Both the position numbers and the translations under genes were made by a program. The notes under the pieces are model-generated. The model searched no databases. It worked only from the letters and a program-made list of their open reading frames with translations, and was not told where the DNA came from. Below are positions 1 through 64,000 of a stretch of 64,000 bases of DNA, one piece after another. The number at the start of each line of letters is the position of its first letter. Position 1 is the stretch's first letter. Source of the DNA: Sphingomicrobium sp. (lineage in GTDB: Bacteria > Pseudomonadota > Alphaproteobacteria > Sphingomonadales > Sphingomonadaceae); contig DATCMI010000001.1 of assembly GCA_036563485.1 (NCBI GenBank), positions 1,117,501 to 1,181,500 on the forward strand, given 5' to 3'.

Positions 1-930
1 TTCCGCTGCCTCGCCGCGCGCCAACGCGGCGGCGAGGTCACGCTGACCTCCAAGTCCGGCAAGCCGCTCGGGCGCTACTTTCCCGATGTTGTCGCAATGC
101 TCGGAGCACTCCAGGCAAAGGACTTCCTCCTCGACGGCGAACTCATCATCCCGGTCGGCAACGCGCTTTCGTTCGATGCGCTGCAGCTCCGCCTTCATCC
201 GGCCGAGAGCCGCGTGCGCAAGCTCGCCGCCGAACATCCGGCCGAGCTGATGCTGTTCGACCTGCTGGAGCTCGACGGCGTCGACCTCACCAGCAAGCCG
301 CTTGCTGCCCGGCGCGAGGCGCTCGAAGACTTCTTTTCTGCAAACCAGATTCCGGGGCTGCACCTGTCCCCAGCCACTCTCGACCGCAGCACCGCTGTGG
401 GCTGGCTCGAGCGCAGCGGCGGCGCGCTCGACGGGGTGATCGCGAAGCGCACCGATCTCGAATATCGCTCCGGCGAGCGGGCGATGATCAAGGTCAAGCA
501 ACAGCGGACCGCCGACTGCGTCGTGGGCGGCTTCCGCTATGGAGCCAAGCAACGCCAAGTCGCGTCACTCATGCTCGGCCTCTACAATGACGCAGGCCAG
601 CTCGACCATGTCGGCTTTACCTCGGCGATTCCGACTGCCGACCGGCCGGCCCTGACGGACAAGCTCGAAAAGCTCGTCGGCGGCAGCGGTTTTACCGGCA
701 ATGCGCCGGGCGGGCCGAGCCGCTGGAACCGCGGCAAGGAAGTGCCGTGGCAGCCGCTCGAACCCAAACTCGTCGTCGAGGTCCGCTACGACCAGATCAG
801 CTCGCGCCGCTTTCGCCACGGCACCGGCTTTGTCCGCTGGAGGCCCGAAAAGGATCCGAAGCAATGCACATTCGACCAGCTGGCGCCGGAGCTGAAGCCG
901 TCCGAGCTCAAGGAATTGTTCGCCCAGTGA
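1..930 (+). CDS. ATP-dependent DNA ligase, C-terminal part (cut by window start)
   Basis: The reading frame is open from base 1, so the start and the AMP-accepting lysine of motif I lie outside the window. The visible 309 residues begin with FRCLAARQRGG, which normally follows motif I. They then carry motif III (LLDGELI), motif IV (LDGVIAKR) and motif V (MIKVKQQRTADCVVGG), followed by a C-terminal OB-fold-like region. The family seals nicks in duplex DNA by ATP-dependent adenylation. No LigD-type polymerase or nuclease domain follows, but one could precede. The stop overlaps the next gene's GTG (GTGA), which suggests co-transcription with the DNA/RNA repair dioxygenase downstream. Confidence 0.92.
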   Translation, partial: FRCLAARQRGGEVTLTSKSGKPLGRYFPDVVAMLGALQAKDFLLDGELIIPVGNALSFDALQLRLHPAESRVRKLAAEHPAELMLFDLLELDGVDLTSKPLAARREALEDFFSANQIPGLHLSPATLDRSTAVGWLERSGGALDGVIAKRTDLEYRSGERAMIKVKQQRTADCVVGGFRYGAKQRQVASLMLGLYNDAGQLDHVGFTSAIPTADRPALTDKLEKLVGGSGFTGNAPGGPSRWNRGKEVPWQPLEPKLVVEVRYDQISSRRFRHGTGFVRWRPEKDPKQCTFDQLAPELKPSELKELFAQ

Positions 931-1505
931 GCCTGCTGTTCGACGCCCCTTTGATCGACGGGCTCGTCTATCGCGACGAAGTCATCTCCGCCGCGGACGA
1001 ACAAGCGCTGGTCGCGCAGCTTAGCGCGACTGACCTCGCGCCGTTCCGCTTCCATGGCTGGACCGGCAATCGGAAGACGAAGAGCTTCGGCTGGCGCTAC
1101 GATTTCGACGACGCCAGCTTCTTGCCGACGGAGCCGGTGCCCGACTGGCTTAATCCGCTGCGGCAAACGGCAGCCGCCATCGCCCAAGTCGCACCGACCG
1201 ACTTCGTGCATGTCCTTCTTGCGCGATACGATCCTGGTGCCGGTATCGGCTGGCACCGCGACCGCGACGTCTTCGGCCAGGTGGTGGGCTTCTCCCTCGG
1301 CACGCCCGCAACCCTGCGCTTCCGCCGCCGCAAGCCAGGCGGTTTCGACCGGGCCAGTATCGACGTCCTGTCGCGCTCGGCCTACTTGCTTTCAGGCGCC
1401 GTTCGCACAGATTGGGAGCATAGCATCGCGCCCGGCGACCAGCTGCGCTTCTCCATCACCTTTCGCACATTGTCGGAGAAGGGGCGGCGGATCGCCGCCG
1501 CCTAG
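927..1505 (+). CDS. AlkB-like 2-oxoglutarate/Fe(II) dioxygenase
   Basis: 192 residues from a GTG at 927 that overlaps the ligase stop. A longer frame from 747 exists but lies inside the ligase gene and lacks family similarity. The core holds the iron-binding HxD in GWHRDRD (His110, Asp112), a later His165 (WEHS) and the RFSITFR block whose arginines bind 2-oxoglutarate. This is the AlkB arrangement for oxidative demethylation of alkylated nucleic acid bases. Being coupled to a ligase supports a DNA repair role, but some members act on RNA or protein and the substrate cannot be read from sequence. Its stop overlaps the stop of the convergent hutG gene. Confidence 0.88.
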   Translation: MSLLFDAPLIDGLVYRDEVISAADEQALVAQLSATDLAPFRFHGWTGNRKTKSFGWRYDFDDASFLPTEPVPDWLNPLRQTAAAIAQVAPTDFVHVLLARYDPGAGIGWHRDRDVFGQVVGFSLGTPATLRFRRRKPGGFDRASIDVLSRSAYLLSGAVRTDWEHSIAPGDQLRFSITFRTLSEKGRRIAAA

Positions 1506-2383
1506 CGACTTTCGAGTCCGGCGATGCACTCGGCGACCCAGCGCGCGGCCGTCAGTGCACTGAGGTCCGTGCTGTCGAGCGGCGGATCCCATTCGGTGAG
1601 GTCGATAACGCGGACGCGGTGATCGCCGGCAATACGCCGCACCGCCCAGAAGAAATCGTTCACGTCCATGCCGCCAGGCCTTGCACCGGGCGCACCGGGC
1701 ATTTGCGCGCGGTCGATCACGTCGATGTCGCAGTCGAGCACGATGGCATCCGCGTCCGCGAGGTGAGCGAGCGCCCTGTCGACAGCGGGGCGGATGCCTT
1801 CCCGGCGCACCTCTTCGATGCTGACGACCAGATTGCCGGCGGCGAGCGCGTCCCGGTGCATCTTCGCGGTATTGGCGAAGCTCGCGAGGCCGATCTGAGC
1901 GATATTCCTTCCCGGCAGTCCATCGGCGAGGAGCGCCCGAACCGGATTTCCGTTGCTCAGGCCATCGTCGAGCTCGCGCATATCGAAATGCGCATCGAGC
2001 GTGATCAGCCCAATCCGCGCTATCGGCAGGTCTAGTGCGAGCAGCGCAGGCCGCGTCACGGCGTTGTTGCCGCCGGCAACGAGCGTCAGCGCATGCTCCG
2101 AAGCGCTCGCCGCCACGGCGGCGCGGATCGGGCCAGTCGCTTCCTCGATCGTCATGCCCTCGAGCGCGACATCGCCGCGGTCGCGTACCGGGGAGAACAG
2201 CGATCGGCCGGTCTCGATGTCGTAGCGGCCGATGCGCTTCAGTGTCTGGCGCAGCCTGCCCGGCGCCTGATCGCAGCCGCCCGGCGTGACGGAGCCTACT
2301 GCCAGCGGCGCGCCGACAAGGCCGATCGGCACCTCGCCCTCGCTGACCAGAAGTTCCGACAGATTGGGCCAAGCGCTCTCCAT
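1502..2383 (-). CDS. hutG: Formimidoylglutamase-like arginase-family hydrolase
   Basis: 293 residues from ATG at 2383; the frame continues upstream only as a shadow of hutI. The arginase fold motifs DAHFD (Asp130, His132, Asp134) and DCDID (Asp217, Asp219) are present. The first metal-ligand block, usually GGDHS, reads GGNNA (104-108), so the usual histidine is Asn. The position beside hutI and hutU points to the last step of histidine breakdown, N-formimidoyl-L-glutamate to glutamate plus formamide. That assignment rests on context, and another ureohydrolase activity is possible. It is divergent from hutI with only 39 bases between the two starts. Confidence 0.82.
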   Translation of the reverse strand: MESAWPNLSELLVSEGEVPIGLVGAPLAVGSVTPGGCDQAPGRLRQTLKRIGRYDIETGRSLFSPVRDRGDVALEGMTIEEATGPIRAAVAASASEHALTLVAGGNNAVTRPALLALDLPIARIGLITLDAHFDMRELDDGLSNGNPVRALLADGLPGRNIAQIGLASFANTAKMHRDALAAGNLVVSIEEVRREGIRPAVDRALAHLADADAIVLDCDIDVIDRAQMPGAPGARPGGMDVNDFFWAVRRIAGDHRVRVIDLTEWDPPLDSTDLSALTAARWVAECIAGLESR

Positions 2384-2422
2384 GGCTTTGCCGTAGCAAC
2401 CCGCCTCGCCTATGCGCAAATC

Positions 2423-3634
2423 ATGTGGGACCGGCTGCTCGTCGACTGCAATATTGCCACCTTCGAGGAGAGCCCCGGCAACCCGCTTGGGCTGATCGAA
2501 AATGGCGCCATCGGCATCGCCGACGGCAAAATCGTTCGCGTCGGCAAGCGCACGGAGCTGGCCGGCTACAGGTCCAAGAAGGTCGATGCGCTTGGCGGCG
2601 CCTGGGTCACGCCCGGCCTGATCGACTGCCACACGCACCTGGTGTTCGGCGGCACGCGCGCCGACGAACATGCGATGCGCCGCGCCGGCGCCACTTATGA
2701 GGAGATCGCGAACGCGGGCGGTGGCATCGCCTCGACTGTCAAGCGCACCGCCAAGGCTTCCGACGAGCAGTTGCTGGAGCAGAGCCGGCGGCGTTTGCGG
2801 TCGCTGATGCGAGGCGGCTGCACGAGTGTCGAGGTGAAGTCGGGCTATGGGCTCAGCCCCGACAGCGAGCTTCGGTTGCTGCGCATCGCGGCGCAGCTGG
2901 GCGAAGGCGCAGCGGTGCGGATTGTCCCGACATTGCTTGCGCTCCACGCGCTCCCTGCGGACCAGAAGGACCGCCGCGCGCACTATGTCGGCGAGATCAT
3001 CGACAAGCTGATCCCTGCGGCGGCGGAGCAGGGGCTCGCGACCAGCGTCGACGCCTTCTGCGAAGGGATCGCCTTCACCCCTGACGAGGTCGAGCGCCTC
3101 TTCAAGGCCGCTGCGCATCATGGCCTCCGCGTTCGCCTCCACGCCGAGCAACTGTCGAACCAGAAGGGCGCGGCGCTCGCGGCCAAATATAAGGCACTGT
3201 CCGCCGACCATCTCGAACATCTCGACGATGCAGGTGCCAAGGCGATGGCCGCCGCGGGCACGGTCGCCGTTCTCCTTCCCGGGGCATTTTACGCGCTCCA
3301 AGAGGAGCGGAAGCCGCCCGTCGCGATGCTGCGCAAGCACAAGGTTCCGATCGCGGTCGCCACCGACTGCAACCCCGGCACGTCGCCGCTCCTGTCGCCG
3401 ACCTTAGCCATCAATATGGCGTGCACCTTGTTCGGGCTGACGCCGGAAGAGGCGATTGCCGGCATGACGGTCAATGCTGCGCGGGCGCTCGGCCTCCGTC
3501 ATAAGATCGGCACGATCGCGCCGGGCAAGCAGGCGGACCTGTGTGCCTGGAAGATCGAAAGCCTGGCCGAGCTCGGCTATTGGATCGGTCTCCCTGGCCC
3601 GGAACGGCGCATCTTCAACGGAGCAGACAGCTGA
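2423..3634 (+). CDS. hutI: Imidazolonepropionase
   Basis: 403 residues, the usual length. Start ATG at 2423 begins MWDRLLVDC, as expected; the longer open frame to 2093 is antisense to hutG. This amidohydrolase-fold enzyme opens imidazolone-5-propionate to N-formimidoyl-L-glutamate. Metal-site residues are visible as DCHTH (His70, His72), a later HAEQLS histidine, SADHLEH, and the aspartate in ATDCNPG near the C-terminus. HutU follows directly with overlapping stop and start, so the two are probably made from one message. No hutC-type repressor is seen nearby. Confidence 0.96.
3620..3623 (+). promoter_or_regulatory. Shine-Dalgarno GGAG that fixes a CTG start for hutU
   Basis: GGAG lies seven bases before CTG at 3631. 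The CTG overlaps the hutI stop as CTGA. No ATG, GTG or TTG occurs in frame between 3601 and the start of the conserved HutU N-terminus, so this site decides the start. Confidence 0.6.
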
Positions 3635-5292
3635 ACACCGACACACGCGATAACTCACGCCACATCCGCGCCAGGCGCGGGAGCGAGCTGAAGGCGAAGA
3701 GCTGGGCCACCGAAGCGGCCGTCCGCATGCTGATGAACAACCTCGATGATGAGGTCGCGGAGGATCCGCAGAGCCTCGTCGTCTATGGCGGGATCGGCCG
3801 AGCGGCGCGCAACTGGCAATGTTTCGACAAGATCGTCGAGGTGCTCGAGCGGCTGGAGGAAGACCAGACCTTGCTCGTGCAGTCGGGCAAACCGGTCGGC
3901 GTCTTCCGCACGCACAAGGACGCGCCGCGGGTCCTCATCGCGAATTCGAACATCGTGCCGAAATGGGCGAACTGGGAGACGTTCAACGAGCTCGATCGCG
4001 CCGGGCTCATGATGTACGGCCAGATGACCGCCGGCAGCTGGATCTACATCGGCACGCAGGGCATCGTCCAAGGCACGTACGAGACCTTCGCCGAAATGGG
4101 CCGCCAGCATTTCGGCGGCGACTCGCGCGGCAAGTGGATCCTCACCGCAGGGCTCGGCGGGATGGGCGGCGCGCAGCCGCTTGCGGCGGTGATGGCCGGC
4201 GCTCACTGCATCGCCATCGAATGCCAGGAAAGCCGCATCGAGAAGCGGCTCGAAACTCGTTATCTCGACCGGCGCGCGTCAACCATCGACGAAGCGCTCG
4301 AGATCATCCGAACGGCCACGGAGCCGACCAGCGTCGGCCTCCTCGGCAATGCCGCGGAGATTCTTCCCGAAATGCTCGCACGCGGCATCCGCCCCGATGC
4401 GCTGACCGACCAGACCAGCGCTCATGATCCGGCCAACGGCTACTGCCCAATGGGCTGGAGCGTCGCCAAATGGCAGGAGATGCGCGAGCGCGATCCGGCC
4501 GCAGTCGCCGAGGCCGCCCGCATCTCCATCGCCCGCCACGTCGAAGCGATGCTGTCGTTCAAGGAGATGGGCGTCCCCACCTTCGACTATGGCAACAATA
4601 TTCGACAGGAAGCGAAGGATATGGGCGTTGCCCATGCGTTCGACTTCCCCGGCTTCGTCCCCGCTTACGTGCGTCCGCTGTTCTGCCGCGGCGTCGGCCC
4701 GTTCCGCTGGGTCGCGCTCAGCGGCGACCCTGAGGACATCTACCGAACGGACCAGAGGGTGAAGGAGCTGATACCCGACGATCCGCACCTCCACCGCTGG
4801 CTCGACATGGCGCGCGAGCGGATCGCCTTCCAGGGATTGCCCGCGCGTATCTGCTGGGTCGGGCTAGGCCAGCGCCATCGCCTCGGCCTCGCCTTCAACG
4901 AGATGGTGCGGAACGGCGAAGTTTCGGCACCGATCGTCATCGGCCGCGACCATCTGGACAGCGGCAGCGTCGCTTCCCCGAACCGCGAAACCGAAAGCAT
5001 GAAGGACGGCAGCGACGTCGTCTCCGACTGGCCGCTGCTGAATGCCCTGCTCAACACTGCGTCAGGCGCAACCTGGGTCTCGCTCCATCACGGCGGCGGG
5101 GTCGGCATGGGCTATTCGCAGCACGCCGGCATGGTGATCGTCGCCGACGGGACCGACGACGCGGCGCGCCGGCTCGAGCGCGTGCTGTGGAACGACCCCG
5201 GCACCGGCGTCATGCGCCACGCCGATGCCGGCTACGACATCGCCGTCGACTGCGCGCGCGAGCAGGGCCTGGACCTGCCGATGATCGGCTGA
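3631..5292 (+). CDS. hutU: Urocanate hydratase, apparent CTG start
   Basis: Converts urocanate to imidazolone propionate with tightly bound NAD+. The frame shows the conserved N-terminal block [17 protein letters not shown], then [14 protein letters not shown], the NAD-binding glycine run GLGGMGGAQ, and near the C-terminus [17 protein letters not shown]. From CTG at 3631 the protein is 553 residues, the normal size, and starts (M)[16 protein letters not shown], matching the usual start region. The nearest conventional start in frame is GTG at 3541, which would add 30 residues encoded inside hutI. CTG has a good ribosome binding site and overlaps the hutI stop, which suggests translational coupling. 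Confidence 0.95.
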
Positions 5293-5299
5293 ACCCACC

Positions 5300-6432
5300 T
5301 CAGCTCGCACGAGCATGTAGTGTGCGGTCGTCGCTGCGCTTGACCTCGTAAAGCGCGGCGTCGGCGACGCTGAGCAGCCGAGTCAGGTCTGGCCCATGCT
5401 CGCGGCCGCTTCCCGAACCGACGCTCGCGCCGGTGTGGATGATCCGCCCCTCGATCTCGTACGGCTCGGCTAGGGAGCGGGCGATCCGGCGCGCCATCAA
5501 ATCGGCCTGGTCGTCATGGTCGACATTCGTTTGCAGCACCGCGAACTCGTCGCCGCCCAGGCGCACCGGCAGGTCGCCGCCGCGCAGCAGCCGTTTCAGC
5601 CGCTGTGCGACCAGCTTCAGCAAGGCATCGCCGACCACATGGCCGTGGACGTCGTTCACCGGCTTGAACCGGTCGAGGTCGAAGCAGTGCAGGACGACCC
5701 TCTTACCGCCGCATTCGCGCACAGCTCGCAGGAACGCATCTTCCAGCGCCAGCCGGTTGGGAAGGCCGGTCAGCGGGTCGGTTCGGGCGAGCGACGCCAT
5801 CGATGGCGAAGCTCGATCGCCTCGACCGCATCGCGGTATCGCGCGATCATGCTGTTGGTTCCGCCGGCGAGCAGCGCGGCCAGGACGACCGCAAGCAGCG
5901 GATGAGCCGCTCCCTCGACCGCCAGGGACGCGCTTATTACCGGAATGACCGCCAGCAGGACGGAGGGAATCGCGATCCACGGGCGCAGCGAAATGCCGAT
6001 CGCGACCCCGGCCGCATAGCCGACCACCAGCGCAACGATGGGCAGATGATCCGGGACTGGTGCGGAATGGATGCACAAAGCGGCGAAGATGCCGAGCAGG
6101 AGCTAGAAGCTCAGCGACACCGTCGCATAGGCCTGCTCGACCGCTCGCGCTTCGGCGACGTGAAAGGACGGCTGGCGCGCGATTCGGCGCAGGACGAGCA
6201 GGACTCCCAGGCGAAGCAACCCAACTGCCGACCCCGCCAGTGCAAAGCCCTCGATCGCCGGCGCGCTGCTGTCGTGAGCGCAAATCGCGGAGGCGAGGAT
6301 GAAGAGCGCAGTCATGATCGTGCTCGGGACGAGCGATGTCAGCAAGCTCTGGACGAGCTCAACGTAGGTGCCGTCTGACACCATCAGGCGTTGCGTGCGG
6401 GTCATGAACGCTAAGGATGCGCGGCCATTCAT
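5300..6432 (-). pseudogene. Membrane GGDEF diguanylate cyclase, broken by a stop and a frameshift
   Basis: Three pieces read as one protein of about 377 residues. Residues from 6432 to 6106 give a membrane N-terminus ending AYATVSLSF, followed by an in-frame TAG at 6103-6105. The same frame resumes as LLLGIFAALCIHS and continues through further membrane helices to AVEAIELRHR. Near 5799-5804 one base appears missing, after which the GGDEF domain continues in another frame as MASLARTDPLTGLPNRL. The catalytic domain itself looks intact, with RLGGDEF and an RGGD inhibitory site five residues upstream. An ATG at 5800 could yield a soluble 166-residue GGDEF protein, but no good ribosome binding site precedes it. 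Confidence 0.8.
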
Positions 6433-6527
6433 TGTTAGTGGCTGAAACTTGCATCCGAACTGGATCTGTTTGCCTTCGCAGCGCTGCTTGATTGATGATG
6501 CGCGGCAAAGGCGGCTAGGGAACGCCG

Positions 6528-8036
6528 GTGCTTAGCCTTGACCCTTCATCGATCGACCTCGCCATCTTGCGCGACCTGTGGCGCGGCGCGCCGATGCGGC
6601 TGGCCGATGCCGCGATGGAGCGGATCGACAGTTCCGCTCAAGCGGTCGATCGCATCGTCGCGTCGGGCGACACCGTTTATGGCGTGAACACCGGCTTCGG
6701 GCTTCTGGCCAACACCCGCATTCCCGACGACCGGCTCGCGGAACTGCAGACCAACCTGATCCTGTCGCACAGTGCCGGCTTGGGCGAGCCGTTTCCGCGG
6801 CACGTCACGCGCTTGATGATCGTCCTCAAGCTGCTCGGGCTCGGCCGCGGCCATTCGGGCGTGCGCCGCCAAGTGATTGACGCCGTTCAGCGCTTGCTCG
6901 ATGCCGACGCCATGCCGCTGATCCCCGCGCAGGGCAGCGTCGGCGCGTCGGGCGACCTCGCGCCCCTCGCTCACTTGATCGCCGCACTGATGGGCTACGG
7001 CCGCATCGACGTCGCCGGCGACATCATGCCCGCACGCGACGCGCTAGGGCGCATCGGTCTGAACGAGCTCCAGCTTGGCCCGAAGGAAGGGCTGGCCTTG
7101 ATCAACGGCACGCAGGCGAGCTGCGCGCTGGCGCTCGACGCTCTGTTCGCCGGCGAGCGCGTGTTCGCCGCCGCAATCGCCGCCGGCGCTTTGTCCGTCG
7201 ATGCACTGAAGGGTTCGGCCAAGCCGTTCGACGCGCGCATTTCGGATCTTCGCGGCCAGCCCGGGCAGATCCGGGTCGCCGCTGCAATCCGCGAGCTTCT
7301 CGACGGCAGCGAGATCCTGACCAGCCATGTCGCCTGCAGCCGTGTCCAGGACCCCTACAGCTTCCGCTGCCAGCCGCAGGTGATGGGCGCCGCGTTCGAC
7401 CTGATTGCCGGCGCCGCGCGCACGCTGACCATCGAAGCCGCCGCCGTGACCGACAATCCGATCATCTTCGCCGATGAGGACAGCGCCATTTCCGGCGGCA
7501 ATTTCCACGCCCAGCCGGTGGCCTTCGCGGCCGACATGATCACCATGGCTTTGTGCGAGGTCGGCTCGATCTCCGAGCGGCGGATCAGCGTCCTCGTCGA
7601 CCCGAAGATGAGCGGGCTGCCGGCCTTCCTGACCGAGGATAGCGGCGTCAATTCAGGGCTGATGATCCCGCAGGTGACCGCCGCCGCCCTCGTCAGCGAG
7701 AACAAGAGCCTCGCCTTTCCGGCCAGCGTCGATTCGATTCCGACGTCAGCCGGGCAGGAGGATCATGTGTCCATGGCGCCGATCGCCGGACGCAAGGCGG
7801 CGCAGGTCGCGCGCAATGCCGCGGGCGTGATCGCGGTCGAGCTGATGGCTGCGGCCGAGGGCATCGACTATCATGCGCCGCTCAGGACCTCGCCGAAGCT
7901 GCAGGCGATCTACGAAGCGGTTCGCGCGCTGTCGCCGCACTTCACCGCCGACCGCTATTGGGCCGACGAAATGAGCGCGCTTCAGGCAGCGGTGCTGGAG
8001 GGCGGCATTGCCGCCGAAGGCGTCGCTTTTAGCTGA
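6528..8036 (+). CDS. hutH: Histidine ammonia-lyase
   Basis: 502 residues from GTG at 6528, preceded by AGGGAA at 6517-6522. An in-frame ATG at 6495 is cut off by a stop. The enzyme deaminates L-histidine to urocanate, the first step of the pathway completed by hutU, hutI and hutG nearby. The Ala140-Ser141-Gly142 triplet (GSVGASGDLAPL) that cyclises into the MIO electrophile is present, as are YGVNTGFG and the C-terminal SVDSIPTSAGQEDHVSM. It is separated from hutIU by the broken GGDEF gene and so probably has its own promoter in 6433-6527. Confidence 0.97.
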   Translation: MLSLDPSSIDLAILRDLWRGAPMRLADAAMERIDSSAQAVDRIVASGDTVYGVNTGFGLLANTRIPDDRLAELQTNLILSHSAGLGEPFPRHVTRLMIVLKLLGLGRGHSGVRRQVIDAVQRLLDADAMPLIPAQGSVGASGDLAPLAHLIAALMGYGRIDVAGDIMPARDALGRIGLNELQLGPKEGLALINGTQASCALALDALFAGERVFAAAIAAGALSVDALKGSAKPFDARISDLRGQPGQIRVAAAIRELLDGSEILTSHVACSRVQDPYSFRCQPQVMGAAFDLIAGAARTLTIEAAAVTDNPIIFADEDSAISGGNFHAQPVAFAADMITMALCEVGSISERRISVLVDPKMSGLPAFLTEDSGVNSGLMIPQVTAAALVSENKSLAFPASVDSIPTSAGQEDHVSMAPIAGRKAAQVARNAAGVIAVELMAAAEGIDYHAPLRTSPKLQAIYEAVRALSPHFTADRYWADEMSALQAAVLEGGIAAEGVAFS

Positions 8037-8421
8037 CGCGCGTCCAGCGCTGTTCCTTGCAGATGATGCCGGCAATCGCGCAGGCGCGGACGATCATCAC
8101 GTTCGGCCCGGCCTGGCGGACGGTCGCGGATCCGGCGATGTCGCGCTTGGGCTCGAAGGCGCGGCCCTTGAACGTGCCGTCGCCGGCAGGCCTCAGGCCG
8201 GTCAGCACGCGGGTGCCGGGCGTCACGCCCTTCTGACGGTTGTGCGCCGAAGCCGAGGCGACGGTGCCGCAATAAGCGCCGCCGCACGGCGCGACGCGCA
8301 CGATGACCGTGCCCTTGGCATTCTTCCATTGCCCCTCGATCGGCGCTGCAGAAGCTGCGGCCGGGATCGCCAGGGCGGCTGCGGCGAGGGCCGCTTTGGT
8401 CAGAATCGCTTTCATGTTCAT
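8029..8421 (-). CDS. DUF2147 secreted protein
   Basis: 130 residues with a clear Sec signal peptide (MNMKAILTKAALAAAALAIP, cleavage after ASA near residue 25). The mature part matches the DUF2147 pattern: an EGQWKNAKGTVIVRV start, a Cys-containing AYCGTV loop, LTGLRPAGDGTFKGRAFEPKR-like middle and a CKEQRWTRV end. Two cysteine pairs could form disulfides in the periplasm. Function of the family is not established. Convergent with hutH, with an 8-base overlap of the gene ends. Confidence 0.85.
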   Translation of the reverse strand: MNMKAILTKAALAAAALAIPAAASAAPIEGQWKNAKGTVIVRVAPCGGAYCGTVASASAHNRQKGVTPGTRVLTGLRPAGDGTFKGRAFEPKRDIAGSATVRQAGPNVMIVRACAIAGIICKEQRWTRVS

Positions 8422-8537
8422 GCTCTTAGATCGGCTTTATGGCGGAAATGGCACGCTCAGCTTGCGCTTGGATGAACTGAAGGCGCCGCCGGCCTTCCAG
8501 CTGAGTCGCGCCATTGACTCCTCTCTCCCAAAAAGTG

Positions 8538-8552
8538 GAACATAAAGGGAAC
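8538..8552 (+). promoter_or_regulatory. LexA box of the SOS mutagenesis operon
   Basis: GAAC at 8538-8541 and GAAC at 8549-8552 are spaced by exactly seven bases, the alphaproteobacterial LexA operator form. It lies 21 bases before the imuA start codon. This predicts repression by LexA and induction of imuA-imuB-dnaE2 after DNA damage. Confidence 0.85.
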
Positions 8553-8573
8553 AAAGGAGTCGTCGAGTCGCTT

Positions 8574-9323
8574 ATGCCTGCCGTCCTCAACCCGAGCCTC
8601 GATTCGCTGCGTGCGCAAGTGCGCGCGATCGAATCGGCCGGCGCGGCGGCGCGGCACAAGGTGCTGCCCTTCGGCATCCCCGACATGGACGATCGGCTCG
8701 CAGGCGGCGGGCTCGCCCGCGACGCCTTGCACGAGGTTGCGGCCGCCAGTGCGGCGCTCAGCGACGATGCTGCCGCGACCCTGTTCGCCGCCGGGATCGC
8801 CGCACGGCTGAAGGGCGCCGTGTTATGGGTGCTCGGCCGCCACGACCTGTTCGCGCCGGCGCTCGCCCAGGCCGGCCTTCCGCCCGATCGCCTCATCTAT
8901 GCCGAATGCCGCAAGGACGAAGACGCGCTGGCGGTCACCGAAGAAGGCGTCCGCCACAAGGGCATCGGCGTCGTCGTCGCCGAAGTCGGCCGGGTCGCCA
9001 TGACCGCGACTCGCCGGCTGCAGCTCGCCGCCGAAGACAGCGGCACGACGGCGCTGCTGATCCGCCGCTGGCGGAGCGCGGCCGACCCGTTGATCGGGCC
9101 ATCGGCGGCGGCGACCCGCTGGCGCATCGCCTGCGTGCCGTCGGAACCGTTGGCGGTCGCCGGCATCGGCCGTCCGCGCTGGGCGATCGAGCTGGTGCGC
9201 CAGCGCGGCGGCCCCACTTACGACTGGATCATGGAGGGAAGTGATGAAGCGGGTCGCCTCGCTCCACCTGCCGGCGCTCAGCATCGAACGGCTGCGCCGG
9301 CGCGGGCCCTCAACGCCGCCTGA
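8574..9323 (+). CDS. imuA: ImuA, SOS mutagenesis protein
   Basis: 249 residues from ATG at 8574. A frame from TTG at 8514 would run through the LexA box and is rejected. The protein is a RecA/SulA-like ImuA: HKVLPFGIPDMDDRLAGGGLARDALHEV near the start (residues about 25-52), then the LWVLGRHDLFAPALAQAGL and GTTALLIRRWRS blocks. With ImuB and DnaE2 it forms the damage-induced mutasome for error-prone lesion bypass. The C-terminal 26 codons overlap the imuB start, which is typical of this operon. Confidence 0.9.
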   Translation: MPAVLNPSLDSLRAQVRAIESAGAAARHKVLPFGIPDMDDRLAGGGLARDALHEVAAASAALSDDAAATLFAAGIAARLKGAVLWVLGRHDLFAPALAQAGLPPDRLIYAECRKDEDALAVTEEGVRHKGIGVVVAEVGRVAMTATRRLQLAAEDSGTTALLIRRWRSAADPLIGPSAAATRWRIACVPSEPLAVAGIGRPRWAIELVRQRGGPTYDWIMEGSDEAGRLAPPAGAQHRTAAPARALNAA

Positions 9324-11079
9324 AGCGGTCCCGCGCGCCTGGGTTCCGACCGCGCGGATCCCTGAAAACACCAAGGAGCGTCAGCAGCTGCTCGCGCTTC
9401 GCGAACGGCTGGAACAGGACAGCGGCCTCGCTCCTGAAGGTGTAGCGATCGAGGATTGCTCCTGCCCGCGCGGCGGCGGCTGGCGTCCCGGCGCGCGCTG
9501 GGCGAGCCGCGAAGCCCGCCAGGCCGAAATCGACGCGATGCCGGCCCACCAGCGCCCGCCGATGCGCATGCTCGGACGGCGCAGCGAAGCGGTCAAATCG
9601 CTCCAGTTCCCCGGCGAAAGCCGGGGAGTGGGAGCGCCGCAACGCGCTGCCGCCGGGGCACCGCTGGCGACCACCCACCGCACCGGCCAGCGAATCACCC
9701 TCGCCGCCGTCTCCGCCGAAGCTGTCGCCCTCGGCCTCACGCCCGGCATGGCCGTCACCCACGCACGCATGCTCGTTCCCGACCTCGAGCTCCGCGATTC
9801 GGACGCGCAAGCCGACGCCGCCGTCCTCACCCGCCTGGCCCTTTTCGCCGCTCGCCGCTGGACCCCGCATGCGGCCGTCTCGGGCGCCGACGGGCTGTGG
9901 CTCGACCTCAGCGGAGTCGCCCATCTGTTCGGCGGTGAGCAGGCGATGTGTGCGCGCATCCTGCGTTTTTGCGCGCGGCTCGGCTTCACCGCCCGGATCG
10001 CCGTCGCCGGCACGACCGGCGCTGCCCACGCCCTTGCCCGCTTCTCGCGCCAACCGATCACCCTCTGCCCGAACGGTGCCGAAGCCGATGCCATCGCCCC
10101 GCTCCCGCCAGCCGCGCTGCGCCTCAACGAAGCGGCACTCAGCGCCGCCCGCCGTTTCGGCATCGGCTCGGTCGCCGAGCTTCTGCAAATGCCCCGCGGT
10201 CCGCTCGCCCGCCGCTTCGGCAAGCCGGTGCTGACCCGCATCGACCAGGCGATTGGCCGGGCAAGCGAGCCGTTCGACCCCATCGTCCCGCACGAACCGC
10301 CGCGCGCGACCCTGCGCTTGCTCGAACCGATCGGCACCGCCGAAGCGATCGCCCAGGTTATCGCCGACCTCGCCACCCTCCTCACGAAGCAGCTTGCCGA
10401 CCAGGGGCTCGGCGCCCGCCGCATCCTCCTCGTCTGCGACCGCGTCGATGGCGGCGAGCAGCGCCTCGCGATCGGCATGGCCGGCGCCACGCGTGACCCC
10501 AAGCACCTCACCGGCCTGCTCGCCATGAAGGTCGAAGCCATCGAGCCGGGCTTCGGCATCGAAGCGATGCACCTCGTCGCCACCCGCTCCGAACCGCTCG
10601 CCCCCAAACAGATCGGCAGCGATGAGGACGCCGACCTGCCGCCGCTCGTCGACCGCATCGCCGGGCGGATCGGGGCTGACCATGTTTTCCGCATGAGCGC
10701 GCTTGAAAGCGACGTTCCCGAACGCAGCGCCACGCGGGTCGCCGCGCTCGACACGCCGGTTGAATGGCCGCGCCACTGGCCACGGCCGGTGCGCATGCTC
10801 GCCCGTCCCGAACCGGTCGACAAGGTGCTCGCCGAATTGCCCGACCAGCCGCCGCTGCGCTTTTCCTGGCGTGGCAAGACCTATCGCGTGCGCAAGGCGG
10901 ACGGGCCGGAGCGGATCTTCGGCGAATGGTGGCGCCGCACCGGAGAGGCCGATGCAGTGCGCGACTATTTCCAGGTCGAAGACGAAGGCGGCGCCCGCTT
11001 CTGGCTGTTCCGCCGCGGCGACGGGCTCGATCCCAAGACCGGCGACCTCAGCTGGTGGATGCACGGGCTGTTCGGATGA
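9244..11079 (+). CDS. imuB: ImuB, inactive Y-family polymerase homologue with an in-frame repeat insertion
   Basis: 611 residues from ATG at 9244, with GGAGGG just upstream; GTG at 9241 is the alternative. The N-terminus ([17 protein letters not shown]) and finger/palm-like stretches ([34 protein letters not shown]) are those of Y-family polymerases. The family is known to lack the catalytic carboxylates and to act as the adaptor linking DnaE2 to the beta clamp. Between about residues 25 and 150 there is an expanded region, part of which is encoded by a palindromic repeat at 9608-9627. The stop overlaps the dnaE2 start as ATGA. Confidence 0.92.
9608..9627 (+). repeat. Palindromic repeat inside imuB
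   Basis: Eight-base perfect arms TCCCCGGC and GCCGGGGA flank a GAAA loop. The element is read in frame as part of FPGESRGVG within imuB. It has the look of a dispersed REP-type palindrome, which I recognise from sphingomonad genomes but cannot confirm here. Confidence 0.6.
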
Positions 11080-14000
11080 CTTACGTCGAGCTCAACGCCA
11101 CGTCGCATTTCAGCTTCCTGCGCGGCGTCTCGTCTTGCGAGGAGCTTTGCTCGGCCGCGGCGATGCTCGGTTACAAGCAACTTGGCTTCACCGACCGGAA
11201 TTCCGTCGCCGGCCTCGTCCGCGCCACCATCGCCGGCGACCAGACCGGCATCCGGCCGGTGATCGGCTGCCGGCTGGACCTGGTAGACGGCGCCTCCGTC
11301 CTGGTCTGGCCCGAAGATCGCGCCGCCTGGTCGCGGCTGACCCGGCTCCTGACCGTCGGCAAAGGCCGCGCCGACCCGCGCAAGGGGGAGAAGGGGCAAT
11401 GCTTCCTCTATTGGGAAGACGTCGCCGCTTGGGGCCAAGGCCTCGTCGCCGCGCTCGTCCCCGGCAAGGCCGATGCGGTCACCGAAATGCAGCTCGCGCA
11501 GATGGCCGACATCTTCGGGTCTCGCGCCCACCTTGCGCTCAGCCTGCGCCGCCGACCCGGCGACGCCAAACGCATTCACGACCTCGACGGCCAGGCGCGC
11601 CGCTTCGGCATCCGCAGCCTCGCTGTCGGCGATGTCCTCTACGACAGCCCGGACAAGCGCCTGCTCCAGGACGTCGTCACCGCCATCCGCAACAAGTGCA
11701 CGGTCGACGAGCTCGGCTTCAGGCGCGAGCGCTTCGCCGACCGTCACCTCAAGAGCGCCGCGCAAATGGAGCGCCTGTTCGCGCGCTATCCCGACGCCAT
11801 CCGCGCCACGCGCGACATCGCCGACCGCTGCACCTTCTCGCTTCGCGAGCTCAGCTACCAATATCCCGACGAGATCGTGATGAGCGGCCGAACGCCGCAG
11901 CAGGCGCTCGATCAAATGACCCGCGCAGCGCTGGCCGCCAAATTCCCGGACGGCGTCCCCGACAATTACGCCAAGCTCCTGGCCCACGAGCTCGAGCTGG
12001 TCGGCCGCCGCGGCTACGCGCCTTACTTCCTGACCGTGAACTCGATCGTCGCTTTCGCGCGCAGCCAGGGCATCCTCTGCCAGGGCCGCGGATCGGCCGC
12101 CAATTCGATCATCTGCTATGTGCTCGGCGTCACCTCGATCGACCCGATCAAGCACGAATTGCTGTTCGAACGCTTCATCTCCGACGCGCGCGACGAGCCG
12201 CCGGACATCGACGTCGATTTCGAACATGAGCGGCGCGAGGAAGTCATCCAGTGGATCTACGAAACCTACGGCCGGCGCCACGCGGCGCTGACCGCCGTCG
12301 TCAGCCGCTATCGCGCGCGCGGCGCCGTCCGCGAGGTCGGCAAGGCTTTGGGCTTGCCCGAAGACGTGACCGCCGGTCTCGCCGGCTCCGTGTGGGGTTG
12401 GTCGAACGAAGGCGTGCAGCAGAAACATGTCGACGAACTCCACCTCGACGCGACCGAACCGCGCCTCGCGCTGACCCTCGACCTTGCCCGCCAGCTGATC
12501 GGCACGCCCCGGCACATGAGCCAGCATCCCGGTGGTTTCGTCCTCACCCGCGATCGTCTCGACGATCTCGTCCCCATCGAACCCGCGGCGATGGACGACC
12601 GCCAGGTGATCGAATGGGAGAAGGACGATATCGAGGAATTGCGTTTCATGAAGGTCGACGTGCTCGGCCTCGGAATGCTCGGATGCATGCGCCGCGCCTT
12701 CGACCTGCTCGCCGAACACAAGGGGCAGCGGCTGGTGATGGCGGACCTGCAGGACGACGATCCGCAGGTGTTCGCGATGATCCAAAAGGCGGACACCTTG
12801 GGCGTCTTCCAGATAGAAAGCCGCGCGCAGATGAGCATGCTGCCGCGCATGAAGCCGAAGGAATTCTACGACCTCGTCATCGAAGTCGCGATCGTCCGTC
12901 CCGGTCCGATCCAGGGCGACATGGTGCACCCCTATCTCCGCCGCCGCGAAGGCAAGGAGAAGCCGGAATATCCGCGCCCGGAGCTCGAGGCGGTGCTGAA
13001 GCGCACGCTCGGCGTGCCCCTGTTTCAGGAACAGGCGATGAAGGTCGCGATCGTCGGCGCCGGGTTCACGCCTGCCGAAGCCGACGCGCTCCGCCGCTCG
13101 ATGGCGACCTTCAAGTTCACCGGCGGCGTCAGCAAATTCTACGACAAGCTGGTCGAAGGCATGGTGTCGCGCGGCTACCCGCGCGAATTCGCCGAACGGA
13201 CCTTCAAGCAGATCGAAGGCTTCGGCAGCTACGGCTTCCCCGAAAGCCACGCGGCCAGCTTCGCCAAGATCGCCTACGCCTCATGCTGGATGAAGTGCCA
13301 CCATCCGGACATCTTCTGCGCCGCGCTGCTGAACGCGCAGCCGATGGGTTTCTACGCCCCCGCCCAGATCGTCCGCGACGCCCGCGACCATGGCGTCGAG
13401 ATCCGCCCCGTCAGCATCAACGACAGCCGCTGGGACTGTACCTTGGAACCCTCTCCCGCCTGCGGGAGAGGGAAGGGTGAGGGCCTGTCTTCTTACCTCC
13501 CCCTCCGCCTCGGCCTGCGCATGGTGAAGGGCCTCGCCAACATCCACGGCGCGCGCATTGTCGCCGCACGTTCCGACCGCCCGTTCGAGAGCATCGAAGA
13601 CGTGTGGAAGCGCTCGGGCGTACCGGTCGCCGCGCTGGAGCGGATCGCCGATGCAGACGGCTTCGCCTGTCTCGGAATCGACCGCCGCCAGGCGCTGTGG
13701 CGGGTCAAGGCCCTGGGCGAAACGCCGCTGCCCTTGTTTGCCGCCGCCGATGCACGCGAAGAGGGCCGCGAGCCGGCTGTCGTGCTCAACCCGATGAGCG
13801 ACGGCCGCGAGGTCGTCGAGGATTACCGCTCCATCCAGCTGTCGCTCCGTGCGCATCCGCTGGCCTTCCTGCGCGGCCGGCTCGATGCCGAAAAGGTCAC
13901 GCCCTGCGCGGGCCTCGCCTCAATCAAGGACGGCCGGCGTGCGATCGTCGCCGGCATCGTCCTCGTCCGCCAGCGTCCGGGATCGACCAATGTCACCTTC

Positions 14001-14360
14001 ATCACCATCGAGGACGAAGGCGGCATCGCCAACATCATCGTCTGGGCGAACCTGTTCGAAAAATACCGCCGCATCGTCATGTCGGCGACGATGCTGAAAG
14101 TGCACGGGACCGTTCAGCGCGAAGGCGAGGTCATCCACATCATCGCCAGCCATATCGAGGACGCCTCGACGATGCTGACCTCGATCGGCGAAGCGGCCTT
14201 CCCGCACAAGGTGATGCCGGCCGACGGTGCCAGCGGCGGCGGCGCGCCCGACCCGCGCAGCCCCAAGCTCGTCCGTCCCCGCGACGTCTATATTCCGCCC
14301 TTCACCGAAGCCGCCGCCGAAGGCCACGAGATCCCCATCAAGTCACGAAACTTCCACTAA
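11076..14360 (+). CDS. dnaE2: Error-prone DNA polymerase DnaE2
   Basis: 1094 residues from ATG at 11076 overlapping the imuB stop. It is a C-family alpha-subunit homologue without proofreading, and the catalytic member of the ImuA-ImuB-DnaE2 mutasome. The PHP domain starts with [16 protein letters not shown]. The palm catalytic aspartates lie in [13 protein letters not shown] (Asp379, Asp381), and SQHPGGFVL and [14 protein letters not shown] are conserved polymerase blocks. The OB domain ([24 protein letters not shown]) is near residue 960. Around residues 790-805 a repeat-encoded stretch, [13 protein letters not shown], interrupts the usual sequence between WDCTLEP and [11 protein letters not shown]. 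Confidence 0.96.
13449..13484 (+). repeat. Palindromic repeat inside dnaE2
   Basis: Perfect 11-base arms CCCTCTCCCGC (13449-13459) and GCGGGAGAGGG (13462-13472) surround CT, followed by AAGGGTGAGGGC. This matches the common proteobacterial dispersed repeat of the CTCTCCC...GGGAGAGGG-GGGTGAGGG type. It is translated in frame without a stop. Confidence 0.75.
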
Positions 14361-15163
14361 AGGCAGCGGTCGCACGGCACCGCCGGCGGCGCGCCTTCAA
14401 TCTCCGTCAGGAAGCGCGAAATCCCGCTGACGATATCGCTCATCACCGGGCGGTGCACGGCGAAGCCGGCGTGGCGCGAATCGACCTCGATCGCCCGATC
14501 CACTTCATCTTCCCGCCCACGCGCTGCGCCCGGCGCAACGATCCCGTCGCGCCGCGACCAGAAGGCCAGGGTCGGCACCGGCGGCTTGGCCGCATAGCGG
14601 CGGAACGGCGGCTCGTTGACGTCGTGGCCCGCAACCCGCTCATACAATGCGCAGACGTTGGTGTTGGTCTTGAGGTCGCCCGAAAATGGCGAGCCGAGCG
14701 TCACGACGGCGCGGATCTTGTCCGGACAGCGGTGCGCCAGCTCGCGAGCGAACATGCCGCCGAGGCTCCAGCCGACGACCAGCACCTTTCGCCCCTCGGC
14801 GACGGCGTCGATTCGGCTGCACAGCAAGTCCATGGTGTCGGCCTTGGCGCCGCGGTTGAAGCCCAGCAGCCACGGATGCGTGCGCCATCCGCCGCGTGCC
14901 AGCGCGCGGCGCAGGTCCATGGTCGTTCGATCGTTGGCGAGGAATCCGGGGATCACCAGCGCCGGCGGGCCGTCCTCGGGTCCGCGCGGGCAGATCGGCC
15001 CGAGACCGGCGAGCGACCGCGGCAGGCGCCACGCCAGTTCGACATATCGTGCGTAGCCTGGAGGCGCGAGATGATCCGGATCGACCGGCGGCAACTCGAC
15101 CGGGCCGAGTGGCGCCGGTGACCGCCGCCACACCAATCGGTCGATGTGCAATCTTTCCAGCAC
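14357..15163 (-). CDS. Alpha/beta hydrolase (first of two tandem paralogues)
   Basis: 268 residues. The nucleophile elbow [15 protein letters not shown] places the serine at Ser133. [15 protein letters not shown] supplies an oxyanion-type segment, [15 protein letters not shown] the likely acid strand, and HAGFAVH the histidine region. It is clearly homologous along its length to the protein encoded just upstream (15184-15885), with matching [29 protein letters not shown] and RDGIV blocks, so the pair arose by duplication. Substrate unknown. The gene end overlaps the convergent dnaE2 end by four bases, and it is the last gene of the serS transcript. Confidence 0.82.
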
Positions 15164-15183
15164 CGAAATGACAACGCTACGGA

Positions 15184-15885
15184 TTAGCGCTTTGTTGCAT
15201 CCACCTCATCCAGGAAGCTCACGATCTCACGTGCCGCCCGACGGGCCACCCTGGGGGACATCGCAAAGCCCATGTGGGTCGTATCCAGCTCCACGGCCTT
15301 GTCGCGCGTGTTCTCGGCGCCCCGAGCCGACGGTGCCCCGACGATCCCGTCGCGTCCCGACCAGAGCGCGAGCGTCGGCACCGGCGGCTTGTCCTCGATG
15401 TGCGGGATCGGCGGCTTGTCGACCGGATGGCCGGCGACGCGCTCATAAAGCTTCCACACGCTGGTGTAGCGCCGAAGGTCACCCCAGACCGGCGATCCCA
15501 TCGTCACCACCGCACGCACCCGGTCGGGCTCGGCGCGCGCGATCTCTCGGGCATAGAGGCCGCCGAGGCTCCAGCCGACGATCAGCATCGGCTCCTTTGC
15601 CCCGCAGGCATCGACGGCCCGCTTCAGCCGTTCGAGCGTGTCCGCACGCGCGCCCCAGTTGAACCCCTGGCGCCACGGATGAACCCGGAATCCTGCTTCC
15701 GCCAGCGCACGCCGCATCTCGGTCGTGTGCCGGTCGTAGGAAAGGAAGCCCGGGATCACCATCGCCGGCGGCCCGTCCGCCGGACCGCGCGCGCGAAGAT
15801 GGCCGGCCGAACGGGGAAGATAGGCAAACAGCGCGCCGATCTCCTTCAGCCGCTGGCTCCGCTTGGGTCGTCCTTCCTCGCTCAC
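15184..15885 (-). CDS. Alpha/beta hydrolase (second tandem paralogue)
   Basis: 233 residues, shorter at the N-terminus than its neighbour. Catalytic elbow IVGWSLGGLYAREIA gives Ser106; VPTLALWSGRDGIVG and DTTHMGFAMSP provide the probable Asp and His. No signal peptide is seen. It begins six bases after the serS stop and is followed 20 bases later by its paralogue, so all three are probably one transcript. The substrate is not inferable; lipase/esterase-like activity is the broad expectation. Confidence 0.8.
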   Translation of the reverse strand: MSEEGRPKRSQRLKEIGALFAYLPRSAGHLRARGPADGPPAMVIPGFLSYDRHTTEMRRALAEAGFRVHPWRQGFNWGARADTLERLKRAVDACGAKEPMLIVGWSLGGLYAREIARAEPDRVRAVVTMGSPVWGDLRRYTSVWKLYERVAGHPVDKPPIPHIEDKPPVPTLALWSGRDGIVGAPSARGAENTRDKAVELDTTHMGFAMSPRVARRAAREIVSFLDEVDATKR

Positions 15886-15891
15886 CTGTGC

Positions 15892-17151
15892 CTAAAGGTA
15901 TTCGGCGCCCATCAGTTCCTGCAGCGCTGCAGGCAGCCGCACGCGGCCGTCCTCCGTCTGATGATTCTCCAGCAGCGGCACGAGGATCCGAGGCGAGGCG
16001 AGCGCGGTATTGTTGAGCGTGTGCGCGAACCGCACCTTCCCGTCGCCGCCCCGGTAGCGAATGTTCGCCCGCCGCGCCTGCCAGTCGTGAAGCGTCGAGC
16101 AGCTGTGGGTCTCGCGATATTTGCCGAGGCTTGGGACCCAGCTCTCGATATCGTTCATCCGATACTTCCCGAGGCCCATGTCGCCGGTCGACGTCTCGAT
16201 CACCTGGTACGGGATTTCCATCGCCTGCAGCATTTCCTCGGCCAGCCGCAGCAGAGTCGCATGCCATTCGGCCGACTGCCTCTCGTCCGCTTCGCAGACG
16301 ACATATTGCTCGACCTTCACGAACTGGTGGACGCGCAGCAGCCCGCGCACGTCCTTGCCGGCGCTTCCCGCCTCCCGCCGGAAGCAGGGCGAATAGCCCG
16401 CATAAGTGATCGGCAGCTTGTCGGCCTCGATAATCTCGCCCGAATGGAGCGAGGTCAGGACCACTTCGGCCGTGCCCGCCAGCCACAGATCGTCGTTGGG
16501 AAGCTCGTATGTCTCCTCGCGGTGGCCGGGGAACTGCCCCTGGTTGAGGAAGGCCTGTTCACGCGCGATCGCGGGCACGGTGATCGGCGTGAAGCCTGCC
16601 TTGCCGATCCGCTCCAGCGCCCAGCCCATCAGCTTGGTCTCAAGCAGCGCCAGCGCGCCTTTCAGGCAATAGGTCCGGCTACCCGAGACCTGCGTGACGC
16701 GGCTTAGATCGCCCCAGCCGTTCTTCTCGATAAGCGCGACATGGTCGAGCGGCTCGAAGCCGAACTTCGGCGGCTCGCCGACGGTGCGGATCACCTCGTT
16801 GAAGCTCTCGTCCGGCCCGACCGGCGCGCCTTCGTACGGGATCCCGGGCAGCTTCATCTGAAGTGCCTTGAGCGCCGCTTCCTTGTCGCCGATCTCCGCT
16901 TCCAGAGCCGACGCCTTCGTGCCCGCTTCCTTGGCCTTGCGCCCAAGCTCCGCTTTCTCCTGCGGCGAGGCGTCCTTGAACTTCGCGCTGACGGCGTTCC
17001 GCTCGGCACGCAGCTGGTCGATCTCGGTCTTGGCCGCGCGGACCTCGGCGTCGAGGCTCAGCACCTCGTCGAGGTCGACATCGACATTCTTATCGCGGAT
17101 CGCGCGCTCAACGGCGGCGCGGTTCGCCTTCACAAAATCCAGTGCCAGCAT
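15892..17151 (-). CDS. serS: Seryl-tRNA synthetase
   Basis: 419 residues. The N-terminal coiled-coil arm (about residues 30-100, rich in Lys, Glu and Ala) is followed by the class II catalytic domain: TVPAIAREQAF, motif 2 CFRREAGSAGKDVRGLLRVH and motif 3 TLNNTALASPRILVPLLEN. The enzyme charges tRNA-Ser and is essential. Start ATG at 17151. A 79-base palindromic repeat sits just upstream between this gene and the divergent DUF808 gene, so promoters of both must fit around it. Confidence 0.97.
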   Translation of the reverse strand: MLALDFVKANRAAVERAIRDKNVDVDLDEVLSLDAEVRAAKTEIDQLRAERNAVSAKFKDASPQEKAELGRKAKEAGTKASALEAEIGDKEAALKALQMKLPGIPYEGAPVGPDESFNEVIRTVGEPPKFGFEPLDHVALIEKNGWGDLSRVTQVSGSRTYCLKGALALLETKLMGWALERIGKAGFTPITVPAIAREQAFLNQGQFPGHREETYELPNDDLWLAGTAEVVLTSLHSGEIIEADKLPITYAGYSPCFRREAGSAGKDVRGLLRVHQFVKVEQYVVCEADERQSAEWHATLLRLAEEMLQAMEIPYQVIETSTGDMGLGKYRMNDIESWVPSLGKYRETHSCSTLHDWQARRANIRYRGGDGKVRFAHTLNNTALASPRILVPLLENHQTEDGRVRLPAALQELMGAEYL

Positions 17152-17177
17152 GAGCGGGGCACTAGCGAAACCCTGCC

Positions 17178-17256
17178 GTCATTGCGAGCGGCGAAGCCGC
17201 GCGGCAATCTAGCCGCGCTTCTGGATTGCTTCGTCGCTTGCGCTCCTCGCAATGAC
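17178..17256. repeat. Intergenic palindromic repeat (GTCATTGCGAG family)
   Basis: The left end GTCATTGCGAG (17178-17188) is the reverse complement of the right end CTCGCAATGAC (17246-17256). Inner arms (GGCAATCTAG and CTGGATTGCT) are partly complementary. It is a composite palindrome between divergent serS and the DUF808 gene. The terminal motif is one I recognise as a widely dispersed alphaproteobacterial repeat. Confidence 0.8.
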
Positions 17257-17271
17257 CGGTAATCGACAGTC

Positions 17272-18231
17272 ATGCCCTCAGGCCTGATCGCGCTCCTCGA
17301 CGACGTCGCCACCATCGCCAAGCTTGCCGCCGCGTCGCTCGACGATGTCGGCGCTGCGGCCGGCAAGGCCAGCACCAAGGCGGCGGGCGTCGTCATCGAC
17401 GACACGGCGGTCACGCCTCGCTACGTCACCGGCCTCGCGCCGGAGCGGGAGCTGCCGATCATCGGCAAGATCGCGCTCGGCTCGCTTCGCAACAAGCTGC
17501 TGATCCTGCTTCCCGCGGCGCTGCTGCTCACCGCTTTCGCGCCGTTCCTCGTGACGCCGCTGCTGATGATCGGCGGCTCCTATCTCGCCTTCGAAGCCAC
17601 CGAAAAGATCCTCGAAAAGCTCCTTCACGAGCATCATCACGAGGAGGAATTGGTCGACGCCATGGCCGACCCGGCCGAGCTCGAAAAGCTCCAGGTGAAA
17701 GGCGCGATCCGCACCGATTTCATCCTCTCGGCGGAGATCATGGCGATCGCGCTCGCCAGCCTCGAGCATCTCAGCCTCATCACCACCGCCTTCGCGCTGG
17801 TCGCGGTAGCGCTAGCCATCACCGCCGGCGTCTACGGCGTCGTCGCGGTGATCGTGAAGCTCGACGACATCGGCCTTCACATGGCCGAGCGCGGCGGCGC
17901 CGGCACTCGCGCCTTCGGCAACGCACTGGTGCAGGTCGTGCCCAAGATGCTCAGCGCGCTCGCCATCATCGGTACGGCGGCGATGCTTTGGGTCGGCGGC
18001 GGCATCCTGCTGCACGGGCTGGAGGAGATGCATGTCCTCGAGCCGCTGACCCATGCGGTCGAATCCCTCGCGCATGGCGCGGGCGAAGCGGCCGGAGCCC
18101 TGGGCGGCCTCGCCGAGTGGCTGGTGCACGCCATTGCCGGCGCCATTGCCGGCCTGATCGTTGGCGGCATCATCGTCGCGGTCGTCCGCCGCTTCACCAA
18201 GCATCCCGAAGAGCTGGTGGTCGACCTCTAG
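17272..18231 (+). CDS. DUF808 inner membrane protein
   Basis: 319 residues. The start MPSGLIALLDDVATIAKLAAASLDD and the following AGVVIDDTAVTPRYVTGL are characteristic of the DUF808 (YedI-like) family. There are about four to six hydrophobic segments (near 80-110, 155-200, 225-250 and 285-305) and a histidine-rich cytoplasmic loop, LLHEHHHEEELV. The biochemical role of the family is unknown. No operon partner: the next gene is convergent. Confidence 0.88.
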   Translation: MPSGLIALLDDVATIAKLAAASLDDVGAAAGKASTKAAGVVIDDTAVTPRYVTGLAPERELPIIGKIALGSLRNKLLILLPAALLLTAFAPFLVTPLLMIGGSYLAFEATEKILEKLLHEHHHEEELVDAMADPAELEKLQVKGAIRTDFILSAEIMAIALASLEHLSLITTAFALVAVALAITAGVYGVVAVIVKLDDIGLHMAERGGAGTRAFGNALVQVVPKMLSALAIIGTAAMLWVGGGILLHGLEEMHVLEPLTHAVESLAHGAGEAAGALGGLAEWLVHAIAGAIAGLIVGGIIVAVVRRFTKHPEELVVDL

Positions 18232-18236
18232 GCTTC

Positions 18237-18764
18237 TCAGTCGAAGTGCAGCCGGCGGTACTTCCCGCGGAAGTATAGGAGCGGATCGAGACCGGCATCG
18301 AAGCTCGCCTTCACAACCTGGCCGACCAGGATGTGGTGGTCGCCGCCGTCGTAGACGGCATAGCGTTCGCATTCGAACACGCAGAGCGAATCCTCGAGGA
18401 TCGGGGCCCCGCTCTCGCCGCGCGACCACGGGGTCTTGCCGAACCTGTCCTCCACCCGCGTCGAAAAGGTGATGGAGGCGGGCTGCTGCTCGTTCTGCAG
18501 CACGTTGATCGCGAACTGCTCCGCCTCGATCAAGGCCGCGGCGCTCAGCGCCTGCTTGTGAAGGCACACGAGCAGCAGCGGCGGGTCCAGCGACACCGAC
18601 GTGAAGCTGTTGACCGTCAGCCCCGCCGGCTCACCCTCGCCATTGAGGCAGGTGACGACCGTGACGCCGGTAGCGAAGCAGCCGAGCGCGTCGCGCAGGG
18701 TGCGCGGGTCGTGCCCGGTGCGATACTCGCCCCGCTGCGACTGATCGTTCGGCCGGTCTGCCAT
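18237..18764 (-). CDS. Flavin reductase family protein
   Basis: 175 residues of the HpaC/flavin-reductase fold: LRDALGCFATGVTVVTCL, then AGLTVNSFTSVSLDPPLLLVCL (the FMN-binding segment), FAINVLQNEQ and a DHHILVGQVV strand before the short C-terminus. Such proteins reduce FMN or FAD with NAD(P)H to feed a separate monooxygenase, or are themselves FMN-binding oxidoreductases. No partner monooxygenase is adjacent. phhA lies upstream on the same strand with about 50 bases between them, but PhhA uses pterin, so a functional link is not implied. Confidence 0.85.
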   Translation of the reverse strand: MADRPNDQSQRGEYRTGHDPRTLRDALGCFATGVTVVTCLNGEGEPAGLTVNSFTSVSLDPPLLLVCLHKQALSAAALIEAEQFAINVLQNEQQPASITFSTRVEDRFGKTPWSRGESGAPILEDSLCVFECERYAVYDGGDHHILVGQVVKASFDAGLDPLLYFRGKYRRLHFD

Positions 18765-18814
18765 CGCGCATGGCTATAGGAGCCAATCTCCGCCGCGACA
18801 CCCCTCCCTTCGAA

Positions 18815-19585
18815 CTACAGCGCGAGCAGCGCTTCGGCATCCAGCGCCATCACCTCGGCGATCGTCGCGTCGAGCGACTCCGAGACCAAATAGCGCGGCT
18901 GGAAAGCGTCATGTTTGTAGGCCGTGTGCACGGCTCGCGACGCGCTGAAGGGCAGCCGCTCCACCATCTCGTCCTCCAGGCTGAAATGCGCCTCGCCGAA
19001 GCTCGACGCCAGCCCGGCGCCCAGGATCTTCAGCGAACCCTCTTCGCGCCCGAGCCCGAACTCGACGCTGTGCCAGTAGAGCCGGGCGGCGCGCGCTCCC
19101 TCGCCGGCGGCGATCGCCGCCAGCCCAAGCTCGCCGATGTGCCGGGCCATGTCAGCGAACCCCGGATGAGCAAGCATCGGGATGTGGCCGAACATGTCGT
19201 GAAAGCAGTCCGGCGCCTCGAGATAGTCGAGCTGCTCGCGTTTGCGGATGAAGTTGCCGACCGGGAAGATACGCTCCGACAGCATGGCGAAGAAGGCTTC
19301 GTCCGGCACCAGACCGGGCACCGCAACGGTGCGCCACCCGGTCCTTGGCTGCAGGATGGCATTCAGCCCTTCGAGGTCGGGGACGCCTGGGTGGGATAGG
19401 CGCAGGAGGTCGATCCCCTGCAGGAATGGCGAAACGACGCGGCTGCCGAGCAGCTCCACCTGCCGGGCGAAGAGCAGGTCCCAGACCGCATGGTCTTCGC
19501 CCGTGAACGCTTCCCAGCATTGCGGAACGACATAGTCGCGCCAGTGCTCGGCCGGATTTGCCGTGTCGATCTTCTCCCGGAGCAT
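18815..19585 (-). CDS. phhA: Phenylalanine 4-monooxygenase
   Basis: 256 residues, the bacterial single-domain size. It hydroxylates L-Phe to L-Tyr with tetrahydropterin and non-haem iron. The ligands are His129 and His134 (CFHDMFGH) and Glu175 (WHSVEFGL). Start ATG at 19585 follows GGAAGGAA. The pterin-recycling dehydratase and 4-hydroxyphenylpyruvate dioxygenase are encoded 3-5 kb away, giving most of a Phe-to-homogentisate route. Immediately upstream on the same strand lie a terminator hairpin and a leader frame with three Tyr codons, so expression is probably set by attenuation in response to tyrosine. Confidence 0.96.
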   Translation of the reverse strand: MLREKIDTANPAEHWRDYVVPQCWEAFTGEDHAVWDLLFARQVELLGSRVVSPFLQGIDLLRLSHPGVPDLEGLNAILQPRTGWRTVAVPGLVPDEAFFAMLSERIFPVGNFIRKREQLDYLEAPDCFHDMFGHIPMLAHPGFADMARHIGELGLAAIAAGEGARAARLYWHSVEFGLGREEGSLKILGAGLASSFGEAHFSLEDEMVERLPFSASRAVHTAYKHDAFQPRYLVSESLDATIAEVMALDAEALLAL

Positions 19586-19608
19586 CTCAATTCCTTCCGT
19601 CGGGCAAC

Positions 19609-19637
19609 AAAAAACCCGCCGAGCTTTCGCTGGCGGG
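19609..19637 (-). terminator. Intrinsic terminator between leader frame and phhA
   Basis: On the minus strand CCCGCC-AGC, a GAAA loop and GCT-C-GGCGGG form a nine-pair stem with one bulged C, followed directly by six T (19614-19609). It ends 23 bases before phhA, so it must control read-through into phhA, or simply end the upstream flp transcript, or both. Confidence 0.85.
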
Positions 19638-19669
19638 CTGAGGTTGGTCGTCTGAAGCTTACGCGCGCG

Positions 19670-19729
19670 TCAGCCGATCCCAACCTCGTCGGGATAATAG
19701 TAGCTGCGGCAGGCGGACGTGCGCGTCAT
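19670..19729 (-). CDS. Leader peptide with a Tyr-Tyr-Tyr run
   Basis: A 20-codon frame, ATG 19729 to TGA 19670, encodes MTRTSACRSYYYPDEVGIG. Three consecutive Tyr codons (TAC TAT TAT) at positions 10-12 are improbable by chance in such a short frame. AAAGG lies six bases before the ATG. The stop lies 32 bases before the terminator stem of phhA. It is proposed as a sensing peptide rather than a functional protein; it could still be a chance frame. Confidence 0.55.
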   Translation of the reverse strand: MTRTSACRSYYYPDEVGIG

Positions 19730-19788
19730 TGCGGGCCTTTGTGCCCCGCTGCAGCTGAACCTTCAATGGCCGCGAGCCGGCGCGGTGA

Positions 19789-19950
19789 TCATTTCAGATT
19801 GTTGCTGACGTTCTGATAAGTGTTGTTGAGATTGTTGCCGAGCGTGTGGAACGCTCCAACGGCGGCCACCGCGATCAGCGAAGCGACGAGCGCATATTCG
19901 ATCGCGGTCGCCCCGCGCACGCAGCGGAAAATCCGTGTTAACCGCACCAT
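19789..19950 (-). CDS. Flp/Fap-type pilin
   Basis: 53 residues from ATG at 19950, preceded by AAGGAG. A short basic leader is followed by GATAIEYALVASLIAVAAVGA and ends LNNTYQNVSNNLK, the pattern of class IVb Flp pilins: a processing Gly, Glu five residues later, a hydrophobic helix and an Asn-rich tail. These subunits form thin adhesive pili through the Tad system, but no tad or cpa genes occur in the window, so this is a detached pilin. It lies upstream of the phhA leader on the same strand and could share its transcript. Confidence 0.88.
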   Translation of the reverse strand: MVRLTRIFRCVRGATAIEYALVASLIAVAAVGAFHTLGNNLNNTYQNVSNNLK

Positions 19951-20071
19951 GGCCCCACTCCTTGTTAACCCTGGCCATCTGGCCTGCCCGACTTTGCTCT
20001 CTCCCGCGCTGCCAAATGCTTGCCGGTCGTGGTTAACGAAGGCGGCTGAAATGCCCCGTTTGATTAGCCGC

Positions 20072-20524
20072 TCACGCTAGCGGCACGGCGGTCGTGAACT
20101 TGACGATCCGCTTGATGAAGCTCGTTTCGTAACGGCGCACGATCGCCATGCTCGCGAGCCGGTCCGTGAAGCTGTTGAAATGCTCCATGTCGGTAACCGC
20201 GACCATCAGGAGGGCGTCCATCGCACCGCTGATTTCGACGAATAGCTGCACTTCGGGAAAGGTACGGATCGTCCGCCTGAATCGGTCGGCTTCCTGCGGT
20301 TGGTGCCGGTCGAATTGGATATTCACGATAGCGGTGACCCGCTTGGCGAGGAACCGCTCGTCGAGAACGGCGACTTCCCTCGCAATGACGCCCACACGCT
20401 TCAGGCTCTGGATACGGCGAGTGACCGCTGACCGCGAAAGGCCGAGTTCCTGGCCGAGCCGATCGGCGGATCGGCTGCTGTCTTCCTGCAGCAGGGTGAG
20501 CAGAGTGCGGTCGATTTCATCCAT
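20072..20524 (-). CDS. Lrp/AsnC family transcriptional regulator
   Basis: 150 residues. The N-terminal winged HTH (MDEIDRTLLTLLQEDSSRSA, recognition helix in LSRSAVTRRIQSL) is followed by an effector-binding RAM-type domain (residues about 65-145, including FPEVQLFVEISGAMDALLMVAV). Members bind amino acids and control their metabolism. Its position upstream of phhA and near hpd suggests control of aromatic amino acid breakdown, but this is inferred from proximity only. Divergent from the subtilase gene, with 142 bases between them. Confidence 0.9.
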   Translation of the reverse strand: MDEIDRTLLTLLQEDSSRSADRLGQELGLSRSAVTRRIQSLKRVGVIAREVAVLDERFLAKRVTAIVNIQFDRHQPQEADRFRRTIRTFPEVQLFVEISGAMDALLMVAVTDMEHFNSFTDRLASMAIVRRYETSFIKRIVKFTTAVPLA

Positions 20525-20666
20525 TCACATATGTTGCGCTCTCGGGGCCTCTTGCACAACTCTTGTGCGAACTCGTTCGGATGTCTGGGCACATTCGTCG
20601 CCTGCATCGAATAGCCTTTTCGCTGCTTCCGGTCGGAAGCGGGTAGATGGGCGAGGTCGCGCGACG

Positions 20667-22919
20667 ATGTACGGTCTGCTTCGTATCGCAGGAATTTGCG
20701 TTCTAACGATCGGCCTCGCCGCGTGCGGCGGAGGCGGAGGAGGAGGAGGCGTCCAGCCCATTCCGACGCCGCCCGCGCCGCCGCCGCCGCAACCACCACC
20801 ACCTCCCCCGCCTCCCGGCAGCGCGTTCAACACGCAGGAATATCAGGATTCGAAGGCTGCGGCGGCCGCAAGCGCGATTGTCGCCTATGACAATGGCGCC
20901 ACCGGAAAAGGCGTCACGGCGGCGATCATCGACGACAGTTTCGCCTCGACCATCCCCGCCTTCGCGGGCCGCGTCCATCCTGCGTCCGTCGACGTCGTGG
21001 CTTCGCGCAGCCTTGATGGCGAACACCACCATGGCACGCCGGTCGCCACCATCCTCGGAGCGTCGCGGGACAATAGCGGAATGCACGGAGTCGCTTTCGA
21101 TGCGACGCTGCTGATGCTGAGGACGGATACGCCGGGCACGTGCACCGCCTCATCGGTCACCTGCCAGTTCAACCAGTCGGACCTTGCGAAGGCCTATGAC
21201 ATCGCGGTCGCGAATGGCGCGCGTGTCATCAACATGTCGATGGCATTGTATCTGGAACCGGTCCTCATTGACGCGATCTCCCGGGCGACGGCGGCCGGCG
21301 TGGTCGTCATCCTTCCGGCCGCGAATAACGGCGATCCGGAGCCTTTCGCATCGGCGCTCATCGCGACCAAGCCAGAAGCGCACGGCGCCGTCATCATCGC
21401 CGGTGCGCTCAACGCCAGCGGGACCGCGCGGGCTACCTTCAGCAACAAGGCCGGCAGCGGCGCCAATGTTTATCTGTCGGCAGTGGGCGACGGCCTCCCC
21501 ACCTACGACCGCGACGGTTCCTTCGTCTGTTGCGGATCGGGGACCTCTTTGTCCGCGCCGGCCATTGCGGGAGCCGTCGCGCTTCTCGCTCAGGCCTTTC
21601 CGAACCTGACCGGCCAGCAGATCGTCGAGCTGCTGCTGTCGACGGCGACAGACATGGGCACTCCCGGCACCGACGCCGTTTACGGTCGCGGCAAGCTGAA
21701 CCTGACCGGGGCTTTCACGCCTCAAGGCGCGACCTCCCTGGCCGGGTCGACGGCGCCGCTGTCCCTGATCAGCAACGGCACCCTGTCGCCCGCCATGGGC
21801 GATGCGTCGGGCGAGCTTCCGGGGACGGTAATCCTGGACAGCTATAGGCGCGCGTTTCGCATGGATCTGGGCCGCACCCTTGCACCGAGCGCGCTCGACC
21901 GGCCCCTCCATGCCGCGCTTGGCGGCAGCTTTCACACCAGCTCGGCGGCGATGGGGCCGCTAGCGGTGTCCGTTACGACGGAAGCGTCAGGCCTGCCGCC
22001 GCTTGCGCAGTTACAGCTGTCGGGCAGTCAGGCGGCCAGCGCGCGCGCGATTGCCGCGACCGCGCTCGCGCGAGTGTCGCCCCGCACCGCATTTGCGTTC
22101 GGCTTTTCCGAAACGGGCCGGGCGCTGCAGCAACGGCTGGCGGGCGATGGCGGGAACCCCTTCTTGGTCGCCGGAGATGCGCTTGCCGGTAACGGCTTCC
22201 GGGGCCGGGTCGGCACCACGGTCGGCGTGCGCCACGACGTCGGACCGCTGGGGCTGACGATGACTACGGAGAGGGGCGAGGTGCGCAGCTACCGCTCGGC
22301 ACGGGACTTCGACAATTCGCAATACCGGTCGACCGCGCTCGTCGCCGACCGAAGGTTCGGCGTCCTCAAGACTCGGTTTGGCGCTGCACGGCTGACCGAG
22401 GAGGCGACGGTGCTCGGCGGCCGGTTCGGTTCCGTCTTGTCCAACGCCGGGTCGACCAGCTGGTTCGCCGATGGCGAGGCATCGCTCGACCTTGGCTCGG
22501 GCTGGGCCGCCGGCGCCGCTTACCGCCGCGGCTGGACGTCGATCGGCGCCAGCAACGCATTGGTCGCGGGCGGGCGGCTGTCGACTTCGGCTTTCGCGTT
22601 GGACGTGACCAGGACCGGCACGTTCGCCCGCGGTGACAGGATCGCATTTCGCCTCACCCAGCCGCTCCGCGTCCGTCGCGGCGGGTTCGATCTCAACCTG
22701 CCCGTCACCTATGATTATGCGTCCGGCCAGGTCGGCTATGCGCGCCGCTTCCTGAATCTCGCGCCGACCGGGCGCGAGCTCGATTATGAACTCACTTATG
22801 GAAGGCCGCTGTTCGGCGGGACCATCGCGGCCAACGCATTCCTTCGGACCGAGCCCGGCCATGTGCGCGCCATGAGCAAGGACCTCGGTGCCGCCTTGCG
22901 CTTCAACCTTCGCTATTGA
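20667..22919 (+). CDS. Subtilisin-family (S8) serine protease, lipoprotein signal and C-terminal barrel-like region
   Basis: 750 residues from ATG at 20667. Lipobox LAAC (Cys20) is followed by eight Gly and a Pro-rich linker to about residue 50. The catalytic triad is readable: Asp89 (AIIDD), His122 (HHGTPVA) and Ser294 (GTSLSAP). From about residue 420 the sequence becomes alternating polar/hydrophobic strands and ends in NLRY, as in outer membrane beta barrels, so it looks like an autotransporter protease. The combination of lipid anchor and autotransporter barrel is unusual. Its end overlaps the convergent pterin dehydratase gene by 17 bases. Confidence 0.88.
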   Translation: MYGLLRIAGICVLTIGLAACGGGGGGGGVQPIPTPPAPPPPQPPPPPPPPGSAFNTQEYQDSKAAAAASAIVAYDNGATGKGVTAAIIDDSFASTIPAFAGRVHPASVDVVASRSLDGEHHHGTPVATILGASRDNSGMHGVAFDATLLMLRTDTPGTCTASSVTCQFNQSDLAKAYDIAVANGARVINMSMALYLEPVLIDAISRATAAGVVVILPAANNGDPEPFASALIATKPEAHGAVIIAGALNASGTARATFSNKAGSGANVYLSAVGDGLPTYDRDGSFVCCGSGTSLSAPAIAGAVALLAQAFPNLTGQQIVELLLSTATDMGTPGTDAVYGRGKLNLTGAFTPQGATSLAGSTAPLSLISNGTLSPAMGDASGELPGTVILDSYRRAFRMDLGRTLAPSALDRPLHAALGGSFHTSSAAMGPLAVSVTTEASGLPPLAQLQLSGSQAASARAIAATALARVSPRTAFAFGFSETGRALQQRLAGDGGNPFLVAGDALAGNGFRGRVGTTVGVRHDVGPLGLTMTTERGEVRSYRSARDFDNSQYRSTALVADRRFGVLKTRFGAARLTEEATVLGGRFGSVLSNAGSTSWFADGEASLDLGSGWAAGAAYRRGWTSIGASNALVAGGRLSTSAFALDVTRTGTFARGDRIAFRLTQPLRVRRGGFDLNLPVTYDYASGQVGYARRFLNLAPTGRELDYELTYGRPLFGGTIAANAFLRTEPGHVRAMSKDLGAALRFNLRY

Positions 22920-23178
22920 ACCCTGACTGTGCTGCCAGACGGCCGATCGCCTCCGCCAGCGCCACATCGCGATCCGTGACGCCGCCGGCGTCATGGCTGG
23001 TCAGCCGCAAATCAACGCGGTTCCAGACACTCGTGAATTCCGGATGATGGTCGACCTTCTCCGCATGCATCGCCACGCGGGTCAGGAAGGCGAAGGCCTC
23101 AGCGAAGTCCTTGAAGGTGAACGTCCGCACCAGCGCTTTGCCACCATCTTCGACCGTCCAGCCTTCCGGCGCTTCCAT
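22903..23178 (-). CDS. phhB: 4a-hydroxytetrahydrobiopterin dehydratase
   Basis: 91 residues from ATG at 23178, which has GGAG at good spacing; an ATG two codons earlier is too close to the site. It matches the pterin-4a-carbinolamine dehydratase family: GWTVEDGGKALVRTF, then EKVDHHPEFTSVWNRVDL and TSHDAGGVT, with the His-His-Pro active site. The enzyme regenerates the pterin cofactor used by PhhA, whose gene is 3 kb away on the same strand. It is divergent from hpd, with a 185-base spacer that must hold both promoters. Confidence 0.92.
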   Translation of the reverse strand: MEAPEGWTVEDGGKALVRTFTFKDFAEAFAFLTRVAMHAEKVDHHPEFTSVWNRVDLRLTSHDAGGVTDRDVALAEAIGRLAAQSGFNSEG

Positions 23179-23363
23179 CCACATTCTCCTGTCCTACACG
23201 GGCCCTTCGGGACTAGCCCCGGTCGTGGCCCGATTCGTTTGCTCATGCGGGGCAACCGCCGAATCGTCCGCCGTCATAGCGAAGATTGGAAGATTGGCCC
23301 TCGTGCCGCTCCGACTTGAAAAGGCGGCAAGCTCGGAGCAGGTGAGCCCAAAAGGAGTCACTT

Positions 23364-24452
23364 ATGGCTACGGCAGTCGCTGAAAAAGGTCCCCTCGGCC
23401 TCGAAAATCCGATGGGCACCGACGGTTTCGAGTTCGTCGAATATACCGCGCCCGATATCGAGCTTCTGCGCTCGCTCTTCACCAAGATGGGCTTCCCCGA
23501 GGTCGCTCGGCACAAGACGAAGAACGTCACCCTCCACAAGCAGGGCGATTGCAACTTCATCATCAATGCCGAGCCCGGCTCCTATGCCGAGGAATATGCT
23601 AGGGCTCACGGGCCGAGCGCCTGCGCGATGGCGTTCCGGGTCAAGGATGCAAAGGCCGCGCACGGCCGAGCGCTCGAACTCGGGGCGACCAACGTTCAGG
23701 TCAGCCGCGGCGACGGCGAGCTCGACCTTCCCGCGATCGAGGGCATCGGCGGCTCACGCCTCTTCTTCATCGACCGCTATGGCGACAAGGGCTCGATCTA
23801 CGAGGTCGACTTCGACTTCCATCCCGACTGGCAGCAGCGGATGGCCGAAGCGGATTCCAAGCTCACCTATATCGACCACCTCACGCACAACGTGAACCGT
23901 GGGAACATGGCGACCTGGGCCGATTTCTATGAGCGGCTCTTCAACTTCCGCGAAATTCGCTACTTCGACATCGAAGGGAAGGTGACCGGCCTGTTCTCCA
24001 AGGCCATGACCTCGCCCTGCGGCAAGATCCGCATCCCGCTCAACGAGAGCCAGGACGACAAGAGCCAGATCGAGGAATTCCTTCGCGAATATAAGGGCGA
24101 GGGCATCCAGCACATCGCGCTCGGCACGACCGACATCTACCAGAGCGTCGACATCATCCGCGCGCGCGGCATTCCGTTCCAGGACACGCCGGACACCTAT
24201 TACGAAATGCTGCCGCAGCGCATCCAGGGCCATGACGAGGACATCGCCGAGCTGGAAAAGCGCCGCATCCTGATGGACGGCGCGCCGACCGAAGGGCAGG
24301 GCCTGCTGCTGCAGATCTTCACCCAGAACGTGATCGGCCCGATCTTCTTCGAGATCATCCAGCGCAAGGGCAACGAGGGCTTCGGCGAAGGCAATTTCAA
24401 GGCGCTGTTCGAAAGCATCGAGCTCGACCAGATGCGTCGAGGTGTGATCTGA
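23364..24452 (+). CDS. hpd: 4-hydroxyphenylpyruvate dioxygenase
   Basis: 362 residues, AAAGGAG before the ATG. It converts 4-hydroxyphenylpyruvate to homogentisate in tyrosine breakdown. The iron triad is visible as His172 (IDHLTHNV), His250 (GIQHIAL) and Glu330 (FFEIIQRKG). The tail [13 protein letters not shown] is typical. The stop overlaps the next gene's CTG start, so thiolase and HPPD are probably co-transcribed. No homogentisate 1,2-dioxygenase, maleylacetoacetate isomerase or fumarylacetoacetase is in the window. Confidence 0.97.
24439..24442 (+). promoter_or_regulatory. Shine-Dalgarno GAGG supporting a CTG start
   Basis: GAGG lies six bases before CTG at 24449, which overlaps the hpd stop as CTGA. 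No ATG, GTG or TTG precedes the conserved thiolase N-terminus in this frame; the first conventional start is internal at 24656. Confidence 0.6.
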
Positions 24453-25651
24453 CCGAAGCTTTCATCTGCGATTATATCCGCACACCGATCGGCCGCTACG
24501 GCGGCGCCCTCAGCAGCGTTCGCGCCGACGACCTTGCTGCGATCCCGATCAAGGCGCTCATCGACCGCAATCCCGGCGTCGACTGGGCCGACCTCGACGA
24601 CGTCATCTTCGGCTGCGCCAACCAGGCCGGCGAAGACAACCGCAATCTCGCGCGGATGGCGGGCCTGCTCGCAGGCCTGCCCGACAGCTCGGGCGGCGTC
24701 ACGCTCAACCGCCTCTGCGGCTCAGGCCTGGACGCCGTCGCAATGGCCGCCCGGACGATCCGCGGCAGCGAGGCCGACCTGATCATCGCCGGCGGCAGCG
24801 AAAGCATGAGCCGCGCGCCGTTCGTCGTTGCCAAGGCGACGAGCGCGTTCGACCGCAATGCCGAAATGTACGACACCACCATCGGATGGCGCTTCGTCAA
24901 TCCGAAGATGAAGTCGGCCTATGGCGACGACACCATGCCGAGCACTGGCGAGAATGTGGCGCAGGAATTCGCCATCAGCCGCGAGGACCAGGATGCGTTC
25001 GCGCTGCGGAGCCAGGACAAGGCTTCGGCTGCGCAAGCTAACGGCCGCCTCGCGTCTGAGATCGTTCCCATCGAGATCCCGCAGCGCAAGGGCGACCCGC
25101 TCCTCGTCGACAAGGACGAGCATCCGCGGACGACCAGCATGGAAGCGCTGGCGAGGCTGAAGCCGATAGTTCGCTCCGACGGCACCGTGACCGCGGGCAA
25201 TGCCTCGGGCGTGAACGACGGCGCGGCGGCGCTGGTCATTGCATCGGAAGAGGCTGCCAAGCGCAACGGCCTCACGCCCAAGGCGCGCATTCTCGGCGCC
25301 GCCGTCGCCGGCGTGTCGCCGCGGATCATGGGCATCGGCCCGGCGCCCGCGTCGGAAAAGCTGATGAAGCGGCTCGGCCTCTCCATCGCCGACTTCGACG
25401 TGATCGAATTGAACGAGGCTTTTGCCGCGCAAGGCCTTGCCGTGATGCGCAAGCTGGGCCTTGCCGACGACGACCGCCGCGTGAACCCCAATGGCGGCGC
25501 AATCGCGCTGGGCCACCCGCTCGGAATGTCCGGGGCCCGCCTCGCGGGCACCGCCGCGCTCGAACTCGAGCGGACCGGGGGCCGCTACGCGCTCGCCACC
25601 ATGTGCATCGGCGTCGGCCAGGGAATCGCGCTCGCCCTCGAACGGGTGTAA
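24449..25651 (+). CDS. pcaF: 3-oxoadipyl-CoA-type thiolase, apparent CTG start
   Basis: 400 residues from CTG at 24449, the normal length for the family. The N-terminus reads (M)[20 protein letters not shown], exactly where thiolases begin. The catalytic Cys90 lies in [11 protein letters not shown], with [11 protein letters not shown] and the second cysteine in [12 protein letters not shown]. It cleaves 3-oxoacyl-CoA, most likely 3-oxoadipyl-CoA to succinyl-CoA and acetyl-CoA, the end of the phenylacetate or protocatechuate routes. Adjacent paaD favours the phenylacetate side, in which case the name paaJ would be equally apt. Starting at the first ATG would delete 69 conserved residues. Confidence 0.9.
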
Positions 25652-25652
25652 T

Positions 25653-26126
25653 ATGTTCCCCATGGCCGGGGTGGATATGATGCTCGACGAGGCGGCGATC
25701 ATGGCCGTGCTCGAAACCGTGCCCGATCCCGAAATCCCGGTGCTGTCGATCACCGACCTCGGCATCGTGCGCGGCTTTGCCGCCGATCCGCCGCGTGTGC
25801 GGATCAGCCCGACCTACACCGGCTGCCCCGCGACCGTCGCCATCGAGCAATCGATCCGCGAAGCGCTCGACGCGGCAGGCTACCGCCAGGTCGCTGTCGA
25901 ACGGGTGCTGTTTCCGCCTTGGAGCACCGAATGGATCACCGAGCGTGGACGCGAGCGCTTGCACAAGTACGGCATCGCCCCGCCAAGTCCCTCAGCGACC
26001 GCGGAATGCCCGCAGTGCGGTTCAGGCGATACGGTCGAGGTCAGCCGCTTCGGCGCGACGCCGTGCAAGGCTCAGTGGCGCTGCACATCATGTCTGGAGC
26101 CGTTCGAACGCTTCAAATGCCACTAA
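25653..26126 (+). CDS. paaD: Phenylacetyl-CoA epoxygenase subunit PaaD-like
   Basis: 157 residues; ATG at 25653 is one base after the thiolase stop. The N-terminal DUF59/MIP18 domain (VLETVPDPEIPVLSITDLGIVRGF, TGCPATVAIEQSI) is followed by a C-terminal zinc ribbon (CPQCGSGDTVEVSRFG, then CTSC and a final Cys). PaaD helps assemble the PaaABCE phenylacetyl-CoA epoxygenase, probably its Fe-S or diiron centres. The usual neighbours paaA, B, C and E are missing here, so either they are elsewhere or this copy serves another Fe-S protein. The thiolase-paaD pairing is consistent with aromatic degradation. Confidence 0.85.
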   Translation: MFPMAGVDMMLDEAAIMAVLETVPDPEIPVLSITDLGIVRGFAADPPRVRISPTYTGCPATVAIEQSIREALDAAGYRQVAVERVLFPPWSTEWITERGRERLHKYGIAPPSPSATAECPQCGSGDTVEVSRFGATPCKAQWRCTSCLEPFERFKCH

Positions 26127-26138
26127 GCTTTTAGCCGC

Positions 26139-27287
26139 TCACCACTCGGCGAAGCTTCCGTCCTCGGTGCGGAAGATCGGGTTGCGCCAGCGGTGGCGGT
26201 CCTTGTCGGCCTCCCGCACCGCCGCTTCGTCGATCTCGATGCCGAGGCCCGGGCCTTGCGGTACCGGCAGATAGCCGTCGACCGGCGTCAGCACCGACTT
26301 GTCGGTGCAGAAGTTCAGAAGGTCGTGCCCGCCGGTGTTGTAGTGGATGCCAAGGCTGATCTCTTGAATCGCGTGGTTCGGCGTGCAGGCCGCGATCTGC
26401 AGGCAGGCCCCGAGTGCGAGCGGCCCGAGCGGGCAGTGCGGCGCGACTGCGACGTCATAGGCCTCGGCCATCGCCGCGATCTTGCGCACTTCCAGGATGC
26501 CGCCGGCATGGCTGAGGTCCGGCTGGATGATGTCGACCGCACCGCTCTCGAAGAACGGCTTGAACTCCCAACGGCTGTAGAGCCGCTCGCCAAGCGCGAT
26601 CGGAGTCGCCGTCGAATTGGCGATCTGCGCCAGCCCTTCATGATTCTCCGAAAGCAGCGGTTCTTCGATGAACAGCAGTCCGAGCGGCTCGAGCGCCTTG
26701 GCGAGCTGCTTCGCCATCGGCCGGTGGACTCGCCCATGGAAGTCGAGGCCGACATCCATGCCCATGGCCTGTGCCGCTTCCACCCGCTTCACCACTTCGT
26801 CGAACGCCTTGGGCGTGCCGATCCAGTCCATCTCGGCCGTCGCGTTCATCTTGATCGCGGTGAAGCCCTGTTGCTTGCGGACGTCCGCGGCGTCGGCGAC
26901 ATCGGCCGGCCGGTCGCCGCCGATCCAGGCGTAGGAGCGCACCTTGTTGCGGACCTTGCCGCCCAGCATCTCCCACGCCGGGAGCCCGAGCACTCGGCCC
27001 TTGAGGTCCCACAAGGCCTGTTCGAGGCCCGAGAGCGCCGACATGATGACCGCGCCGCCGCGGTAGAAGCCGCCGCGATAGCCGACCTGCCAGATGTCCT
27101 CGATGGCGAACGGATCGGCGCCGATGAAGCGGTCGCGATAAGCCTCGAATACGCCATCGACGGCTTCGGCCCAGCCCTCCAGGCTCGCTTCGCCCCAGCC
27201 GAAGGCGCCGTCCTCGTCCTCGACACGGACGAACAGCCAGCGCGGCGGGACGAGGAAGGTTTCGATGCGAGCGATCTTACGCGCCAT
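26139..27287 (-). CDS. dgoD: D-galactonate dehydratase
   Basis: 382 residues, the standard length, from ATG at 27287. This enolase-superfamily enzyme removes water from D-galactonate to give 2-keto-3-deoxygalactonate. Seen: the N-terminal capping domain, AIKMNATAE in the barrel, metal-ligand regions VGLDFHG, FIEEPL and ALGERLYSRWEF, QPDLSHAGG, and VAPHCPLGPLALGACLQ. The start overlaps the GH1 stop by one base (TAATG). Together with the lactonase upstream and dgoK, dgoA and galactose dehydrogenase on the other strand it completes the De Ley-Doudoroff route. Confidence 0.95.
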   Translation of the reverse strand: MARKIARIETFLVPPRWLFVRVEDEDGAFGWGEASLEGWAEAVDGVFEAYRDRFIGADPFAIEDIWQVGYRGGFYRGGAVIMSALSGLEQALWDLKGRVLGLPAWEMLGGKVRNKVRSYAWIGGDRPADVADAADVRKQQGFTAIKMNATAEMDWIGTPKAFDEVVKRVEAAQAMGMDVGLDFHGRVHRPMAKQLAKALEPLGLLFIEEPLLSENHEGLAQIANSTATPIALGERLYSRWEFKPFFESGAVDIIQPDLSHAGGILEVRKIAAMAEAYDVAVAPHCPLGPLALGACLQIAACTPNHAIQEISLGIHYNTGGHDLLNFCTDKSVLTPVDGYLPVPQGPGLGIEIDEAAVREADKDRHRWRNPIFRTEDGSFAEW

Positions 27288-28564
27288 TATTCCGCCGCCC
27301 TCTTCGCCGCTTGGCTGAGGCCGCCGCGGTTGGTTCCGCCATCGTCCTCGATCGCCGAATAGTCGCCGATCTTTTTGATCGGCACGACCAGGCACACGCT
27401 GGAGGCCGGCAGCACGTTGCGCCAGTCGGCAATCAGCTGCTTGTACGCGCGGCCGACGTTGCGGATCTTGCGGTCCAGGTCGAACAGCCCGAGCGGGTTC
27501 ACATTGCCGTTCTTCTCGCGAAGCGCGGTGTCCCAGTCGACCTGGTCGATCAGGCTGTACCAGGTGAAGCCGACAGTCGGGATTCCGACGTTGCGAAGCC
27601 GAAGCACGTTCGCCCACTCCTTCCACAGCCACTTCACCGCTTCGTCGCCGTGCGCACCCTCCCAAAGGTTTGTTTCGGTGTGCATCACCGGCAGGCGGTA
27701 GCGGTTGTAATATTGGCGGGTGATCTCGGCATAGCCGAAGGTCTCGCCGGCGGCGACCGTGTGGCCGTCGGCGAAAACGCGATGCTCGTTGAGCTGGTAA
27801 TAATCGTTGCCGAAGATGCAGTGCTGCTTGAGCCGGTGGTTCAAGAACCACTCATATTCTTCGCGCGTCATGCCGTTGTCGAGCAGGTACTGGTACATGC
27901 CGCTGTCGACCCGCCGGCCATAATTGAGGTCGAGGCTCAAGAAGCGCATCTGGTTCAGCACTTCGGCACGGCCAATCGCGGCCGGTGAGTCGGCGTGATA
28001 ATATTCCGATGATTCCGACTGGATGAAGATGGCGTCGTGCCGGCGCTTGAGTATTTCGATCATCCCCATGACGTTCGCTTTGACGATATGCTTGAGCGCG
28101 GTGACGAAGCTTGTGTCGTCCTTCTTCTGCTCGTTCCACCAGCCGTATTTCGCCGAGAAGACCGAGCAGATGAACATCTCGTTGATCGGCGTGTACAGCT
28201 GCACCCACGGATAGCGCTCCGCGAATTCGCCGGCGTAAGCGGCGAACAGCTGCGGAAAGTCGGGGTTCTGAAAATTGCCGATCCAGTCGGGGACCCCGAA
28301 GTGACACAGGTCTACGATGGGCGTGATGTCGCGGCGCTTGAGCTCCGCCATCGTCAGGTCGGTGAATTCCCAGTCGAACTTGTTGGGCGCAAGGTAGGTC
28401 TTGTGGAACGGCGGTCCGTAGCGGAGATAGTTGATCCCGATTTCCTGGATGCAGTCGAAATCCTCCCGCCACCGTTCGTAATGGTTGGCGGCCTCCATCT
28501 GGTCGACGCGCGTCTTGCCGTGATTGATCGTGGGGTAGCTGTTCTCGATCCCCGTCGCGAACAT
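27287..28564 (-). CDS. Glycoside hydrolase family 1-like protein
   Basis: 425 residues, no signal peptide. The fold resembles family 1 beta-glycosidases: LRYGPPFHKT near residue 48, the acid/base region YTPINEM (Glu129) and the nucleophile region VMHTETNLWEG (Glu297), which differs from the common ITENG. The C-terminal GFTWYSLIDQVDWDTAL matches the substrate-binding region. Lying between a lactonase and galactonate dehydratase, it may release galactose from a galactoside inside the cell, but specificity is inferred from context only. Family assignment is moderately sure. Confidence 0.78.
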   Translation of the reverse strand: MFATGIENSYPTINHGKTRVDQMEAANHYERWREDFDCIQEIGINYLRYGPPFHKTYLAPNKFDWEFTDLTMAELKRRDITPIVDLCHFGVPDWIGNFQNPDFPQLFAAYAGEFAERYPWVQLYTPINEMFICSVFSAKYGWWNEQKKDDTSFVTALKHIVKANVMGMIEILKRRHDAIFIQSESSEYYHADSPAAIGRAEVLNQMRFLSLDLNYGRRVDSGMYQYLLDNGMTREEYEWFLNHRLKQHCIFGNDYYQLNEHRVFADGHTVAAGETFGYAEITRQYYNRYRLPVMHTETNLWEGAHGDEAVKWLWKEWANVLRLRNVGIPTVGFTWYSLIDQVDWDTALREKNGNVNPLGLFDLDRKIRNVGRAYKQLIADWRNVLPASSVCLVVPIKKIGDYSAIEDDGGTNRGGLSQAAKRAAE

Positions 28565-28606
28565 GAAGTTGGCGATGACTAACTCTCCTAAACGTCGCTC
28601 GTCGTG

Positions 28607-29482
28607 TCAGCCCGCGAAGGGTACCTGGGGCGTGCCCTTCACCCCTGGTCTCACCATAAACAACCCCCCGGCGTTTGGTTGCATCTTGAGCGCCTCGGCG
28701 TCGAGGCCGATGCTGGCCGAGGTGATGTAAAGCCGGTCGAGCTCAGGTCCGCCAAAAGCGCAGCTGGTCGGAAGCGCGACCGGCACGTCGATCTTCTCCA
28801 GAAGCTCTCCGGCCGGCGAGAAGCGGCGAACGCACCAGCCGTCCCAGAAGGCGATCCACAAGCAGCCTTCGGCATCGACGGTCATCCCGTCCGGATAGCC
28901 GTCGCCTTCGCTGAACTGGAGGAATGTTTCGCGCTCCGAAACGCTGCCGTCGGCATCCACGGCGAAGCGATAAGTTACCTGCCGGGCGCTGTCGTTGTGG
29001 TAGAACAAGTCGCCCGACGGGCTGAACGCCGGGCCATTCGTCACCTTGTAGCCGTCGTCCACGGCCAAGCAGACCCGGTCGGCGCCGATGCGGTACAAGG
29101 TGCCGATCGCTTGCGTCTCCGAATCGTCCATCGTGCCGGCCCAGAAATTGCCATGGCGGTCGACCTTGCCGTCATTGAAGCGGTTGCCCGGCAAGTGGCG
29201 TTCGGGCTCCAGGACGATCTCGAATCGCGGTCCGTCGATGTCGATTTCGGCAATGCCTTCGTCGGTTCCGGCGATGAAGCCGCCGGCACTGCGCGGGGCC
29301 AGCGATCCGACGCGGAACGGCGTGTCCCAGCTGTCGAGCCCCCCGTCGTCGCTGAGGCGAAAGATCTTCCGGCCCTTGATGTCGACCCAGTAAAGCGCCT
29401 GGTCCCGCTCCACCCAGACCGGGCCTTCGCCGAGGATCGCATGAACGTCGGCGACGCATTGAACTGTCGAGTCGTTTGCCAT
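28607..29482 (-). CDS. SMP-30/gluconolactonase family lactonase, probable galactonolactonase
   Basis: 291 residues from ATG at 29482. Six-bladed propeller family with all metal-site residues: Glu19 (LGEGPVW), Asn103 (NRFNDGK), Asn149 (KVTNGPA) and Asp198 (YPDGM). In this gene set it most probably opens D-galactono-lactone made by galactose dehydrogenase. First gene of the minus-strand trio lactonase-GH1-dgoD. The 70-base spacer to the divergent dgoK should hold promoters for both directions. An ORF extending upstream to 29617 runs through that spacer and is unlikely. Confidence 0.88.
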   Translation of the reverse strand: MANDSTVQCVADVHAILGEGPVWVERDQALYWVDIKGRKIFRLSDDGGLDSWDTPFRVGSLAPRSAGGFIAGTDEGIAEIDIDGPRFEIVLEPERHLPGNRFNDGKVDRHGNFWAGTMDDSETQAIGTLYRIGADRVCLAVDDGYKVTNGPAFSPSGDLFYHNDSARQVTYRFAVDADGSVSERETFLQFSEGDGYPDGMTVDAEGCLWIAFWDGWCVRRFSPAGELLEKIDVPVALPTSCAFGGPELDRLYITSASIGLDAEALKMQPNAGGLFMVRPGVKGTPQVPFAG

Positions 29483-29570
29483 CGCCGCTGCGATAGTCCG
29501 CCTCCACAAAAAGAAAACCGCGAAGGAGCAAGGTTGCGTACTCGTTGTTGTCATGGTCATGAGCGGCACC

Positions 29571-30458
29571 ATGCGCTGGACGGACGGTTTCATCGCGGCC
29601 GATTGGGGGACGACCAATCGCCGCGCCTATCGCATCGGCGCTTCCGGCGCCTGCGAGGCGGAGTTCGAGGACGGCAAGGGCGTGCTGTCGGTGCCCTCGG
29701 GCGGCTTCCCTGACGCCGTCGCCGAGATCCGCGAGCGGCTCGGCGACCTACCACTCCTTCTCGCCGGCATGATCGGCTCCAACCGCGGCTGGAAGGAAGC
29801 GCCATACGTCGCCTGCCCGGCCGGGATCGACGAGCTGGTGAAGGGGCTGGTCTGGGCGGGCGAGCGAGAAGCGGTCGTTCCCGGCGTGTCCTTCATAGGC
29901 GATGATCGCGCCGACGTGATGCGCGGCGAGGAAGTGCAGCTGCTCGGCGCGGTCGCCGGCGGCCTGGTCGACCCCGACGCGCTGGTCTGCCACCCCGGCA
30001 CCCACAACAAATGGGCCCAGCTGCGCGGCAGCCGGCTGCAAAGCTTCCGCACGGTGATGACGGGCGAGCTGTTCAGCCTGCTCAAGGAGCACAGCATCCT
30101 CTCCGACCTGCTGCAAGGCGAGGTCGAGGACAATGACGTGTTCCGCACCGCTGCCCGCCACGCGGTCTTCAACGAAACGCTCCCCGCCGAGCTGTTCACG
30201 GTCCGGGCACGGGTGCTGCTGGGGCAGGGCCGGAAAGAGGATGCGGCATCCTATGCCAGCGGCCTTCTCATCGGCACCGACGTCCGGATCGGTTTGATGA
30301 CCCCGACGTCCGCGCAAGTCGTGGTCATGGGTCGGCCGGAACTGACCCGCCTCTACGCGGCCGCGGTTCGCGAAGCGCGGCGCGAGGCGATCGAGCTCGA
30401 CGGCGAAGAATGTTTCCTCGCCGGCATCCGCGAAATTGCGAAAAGGATCAGCAAGTGA
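29571..30458 (+). CDS. dgoK: 2-dehydro-3-deoxygalactonokinase
   Basis: 295 residues from ATG at 29571, chosen because the family starts close to the phosphate-binding FIAADWGTTNRRAYRI. In-frame ATGs at 29553 and 29559 are alternatives, none with a clear ribosome site. It phosphorylates 2-keto-3-deoxygalactonate with ATP. Conserved blocks include LLAGMIGSNRGWKEAPYV, DDRADVMRGEEVQLLGA and CHPGTHNKWAQL. The stop overlaps the dgoA GTG start (GTGA). First gene of the plus-strand half of the galactose cluster. Confidence 0.94.
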   Translation: MRWTDGFIAADWGTTNRRAYRIGASGACEAEFEDGKGVLSVPSGGFPDAVAEIRERLGDLPLLLAGMIGSNRGWKEAPYVACPAGIDELVKGLVWAGEREAVVPGVSFIGDDRADVMRGEEVQLLGAVAGGLVDPDALVCHPGTHNKWAQLRGSRLQSFRTVMTGELFSLLKEHSILSDLLQGEVEDNDVFRTAARHAVFNETLPAELFTVRARVLLGQGRKEDAASYASGLLIGTDVRIGLMTPTSAQVVVMGRPELTRLYAAAVREARREAIELDGEECFLAGIREIAKRISK

Positions 30459-31084
30459 GCGCGAAGGAACTGCTGCGCCGCCAGCTCGACCAATGCCCGC
30501 TGGTGGCGATCATCCGCGGCGTAACGCCGAGCGAAGCGGAGGGGATCGGCGCCGCGATCTTCGAAGCGGGCATCCGAATCGTCGAAGTGCCGCTCAATTC
30601 GCCCGAGCCGCTGAAGAGCATCGAGCAGCTGGCGAAGACCTTGGGCGAGGACATGCTGGTCGGCGCGGGCACCGTGCTCAGTACGGCGGATGTCGCGCGG
30701 GTGCGCGATGCCGGAGGACGGATCATCGTCTCGCCCGATACCAACCCTGAGGTGATCGCGTCGGCCGCCGAAGCCGGGCTGGTCTCCTCGCCCGGCTATT
30801 TCACCCCGTCCGAGGCGTTCACCGCACTGCGCGCCGGCGCGCACGCGCTGAAGCTGTTTCCGGCGGAGGCTGCGTCTCCCGCGGTGCTCAAGGCGCAGCT
30901 CGCGGTGATACCGCGCGGCGTTCCACTGATCGTGGTAGGCGGCGTGAAACCCGATACCATGGCTCCGTGGCTGGAGGCGGGCGCTGCAGGTTTCGGCCTC
31001 GGCGGCGGGCTCTACAAGCCGGGGCAATCGGCGGAGGAAACGCGCGAGAAGGCCCGCGCTTATGTCGCGGGGCTGAAGGCATGA
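30455..31084 (+). CDS. dgoA: 2-dehydro-3-deoxy-6-phosphogalactonate aldolase
   Basis: 209 residues from GTG at 30455 overlapping the dgoK stop; a longer frame from 30410 lies within dgoK. It splits KDPGal to pyruvate and glyceraldehyde 3-phosphate. The class I aldolase features are IIRGVTPSEAEG, catalytic Glu44 (IVEVPLNSP), GAGTVLS and the Schiff-base Lys133 (ALKLFPAE), then VVGGVKPDTMAPWL. The stop overlaps the next gene (ATGA), so expression is tightly coupled with dgoK and the dehydrogenase. Confidence 0.95.
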   Translation: MSAKELLRRQLDQCPLVAIIRGVTPSEAEGIGAAIFEAGIRIVEVPLNSPEPLKSIEQLAKTLGEDMLVGAGTVLSTADVARVRDAGGRIIVSPDTNPEVIASAAEAGLVSSPGYFTPSEAFTALRAGAHALKLFPAEAASPAVLKAQLAVIPRGVPLIVVGGVKPDTMAPWLEAGAAGFGLGGGLYKPGQSAEETREKARAYVAGLKA

Positions 31085-32010
31085 AGCCGATCCGCATCGC
31101 CATCCTCGGATACGGCAAGATCGCGGCCGACCAGCATGTGCCGTCGATCGCGACCGTGCCGCGCTTCGACCTCGTCGCAAGCTCCAGCCGCAGCGGCCAG
31201 GGGGTCGGACAGCAATTCACCGACTGGCGCGAACTGATCCGCAACGTCGAGGGGCTCGAAGCGGTCGCCATCACCACGCCGCCGGGCCCCCGCTACGACA
31301 TCGCCCGCGAATGCATTGCTGCCGGGCTTCACTGCCTGCTCGAAAAGCCGCCGACGACGGGTCTTGCGGAGATTGCGGACCTTGCCTGCCGCGCCGAGGC
31401 GGCCGGCGTGACGCTCTTCACCACCTGGCATGCGCAGCATCATTCGACCGTCGATGCGGCAGCGCGCGCCCTCGCCGGCAAGCGCATCGCCCGAATGGAG
31501 ATCCATTGGCACGAGGATGTGCACAAATGGCATCCCGGGCAGCAGTGGATCTGGGATGCCGGCGGGTTCGGCGTGTTCGATCCCGGCATCAACGCCTTCT
31601 CGATCGCGACCAAGCTGTTCCCGGGCGAGCTGTTCGTGCGTGCCGCGAAGCTGAGCTTCCCCGAAAATGCGCAGACGCCGATCGCGGCCGATGTCACATT
31701 CTACAGCCCTGAGGCGGACGGGCCGCTGACTGCCAGTCTCGACTGGCGGCGCAGTGCGGACGAGGAATGGACGATTGCCATCGAGACGACGGACGGCGTC
31801 ACGGTGCGGCTGGAAGAGGGCGGCGCCAAGCTGACCCTCAATCGCGCGGCCAGCCGCGACGAGGGGCCGGGCGAATATCCCGACATCTACCGCACCTTCC
31901 TCGACCTGATCGACGAGCGGCGCAGCCTGGTCGATGTCGCGCCGCTGCGGCTGGTTGCCGACTGCCACCTGGTCGGAAGCAGGAAGATCGTCGACGCCGT
32001 TACCATGTAA
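31081..32010 (+). CDS. D-galactose 1-dehydrogenase (Gfo/Idh/MocA family)
   Basis: 309 residues, ATGA overlap with dgoA. N-terminal Rossmann motif AILGYGKIAADQHVP binds NAD(P)+, followed by the family's EKPPTTGLAEI block and a WHAQHHSTVDAA region. The size, domain order and operon fit bacterial galactose dehydrogenase, which oxidises D-galactose to galactono-lactone, the first step of the pathway. A related aldose dehydrogenase activity (fucose, arabinose) cannot be excluded. Last gene before a strong terminator. Confidence 0.87.
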   Translation: MKPIRIAILGYGKIAADQHVPSIATVPRFDLVASSSRSGQGVGQQFTDWRELIRNVEGLEAVAITTPPGPRYDIARECIAAGLHCLLEKPPTTGLAEIADLACRAEAAGVTLFTTWHAQHHSTVDAAARALAGKRIARMEIHWHEDVHKWHPGQQWIWDAGGFGVFDPGINAFSIATKLFPGELFVRAAKLSFPENAQTPIAADVTFYSPEADGPLTASLDWRRSADEEWTIAIETTDGVTVRLEEGGAKLTLNRAASRDEGPGEYPDIYRTFLDLIDERRSLVDVAPLRLVADCHLVGSRKIVDAVTM

Positions 32011-32049
32011 TGGAGCCAAGCGGCTGTCCGCGCATTGAACCCGTTTGAT

Positions 32050-32087
32050 GGGGCGCGGGCTCGGCCCAGCGGATGCGCGCCCCTTTT
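32050..32087 (+). terminator. Intrinsic terminator of the galactose operon
   Basis: GGGGCGCG (32050-32057) pairs with CGCGCCCC (32076-32083) around an 18-base loop and is followed by TTTT. It lies 40 bases after the galactose dehydrogenase stop and before the Crp/Fnr gene, marking the operon end. Confidence 0.75.
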
Positions 32088-32101
32088 CCGACGCTGGGGA
32101 C

Positions 32102-32866
32102 ATGGACATGGCGCAGGTCACGACCGACGAACTCATTCAGGCCGACGAGGCCTTTGCGGGCAATCGCCTGCTGGCGACCTTCCCGCGGGATGCGCGCGCG
32201 CTGATCGAACCCTTCGCGACGATCGTCGATATCGAGCCGGGCGAGCTGATCCTCCAGCGCGGGGAGCATGTCCGCTCGAGCCTGTTCCCAATCGGGTCGA
32301 CGATGATTTCGATGGTCGTCGAGCTGGCGCGTGGCCGCTCGATCGAGGTCACGTCGATCGGCAGCGAAGGGGCTGTCGGCGGCATCGTCAGCTGCGGCGC
32401 CGCGCCCGCCTTCTCACGCGCCGAAGCGCTGATCGGCGGCAAGGCCTTCCGCGTGCCGATGGACGCGCTGGAGGATGCGAAGCGGCGTTCCGGCTTCATC
32501 GCCAATCTCTTCTGCCGCTATTCCGATTACCTGCTCTCGACGGTCATGTCCGCCGTCGCCTGCAACGCCTTCCATTCGATTTCCGACCGTGCTGCGCGCT
32601 GGCTGCTCCATGTCCAGGACCGCGCCGGCGACCGCATCGAGCTCACGCAGGAAGCGCTCGCCGGGCTGCTCGGCGTCCAGCGCACGACCGTCAACGCGGT
32701 GATCAAGGAGCTTTCTTCCGAAGGCCTGATTGCAACAGGCCGTGGAACCCTGCGGGTCACCGACCGGGCGGGGCTCAAGCGCCGCGCCTGTGAATGCTAC
32801 CAGCAGCTCCAGGACCATTATGGATCGGTGATCGGCGCCACCGGGACCGGCCGCGGCGGCTGCTAG
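32102..32866 (+). CDS. Crp/Fnr family transcriptional regulator
   Basis: 254 residues from ATG at 32102 (ATG 32108 also possible); GGGGA precedes it. The cyclic-nucleotide-binding-like domain (residues about 25-140, [23 protein letters not shown]) is followed by a C-terminal HTH ([30 protein letters not shown]). No N-terminal cysteine cluster of the FNR type, so oxygen sensing through Fe-S is unlikely. The effector and targets are unknown; its start lies 14 bases after the galactose operon terminator. The end overlaps convergent pyrC by four bases. Confidence 0.87.
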
Positions 32867-33897
32867 CCGGCGAACCTCCAGCGCAGCGTCTCGCCGGCAT
32901 GGAACGGCACCAGGTCGATGCCGTCATGCCCGATGCGTCCTGGAACCTCGACGTCGGCGCGTTCGAGCGTCACGCTGCCCTCGTTCAGCGGAAGGCCGTA
33001 GAAACGGGACCCGTTGATTGATGCAAAGGCCTCGAAATGGTCAAGAGCACTCTCCTCCTCGAAGACGGTCGCATAGCTTTCGAGTGCAAACGGCGCGTTG
33101 AAGATGCCCGCGCATCCGCAGCCGGATTCCTTGGCATGCCGCGGATGCGGCGCGCTGTCGGTGCCGAGGAAGAATTTGGCCGAGCCCGAGGTCGCTGCCT
33201 TCCGCACCGCCGCCCGATGGCGCTCGCGCTTGGCGACCGGAAGGCAGTATGCGTGGGGCCTCAGCCCGCCGGCGAACAGAGCGTTCCGGTTGATGATCAG
33301 ATGTTGCGGGGTAACCGTGGCACCCACCGTCTCCGGTGCTTGCTCCACGAACAAAGCGGCCTCCTCGGTCGTGATATGCTCAAGCACGATCTTGAGCGCC
33401 GGGAAGTCGCGGACCAGCGGACCCAGGATCCGGTCGATGAATACGGCCTCGCGGTCGAAAACGTCCACCTCGGGATCCGTCACTTCGCCGTGGATGCACA
33501 GCACCATGCCGATGTCCTGCATCCGCTCGAGCGCCGCGTGGATGTTGCGGATGTCGGTGACGCCGCTCGCGCTATTCGTCGTCGCGCCGGCGGGATAGAG
33601 CTTGGCCGCGACCCAGACGCCGTCGCGATACCCGCGTTCGAGGTCGTCCGGGTTCGTCTGGTCGGTCAGATAGCAGGTCATCAACGGCGTGAAGCCGGGC
33701 CCGGCCGCTTCGACGATCCGGTTCCGATATGCCGCCGCCATCTCCGGCGTCGTCACCGGCGGCACCAGGTTCGGCATCACGATCGCACGCCCGAACTGGC
33801 GAGCCGTGTACGGGGCAACGGCCCGCAGCATGTCGCCGTCGCGCAAATGGACGTGCCAATCGTCGGGACGGCGGATGGTCAGCGTTTGCGAAGCCAC
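32863..33897 (-). CDS. pyrC: Dihydroorotase
   Basis: 344 residues from GTG at 33897, which has GGGAG six bases upstream and yields (M)[17 protein letters not shown], matching the class II PyrC start. A GTG at 33918 is the alternative. It cyclises N-carbamoyl-aspartate to dihydroorotate in pyrimidine synthesis. Zinc ligands His15 and His17 (WHVHLRDG), carboxylated Lys99 ([13 protein letters not shown]), the CIHGEV and EHITTEEA histidines and GTDSAPH are all present. Divergent from ygfZ, with only 23 bases between the starts. Confidence 0.95.
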
Positions 33898-33920
33898 GGG
33901 CCGCTCCCTAACTGACACTC

Positions 33921-34664
33921 ATGGCTGCGACTACCCTGACCGACCGTGCCCTGATCCGCTTGTCCGGCGAGGACGTGCGCGGCTTCCTGCAAGGGCTGGT
34001 GACCAGCGATGTGGCCGGCACCCTGCCGGTCTGGACGGGGCTGCTGACGCCGCAGGGCAAGTGCCTGTTCGATTTCCTCGTCTGGCCGGACGGCGAGGAC
34101 CTGCTTCTCGACTGCGAGGCGGAGGCGGCGGACGACCTCGCAAAGCGCCTTGCAATTTACCGGCTGCGCCGCCCGATCAGGATCGACCGCGACGGCTCTC
34201 TGGCCGTCCACTGGTCGGTGGACCCGAGTGAAGGCGTTCCCGACCCCCGCCTGGCGGCGCTGGGGAACCGCTGGCTTGCGCCAGCTGGCGACCCGGCAAC
34301 CGGCTGGCGCGAGCACCGTTTAAGGCTCGGCGTGTGCGAAGGACGCGCCGAACTCGGCGACCTGCTGTGGCTCGAATGCAATGCCGCGGAGCTCAACGGC
34401 GTCAGCTTCACCAAAGGCTGTTTCGTCGGCCAGGAGAACACCGCGCGCATGAACTGGCGGCAGAAGATCAACCGCCGCCTGTTCGTCGTCGAAGGCCCGA
34501 GCGGCGAGCGCGCGCGCGTCGAACATTCCGATCTTGGCCTCGCGATCGTCCATGTGCGGATCGACGCGATCCCCGCCCATGCGATTATCCCGGAGTGGCT
34601 GGCACCGGCGCTTGCTCGCCGACCACGGCATAAGCGCGCACCGGGAAGGTCCCCATTCCTTTGA
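33921..34664 (+). CDS. ygfZ: YgfZ/GcvT-domain folate-binding Fe-S maintenance protein
   Basis: 247 residues. The GcvT-like fold carries LIRLSGEDVRGFLQGLVTSD at the N-terminus and the signature KGCFVGQENTARM (K-G-C-x-x-G-Q-E) near residue 170. The family binds tetrahydrofolate and supports repair or synthesis of certain Fe-S enzymes. No clear ribosome binding site precedes ATG at 33921. The last 80 bases overlap the end of the convergent cyclase-family gene, an unusually long antisense overlap for this window. Confidence 0.9.
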   Translation: MAATTLTDRALIRLSGEDVRGFLQGLVTSDVAGTLPVWTGLLTPQGKCLFDFLVWPDGEDLLLDCEAEAADDLAKRLAIYRLRRPIRIDRDGSLAVHWSVDPSEGVPDPRLAALGNRWLAPAGDPATGWREHRLRLGVCEGRAELGDLLWLECNAAELNGVSFTKGCFVGQENTARMNWRQKINRRLFVVEGPSGERARVEHSDLGLAIVHVRIDAIPAHAIIPEWLAPALARRPRHKRAPGRSPFL

Positions 34665-35289
34665 CCTTCGGCGGTACGGCCGAGAAGCGGAACTGCTGCT
34701 GCGACAGCTGCCCGAGTCCGGTCATATGCTCGCAGACAGGGATGCCAGCGGCCAGCAAGGCGGTATGTACCGGCCGCGTGCGCAGCCGAGTGTCGTCGAT
34801 ATTGTGGCTATCGATCCCGACCAGCGCGGCGCCATTCTCGGCGAGCCACGCCGCAGCCCGCTCGGTGAGGAACGGGTGATCGGCATAATAAGCGTCGCTC
34901 CGCCAGTGCCGGTCCCAACCGGTCTCGACGAGCACCGCGCATCCGCGGACATCCTGCCCAGCGAAAGAATCGACGTCCACCGCGAGCGACTGTTCGAACG
35001 GCAGCCTGACTACCAGCCCGGGCAGATTGGCGAGGCTCTCGAGCCGAAGCTCCGACAGATCCGCTCCGTCTTCGTAGCGGTGGAATGGGCTGTCGAGGTA
35101 GGTGCCGGTATTCGCAACCATGTCGATGCGGCCGATCTGGAAGCTCGAACCGTCGTCATAATTGGCCGCAGAGGCTTCGCGGCTCCAGAAGTCGCAAATG
35201 TGCGGGCCGGGCAGACCTTTGTAGGTGGTCATGCCTTCCTCGATCACGTGACTGAGGTCGACGAGCCTTTCCTGCGTGCGATGCGCCAT
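34585..35289 (-). CDS. Cyclase family protein (kynurenine formamidase-like)
   Basis: 234 residues from ATG at 35289; the frame further upstream overlaps the small membrane protein and is not family-like. LVDLSHVIEEGMTTYKG and the metal-binding region NTGTYLDSPFHRYEDG (H, D) with LVGIDSHNIDD identify the cyclase/KynB-like fold, metal-dependent hydrolases acting on amides or lactones. Its start overlaps the preceding membrane gene by 46 bases on the same strand. Substrate unknown; no kynurenine pathway genes are adjacent. Confidence 0.85.
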   Translation of the reverse strand: MAHRTQERLVDLSHVIEEGMTTYKGLPGPHICDFWSREASAANYDDGSSFQIGRIDMVANTGTYLDSPFHRYEDGADLSELRLESLANLPGLVVRLPFEQSLAVDVDSFAGQDVRGCAVLVETGWDRHWRSDAYYADHPFLTERAAAWLAENGAALVGIDSHNIDDTRLRTRPVHTALLAAGIPVCEHMTGLGQLSQQQFRFSAVPPKVKGMGTFPVRAYAVVGEQAPVPATPG

Positions 35290-35516
35290 AATGCGACTCC
35301 TCCGATCAGCAGCCATAGGACGTTGAGCGCGGCCGACGGAATGGCGCCGTGCCACCAACCGTTGACCACGAACCCGGCCGCGCCGACGACATTCATCACC
35401 TGATAGACGACGGATTGCCCGGTAAGGCGCCCCGCGGACAGGAACAGGTAAGCGAGAAGGATCAGCGAGGCGCCGATCCACCCGGCGATTTCGACCGCCA
35501 GTTCGACAGGGGTCAC
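35244..35516 (-). CDS. Small membrane protein (CBU_0592-like)
   Basis: 90 residues from GTG at 35516 overlapping the preceding stop (GTGA). Three hydrophobic segments are seen: WIGASLILLAYLFLSAG, a middle helix around VMNVVGAAGFVVNGWWHG and ALNVLWLLIGGVALW, then a basic tail. The pattern matches the CBU_0592 family, whose function is unknown. Sandwiched in a minus-strand train acnA-GFA-this-cyclase with overlapping ends throughout. Confidence 0.75.
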   Translation of the reverse strand: MTPVELAVEIAGWIGASLILLAYLFLSAGRLTGQSVVYQVMNVVGAAGFVVNGWWHGAIPSAALNVLWLLIGGVALWRIARRKGSSTSVT

Positions 35517-35868
35517 CAGCTCGCCCCGTCGACATGCTTCACCGCCACGCCGCTAAGCAGGGCCGCGTCGAACAGGCGGGCGTTGACGCCCATCCGCTCG
35601 TGCGGCGGCGGGGACAGGAGCACCCAATGGGTCGCAATGCCGCAATCCTTGCACCGCATCGTGCGCAGATACTGCTCGTCGAGGTCGGCCCGCACATAGG
35701 AGTCGAACTCGCCGGAAACCTCGACCTCGCTGGGGCTGAAATAGATGCCTCGCCAACCCGTCTTGCGGCACAGGCTGCAATTGCACTCGACGACTTCCTC
35801 GGGGCTACGCGGGATGCGGATCCGGCAGGCGCCGCAATGACATGTGCCCTCGAGAACCGCCGGTTGCG

Positions 35869-35872
<4 letters not shown>
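35513..35872 (-). CDS. GFA/CENP-V domain zinc protein
   Basis: 119 residues from GTG at 35872, overlapping the acnA stop. The Mss4-like zinc fold shows the expected cysteines: [21 protein letters not shown] and [13 protein letters not shown]. Named after glutathione-dependent formaldehyde-activating enzyme, although most members have unproven function. Directly downstream of acnA and probably on the same message. Confidence 0.88.
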
Positions 35873-38550
<2,678 letters not shown>

Positions 38551-38626
38551 TGCTGGCTTTCTAGAAAACTTGGGTCGCGTGGGATCGCCGCGCGCTTAGC
38601 AACCCCGCCCTTTGGCCGCAAACGCC

Positions 38627-39604
38627 CTAAATCCAGCCGCGCTTCCTCAAATAGAGATAGGGGCCGATGGCGCTGACCAGCATGACGATCAGCGCGACGG
38701 GGTAGCCGTACCTCCAGTCGAGCTCGGGCATGTAGTGGAAGTTCATGCCGAAAATGCCGGCGATCAGCGTCGGCGGCAGGAATACGACCGCGGCCCAGGA
38801 GAAGAGCTTCATCGCCGCATTCTGCTCGATGCTGATGAGCCCGAGCGATGCATCGAGCAGGAAGGTGAGGTTGTCCGACAGGAAGCTTGCATGCTCGCTC
38901 AAGGCGGCGGCGTCGGTGGCGAGGCTCTGCACCTGGTTGCGAAGGTCCGCGCGGCTGTCCTCGTGGAGCAGGTGGGATGCGGCGAGGAAGCTCAGCATCC
39001 GGATGGTCGTGACCGCCGAGAAGCGGATCTTCGTGAGCAGCGTCTGGGTCCGCCCGATTCGGGTGAGGAGCAAGGTGAGCTTGTGCGCCGGGATCCGGCG
39101 TTCGTCCTGCTGTTCCTCGAAGACAGCCTCCGACAAGGCTTCCATCTTGCCGCCGGCGGCTTCGATCTCGTCCGCGAGGCGGTCGATGATCGCGTCGAGC
39201 AGGCGGATCAGCGCCGTGGGGCCGTCGCGCACCAGATCGGGGTCGCGACGCGCATGGCTGCCGAAGTCGCGCACCGGCTTGGGCGTTTCGTAGCGGATGG
39301 TGACTAGGCGGTTGCCTGCAAGGACGAAGCTGATCGGCGTCGTTGCCGGCCGGTTCTCCTCGATTCCGCGAATGACGCTGGCCGTCATGTAGAGCGCCCC
39401 GTCCATATCGTAGAGGCGGCTCGACGGCTCGATTTCCGCCATTTCGTCATGGGTCGGAACCTCGACCCCGATGCACTGCTCCACCAGGCGTTCTTCCTCG
39501 TGCGTCGGCTCCTCGAGGTCGATCCAGGTTGCTTCGTCCGGAATGCGCTGGTGCGCCGCGTTCAGGATGCTTCCGTCGCAGTTGGGCCCATAGGTTCGGA
39601 GCAT
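38627..39604 (-). CDS. corA: CorA-type magnesium/divalent cation transporter
   Basis: 325 residues: a long cytoplasmic alpha/beta and helical domain (1-265), then two C-terminal membrane helices with the signature FGMNFHYMPEL between them and the short KRGWI tail. Forms pentameric channels for Mg2+ or related ions in the inner membrane. It follows acnA on the same strand only loosely (76-base spacer). No regulatory leader was recognised upstream. Confidence 0.93.
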   Translation of the reverse strand: MLRTYGPNCDGSILNAAHQRIPDEATWIDLEEPTHEEERLVEQCIGVEVPTHDEMAEIEPSSRLYDMDGALYMTASVIRGIEENRPATTPISFVLAGNRLVTIRYETPKPVRDFGSHARRDPDLVRDGPTALIRLLDAIIDRLADEIEAAGGKMEALSEAVFEEQQDERRIPAHKLTLLLTRIGRTQTLLTKIRFSAVTTIRMLSFLAASHLLHEDSRADLRNQVQSLATDAAALSEHASFLSDNLTFLLDASLGLISIEQNAAMKLFSWAAVVFLPPTLIAGIFGMNFHYMPELDWRYGYPVALIVMLVSAIGPYLYLRKRGWI

Positions 39605-39667
39605 GGACGTTCATGTCCGCCGAAGCGGTCGGCTTTGCAAGCGGCGCGGCTCTGTTAAGCCCGCAGC

Positions 39668-40225
39668 ATGAAGACGAGCCGCACCGTCATTGCCGCACTG
39701 CTGATCGTTGCTGTGGCGGCCGCCGCCGAGCTGGCGATGGGCCGCAACCCGATCTGCACCTGCGGCACGATCGACCTGTTCGTCGCCAGCCGCGACAGCC
39801 CGAAGACCAGCCAGATGCTCGCCGACTGGTACAGCCTCAGCCACATTGTCCACGGGCTACTGTTCTATGCGCTTCTGTGGCTCGTCGCGCGGCGCTGGCC
39901 GGTGGGCCGACGCTTCGTCGCGGCGATCGGCATCGAAGCGGCTTGGGAGCTGCTCGAAAACACGCCGTTGATCATTGACCGCTATCGCGAAACGACGGCG
40001 GCGCTCGGCTACACCGGCGACAGCGTTCTCAATTCTGTGTCCGACATCGCGATGATGGCGCTGGGTTTCCTCGCCGCGCGCAAGCTTCCGCTCTGGGCCG
40101 CCGTGCTGCTGGTCCTCGCGCTCGAAACGATCCCGCTGTTCGTGATCCGCGACAATCTGTTCCTCAATGTCTGGAACTTGCTGGCGCCAAACGCGGGAGT
40201 CGCGGCGTGGCAGGCCGGCGGGTGA
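39668..40225 (+). CDS. DUF2585 (UPF0314) membrane protein
   Basis: 185 residues, about four to five hydrophobic segments. Conserved features are the start MKTSRTVIAALLIVAVAAAAELAM shortened here to an N-terminal helix, CTCGTIDLF, SHIVHGLLFYALLW, GIEAAWELLENTPLIIDRYR and the C-terminal NLFLNVWNLL. An alphaproteobacterial family of unknown function. The pagL-like gene follows 34 bases later on the same strand. Confidence 0.87.
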   Translation: MKTSRTVIAALLIVAVAAAAELAMGRNPICTCGTIDLFVASRDSPKTSQMLADWYSLSHIVHGLLFYALLWLVARRWPVGRRFVAAIGIEAAWELLENTPLIIDRYRETTAALGYTGDSVLNSVSDIAMMALGFLAARKLPLWAAVLLVLALETIPLFVIRDNLFLNVWNLLAPNAGVAAWQAGG

Positions 40226-40259
40226 GGGCACATTGAGCGCCGCTAAGCATTGTGCCGGC

Positions 40260-40784
40260 ATGTTCCGACCGCTGCTGATCGCCTCCGCCATTCTCGCCGC
40301 CGCGCCCGCCGATGCTCAGGAGCTGTTCGGCGGTGTCTTCATCCACGGCGTCGATACGCCGCTCACTTTGGGCGGCGATCCGGAAAACGGCCTCGACCTG
40401 CAACTCGGCGTCCGTGCCAGGAGCATTGGCACGATCTTCGGCCGTCCGATCCAGCCTTACGCATTCGGCGCCCTCAACACGGCGGGCAAGACCAGCTTCG
40501 TCGCCGCCGGCGTTTCCACGAAGTTCGGCGATCGCGTCTACGTTCGCCCCGGGATCGGCCTGGCGCTGCACAACGGCCTGACCGAGCAGTTCGACAATCC
40601 CTTCAACCGCCGCGTCGAGTTCGGCTCGCGCCTGCTGTTCGAGCCGGAGGTTGCCGTCGGCGTGCGGATCAACCCGCGGCTGACTGCGGAGGCGAGCCTG
40701 GTCCATCTCAGCCATGGCACGCTGTTCGGGGGCCAGAACCCCGGCATCGACACGATCGGCGTTCGGCTGAACCTCGGGCTTTAG
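40260..40784 (+). CDS. pagL: PagL-type lipid A 3-O-deacylase
   Basis: 174 residues with a signal peptide (cleavage after ADA near residue 19). The mature part is an eight-strand barrel-like sequence ending in an aromatic-poor but barrel-type VRLNLGL. The catalytic His149-x-Ser151 in [17 protein letters not shown] marks the acyloxyacyl hydrolase family, outer membrane enzymes that remove the 3-linked acyl chain from lipid A. The end overlaps convergent fumC by four bases. Confidence 0.85.
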
Positions 40785-42175
40785 CGGCCGACCATCGTCT
40801 CCGGCTTCACGACCCGATCGAACGTCGCCTCGTCGACAAGGCCAAGCTCGAGCCCGGCCGCTTTCAGCGTCAGGCCCTTCTTGTGCGCATGCTTGGCGAT
40901 GGTCGCCGCATTGTCGTAGCCGATCTCGGGCGCCAGCGCGGTCACCAGCATCAGCGACTCGTTCATCAGCCTGCTGATCCGCTCGCGGTCCGGCTCCGTG
41001 CCGTCGAGCATGCGCTCCGTGAAGCTTTCCATCCCGGTCGACAGCAGGTTGATCGAGCGGATCACATTGGCGCCGATCAGCGGCTTGAACACGTTCAGCT
41101 CCATATGGCCCTGAAGCCCGCCGACGGTGACTGCGACGTGATTGCCCATCACCTGCGCGGCGACCATCGTCAGCATCTCCGCCTGCGTCGGATTGACCTT
41201 GCCCGGCATGATCGAGCTTCCCGGCTCATTCTCAGGAAGCTTCAATTCGCCCAGGCCGCAGCGCGGACCCGAGCCCAGCAGCCGGACGTCATTGGCGATC
41301 TTGGTCAGCGCCACGGCGATCACATTGAGCACGCCCGACAACTCGACCAGGTCGTCGTGCGCGGCCAGCCCGGCGAACTTGTTCGGCATCGACGTGAAGG
41401 GCAGCTGCGTGAGGTTCGCGACTTCCTTCGCGAACTCCTCGGCAAAACCCTTGGGCGCGTTCAATCCAGTGCCGACCGCAGTGCCGCCCTGCGCAAGGCG
41501 AAGCACACGCGGCAGCACGCCTTCGACCCGCGCGATGCAGTCCTCGATCTGCGCCGCATAGCCGGAGAATTCCTGGCCAAGCGTCAGCGGCGTCGCGTCC
41601 TGCAAGTGGGTGCGGCCGATCTTGACGATGTCGTCCCAGCGCTGCGCCTGGTCGGCGAGCCGCGCGTGGATCATGCGCAGGGCCGGCAGCAGCTTTTTGT
41701 TGACCGCCACCGCCGCGGCAATGTGCATCGCCGTCGGGAAGCTGTCGTTCGACGACTGGCCCTTGTTGACGTGATCGTTCGGATGGACCGGCTCCTTGCC
41801 GCCGCGCTTGCCGCTAAGGATTTCGTTGGCGCGGCCGGCGATCACTTCATTGGCATTCATGTTCGACTGGGTGCCCGACCCGGTCTGCCAGATGACGAGC
41901 GGGAACTGGCTGTCGAGGTCGCCGCGCGCGACTTCCGCCGCCGCCTGCTGGATCGCTTCGGCAAGCTGCGGGTCGAGCCCGCCTATGCGCGCATTCACCC
42001 GCGCCGCCGCCTGCTTCACGAAGCCCAGTGCATGGACGATCTCCAGCGGCATCTGCTCGCGCGGTCCGAAGGGGAAATTGCCGATGCTGCGTTCGGTCTG
42101 CGCGCCCCAATAAGCGTCCGCGGGGACGTCGATCGGACCGAAGCTGTCGGTCTCGGTGCGCGTGTCGTTCGCCAT
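40781..42175 (-). CDS. fumC: Fumarate hydratase class II
   Basis: 464 residues. Iron-independent fumarase interconverting fumarate and malate. Family blocks seen: [35 protein letters not shown] shortened here, [27 protein letters not shown] and the active-site loop [15 protein letters not shown]. The gene is alone, divergent from the oxoacid dehydrogenase operon with a 178-base spacer where I see no recognisable operator. Confidence 0.97.
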
Positions 42176-42353
42176 GGATAATCCTTCGCTGGTCGTCGCT
42201 GCTGAGGCTGTGGCGCGCCACTAGACCTGCGCGCCCAAGAGCGTCAACGCAGGCGCGGCAGCATCCATGTCAAGCATGCTTTACCACGAAATTTGCGGCG
42301 CCGCCGAGTCCGGATTAAGCGCCCCCGCTCAACGAGGAATCAGCGGCTGACCA

Positions 42354-43622
42354 ATGAGTGACCGGGACCCAGACCTGCGCCGCAACGCGCCCAAGCTGCA
42401 GCTGCACGTGCCGGAGCCGCCATTTAGGCCTGGCGATACGCCGGACTTTTCGTCGATTCAGGTGCCCGCGGCCGGCGAAGCGCCGCGTCCCGACAGCACT
42501 GCGGCTGCGGCCGAAACTCACTCGCTCGCCACCTCGCTCGTGCGCGTGCTCGACGATGACGCGAAGGCAGTCGGCCCGTGGGACCCGAAGCTCGACGCGG
42601 ACACGCTTCGCAAGATGCTCCGCGACATGGTCACCGTTCGCGTCTTCGACGACCGGATGTACCGGGCTCAGCGGCAGGGGAAGACCAGCTTCTACATGAA
42701 GTGCACCGGCGAGGAGGCGATTGCGGTCGCGGCGGCCACCGCGATGGACCGCGACGACATGCACTTCCCGACCTACCGGCAGCAGGGGCTCTTGATCTCG
42801 CGCGGCTATCCGCTGGTCGAGATGATGAACCAGATCTACTCGAACCGCGGCGACAAGCTTCGCGGTCGCCAGCTGCCGATCATGTATTCGGATAAGGCGC
42901 ACGGCTTCTTCTCGATCTCCGGCAACCTCGGCACGCAGTTCCCGCAGGCGGTCGGCTGGGCGATGGGCGCCGCGATCAAGGGCGACAGCCGCATCGCGAT
43001 GGGCTGGATCGGCGACGGCGCGACCGCGGAAGGCGACTTCCACAGCGCCATGACTTTCGCCGCCGTCTACAACGTGCCGGTGATCCTCGCGACGGTGAAC
43101 AACCAGTGGGCGATCTCCAGCTTCTCCGGCATTGCCGGCGGCGAGCGCGCGACCTTCGCGCAGCGCGGCGTCGGCTATGGCGTCGCCAGCCTGCGCGTCG
43201 ACGGCAATGACGCGCTTGCCGTCTACGCCGCGGTGCAATGGGCGGCGGAGCGCGCGCGTTCGAACAGCGGCCCGACGCTCATCGAGTTCTTCACCTACCG
43301 CGCCGAGGGCCATTCCACGTCCGACGACCCCTCCGGGTACCGCCCGACCAACGAAGCCAAGGCGTGGCCGCTCGGCGATCCGATCGAGCGGCTGAAGTCG
43401 CACCTGATTGCACTCGGCGAGTGGGACGAACAGCGGCAGGAGGCGCTGGTCGCCGAATGCGACGCTGCGGTCCGCGCGGCCCAGAAGGAATCGGAACGGC
43501 GAGGCATCCTGCCGCAGCAGGGCAATGAGAATATCGAGAGCATGTTCGAGGACGTCTACGCCGAGGTGCCGTGGCACATCGCCGAGCAGCGCGACGCGTC
43601 GCTGAGAGAGGCGCGCGACTGA
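42354..43622 (+). CDS. bkdA1: Branched-chain 2-oxoacid dehydrogenase E1 alpha
   Basis: 422 residues. The thiamine diphosphate motif GDGATAEGDFHSAM...VNN lies around residues 220-250. The extended N-terminus, YSNRGDKLRGRQLPIMYSDK, and the phospho-loop-like YRAEGHSTSDDPSGYRP favour the branched-chain rather than pyruvate type. It decarboxylates 2-oxo acids from Val, Leu and Ile. The stop overlaps the E1 beta start by one base (TGATG). E1beta and E2 follow; no E3 is nearby, so lipoamide dehydrogenase must come from elsewhere. Confidence 0.92.
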   Translation: MSDRDPDLRRNAPKLQLHVPEPPFRPGDTPDFSSIQVPAAGEAPRPDSTAAAAETHSLATSLVRVLDDDAKAVGPWDPKLDADTLRKMLRDMVTVRVFDDRMYRAQRQGKTSFYMKCTGEEAIAVAAATAMDRDDMHFPTYRQQGLLISRGYPLVEMMNQIYSNRGDKLRGRQLPIMYSDKAHGFFSISGNLGTQFPQAVGWAMGAAIKGDSRIAMGWIGDGATAEGDFHSAMTFAAVYNVPVILATVNNQWAISSFSGIAGGERATFAQRGVGYGVASLRVDGNDALAVYAAVQWAAERARSNSGPTLIEFFTYRAEGHSTSDDPSGYRPTNEAKAWPLGDPIERLKSHLIALGEWDEQRQEALVAECDAAVRAAQKESERRGILPQQGNENIESMFEDVYAEVPWHIAEQRDASLREARD

Positions 43623-44635
43623 TGCCGACCATGAACATGATCCAGGCGCTCAACGACGCGCACAAGGTGGTGATGGCCGCCGACGAGGACATCGTCGTCT
43701 TCGGTGAGGACGTCGGCTATTTCGGGGGCGTCTTCCGCGTCACCGAAGGGTTGCAGAAACAGTTCGGCAAGACGCGCGCATTCGACGCGCCGATCAGCGA
43801 GGGCGGCATCGTCGCCGCCGCGGTCGGGATGGCGGCCTATGGCTTGAAGCCGCTGATCGAGATCCAGTTCGCCGATTACATCTACCCGGGCTACGACCAG
43901 ATCGTCAGCGAAGTCGCGAAGATGCGCTACCGCACGGCCGGCGAGTGGACGATGCCGATGGTCATCCGCACGCCCTATGGCGGCGGCATTTTCGGCGGTC
44001 AGACGCACAGCCAGTCGCCCGAAAGCCTGTTCACCCACATCGCCGGCCTGAAGGTGGTCGTGCCCTCGACGCCCTACGACGCGAAGGGCCTCCTCATCTC
44101 CGCAGTCGAGGATCCCGACCCGGTGATCTTCTTCGAGCCCAAGCGCATCTACAACGGCCCGTTCGACGGCCATCACGACAAGCCGGTGAAGCCCTGGTCC
44201 AAGCACCCGGCCAGCGAGGTGCCCGAAGGCCATTACACCGTGCCCATCGGTAAGGCGGCGGTCGTTCGTGAAGGCGAAGCGCTGACGGTGCTCACCTACG
44301 GCACCATGGTGCACGTCAGCCTCGCCGCGGTCGAAGAGAATGGCATCGACGCCGAGGTGATCGACCTGCGCACCCTCGTTCCGCTGGATCTCGCGACCAT
44401 TGAGGGATCGGTGAAGAAGACCGGTCGCTGCCTAGTCGTCCACGAAGCGCCCCGCACCAGCGGCTTCGGCGCGGAACTGGTCAGCCTGGTGCAGGAGCGC
44501 TGCTTTTACCACCTCGAAGCGCCGGTCGAACGCGTCACCGGCTGGGACACGCCCTATCCGCACGCCTACGAATGGGCCTATTTCCCCGGCCCGAAGCGCT
44601 TGAAGCACGCTCTTGAAAAAGTGATGGCAGACTAA
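43622..44635 (+). CDS. bkdA2: Branched-chain 2-oxoacid dehydrogenase E1 beta
   Basis: 337 residues from ATG at 43622. MNMIQALNDAHKVVMAADEDI and VVFGEDVGYFGGVFRVTEGL lead, with the Glu that activates thiamine, then GMAAYGLKPLIEIQFADYIYPG and RTPYGGGIFGGQTHSQSPE; the C-terminal transketolase domain has DLRTLVPLD and VVHEAPRTSGFG. Pairs with E1 alpha as a heterotetramer. TAATG overlap with E2 downstream. Confidence 0.94.
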   Translation: MPTMNMIQALNDAHKVVMAADEDIVVFGEDVGYFGGVFRVTEGLQKQFGKTRAFDAPISEGGIVAAAVGMAAYGLKPLIEIQFADYIYPGYDQIVSEVAKMRYRTAGEWTMPMVIRTPYGGGIFGGQTHSQSPESLFTHIAGLKVVVPSTPYDAKGLLISAVEDPDPVIFFEPKRIYNGPFDGHHDKPVKPWSKHPASEVPEGHYTVPIGKAAVVREGEALTVLTYGTMVHVSLAAVEENGIDAEVIDLRTLVPLDLATIEGSVKKTGRCLVVHEAPRTSGFGAELVSLVQERCFYHLEAPVERVTGWDTPYPHAYEWAYFPGPKRLKHALEKVMAD

Positions 44636-45981
44636 TGGCTCGATACGAATTCAAGCTGCCGGACATCGGCGAAGGTATTGCCGAGGCGGAGATCGTCGCT
44701 TGGCACGTGAAGGTCGGCGACACGATCGGCGAAGACCAGCAGATCGCCGACATGATGACGGACAAGGCGACGGTCGAAATGGAATCGCCGGTCGCCGGCA
44801 AGGTCGTGGAGCTGGCCGGCGAAGTCGGTGACCAGATACCGATCGGCTCGGTCCTGGCGGTGATCGAGACTGAAGGCGCTGCTGGCGGCGACGCGTCGCT
44901 TCCGACCAGCGAGCAGGACGGCACCGAGACCAGTGGCGGCGGCCAGCGTACCGATGATGTGCCGATGGCCGACGGTGCAGTCACCCCGACGCCGGCGCAG
45001 GAAGAAGAGCTGCCGATTACGAAGGTCGAAGAGGCCAGCAAAGCCGCGCGCCCTGAGCCGTCTTCCAATTCTGTGCCGCAAGTCGAAAGCAGTGCTTCGA
45101 CAAGCTCAGCACGAACGGGAGGAGCCCACGTCCTCGCCTCGCCGGCCGTCCGCCAGCGCGCGCGCGACCTCGGCGTGGATCTCTCCCAGGTAAAGACCGC
45201 GTCCGACCGTATCCGCCACTCGGACCTCGACGCTTACCTGCTGTACAACGGCGGCAACGTCTCCAGCCGACCCGCTTCGGCGCCGCGGCAGGACCAGACC
45301 ATCAAGGTCGTCGGGCTGCGCCGCAAGATCGCCGAGAACATGGCCGAGGCGAACCGGCGCATCCAGCATTTCACCCTGGTCGAGGAATATGACGTAACCG
45401 CGCTTGAGGAAGCGCGGCAGATGATGAACCGCGACCGCGGCTCGAACCCGAAGCTAACGCTCCTGCCGTTCCTGATCACGGCCTTGTCGCGCGGCCTCGC
45501 CGAATGGCCGATGCTCAACGCGACCTTCGACGATGAAGCCATGGTCGTCACCCGCCATGGCGCCGTGCAGATGGGCGTCGCGACGCAGACCCAGAATGGG
45601 CTGATGGTCGCGACCATCCGCGACGCGCAATCGCGCTCGATCTGGGAGCTCGCGTCGGAAATCCTCCGCCTCTCCGAAGCCGCGCGCAGCGGCAAGGCGA
45701 GCCGGGAGGAGCTGTCCGGCGCGACCTTCACCGTCTCGAGCCTCGGGCCGATGGGCGGGATCACTTCGACGCCGGTGGTCAATCCACCTCAGGTCGCAAT
45801 CGTCGCCGTGAACAAGATCGAGGACAAGCTCGTCCCCGTCGGTGGCGAAATCGAAGTTCGGAAGCGGATGAACCTTTCGCTCAGCTGCGACCACCGCGTG
45901 GTCGACGGCTGGGACGCTGCTAGCTTCATGCAGACCTTGAAGGGCTACATCGAAAACCCGCTGCGGTTGCTTTCGGCCTAA
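44635..45981 (+). CDS. bkdB: Dihydrolipoamide acyltransferase E2 of the branched-chain complex
   Basis: 448 residues: one lipoyl domain (1-80) with Lys44 in MTDKATVEME, a long linker (85-165), a peripheral-subunit-binding domain (HVLASPAVRQRARDLGVDL, about 162-200) and the catalytic domain ending SLSCDHRVVDGWDAASFM, with the active His and Asp. Transfers the branched acyl group to CoA. Part of the linker, ASTSSARTGG, is encoded by a palindromic repeat at 45092-45118. The last gene of the operon; a lone downstream E3 is absent. Confidence 0.94.
   Translation: MARYEFKLPDIGEGIAEAEIVAWHVKVGDTIGEDQQIADMMTDKATVEMESPVAGKVVELAGEVGDQIPIGSVLAVIETEGAAGGDASLPTSEQDGTETSGGGQRTDDVPMADGAVTPTPAQEEELPITKVEEASKAARPEPSSNSVPQVESSASTSSARTGGAHVLASPAVRQRARDLGVDLSQVKTASDRIRHSDLDAYLLYNGGNVSSRPASAPRQDQTIKVVGLRRKIAENMAEANRRIQHFTLVEEYDVTALEEARQMMNRDRGSNPKLTLLPFLITALSRGLAEWPMLNATFDDEAMVVTRHGAVQMGVATQTQNGLMVATIRDAQSRSIWELASEILRLSEAARSGKASREELSGATFTVSSLGPMGGITSTPVVNPPQVAIVAVNKIEDKLVPVGGEIEVRKRMNLSLSCDHRVVDGWDAASFMQTLKGYIENPLRLLSA
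45092..45118 (+). repeat. Repeat of the CTTCGACAAGCTCAG family inside the E2 linker
   Basis: GTGCT (45092-45096) and AGCAC (45108-45112) flank TCGACAAGCTC, followed by GAACGG. This is a common dispersed repeat in sphingomonads and some gammaproteobacteria, as I recall. It is translated in frame between the lipoyl and E3-binding domains, where extra residues are tolerated. Confidence 0.7.
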
Positions 45982-46032
45982 GCCGGAACAATGTCGCCGG
46001 TGTTGAAAGCCGGCAACAAAATACCATTTAGT

Positions 46033-46050
46033 TTCAATGCTTTCATTGAA
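46033..46050 (+). repeat. Inverted repeat over a possible start codon
   Basis: TTCAATG (46033-46039) and CATTGAA (46044-46050) are perfect seven-base arms with a CTTT loop. The ATG at 46037 lies inside the left arm, so an RNA hairpin would hide it; ATG at 46052 just outside is the alternative start. Confidence 0.5.
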
Positions 46051-47395
46051 GATGCGAGCGGCAGCTGTAGCTGCCGCAACACTCCTGTTCGGCTGCAATG
46101 CGGGCCAGCGCCCTCAAACCGCCTCCGCCGCTCCGCAGGCCGCTCAGGTCGTTGCGGCGGTAAAGGAGGCTGCCTTGCCGGTAAGCGGCGCCGGCTCGGA
46201 CTATGATCGGCTGCTGAGCGCCGCGGCGGGCGCCACGCGCGTGCTGCTGGGCGAGTCCACTCACGGCACTCACGAATATTATCGTGAGCGCGCGCGCATT
46301 ACGCAGCGGCTAATCCGCGAGCATGGCTTCAATGCCATTGCGATCGAAGGCGACTGGTCTCCGACCTATCGCGTCAACCTCTACGTTCGTGGGCTAGGCG
46401 ACGACCGTTCCGCCACGCAGGCGCTCGGAAGCTACAAGAAGTTCCCGAAATGGATGTGGCGCAACAGCGACTTCCGCGACTTCGTGGAGCAACTGCGCGC
46501 TTACAACATGACGCTTCCTGCCGCCCAGCGCGTCGGCATCTATGGCGCGGACGTTTACGACCTGTTCGAGGCCGCGGACGCGGCGGTCGCGCACCTTCGC
46601 TCGGTCCACCCGGCGGCGGCGCGCCAGGTCAGGGCCAAGTACAATTGCTTCAGGGATTTTCGGCGGGACGTTCATGCCTACGGCACGGCCGCCCAGACGC
46701 CCGGCGTCTCCTGCGCCAAAGAGGCGAGCAGCGCCCTTGCTCTAGTCCGCCGCTTGCCTGCTGCCGACGGCGTCGGGCCAGCCGAAGCGCGCTTCGCCGC
46801 GATCCGCGCAGCCGAATCGGTCGCCGCCGCGGAGGAATATTTCCGGACCGTCTATGCGCAGCGGGACGGGTGGAACCTGCGTGACCAGAAGATGGCGGCA
46901 AACATTGAGGCCGTAGCCGCCCATGCTGCGCAAATCACCGGCCGCGAAGGCAAGGTCGTCATGTGGAGTCATAACAGCCACACTGGCGATGCGCGGGGGA
47001 CGGGCGCTTCGCTGAAGGGCGAGTTCAATATCGGACAGCTGATGAAGCAGCGCCACGGCGACCGGGCGATGCTGGTCGGCTTTCTCACTCATTCGGGCAC
47101 GGTCGCCGCGGCCCCGGCCTGGGATCAGGACCATCGTGAGTTCACGCTGAAGCCGGCGATTGCCGAAAGCGACGCCGACCTCTTTCACCGCACCGGGCTC
47201 GACAATTTCCTGCTGGTGCTGAGGCAAGACACGAAGCTGTCGGCGGCCCTGACGACCCCGCTCCTGCAGCGGGCGGTCGGCGTCGTTTACGTGCCCCATG
47301 CCGAGATGCAGAGCCATTATGGCGCCGCGTCGCTTGCTCAGCAGTTCGACGCGACAATCTACTTCGATCGTACGCGGGCAGTCCGCGCGATCTAG
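46037..47395 (+). CDS. Erythromycin esterase-like lipoprotein
   Basis: 452 residues (447 from the alternative ATG at 46052). Lipoprotein signal with lipobox LLFGC, followed by Asn. The erythromycin-esterase fold is marked by RVLLGESTHGTHEYYRERA near residue 73, FNAIAIEGDW, a YGADVYDLFE block and MWSHNSHTGDARG. Members hydrolyse macrolide lactones or other succinoglycan/peptide esters; most chromosomal copies have no known resistance role. Exported location differs from the cytoplasmic EreA/EreB enzymes. Separated by 55 bases from the E2 gene, probably independent. Confidence 0.85.
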   Translation: MLSLKMRAAAVAAATLLFGCNAGQRPQTASAAPQAAQVVAAVKEAALPVSGAGSDYDRLLSAAAGATRVLLGESTHGTHEYYRERARITQRLIREHGFNAIAIEGDWSPTYRVNLYVRGLGDDRSATQALGSYKKFPKWMWRNSDFRDFVEQLRAYNMTLPAAQRVGIYGADVYDLFEAADAAVAHLRSVHPAAARQVRAKYNCFRDFRRDVHAYGTAAQTPGVSCAKEASSALALVRRLPAADGVGPAEARFAAIRAAESVAAAEEYFRTVYAQRDGWNLRDQKMAANIEAVAAHAAQITGREGKVVMWSHNSHTGDARGTGASLKGEFNIGQLMKQRHGDRAMLVGFLTHSGTVAAAPAWDQDHREFTLKPAIAESDADLFHRTGLDNFLLVLRQDTKLSAALTTPLLQRAVGVVYVPHAEMQSHYGAASLAQQFDATIYFDRTRAVRAI

Positions 47396-47400
47396 GCGAG

Positions 47401-47425
47401 GCAGGGCGGCCGCTGACCGCCCTGC
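47401..47425. terminator. Hairpin between convergent genes
   Basis: GCAGGGCGG and CCGCCCTGC form a perfect nine-base stem with a seven-base loop, in the 36-base gap between two converging gene ends. No T run follows on either strand, so it is a possible bidirectional terminator or 3' end protector only. Confidence 0.5.
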
Positions 47426-47431
47426 GCTGGC

Positions 47432-47983
47432 TCAAGCAGCGAGTGCGAGTTCCGCACCCAGCGCCGCGTTGATCGAGGCTTCGCGCTGCTCGGGGCCGAT
47501 CGCCAGACCGTCCGCTGCGACGAACTCCGGGTCGATGCCGATGAAGCCGAACACGCCGCGCAGGTAGCTCTCCAAATGCTCCAGCGGTGCAGACGGCGAA
47601 CCTTCGTCATAGATGCCGCCGCGGGCGAGGGCGATGATGACGCGCTTGCCGCCGGCGAGACCTTCAGGGCCGTTCTCCGTGTAGCGGAAGGTCGTGCCCG
47701 CCACGAGAATGCGGTCGAGCCAGGACTTGAGCTGGGTCGGCAGCGTGAAATTGTACATCGGCGCGCCGATCACGACGGTGTCCGCCGCCAGGAATTCGTC
47801 GAGCACGCTGGTGTCGGCGAACGCGTCCAGCGTCAGATGCGGCAGCGGGTCGGCGACGAGGTCGCGATAGACGACCTTCTCGCCCGACAAGGCGGACTTG
47901 AGCTGACTGACGATGTTGCGTGAAATGGCCCGGCTGGCGCTGTTTTCGCCAGTGATGCTGCTATCGAGATGCAGGATAGTCAC
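47432..47983 (-). CDS. azoR: FMN-dependent NADH-azoreductase family protein
   Basis: 183 residues from GTG at 47983, preceded by a perfect AGGAGG. Flavodoxin-like fold: [18 protein letters not shown] phosphate loop, [20 protein letters not shown] and [11 protein letters not shown]. Reduces azo compounds or quinones with NADH and FMN. Divergent from an HxlR-type regulator, the common pairing for quinone/electrophile-inducible reductases. Confidence 0.92.
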
Positions 47984-48074
47984 TATTGCCTCCTAAGTAT
48001 TGCTTTGATACCGAGGCACCCTACGTAACCACGAGCCGAAGAGCGGCAAGAACGGATATTTTTGTGCGCGACGA

Positions 48075-48084
48075 ACAAATTTGT
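48075..48084. promoter_or_regulatory. Palindrome in the azoR-hxlR spacer, candidate HxlR operator
   Basis: ACAAATTTGT is a perfect ten-base palindrome 26 bases before the hxlR start. A second TTTGTGCGC copy lies just upstream at 48061, resembling TTTGTGGCGC at 48080-48089. The position suits autoregulation and control of azoR. Confidence 0.5.
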
Positions 48085-48110
48085 GGCGCAGGAACAAGGA
48101 GGTAACCGGC

Positions 48111-48488
48111 ATGAAAGACCCAAAGGACCCGGTATGCCGGACGATCAGCACCCTGCTGTCGCGGATCGGCGACAAATGGACGGTTCTGGTCGTGCAGACC
48201 CTCGGCAGCGGCCCGAAGCGGTTCAACGAGCTGCGTCGGGAGATTCCGAGCGTCTCGCAGCGGATGCTGACGCTCACCCTGCGAAATCTCGAACGCGACG
48301 GCCTAGTCAGCCGCACGGTGACGCCGAGCATCCCGCCGCGCGTCGACTACGAACTTACGGAACTCGGCCAATCGCTTCAGAAGCCGATCTGCGGGCTCGC
48401 GACATGGGCCAATGAACATGTCGGAGAGATCCACCATGCCCGCTCGCGTTTCGATGCGGAGCAGGACGCCAAGGCGGAGGCGGCCTGA
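48111..48488 (+). CDS. HxlR family transcriptional regulator
   Basis: 125 residues from ATG at 48111 with AAGGAGGT upstream; a frame from 48081 lacks a ribosome site. Winged helix of the HxlR type: ISTLLSRIGDKWTVLVVQTL, RFNELRREIPSVSQRMLTLTL and GLVSRTVTPSIPPRVDYELT. The N-terminal Cys (DPVCRT) is the residue that senses quinones or aldehydes in related proteins. It probably controls the divergent azoreductase gene. The OmdA-like gene follows two bases after its stop. Confidence 0.9.
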   Translation: MKDPKDPVCRTISTLLSRIGDKWTVLVVQTLGSGPKRFNELRREIPSVSQRMLTLTLRNLERDGLVSRTVTPSIPPRVDYELTELGQSLQKPICGLATWANEHVGEIHHARSRFDAEQDAKAEAA

Positions 48489-48490
48489 CG

Positions 48491-48736
48491 ATGGCCGAGC
48501 TGCCGGGCGGCGTCGTTCACGACCTCCCGCAGGACTTTGCCGAGGCGCTGCGGGCCGACGAACCGGCGCTGGCAACCTGGCAGGACATCACGCCGCTCGC
48601 CCGCAACGAATGGATCTGCTGGGTCGAGGACGCGAAGAAAGCGGAGACGCGTTCCAAGCGCATCCGCTGGGGCACCGAAAATCTCAACGCCGGCAAGCGC
48701 CGCCCCTGCTGCTGGCCGGGATGCAAACATCGCTAA
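48491..48736 (+). CDS. YdeI/OmdA-like small protein
   Basis: 81 residues. The block ITPLARNEWICWVEDAKKAETRSKRI corresponds to the YdeI/OmpD-associated domain; the C-terminus (KRRPCCWPGCKHR) is Cys-rich and basic. Function unclear; members have been linked to bacteriocin or antimicrobial peptide protection. Co-transcription with hxlR is likely from the two-base spacing. Confidence 0.75.
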   Translation: MAELPGGVVHDLPQDFAEALRADEPALATWQDITPLARNEWICWVEDAKKAETRSKRIRWGTENLNAGKRRPCCWPGCKHR

Positions 48737-48760
48737 TGCCGCCGCGCCGGGCGGCGCGTG

Positions 48761-48775
48761 ACAATTGAAACAATA
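48761..48775 (+). promoter_or_regulatory. AT-rich 15-base element before the globin gene
   Basis: ACAATTGAAACAATA lies 75 bases before the globin ATG. It contains ATTG-AAA-CAAT, an inverted repeat. The identical 15 bases occur once more, in the same orientation and at nearly the same distance, before the tiny membrane-protein pair at 52367-52381. Confidence 0.5.
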
Positions 48776-48850
48776 AGGTTCGCGCCGCAGCATCGAACCG
48801 CGACGCTCAGGGCGGAAAAGGCTCCCATTGGACAACCGACGGAGCTTCGT

Positions 48851-49267
48851 ATGACCCCCCTTCAGGTACGGCTGGTGCAAGACAGCTTCTCAGCTGTCAT
48901 GGCGCAGCGCGCCGAGGCGTCCGTCGTCTTTTATCGCCGCCTGTTCGCGGTGGCGCCGGATATGCGCCGGCTGTTCAGCGGCGATCAGAGCCGCAAGGCG
49001 CTGCAGGTGCTGACCACGATCGTCGACAATCTCGACCAGCTTGGGCTGCTTCTCGATTCCGTCGAATATCTCGCACAACGGCACGCCAGCCTCGGCGTCC
49101 GCGAGCACCATTATGCGCTCGTCGGCCAGGCGCTGATCGAGACTCTCCGCGAGTGCCTCGGCGAGCGCTTCACTCGCGAGACCGAGCGGGCGTGGGGCTA
49201 TGCCTACACGATCCTTAGCGGACGGATGGTCCGCGCCGAACTGGACGGGCGCCGACTAGCTGCGTGA
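48851..49267 (+). CDS. Single-domain globin
   Basis: 138 residues from ATG at 48851, with GGAG upstream; a frame from 48758 would run through the AT-rich element. The sequence aligns with bacterial haemoglobin of the Vitreoscilla type: LVQDSFSAVMAQRAEASVVFYRRLF, the proximal haem ligand His87 in GVREHHYALVGQALIETL, and AWGYAYTILSGRMV. There is no reductase domain. The CD region is a few residues shorter than usual. Probable oxygen or NO binding. The end overlaps the convergent hybrid kinase gene by 12 bases. Confidence 0.87.
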   Translation: MTPLQVRLVQDSFSAVMAQRAEASVVFYRRLFAVAPDMRRLFSGDQSRKALQVLTTIVDNLDQLGLLLDSVEYLAQRHASLGVREHHYALVGQALIETLRECLGERFTRETERAWGYAYTILSGRMVRAELDGRRLAA

Positions 49268-51901
49268 GGCGCCGGTCAGCTCGACCAGCAATTCCCGGAT
49301 GCTCTGCCGGTTGAACGGCTTCTCGATGAACGGCCGCCCGGCTTCGCCAAGGAAGCGCGTCGCCGCAGGGCCCAACGTATCGCCGGTCACATAGCCCAAC
49401 CGCCCGGCCATGTGCGGCCGGTTCGCGGACAGCCATTTCAGCAAAGCGGGCCCATCCACGTCCGGCATCCTGAGGTCGGACAGGATGACGTCGAACTCCT
49501 CCGCTGCCGCGATCTCGATCGCTTCGCGGCCGCTGTTCACGACCGTGCAGCCATAGCCTTCTCGCTCGAGGAAGCGCGCCAGAGAGCTCGCAAGCTCCGG
49601 CTCGTCGTCGACGACCATTGCACGCCCGACCCGGGGCGCCGGCCGCGCCGGCGGCGCAACTTCCGCAGGCTTTGCCGCCGCATTAACCGGCAGCTCGATC
49701 AGGAAGCTCGCCCCCTTGTCCCCGCTTTCGAGCGACAGCCGCCCGCCATGCGCCTCGACGACGCCGTGGCTGAACGACAGGCCGATGCCCGTGCCCGCCC
49801 CCTGCGGCTTGGTCGTGAAGAACGGCTCGAAGATACGCCGGGCGATCTCCGGAGGAATGCCGGGACCATTGTCGGCGACCCTGATGCACACGCGCTCGGC
49901 TTCGGCATTGTAATGGGTCGACACGCGGATCTCGCGCTCCTGGTCGCACTCCTCCAGCGCCTGCTGGGCGTTGATCAGCAAGTTCACGAGCACCTGGTGG
50001 AGCTGGTCGCTGTCCGCGGCGACCGGCGGCAGATCGGGCCCGAAGTCCGTGATCACCTTGATGCCGTTGCTGCGCAGCCCGTAATTGGTGAGCTCAAGCG
50101 CGGCACGAGCGACGGATTCCACCTCCAGGCGAACCCGCTGTGGCTCGCGCTGCCGCGCCATCGCAAGGAAAGTCTGGACGATCCGCGAGCAGCGCTCGGC
50201 CGACTTGCGGATGCGCTCGGCACTTGCCGCAAACTCCGTGCCCTCGGCATCTTCGCCGAGCAGGATCGCTTCTCCGACCACCACCGCCAGCGGGTTGTTG
50301 AGCTCGTGACTGACCCCGGCCAGCAGCGAGCCGAGCGCGGTCAGCTTTTCCGACTGCGCCAGTGCCTCGCGCGATTGGACCAGCGCCTCCTCGGCCTTCT
50401 TCTGGGCAGTGATGTCGACATAGATGCCGCCGACCTGCGTCAGCGCGCCAGTCTCGTCGGGTACAGGGAACCTCGTGTTCAGGCCGTAAATGCGCCCCGC
50501 GGGCAGATCGAAAACCTGTTCGTCGGTCCGCGGCGTGCCGGTCGCCAGAACCTCGCGCTCGATTTCCGCGCCGGATATGGCAACTTCGGAAGGCGCCACC
50601 TCCGCTGCCGTTTTCCCGACGACGTCTTCGACGGCAAGGCCGAGGTTGGTCGCCGCTTCCTGGTTGATGAGCAGGTAGCGGCCGTCCGCATCTTTCAGGA
50701 ACATCGTGATCGGCGCGTATTGCATGAAGGCGGCAAGCCGCGCCTCGCTGGCGCGCAGCCGCCGTTCGGCCTCGATCCTGTCGGTCGTGTCGAGGATGAC
50801 GCCGCCGATGAAGCGGTTCTTCCCCTCTTCGTCCTGCACGGGGAATCGGATCGCCAGTCCCGAACGCCTGCCGATGCAGGTGTTGAACTCGCTTTCCAGG
50901 ATCTGCGGCTCGCCGGTCTCGCGGATCAGGCGATCGACTTCGGCCGCTTCCTGGGCGGTTTCCGGCTCGATCAGTTCGTCCGGGTGAAGGCCGATCAACG
51001 CATCTGGGCTGGTCTCGAACCGGTCGGCCATGAAGCGATTGACGACGACGAACCGCCCATCCTCGTCCTTCAGGTACATTGCTGCAGGCGCGTGATCGAG
51101 GAAGGCGGTCAGCTTGGCCTCGCTGTCGCGAAGTTTCTTCTCCGCTTCGACCTGGTCGGTGACGTCGATCAGGACGACGCCGATGTGCGTCACTTCGCCC
51201 TTACGGTCGCGGATCGGGAAGCGGGTCGAGACGGTGTGCGTGATCTTGCCCCGGGTATGGAAGGTCTGCTGCGTCACCAGCGGCTCGCCGGACTCGATCA
51301 CTTGCCGGTCGAGCTCCGCCACTTCGTCCGCCTCGTCCGACCGGACGACGTCTCGCGCATATTTGCCGACGATTTCCTCGGCCGGGTGGCCCATCATCGT
51401 GCCGGTATAATCGTTGACGCGCTCGTAGCGGCCGTCGCGCGCTTTCAGGTACATCGCCGCCGGCGCATGCTCGAAAAAGGCTTCGAGCCGCGCTTCGCTT
51501 TCGCGCAGCGCCGCTTCGGTCTCCATCTGCTCGGTCAGGTCACGAACCGATGCGGTGAAGATGCGGGTTCCGGTCGGCGTATAGGCTTCGGTAAGCGCCA
51601 GCTCGGCCGGGAAGACCGACCCATCCGAGCGCATCGCTTCGACGTTCACGCGCTGTCCGACCACGCGCGGCCCGCCGTCGCGAACGTAGCGCGCCATGCC
51701 GTTGTTGTGGGCGTCGCGGTGCTGCGGCGGGATGATGAGTTCCGAAATCGGCTGGCCGATCGCCTCGTCCCGGCGATAGCCGAACGCGGCCTCGGCGGCC
51801 GGGTTGAACTCGAGCACGACCCCGCGCTCATCGATTACGACAATGCAGTCCAGCGACGCGGCGAACACCGACGCCAGCATTGCGTCCTTATTAGCAGTCA
51901 T
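49256..51901 (-). CDS. Hybrid sensor histidine kinase with four PAS domains and a C-terminal receiver
   Basis: 881 residues from ATG at 51901 with AGGGG upstream; ATG at 51925 is weaker. No membrane segment, so cytoplasmic. Four PAS domains (about 10-125, 130-255, 260-385, 390-505) with repeated HAPAAMYLK and YAPITMFLK starts show internal duplication. Then HisKA with [10 protein letters not shown] near 540, HATPase ([32 protein letters not shown]) and a receiver ([10 protein letters not shown], phospho-Asp in [11 protein letters not shown]). The ligand is unknown; the globin gene converges on it. Confidence 0.92.
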
Positions 51902-52005
51902 CTGTGCCCCTAACCCCTTGAGCATCTTAGCAGAAGGCGGCGGGCCGTAAACAAGGAACTAACGGGCAGGACGCTGCCGGCAGCATTGCCGGCGGCGGAG
52001 GGATT

Positions 52006-52176
52006 TTAGAGGGCCGTCAAGCTATCCCAGCGCATCAGCACCGCGGTCACTGCGAAGCTGGCGAACGATATCGCCCAGGGGCTCGAAGCAATCCTGCTCA
52101 GCACCCGCGGAAGGTCGGCAATCTTGTCGCTGAGGCGCCGGCGCTCGCGGTTCATGGGGGCGAGACTAGCCATCAT
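52006..52176 (-). CDS. Small membrane protein, second of an overlapping pair
   Basis: 56 residues from ATG at 52176 (49 from an ATG at 52155). A basic N-terminus (NRERRRLSDKIADLPRVL) precedes one hydrophobic helix, PWAISFASFAVTAVLMRW. The start overlaps the preceding tiny gene's stop as ATGA. No family recognised; the pairing and overlap argue that both are translated. Confidence 0.55.
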   Translation of the reverse strand: MMASLAPMNRERRRLSDKIADLPRVLSRIASSPWAISFASFAVTAVLMRWDSLTAL

Positions 52177-52292
52177 CCGAACAACTGGTGAGAGAAGAAC
52201 AGCTCGTAGCCGGTCCGCAGCGTCGCAAAGGTCAGCGCCGTCGTCACGATCATGACGCGGTAGACCTTGGGCGGGAGGGCGAAACCAGACAT
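52173..52292 (-). CDS. Tiny membrane peptide, first of an overlapping pair
   Basis: 39 residues from ATG at 52292, with GGAGA at suitable spacing; the ATG at 52298 is too close to that site. Sequence starts MSGFALPPKVYRVMIVTTAL and continues to a single helix ending LFFSHQLFG. The stop overlaps the next start. A 15-base element shared with the globin promoter lies about 75 bases upstream. No family recognised. Confidence 0.5.
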   Translation of the reverse strand: MSGFALPPKVYRVMIVTTALTFATLRTGYELFFSHQLFG

Positions 52293-52366
52293 GCTCATTC
52301 TCCATTGGGGCGAACCATGCCCTTCTGGGCTGCCGATGCTGCCCCCGCGTGTCGCTGCCTGAAGAA

Positions 52367-52381
52367 TATTGTTTCAATTGT
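52367..52381 (-). promoter_or_regulatory. AT-rich 15-base element before the tiny membrane-protein pair
   Basis: On the minus strand this reads ACAATTGAAACAATA, identical to 48761-48775. Distance to the ATG at 52292 is 74 bases, against 75 in front of the globin gene. Likely a shared operator or promoter part. Confidence 0.5.
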
Positions 52382-52506
52382 GTCAGGAGGCGCTCGCCAG
52401 CGCGCCGGTGAGGACGCGCTGAAGCTTGTCCAAGCGCTGGATTCTTCTCTACGGCGCAAAGCGAACGGCAGGGCTCCGACAAGCGCCGGCCGAACGGAGT
52501 TTGCTT

Positions 52507-54819
52507 GTGCTGAAGCCCGTCACGACCGACATTGAAGCGCTGAAGACAGTCGAGGAGCGGCTGCGCTGGCTCTCCGCCTGGACCATCCACCACGCCAATC
52601 ACATCCGCGAGAGTGCCGATGGCCTGAAGGTCGGCGGACACCAGGCGAGCTGCGCCTCCATGACGGCGATCATGGCCGCGCTTTATTTCCACGCGCTCGG
52701 CCCGAACGACCGGGTCGCGGTCAAGCCGCATGCCGGACCGGTGCTCCACGCCATTCACTATCTGCTCGGTTCGCAATCGCGCCAGGCGCTCGAGAATTTC
52801 CGCGGCTTCGGCGGCGCGCAGAGCTACCCCAGCCGCACCAAGGACCGCATCCCCGTCGACTTCTCGACCGGCTCGGTCGGCCTCGGCGTCGCGATCACGT
52901 TGTTCGCGAGCCTCGTGCAGGATTACCTCTCGGCCCGCGGCTCGCTCGAGGAGCAGGGCCGGGGCCGGTTCGTCGCGCTGATGGGCGATGCCGAACTCGA
53001 CGAAGGCAATATCTACGAAGCCATTATCGAGGGCGCGAAGCATGACGTCCGCAACCTCTGGTGGATCGTCGATTACAACCGCCAGAGCCTCGATGCGACC
53101 AGCGCCGACCGCATGTTCGAGCGCTTCGACGAGATCTTCAAAAGCTGCGGCTGGCGCGTCGTCGAGCTTCGCTACGGCAAGACGCTCAAGGCCGCTCTGG
53201 ACGGCAATACCGCGCTGAAAAGCTGGTTCGAGCAGCTGTCGAATGCCGACCTGTCCGGGCTCCACTACCAAGGCGGCGCCGCATGGCGGACGCGCATCGA
53301 GGCGGAGGTCGGCAAGAAGGCCGCGCCGTTCCTTGAGCAATATGACGACGAGGCGCTTGGGCGGCTGTTCACCGACCTTGGCGGCCATTGTATGGAGACC
53401 TTGGTCGAGGCTTTCGATGCCGCGCAGGACGATGTGCCGACCTTCTTCATTGCCTGGACGATCAAGGGCTTCGGCCTGCCGTTCGCCGGCCATAAGGACA
53501 ATCACGCGGGGCTGATGAACCCGACGCAGACAGCGGCGCTGCGCGAGAGCATGGGTGTGCGCGAGGGACGGGAGTGGGAGCCGCTCGAAGGCATTGGCGA
53601 CAATGCGCTGCCCGGCGTCGAAGCGCTGATCGAGCGCAGCCGGGTGGCGCGGGAAAAGCGTGGTCGCTCGTTCGGCAGCGTGAAGGTGCCGGCGCTCGCC
53701 GCTCCATCGGGTGAGGAGCAGTCGACCCAGGCCGCGTTCGGCCGCATCATGCTCGACCTGTCGAAGGCGGGCGGCGACCTCGCCGACCGGATCGTCACCA
53801 CTTCACCGGACGTGACCGTATCGACCAACCTCGGCGCCTGGGTGAACCAGCGCGGCCTCTTCCGCCGCGCCGACATGCCGGACGTGTTCGCCAAGGCGAA
53901 GATCGCTTCCGCGCAGAAATGGGGCGCGACCAACCAGGGACAGCACATCGAACTGGGCATCGCGGAATCCAACCTGTTCCTGATGCTGGCGGCGGCGGGC
54001 CTGTCCGGAGAATTGTTCGGGACGCGCCTGTTCCCGGTCGGCACGCTCTACGATCCATTCATTGCGCGCGGCCTCGATAGCCTCAACTACGCCTGCTACC
54101 AGGACGCGCGCTTCCTGCTCGTCGCAACGCCGAGCGGCGTCACCCTTGGCCCGGAAGGCGGTGCCCACCAGTCGATCAACCCGCCGCTGATCGCGCTCGG
54201 GCAGCCGGGCCTGAGGCACTACGAACCGGCTTTCGCCGACGAGCTTGCCGCGATGATGGAAGAGGCCTTCCGGCTGATCGACGACCCCGACGGCGAAAGC
54301 ACCTATTTGCGCCTGTCGACGCGAAGCATCACCCAGGTAGCGCGCATCGGAGACGAATGGCGCGCAGGCGCGCTCGCCGGCGGCTATTGGCTGCGCGAAC
54401 CCGCCGCCGGTGCCGAAGCGGCGATCGTCGCCATGGGCGCGGTGTTGCCCGAAGCACTTGCCGCCTGGGACGAACTCAAGGACGACGTGCCCGGACTCGG
54501 CCTGCTCGCCGTCACCTCGCCCGACCTGCTCCACCGCGGCTGGACCGCCGCGCAGGCGAAGCGCTGGAGCGGGGCACGCGAGGCGAGCCATGCCGAACAG
54601 CTCCTCTCGCGCCTCTCACCGACTGCCGGCCTCGTCACCATCGCCGATGCGGCGCCCGCCTCATTGTCGTGGCTCGGCGGCGTACTCGGCCAGCGTGTCG
54701 CGCCGCTTGGCGTCGAGAAGTTCGGCCAGACCGGCAGCCTCGCCGACCTCTACGCGGCATACCGCCTCGACGGCGACGCAATCACGCAAGGCGTTGCCGA
54801 GCTTCTGCTCCCTGCCTAG
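52507..54819 (+). CDS. Homodimeric 2-oxoacid dehydrogenase E1-like (transketolase-like) protein
   Basis: 770 residues from GTG at 52507, which has GGAG seven bases upstream; the longer frame to 52426 lacks support. AceE/transketolase architecture: [22 protein letters not shown], thiamine motif [17 protein letters not shown]...[11 protein letters not shown], and the middle and C-terminal domains with [16 protein letters not shown] and [15 protein letters not shown]. It is shorter than canonical AceE. Related proteins act on pyruvate or 2-oxobutyrate. Lies at the head of a plus-strand train with MaoC, CitE-like lyase and acs. Confidence 0.83.
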
Positions 54820-54829
54820 GACGCAAAGC

Positions 54830-55285
54830 ATGCCGGGACGCTTTTTTGATCAGTGGCAGGTTGGCGAGACGATCGCTCACCCGATCACCCGCACGGTGAC
54901 CGAGACCGACAACCTCCTGTTCTCGACGCTCACGCACAACCCGCAGCCGCTGCACCTCGATGCCGAAGCGGCAAAGGGCAGCGAGTTCGGGCAGATCCTC
55001 GTCAACAGCTGCTTCACCTTCAGCCTGGTGGTCGGCGTCTCGGTTGCGGAGACGACGCTCGGCACGCTGATCGCCAACCTCGGCTTCGACGAAGTGAAAT
55101 TCCCGAAGCCGGTGTTCCTCGGCGACACACTGCGGATCGAGAGTGAATGCGTCGCCACTCGCGCGAGCAATTCACGGCCGGGTGCGGGCATCGTCACTTG
55201 GGAGCATCGCGCCATCAACCAGCGCGGCGAGACGGTCTGCACGATGAAGCGTTCCGCGCTACTGCACGGCAGCAGCAATGGCTGA
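54830..55285 (+). CDS. MaoC-like hydratase
   Basis: 151 residues from ATG at 54830, ten bases after the E1-like gene. Hot-dog fold with [23 protein letters not shown] and the hydratase region [22 protein letters not shown] (Asp/His type pair), then [16 protein letters not shown]. Adds water to 2-enoyl-CoA esters. Paired with a CitE-like lyase it could handle mesaconyl-CoA or itaconyl-CoA type C4/C5 acids. Its end overlaps the lyase by eight bases. Confidence 0.85.
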
Positions 55286-56114
55286 GCCGCGCAGCTGGCT
55301 GTTCGTGCCGGCGGACAGCGAGAAGAAGATCTTGAAGGCGCTGGAAAGCGAGGCCGATGCGCTCATTTTCGACCTCGAGGACAGCGTCGCGCCGGCGCAG
55401 AAGGCCGCCGCGCGTGATATTTTGAAGGGGCTTCCGAAGCGCTCCGGCGGTCCGCAGTGGTGGATGCGCATCAACCCGCTCGCGTCCGACTATCTGAAGG
55501 ACGATCTGGAGCTGATCGGCAAGGCCGACATTCACGGCATCGTCCTGCCCAAGGCGGAGAGCGGCGCCGACGTCATCGAGCTCGCCCACCGCACCGGCAA
55601 CATCCCGGTCCACGCGATCGTCACCGAAACGCCAGCCAGCCTGTTCGGCCTTTTGTCCTATCGCGATCCCAAGTCGCCCTTGGCCGCCATGAGCTGGGGT
55701 GCCGAGGACCTCTCCGCGGCGATCGGCGCGTCGGCGAAGACGGATGCCGATGGCGAGCTCAGCTTCACCTATAAGCTGGCGCGGTCGCTATGCCTTGCTG
55801 GCGCCGTTGCTGCGGGCGTGCAGCCGGTCGACGGCGTCTATGCCGACTTCCGCGATGAAGAGGGCTTGCGTTTGGAAGCCGAGGCTGCCCGCCGCGAAGG
55901 CTTCACCGGCAAGCTCGCGATCCACCCGGCGCAAGTGGCCGTGATCAACGCCGCCTTCACGCCGTCGGCCGACGAAGTGTCGCACGCCGAACAGGTGGTC
56001 GCCGCCTTCGAGGCGCATCCGGAAGCGGGCGTGTTGTCGGTCGGAGGCAAGATGGTCGACCGCCCGCATCTCGTTCAGGCGCGGCGCGTTCTGGAAAGGG
56101 CCACCAGGGAGTAG
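55278..56114 (+). CDS. HpcH/HpaI (CitE-like) CoA ester lyase
   Basis: 278 residues. Signature blocks: [33 protein letters not shown] (metal ligand Asp/Glu), [24 protein letters not shown] and a C-terminal [11 protein letters not shown]. Members cleave malyl-CoA, beta-methylmalyl-CoA or citramalyl-CoA. Overlap with the hydratase gene and proximity to acs fit a pathway that turns dicarboxyl-CoA esters into acetyl- or propionyl-CoA units. Exact substrate not inferable. Confidence 0.85.
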
Positions 56115-56117
56115 TCG

Positions 56118-58040
56118 ATGGCTGAAGCGGTGCATCTAGTTCCTTCGGACTTCAACGCCCGCATCGGTCCTCAACAACTCGCCGAGCTGCACAGGCAGGC
56201 GGACAGCGATCCGGATCGCTTCTGGCTCGACCAGGCGCAGCGGCTGACCTGGGACAAATTTCCGACGCGGGCCGGCGACTGGTCGTTCGCCGAGGACGAT
56301 TTCCGCATCCGCTGGTTTGAGGACGGGCAGCTCAACCTGTCCATAAATTGCCTCGACCGGCACCTTGCCGAACATGGCGACCGCACCGCCATCATTTTCG
56401 AAGCCGACGAACCCGACACAGGTCACCGCTGGACCTATCGCCAGCTCTACGAAGAGACCTGTCGTTTCGCCAACCTGCTGAAGCAGCGCAGCGTTCGGCG
56501 CGGCGACCGCGTCATGATCTACATGCCGATGATCCCGGAAGCCGCGGCGGCGATGCTCGCCTGCGCGCGGATCGGCGCGGTCCATTCGGTGGTGTTCGGC
56601 GGCTTCTCGCCGGAAAGCCTGCACGGCCGCATCGTCGACTGCGACGCGGTTGCCGTGATCACCGCCGACGAAGGCGTTCGCGGCGGCAAGCGCATCCCGC
56701 TCAAGCGCAATGTCGACCAGGCGCTCGAGCCGCGCGACGTCGGCACTGTGATCGTCGTCACGCGCACCGGAGGCGACGTGCCGCTGAAGGATGGCCGCGA
56801 CGTCCTCTATTCGGACGTCCGCAACAGTCTCGGCATAGAATGCGAGCCGGAGGCGATGAACGCGGAAGACCCGTTGTTCATCCTCTACACGTCGGGCTCC
56901 ACGGGAAAGCCCAAGGGCGTTGTGCACACGACCGGCGGCTACGCAGTCTGGGCGGCGACGACCTTCGACTGGATCTTCGACTATCGCGACGACGACATCT
57001 TCTGGTGCACTGCCGACGTCGGCTGGATCACCGGCCATTCGTATGTCGTCTACGGCCCGCTCGCGAACCGCGCGACGACGGTGATGTTCGATGGCGTCCC
57101 GAACTATCCCGACTTCGGCCGCTTCTGGGAGACGGTCGACAGGCTCGGCGTCACCATCTTCTACACGGCGCCGACGGCGATCCGCGCGCTGATGCGGGAA
57201 GGCGAAGCGCCGGTGAAGGCGCACAGCCGCAAGTCGCTGCGCCTGCTCGGAACGGTCGGCGAACCGATCAACCCCGAAGCCTGGGAATGGTATTGGCGCG
57301 TCGTCGGCGACGGCCGCTGCCCGGTCGTCGACACCTGGTGGCAGACGGAAACCGGCGGCATCCTGATGTCGCCCTTTCCTGGCGCGGTCGACATGAAGCC
57401 CGGCTCCGCGACCAAGCCGGTTCCCGGCATCAAGCCGCTCCTCCTCGACGCGGAACACAACATCCTGGAAGGCGCGACCAGCGGCAATCTGTGCCTCGCG
57501 ACCTCATGGCCCGGGCAGATGCGCACCGTCTGGGGCGATCACGCCCGCTTCTTCGAGACCTACTTCAAGACCTATCCCGGACTGTACTTCACCGGCGACG
57601 GCTGCCGGCGGGACGAGGATGGCTATTATTGGATCACCGGCCGCGTCGACGATGTCATCAATGTGTCGGGCCATCGGATCGGCACTGCGGAGGTCGAAAG
57701 CGCCCTTGTCGCTCACCCGAAGGTCGCGGAAGCGGCGGTCGTTCCCTTTCCGCACGACATCAAGGGCCAGGCGATCTACGCTTATGTAACGCTCAACGCC
57801 GGGGAAGATGGTGACGACGCGTTGCGCGCGGAACTCAACCAGGCCGTCCGCAAGGATATCGGTGCACTGGCCGCGCCGGAGAAGATCCACTTCGCGACCG
57901 CGCTTCCCAAGACCCGTTCGGGCAAGATCATGCGCCGCATCCTGCGCAAGATCGCCGAAGGTGCCAGCGACGGCTTCGGCGACACCTCGACTCTGGCGGA
58001 TCCGACGATCGTCGACTTCCTGCTTGCGGGCCGCCAATGA
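56118..58040 (+). CDS. acsA: Acetyl-CoA synthetase
   Basis: 640 residues, full length. Adenylate-forming enzyme activating acetate with ATP and CoA. ATP-binding motif [19 protein letters not shown], the acetate-pocket region [43 protein letters not shown] spread over residues 490-520, and the C-terminal acetylation site [14 protein letters not shown] are all visible. It starts three bases after the lyase stop; the next gene overlaps its stop. Confidence 0.95.
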
Positions 58041-58507
58041 TCGCCGTTCTCGTTGCGGCGGCTGTGGCGACATCGGACGCGGCACAGTTTGCGTTCAACC
58101 CGATCGACTTCTTCCGCGGCCGCACGCGCGGCGATGGCACGCTCAAGGTGCTCTTCCAGAAGCCGAAGCGTATCCAGGTCGAAAGCGAAGGCGTCGAGCA
58201 AAAGGACGGCACGCTGGTGCTGCGGCAGCTGATCAAGGAAGCCGGCAAGAAGCCGCGCACGAGGTTCTGGCGCCTTCGCCAGGTCGCGCCGAACCGCTTC
58301 GAAGGAACGCTGACCGACGCCGCGGGACCCGTTCGCGTCGACCTGGTCAAGCAAGGCGTGCGCATCCGCTATACCGCGCCCAATCATCTCAACTTCGACC
58401 AGCTGCTCGAACCTGCCGGACCTGGCGAAGTCCACAACCACATGCGGGTCAGGCGCTTCGGCGTCACCGTTGCCCGGCTAGAGGAAGTCATCCGCAAGCT
58501 GGACTGA
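58037..58507 (+). CDS. Small exported hypothetical protein (DUF3833-like)
   Basis: 156 residues, overlapping the acs stop by four bases. A hydrophobic N-terminus ([18 protein letters not shown]) suggests export. The mature part has [21 protein letters not shown], then a beta-rich stretch [20 protein letters not shown] and [20 protein letters not shown], which resembles DUF3833 proteins (fatty-acid-binding-like barrel). I am not certain of this family. No known function. Confidence 0.65.
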
Positions 58508-58550
58508 TCAAACGGAGCCGCTATCCCTCGCACCACTAGGGGGAGTGGGA

Positions 58551-60206
58551 ATGGCAAGCGTAGCCGAAGCTGAAGAGCGCAAGCCGTGGTCGATGATGCG
58601 CGTGGTTGTCGCGTCGTCGGCGGGCACGGCGTTCGAATGGTATGACTTTTTCATCTTCGGCAGCCTGGCGCCTGTCATCTCCAAGGTGTTCTTCGCAGGC
58701 CTCGACCCCACGCCGGCGCTGGTCGCCGCGCTTGCGCTGTTCGCGGCCGGCTTCGCGTTCCGGCCGCTCGGAGCGCTGATCTTCGGGGTCGTTGGCGACC
58801 GGCTCGGGCGCAAGGGCGCCTTCCTGATCACTGTCAGCCTCATGGGCGGCGCGACTTTCCTGATCGGGCTGCTGCCGACCTATGCGCAGGCGGGCACGCT
58901 CGCCGCGGCCCTCCTCATCGTCTTGCGCATCCTCCAGGGGATCGCGCTTGGCGGCGAATATGGCGGCGCGGCGATCTATGTCGCCGAGCATGCGCCCGAC
59001 GACAAGCGCGGCGCGTCGACTGGGTGGATTCAATCGTCGGCCTCATTCGGCCTCCTTGCAGCGCTGCTCGTCATCGTCGTGACGCGTACCGCGGTCGGCG
59101 AAGACGCGTTCGCAAGCTGGGGCTGGCGCATCCCGTTCCTGGTATCGGCCGTGCTCCTCGCCGTCTCGGTTTGGATGCGCGCGAAGCTCGCCGAGAGCCC
59201 GCAGTTCAAGAAGCTTCAGGAAGAAGGCGAGGTCGTCCGCCAGCCGCTGCGCGAATCCTTCGGGCGCTGGAGCAACGTCAAGCGCGTGCTCATCGCCTTC
59301 TTCGGCATCATGTGCGCGCAAGGTGCCGTCTGGTACTTCACTTTCTTCTACCTGCAGGTGTTCCTCGAACGGTCCCTCGGCCTGCCCGCCGCGACGAAGG
59401 ACATGCTGCTGATCGTCATGACGCTCGTCAGTGCGCCGCTCTATGTTTTCTTCGGCTGGCTGAGCGACCGCGTTGGACGGAAGCCTGTCATGCTCGGCGG
59501 CATGCTGCTCGCCCTCGCGCTCTATTTCCCGGGTTCCTACTGGATCGCGGGCACTGCCAATCCGCAACTCGTCGCCGCCCAGGAAGCGACACCGATTTTC
59601 GTCGCAACCGACCCGTCCACCTGCTCCGCGCAGTTCGATCCGGTGGGCACGGCAAAGTTCGTCAGTGCCTGCGACATCGCGAAGAGCACCCTGATCACCA
59701 GGGGCATCTCGTTCGAGACCCGTCGGTCAGGCAATGGCCGGACGTATGTGATCGTCGGTACCGAAACCGTGCCGATTACGGGCGGTGAAGGGCTGTCTGG
59801 GGCGGAGCTCAAGTCGCTCAAGAGCGCGACCGGCGAGACGGTCAAGGCCGAGCTCACCGCGGCCGGCTATCCGGCGAGCGCTCATCCATCCACTGGCGAG
59901 CTCATCATGCTCACCGCGATCCTGCTGCTGTTCGTCGTCGCGGCGACGGCACTCTACGGGCCGCAAGCCGCCGCGCTCGTTGAAATGTTCCCGACGCGCA
60001 TCCGCTACACGGCAATGTCGCTGCCTTACCATGTCGGCACCGGCTGGGTCGGCGGATTCTTGCCGGTCACCAGCTTCGCGCTGGTGGCGATCACCGGCGA
60101 TATCTATCAGGGCCTTTGGTACGCCGTGATCTTCACCGCCATTTCGGTCTTCGTCTCGCTGTTCTTCCTCAAAGAAACGGCGGGCAGGCGCCTCGAGGAC
60201 ATCTAG
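58551..60206 (+). CDS. MFS metabolite:H+ symporter with a large extracytoplasmic insert
   Basis: 551 residues from ATG at 58551 with GGGGGA upstream. MHS-family features: AGTAFEWYDFFIFGSLAPVI in the first helix, GVVGDRLGRKGAF in loop 2-3, and RILQGIALGGEYGGAAIYVAE. These carriers take up organic acids with protons. Between about residues 325 and 450 a soluble insert of some 120 residues with two cysteines (STCSAQ, SACDIA) separates the C-terminal helices. It lies two genes after acs, which suggests short-chain acid uptake. Confidence 0.88.
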   Translation: MASVAEAEERKPWSMMRVVVASSAGTAFEWYDFFIFGSLAPVISKVFFAGLDPTPALVAALALFAAGFAFRPLGALIFGVVGDRLGRKGAFLITVSLMGGATFLIGLLPTYAQAGTLAAALLIVLRILQGIALGGEYGGAAIYVAEHAPDDKRGASTGWIQSSASFGLLAALLVIVVTRTAVGEDAFASWGWRIPFLVSAVLLAVSVWMRAKLAESPQFKKLQEEGEVVRQPLRESFGRWSNVKRVLIAFFGIMCAQGAVWYFTFFYLQVFLERSLGLPAATKDMLLIVMTLVSAPLYVFFGWLSDRVGRKPVMLGGMLLALALYFPGSYWIAGTANPQLVAAQEATPIFVATDPSTCSAQFDPVGTAKFVSACDIAKSTLITRGISFETRRSGNGRTYVIVGTETVPITGGEGLSGAELKSLKSATGETVKAELTAAGYPASAHPSTGELIMLTAILLLFVVAATALYGPQAAALVEMFPTRIRYTAMSLPYHVGTGWVGGFLPVTSFALVAITGDIYQGLWYAVIFTAISVFVSLFFLKETAGRRLEDI

Positions 60207-60210
60207 CCGC

Positions 60211-60915
60211 TTAGGGGCACCAGTGAATGTCGATCGGCTGCTCCGCCTCGGCCAGGACGCGGCCGATCGGCAGCTTGGAGCTGTGGCCGTCGGCGATCGC
60301 CTGCTCAAGGATGTCGCGCTTGTCCTGGCCGGTGATGGTGATCAGCACGGTGCGCGCCGACAGGATCGACGCGCGCGTCAACGTCACCCGGGCAACCTCC
60401 GCTTCTGCCGGCATCGGGTCCGGCATGACCCCCACGGCACGTCGCGCCTTGGGCGCTTCGAGCGCGGCCTGGAGATCCGGCCCGGCGAAGATCGACGCTG
60501 TGTGCCCGTCCTTGCCCATGCCGAGCCAGACGAGGTCCGGCGGCCACGGGAGGTCCTGCAGACGCGCATCCGCCGCATTCCCCGCCATCTGGTAATCTTC
60601 CGCGGCTCCACCGGTTAGGGGGATGACGCGCGCGCCGAGCGGCAGGAAAGCCCGGGCAATCTCGCGCACATTCGACAGCTCGCTATCGACGGGCACGATC
60701 CGGTCGTCGGTGGGAACGATCGCGACCTTCTTCCACGGCAGCTTGGCGGCGGCGAGCTTGGCGAAAATGGCCGGTCCGGTCTTTCCGCCGGGCACTGCGA
60801 CCAGCGACGCGTCGCGCGCGTCGATCGCGCTCTCGATGATGAACCCGACATCGCCGGCGACGGCGTCGGACAGCTCGTCGAGGGAATCATATTCCCACCA
60901 TTCTGCTTCGATCAT
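60211..60915 (-). CDS. pgl: 6-phosphogluconolactonase
   Basis: 234 residues. DevB-type fold with LVAVPGGKTGPAIFAKLA, VAIVPTDDRIVP and LVWLGMGKDGHTASIFAG, which carry the substrate-binding glycine loops and active His. Hydrolyses 6-phosphogluconolactone in the Entner-Doudoroff/pentose phosphate route. zwf and edd are not in the window. It follows tonB by 15 bases on the same strand. Confidence 0.92.
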   Translation of the reverse strand: MIEAEWWEYDSLDELSDAVAGDVGFIIESAIDARDASLVAVPGGKTGPAIFAKLAAAKLPWKKVAIVPTDDRIVPVDSELSNVREIARAFLPLGARVIPLTGGAAEDYQMAGNAADARLQDLPWPPDLVWLGMGKDGHTASIFAGPDLQAALEAPKARRAVGVMPDPMPAEAEVARVTLTRASILSARTVLITITGQDKRDILEQAIADGHSSKLPIGRVLAEAEQPIDIHWCP

Positions 60916-60930
60916 GTGAGTCCTTCTTAA

Positions 60931-61686
60931 TTATCGCGGGGCTGGTTGCGCATATCCGAACCATCCCGCAACCGCCTGCCCGCGCCGGTTCAGCGCGGGA
61001 CGGAAGCGAAGCCGGTCGTGCGCGATGTTGCAGAGCGTCGAATCGATCGCCGCAACGCCGGTCCCGCGGTCTACCGTGCATTCGCTGACGAATCCGCGCG
61101 CGTCCACCTTCAAGCGCAGGAAAACGGTCTGGCGGCCGGGCCACTGGTCGAGGATGGTCCTTGGAAAGTCGCGGCCTCGGAGCACCGGCGATGCAAGCCG
61201 CGGCGCAACCGCGACGCCGCCGTCGCCGCCCCCGCCGGACCCGCTGCCGCTGCCGGTGCCCGTTCCAGTGCCGGATCCGCCCGTACCGGTCCCCGGACCG
61301 GGGACCGGGGCGGCCCCCTGCGTCGGCGACGTACCCTGGCGCGGCGTCTCGCTGGTCGCGACTGTCGGGACTGGCGGCACGACGACCCTCGGCTTGATCC
61401 TTTTGATCGGCGTGGCCTCGCTCTTGAGGTTGGGCGCCGATCCGCCCGGATCGTCCTTCGGCTTGGGCCTGGCTTTCTCTTGCTGCGGCGGAGGCGGCGG
61501 TGGCGGTGGTGGCGGGGGTGGCGGGTCCGGCGTCAGGTCGAACGTGCGAATGGCGCTGTCCACCCCCGGCAAATCCATCTGACCCGACAGGTTCAGGAGC
61601 GCGAACACAAGCGCCGCATGCAGCGCCACAACGGCCGCCATGGCGCCGCTTCTTTGTTTGGTGTCGATGTCGTTGCGGTAGGACAC
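60931..61686 (-). CDS. tonB: TonB-family energy transducer
   Basis: 251 residues from GTG at 61686; no ribosome site is obvious and a later ATG (MAAVVALHAALVF) is possible. One N-terminal membrane anchor (AVVALHAALVFALLNL), a long Pro run and Pro-Lys/Gly-Thr-rich periplasmic spacer, then the C-terminal TonB fold with DFPRTILDQWPGRQTVFLRL, and RFRPALNRRGQAV. It transmits proton-motive force to outer membrane receptors. Two cysteines in the C-domain (SECTVD, LCNIA) could form a disulfide. Confidence 0.88.
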   Translation of the reverse strand: MSYRNDIDTKQRSGAMAAVVALHAALVFALLNLSGQMDLPGVDSAIRTFDLTPDPPPPPPPPPPPPPQQEKARPKPKDDPGGSAPNLKSEATPIKRIKPRVVVPPVPTVATSETPRQGTSPTQGAAPVPGPGTGTGGSGTGTGTGSGSGSGGGGDGGVAVAPRLASPVLRGRDFPRTILDQWPGRQTVFLRLKVDARGFVSECTVDRGTGVAAIDSTLCNIAHDRLRFRPALNRRGQAVAGWFGYAQPAPR

Positions 61687-61758
61687 AGCGAACTAACGCC
61701 GTGCCGACTGCTGCGTTGCGGCAGCCGCCGATTGGGGCAAGCGGCTGCCGATCCCGCT

Positions 61759-61887
61759 TTACCGTTTCGTGCTCTTGCGCCCGCCGCCGTGACTGGCCTT
61801 GCCGCCCTTGCTTGCGATCTCGCGCTGCTTGGCCGGATCCATCGCTGCGAAGCCGCGCTTGGAGCCGCCGCTTTTGCTCGTTGCCAT
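61759..61887 (-). CDS. KGG-motif stress-type small protein
   Basis: 42 residues from ATG at 61887 with GGGAGGA upstream; a longer frame to 61944 lacks this site. MATSKSGGSKRGFAAMDPAK and REIASKGGKASHG show the KGG repeats of the GsiB/YciG-type family: hydrophilic, glycine- and lysine-rich and probably disordered. Members are often under general stress control. Between tonB and the PQQ dehydrogenase, transcribed alone. Confidence 0.85.
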   Translation of the reverse strand: MATSKSGGSKRGFAAMDPAKQREIASKGGKASHGGGRKSTKR

Positions 61888-62050
61888 CCTTGTTCCTCCC
61901 GTTGAGTGACAAGGCGATAACCGACCAGCGAGACGGCAGTTCACAATGCTGATCGAGGTTAGAAACAGCCGTAGGAACAGCTGTTACGATCCTCTTCGTG
62001 ACAAATCTGTTGCACGCGCGGAACCAATTCGCGTTGCAGCGGATTGTGCA

Positions 62051-62083
62051 GCAGCATCTTCTCAGATCATGCGAGGATGCTGC
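62051..62083 (+). repeat. Inverted repeat in the leader of the PQQ dehydrogenase gene
   Basis: GCAGCATC (62051-62058) and GATGCTGC (62076-62083) are perfect eight-base arms with a 17-base loop, ending 16 bases before the ATG. It could form an RNA hairpin near the ribosome site. A separate ten-base palindrome AACAGCTGTT lies at 61976-61985. Confidence 0.5.
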
Positions 62084-62099
62084 GTATTAAGGGGGCTGG

Positions 62100-63959
62100 A
62101 TGCTGCGAAAGGGAAGCGCAGTCATTTCGGTCGCTATTCTCGCGCTTGCGGGCGCGAGCCTTGCGGCATGTGACCGGAAGACTGACGATCAAGGTACGGG
62201 GGCGAAGGCTTACGCCTCGCTGCCCGGTGGTCCAAGAGCGACTCCCGCAGCGGCGGCTTTCCCGCAGGACGACGGCAATTGGACCATGCCGTCGAAGGAC
62301 TATGCGGCGTCCCGCTTTTCGGCGCTAAACCAAATCACGCCCGCGAACGTCGGTAATCTCAACCTTGCGTTCACCTTCTCGACCGGCACCGTCAAAGGGT
62401 TCGAAGCGCCGCCGTTGGTCGTCGACGGGACGATGTATATCATCACGCCCTACCCGAATAATCTCTACGCACTCGACCTGACTAAGCCGGGTGCCCCGAC
62501 GAAATGGGTGTTCAAGCCGAAGCCTGCGGCAGCGGCGCAGGGCGTCGCCTGCTGCGACGTGGTGAACCGCGGCGCCGTCTACGATTCCGGCAAGATCTTC
62601 TTCAACACGCTCGACGGCCAGACGATCGCGGTGGATGCGAACAGCGGCCAGCTCGCGTGGCGCACGCAACTCGGAAACATCCAGCGCGGCGAGACCATCA
62701 CCATGGCGCCGCTGGTCGCGGGCGGCAAGGTGCTGGTCGGCAATTCCGGCGGTGAAATGGGCGTGCGCGGCTGGCTCGCGGCGCTCGATGCCGGGAGCGG
62801 CAAGCTCGCGTGGAAAGCTTATAGCACGGGCCCAGACAAGGACGTCCTGATCGACGGCGACTTCAAGCCATTCTACGCGATGGATCGCGGCAAGGACCTA
62901 GGCGTCAAGTCGTGGCCGCCCGAACAGTGGAAGATCGGCGGCGGCACCGTCTGGGGCTGGATCAGCTACGATCCGGAAACGAAGATAATCTTCTACGGGA
63001 CCGGCAACCCGGGTCCCTGGAACCCGGAGCAGCGGCCGGGCGACAACAAGTGGACAACGGGCGTTTTCGCCCGTGATGTCGAGACGGGGAAGGCGCGCTG
63101 GTTTTACCAGACGACGCCGCACGATTTGTTCGACCACGACGATATCAACGAGATTATCCTTGCGGACATCCCGGCGAACGGCGGCCGACGACCCGTTATG
63201 CTTCGTCCCGCGCGCAACGGCTTTTTCTACGTCCACGACCGGCGCACCGGCCAGGTGCTGAGCGCCGCGCCATTCGGCTATGTGAACGCCTACAAGGGCG
63301 TCGATCTTCGCACCGGCAAGATCGTCCCCAACCACGAAAAAGACCCCAAGGTCGGCCGCATCGTGCGCGACATCTGCCCGGCAGCGCCGGGGCTGAAGGA
63401 CTGGAATCCGGCCGCGTTCAGCCCGGTGACGGGCCTCGTCTACATCCCGCACAATAACCTGTGCATGGACTTCGGCGCGATGCAGGCGAACTATATCGCC
63501 GGCACACCCTACGTCGGCGCCGACGTGAAGATGTATGCCGGGCCAGGCGGCAATCGCGGCGCCTTCACGGCCTGGGATCCGCTTCGCCAGCGCAAGGTGT
63601 GGGAGATCCCGGAAGACTTCCCGGTGTGGAGCCCCGCACTGGCCACCGCGGGTGGGCTGATCTTCTACGGAACCATGGACGGCTGGTTCAAGGCGGTCGA
63701 CGCCCGCAACGGCAAGCTCGTCTGGCGCTTCAAAGCGGGCAGCGGGATCATCGCCCAGCCGATCAGCTACCGCGGGCCGGACGGTCGCCAATATATTGCG
63801 GTCATCGCGGGCGTCGGCGGATGGCCAGGCGTGGTCGTCTCGAACAACACCGATCCCAAGGACCCGACGGCAGCGCTCGGCTTCGCCAATGCGATGAAGG
63901 ACCTGCCGATGAAAACGACTGCGGGAGGCATGCTCTATGTCTTTGCCCTTCCGCGCTAG
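62100..63959 (+). CDS. PQQ-dependent alcohol dehydrogenase, lanthanide-type, lipoprotein
   Basis: 619 residues. Lipobox LAAC with Cys24 followed by Asp25, the residue that keeps lipoproteins in the inner membrane in enteric bacteria. The propeller enzyme has vicinal Cys151-Cys152 (GVACCD) over the PQQ ring, SGGEMGVRG (metal-ligand Glu219) and GNPGPWNPEQRPGDNKW. The catalytic Asp345 is followed at +2 by Asp347 (LFDHDDINE), the extra carboxylate of lanthanide-dependent (XoxF-like) forms. Oxidises alcohols in the periplasm. No PQQ synthesis genes are seen here. Overlaps the next gene by 23 bases. Confidence 0.9.
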   Translation: MLRKGSAVISVAILALAGASLAACDRKTDDQGTGAKAYASLPGGPRATPAAAAFPQDDGNWTMPSKDYAASRFSALNQITPANVGNLNLAFTFSTGTVKGFEAPPLVVDGTMYIITPYPNNLYALDLTKPGAPTKWVFKPKPAAAAQGVACCDVVNRGAVYDSGKIFFNTLDGQTIAVDANSGQLAWRTQLGNIQRGETITMAPLVAGGKVLVGNSGGEMGVRGWLAALDAGSGKLAWKAYSTGPDKDVLIDGDFKPFYAMDRGKDLGVKSWPPEQWKIGGGTVWGWISYDPETKIIFYGTGNPGPWNPEQRPGDNKWTTGVFARDVETGKARWFYQTTPHDLFDHDDINEIILADIPANGGRRPVMLRPARNGFFYVHDRRTGQVLSAAPFGYVNAYKGVDLRTGKIVPNHEKDPKVGRIVRDICPAAPGLKDWNPAAFSPVTGLVYIPHNNLCMDFGAMQANYIAGTPYVGADVKMYAGPGGNRGAFTAWDPLRQRKVWEIPEDFPVWSPALATAGGLIFYGTMDGWFKAVDARNGKLVWRFKAGSGIIAQPISYRGPDGRQYIAVIAGVGGWPGVVVSNNTDPKDPTAALGFANAMKDLPMKTTAGGMLYVFALPR

Positions 63960-64000
63960 CTTGCTCGTCGCCGGCGCCGCCGGGCTGCTGCTTGCAGCCT
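63937..64000 (+). CDS. Start of a secreted protein (cut by window end)
   Basis: ATG at 63937, with GGAGG eight bases upstream and inside the end of the dehydrogenase gene. The visible 21 residues (MSLPFRASLLVAGAAGLLLA) form a signal peptide. By its position it may be the cytochrome c or binding-protein partner of the PQQ dehydrogenase, but nothing beyond the signal is visible. Confidence 0.6.
   Translation, partial: MSLPFRASLLVAGAAGLLLAA

Follow-up and report, generated by a model that had tools for sequence, protein, structure and literature searches.

The window analysed here, a stretch of 64,000 nucleotides of contig DATCMI010000001.1 from Sphingomicrobium sp., carries on its minus strand the phenylalanine 4-hydroxylase gene phhA, preceded by a short tyrosine-rich leader ORF and a U-tailed hairpin (Table 1). 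The encoded PhhA protein matches Biopterin_H (Pfam) at E 9.2e-42, and its matches to phenylalanine 4-monooxygenase models fall short of their equivalog cut-offs. The leader ORF runs from an ATG at 19729-19727 to a TGA at 19672-19670; the coordinates and letters given for it in an initial annotation, 19 residues with TAC TAT TAT, were verified on the minus strand, as was the distance of 23 nt between the end of the U-run and the phhA ATG at 19585. The hairpin described there, with nine pairs, a GAAA loop and U6, was likewise found, but its stem contains a bulged C that had gone unmentioned, the order being CCCGCCAGC, the GAAA loop, GCT, one bulged C, GGCGGG and U6. A terminator scan listed no terminator at 19637-19609, in our opinion because its stem model permits no bulge. 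A consensus promoter scan found none ahead of the leader, and an Rfam search of the window returned no family, T-box or riboswitch included, at gathering score. The upstream neighbour of the leader is a Flp/Fap pilin gene (PF04964, 19789-19950). A gene for a Lrp/AsnC-family regulator, which might provide a second layer of control, lies near phhA at 20072-20524 (-), and PhhB, the pterin-4a-carbinolamine dehydratase (PF01329), is encoded at 22903-23184 (-), 3.3 kb upstream of phhA.

Table 1. Features of the phhA leader region, in positions of the window.
Feature	Positions	Strand	Description
Promoter-like stretch	19738..19766	-	Weak, by eye; TTGAAG, 17 nt, CACAAA; ends 8 nt before leader ATG
Leader ORF	19670..19729	-	19 aa + TGA, MTRTSACRSYYYPDEVGIG; frame and Tyr run conserved in relatives
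Tyr codons TAC TAT TAT	19694..19702	-	10, 9 and 8 codons ahead of leader stop
Segment X, GAGGUUGG	19680..19687	-	Codons 5 to 3 before stop; partner of Y'; from folds and covariation
Segment Y', CCAACCUC	19640..19647	-	Immediately 5' of terminator; from folds and covariation
X:Y' hairpin, putative antiterminator	19640..19687	-	Predicted fold, -24.4 kcal/mol
Intrinsic terminator	19609..19637	-	9 pairs, bulged C, GAAA loop, U6
AAGGA, likely phhA ribosome-binding site	19592..19596	-	From sequence; 3' of terminator
phhA, phenylalanine 4-hydroxylase, regulated gene	18815..19585	-	Biopterin_H and phenylalanine 4-monooxygenase models

The 133-nt transcript of this region folds better than its dinucleotide shuffles, of which 2 in 200 do as well (z -3.3). 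In the window the predicted X:Y' hairpin touches the terminator without sharing bases with it, and in the predicted folds the two are able to coexist at equilibrium. A local hairpin, AUCCCGAC:GUUGGGAU, is also predicted at the Tyr-proximal codons; by eye it seems restricted to PDEV-type leaders such as that of the window (L001) and absent from the PREA type.

Relatives of phhA were collected from genome contigs at 61 loci (L002-L062), the window's genome being L001. A short frame with YY or YYY precedes phhA at all 20 of the loci L001-L020, which comprise the window's genome and 19 Sphingomonas/Sphingomicrobium records, while a loose pattern caught a short frame at 6 of the 42 loci L021-L062 (Bacteroidota and other records), L045 and L062 having little upstream sequence. 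Among loci from a family search, L064-L070 have Tyr-rich leaders (L063 duplicates L005), and no Tyr-rich leader was found at L071-L091, where L084 and L085 have unrelated short frames. A covariance model built from 26 leaders, R1, matched nine of 249 Sphingomonadaceae genomes at E <1e-7, namely five of five from the window's genus and four from two other genera; the next best match stood at 2.4e-5, and many of those weaker than about 1e-5 are confined to the model's terminator end. In a draw from the order, 17 of 296 genomes gave an R1 match past 1e-5; 15 belong to the genus and one to genus g45, and one match is partial. The match in G412 is restricted to positions 26-96.

Within the genus, phhA is present in 65 of 71 genomes. 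R1, whose matches lean towards Tyr because it was trained on Tyr leaders, passes 1e-5 in 60 genomes, in 59 of which the match lies directly before phhA, and it has no match in the six genomes without phhA. Five genomes with phhA and no R1 match (G254, G258, G261, G270 and G274) have leader frames in the same place with 2, 1, 2, 1 and 2 Tyr codons, respectively. In total, a Tyr leader stands ahead of phhA in 64 of the 65 phhA-bearing genomes. The sole exception is G275, at whose two phhA copies (L167, L168) the leader finder, which on the genus phhA loci likewise required two Tyr, returned nothing; its R1 match sits before a homoserine dehydrogenase gene. Two genomes have two phhA copies, each with its own leader (G253, C1:306570 and 754350; G307, C1:557770 and 932492).

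Some additional R1 matches in the genus lie away from phhA. Those at L155 and L156 precede homoserine dehydrogenase genes and that at L157 precedes an ORF judged unrelated by eye. At L155:300-439 (+) and L156 2193-2285 (-), Thr/Ile-rich leaders, exemplified at L156 by MTTATASMTTTIITRPRGNIG, and a U-tailed hairpin stand before genes assigned by Pfam to aspartate kinase-homoserine dehydrogenase. These leaders resemble attenuators of the thrL type.

For comparison of the phhA leaders, 17 duplicates were dropped and 69 distinct leaders kept, their starts set at a near in-frame ATG so as to give the shortest likely frames, some of which may be longer. Their 1702 residues include 183 Tyr, 28 Phe and 8 Trp. 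YY occurs in 57 leaders and YYY in 35, and only L151 and L153 have a single Tyr; the conserved Tyr leader sought by the upstream-region comparison that the initial annotation had proposed was thus found, with at least two Tyr in 67 of 69, and the hairpin is kept as well. Tyr codons fall 8, 9 and 10 codons from the stop in 57, 55 and 46 of the 183 cases, the last Tyr codon lying eight codons ahead of the stop in 53 of 69 leaders. Outside the Tyr run and the codons of X, neither the length nor the sequence of the peptides is constant. A Shine-Dalgarno-like string stands ahead of the leader in 14 of 69, and in 68 of 69 such a string, with a start codon, follows the terminator. Of the 69 leaders, 52 have TTCA in the 45 nt upstream, 43 of them at -28 to -34, and 41 have [GCA]ATA at -12 to -16. 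This pattern of TTCA, [GCA]ATA and Shine-Dalgarno strings suggests a promoter from which transcription would start at or near the leader AUG.

The pairing of X with Y', 19687-19680 with 19647-19640 in the window, had gone unreported in the initial annotation, and it is the one that covaries in leaders of the window's type. The predicted 3' end of the X:Y' hairpin overlaps the ascending arm of the terminator in 45 of 69 leaders, abuts it at 0-3 nt in the other 24, the window among them, and never lies farther away; in 6900 shuffles the corresponding fractions were 55% overlapping, 3% abutting and 23% farther, with no hairpin in 19%. Hairpin energies had a mean z of -1.79 against the shuffles, with a value above 0 in one leader. 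Some rows of the MAFFT alignment A1 are out of register at Y' by one or two columns, and covariation was therefore tested by swapping X and Y among leaders. Over all 69 leaders the mean energy of own X-Y pairs was -23.47, against -20.45 for permuted pairs (sd 0.33), a signal inflated by the relatedness of the sequences that this control permutes; own pairs also beat permuted ones in each of two subgroups, of 31 and 38 leaders. In the 24 abutting leaders, own X:Y' pairs averaged -18.15 and permuted pairs -15.20 (sd 0.58), with 0 of 5000 permutations as good; X showed no covariation with the arm in this set (570 of 5000 as good). In the 45 overlapping leaders, X covaries weakly with the arm (56 of 5000 as good), as does the stop region (120 of 5000), and X shows no covariation with the part before the arm (1940 of 5000).

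Three marks of an attenuator are present at this locus, namely a conserved short leader ORF, a cluster of codons for the product of the enzyme and an intrinsic terminator before the gene. What computation shows is that the parts exist and are conserved, that X covaries with Y' and that the geometry from the Tyr codons through X to the stop is fixed. To judge from these comparisons, phhA is very probably controlled by a ribosome-mediated transcription attenuator that senses charged tRNA-Tyr, most likely one of the classical kind with a new target. The tyrosine-sensing attenuator that had been postulated at the outset for phhA is in this respect supported, the Tyr run, stop position, terminator and alternative hairpin being kept in the genus and in two other genera. 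In the mechanism we propose, transcription would start at the leader AUG or a few bases before it. When Tyr-tRNA is short, the ribosome would stall at the first Tyr codon with its leading edge just short of X, leaving X free to pair with Y', which lies at the terminator's foot; this would hinder the terminator and let polymerase read through into phhA. When Tyr-tRNA is ample, the ribosome would reach the stop and cover X, the terminator would form and phhA would be off.

The effect of ribosome position was modelled with an assumed footprint of 13 nt, counted from the first base of the codon in the A-site. A stall at the first Tyr codon sequesters half or more of the ascending arm in 32 of 69 leaders, every one of them overlapping; a ribosome at the stop does so in 2 of 69. 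The arm is sequestered more at the first Tyr than at the stop in 43 of the 69, including 41 of the 45 overlapping leaders; if the best Tyr position is taken instead, the figure is 59. Such behaviour follows the logic of a classical attenuator, in which stalling antiterminates and arrival at the stop terminates. In the remaining ten, which include the window's leader, the stop sequesters at least as much of the arm as any Tyr position. For a stall at the first Tyr, the sequestered share of the arm is below 0.2 in 23 of 24 abutting leaders, and 0.00 in the window. We take the abutting type to be the same device because its X is homologous, its Tyr-to-X distance is equal and its spacing of 0-3 nt is kept. 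In the window's clade, our guess is that X:Y' crowds the RNA exit channel and that merely touching the terminator is enough to block termination.

A different division of labour had been suggested by the initial annotation, in which the stop region, 19678-19665, pairs with the ascending arm as the antiterminator; X:Y' would then act in the window's clade as an anti-antiterminator, like the 1:2 hairpin of trp, and a ribosome waiting on the second Tyr codon or the third would cover X and allow the stop region to pair with the arm. Modelling offers this design some support, since covering X at the third Tyr leaves the arm sequestered in several leaders (0.70 in L008, 0.79 in L005) and among the 24 abutting leaders there are 8 in which sequestration reaches one half with a stall at the last Tyr. 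However, a stall at the first Tyr would leave X uncovered, and the homologous X of sister leaders has its partner in the arm itself. The permutations that left X:Y' without an equal gave no signal for the stop region with the arm in the abutting set (mean energy -9.78 kcal/mol for own and -10.15 kcal/mol for permuted pairs; 4732 of 5000 as good), and we reject this pairing as a conserved antiterminator in leaders of the window's type. We regard the design as unlikely.

It could also be that the hairpin simply terminates the gene upstream, which is flp in the window, that the leader frame arose by chance and that phhA has its own promoter. The flp gene does lie just upstream in the window, where a terminator behind it would be ordinary, and this was the alternative that the initial annotation itself had offered. 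It is nevertheless a poor account because a motif search found flp-like sequence upstream of only 7 of 69 leaders; a phhB-like motif was found in 10 and neither in 52, 11 of these 52 being among the 12 leaders with less than 200 nt of upstream sequence. The leader, stop and hairpin persist as the sequence upstream changes, and the distance from the U-run to the likely phhA start, 14-40 nt in 68 of 69, leaves little room for a separate promoter. We give this explanation almost no credence. Hardly more probable is a leader that acts through translation only, by coupling or as a TnaC-like stalling peptide sensing free tyrosine, with the hairpin a partial terminator that does not switch. Conserved, Tyr-rich leader frames would be expected here as well, but the variation of the peptides beyond the Tyr run and X is unlike that of a stalling peptide, the covariation of X with Y' goes against it, and the phhA ribosome-binding site lies outside the hairpins.

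The attenuator that we favour can be set beside the tyrosine supply of the genomes that carry it. Among the 249 family genomes, the dehydrogenase TyrA (PF02153) was found over the cut-off in 218 but not in any of the nine that have the leader, that of the window among them, with a model that recovered 13 and 14 of 14 control genomes in the family and genus runs; for G186 and G229, absence means that they are missing from the list of matching genomes, and the matches in G145 and G077 fall below the cut-off. Four of the 71 genus genomes exceed the cut-off for TyrA, namely G275, G259 (in two fragments), G262 and G306; the last three have the leader despite TyrA, and G275 has TyrA and no phhA leader. 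TyrA absence is not sufficient for a leader: of the 31 family genomes without TyrA over the cut-off, 22 show no R1 match below 1e-7, and no leader was found in the phhA upstream regions of the nine among them that were inspected (L079, L082, L158-L164). The leader-bearing bacteria are a small-genome group, and most of them seem to be without the usual tyrosine-making enzyme, in which case their tyrosine would derive solely from phenylalanine through PhhA.

The window's genome (G000, 99.93% complete) yielded no match for prephenate dehydratase (PF00800) or chorismate synthase (PF01264). The models for both succeed in every one of the 14 control genomes, and of the 71 genus genomes 14 have prephenate dehydratase and 48 chorismate synthase. 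The window's genome looks like an aromatic amino acid auxotroph. Since TyrA was not found either, tyrosine would come through PhhA from imported phenylalanine, and PhhA is probably its only source, as judged by the TyrA, PF00800 and PF01264 models. Six genus genomes have neither phhA nor TyrA over the cut-off (G273, G282, G285, G287, G294 and G309) and are possible tyrosine auxotrophs, three of the six assemblies being 72-86% complete. Chorismate synthase is encoded about 3-7 kb from phhA in G238:C2, G145:C5, G077:C1, G251:C2 and G257:C2, a second phhA adjoins the two-fragment TyrA at G259:C1:176464-177777, and in G275 and G313 one TGA interrupts the prephenate dehydratase match.

Bacterial phenylalanine hydroxylase is usually called catabolic, and a biosynthetic role has been proposed in Dyella, Legionella and Echinicola (PMC7311316). 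For the window's clade we put forward, as a tentative pair of claims jointly somewhat less probable than its negation, that attenuation may be steric, with X:Y' at 0-3 nt before the terminator filling the RNA exit channel, and that the switch may have arisen on the loss of TyrA (and, in the window's genome, of chorismate synthase and prephenate dehydratase too), PhhA turning biosynthetic as in animals. If true, a Tyr-starvation switch on phhA in TyrA-less genomes would be independent regulatory evidence for a tyrosine-making PhhA. The phhA leader would also add tyrosine to the specificities of leader attenuators, and its relatives would form a natural series in which the antiterminator shifts from overlapping the terminator to merely touching it.

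To our knowledge, tyrosine is a rare specificity among leader attenuators, and among the matches listed from the open-licence literature none describes an attenuator of phhA or one with Tyr codons. Among the nearest relatives in kind are two predicted motifs. The uORFC-8-2 motif of cysS in Rhodobacterales is, like the phhA leader, alphaproteobacterial, predicted by comparison and endowed with tandem codons for the sensed residue, but it has Cys codons, serves a tRNA synthetase and belongs to another order (PMC8632094). The uORFC-13-1 motif of aroF in Acholeplasma likewise has a leader and terminator in front of a gene for aromatic amino acids, but with Phe codons, a shikimate entry enzyme and a host from another phylum (PMC8632094). 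PhhR or Lrp/AsnC control of phhA, established or proposed (PMC1173090), is catabolic and exerted by a DNA-binding protein, whereas the phhA leader would act by attenuation. The Rfam family RF00513 (Trp_leader) aligns weakly over the leader end, hairpin and terminator of the window, scoring 15.3 bits (E 0.93) where the gathering score is 41, which is no match. The phhA leader is also like the trp-type attenuators, E. coli trpL and S. meliloti trpLE(G), which share a short leader with a run of codons for the end product, alternative hairpins, a U-tailed terminator and a biosynthetic target. The S. meliloti attenuator RNA starts with the trpL ATG (PMC7298713), much like the start that we predict for the phhA leader. 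In contrast to the trp type, the phhA leader has Tyr codons and a phenylalanine hydroxylase as its target, no separate conserved 1:2 hairpin was found in it, and its putative antiterminator segment sits inside the last codons of the leader.
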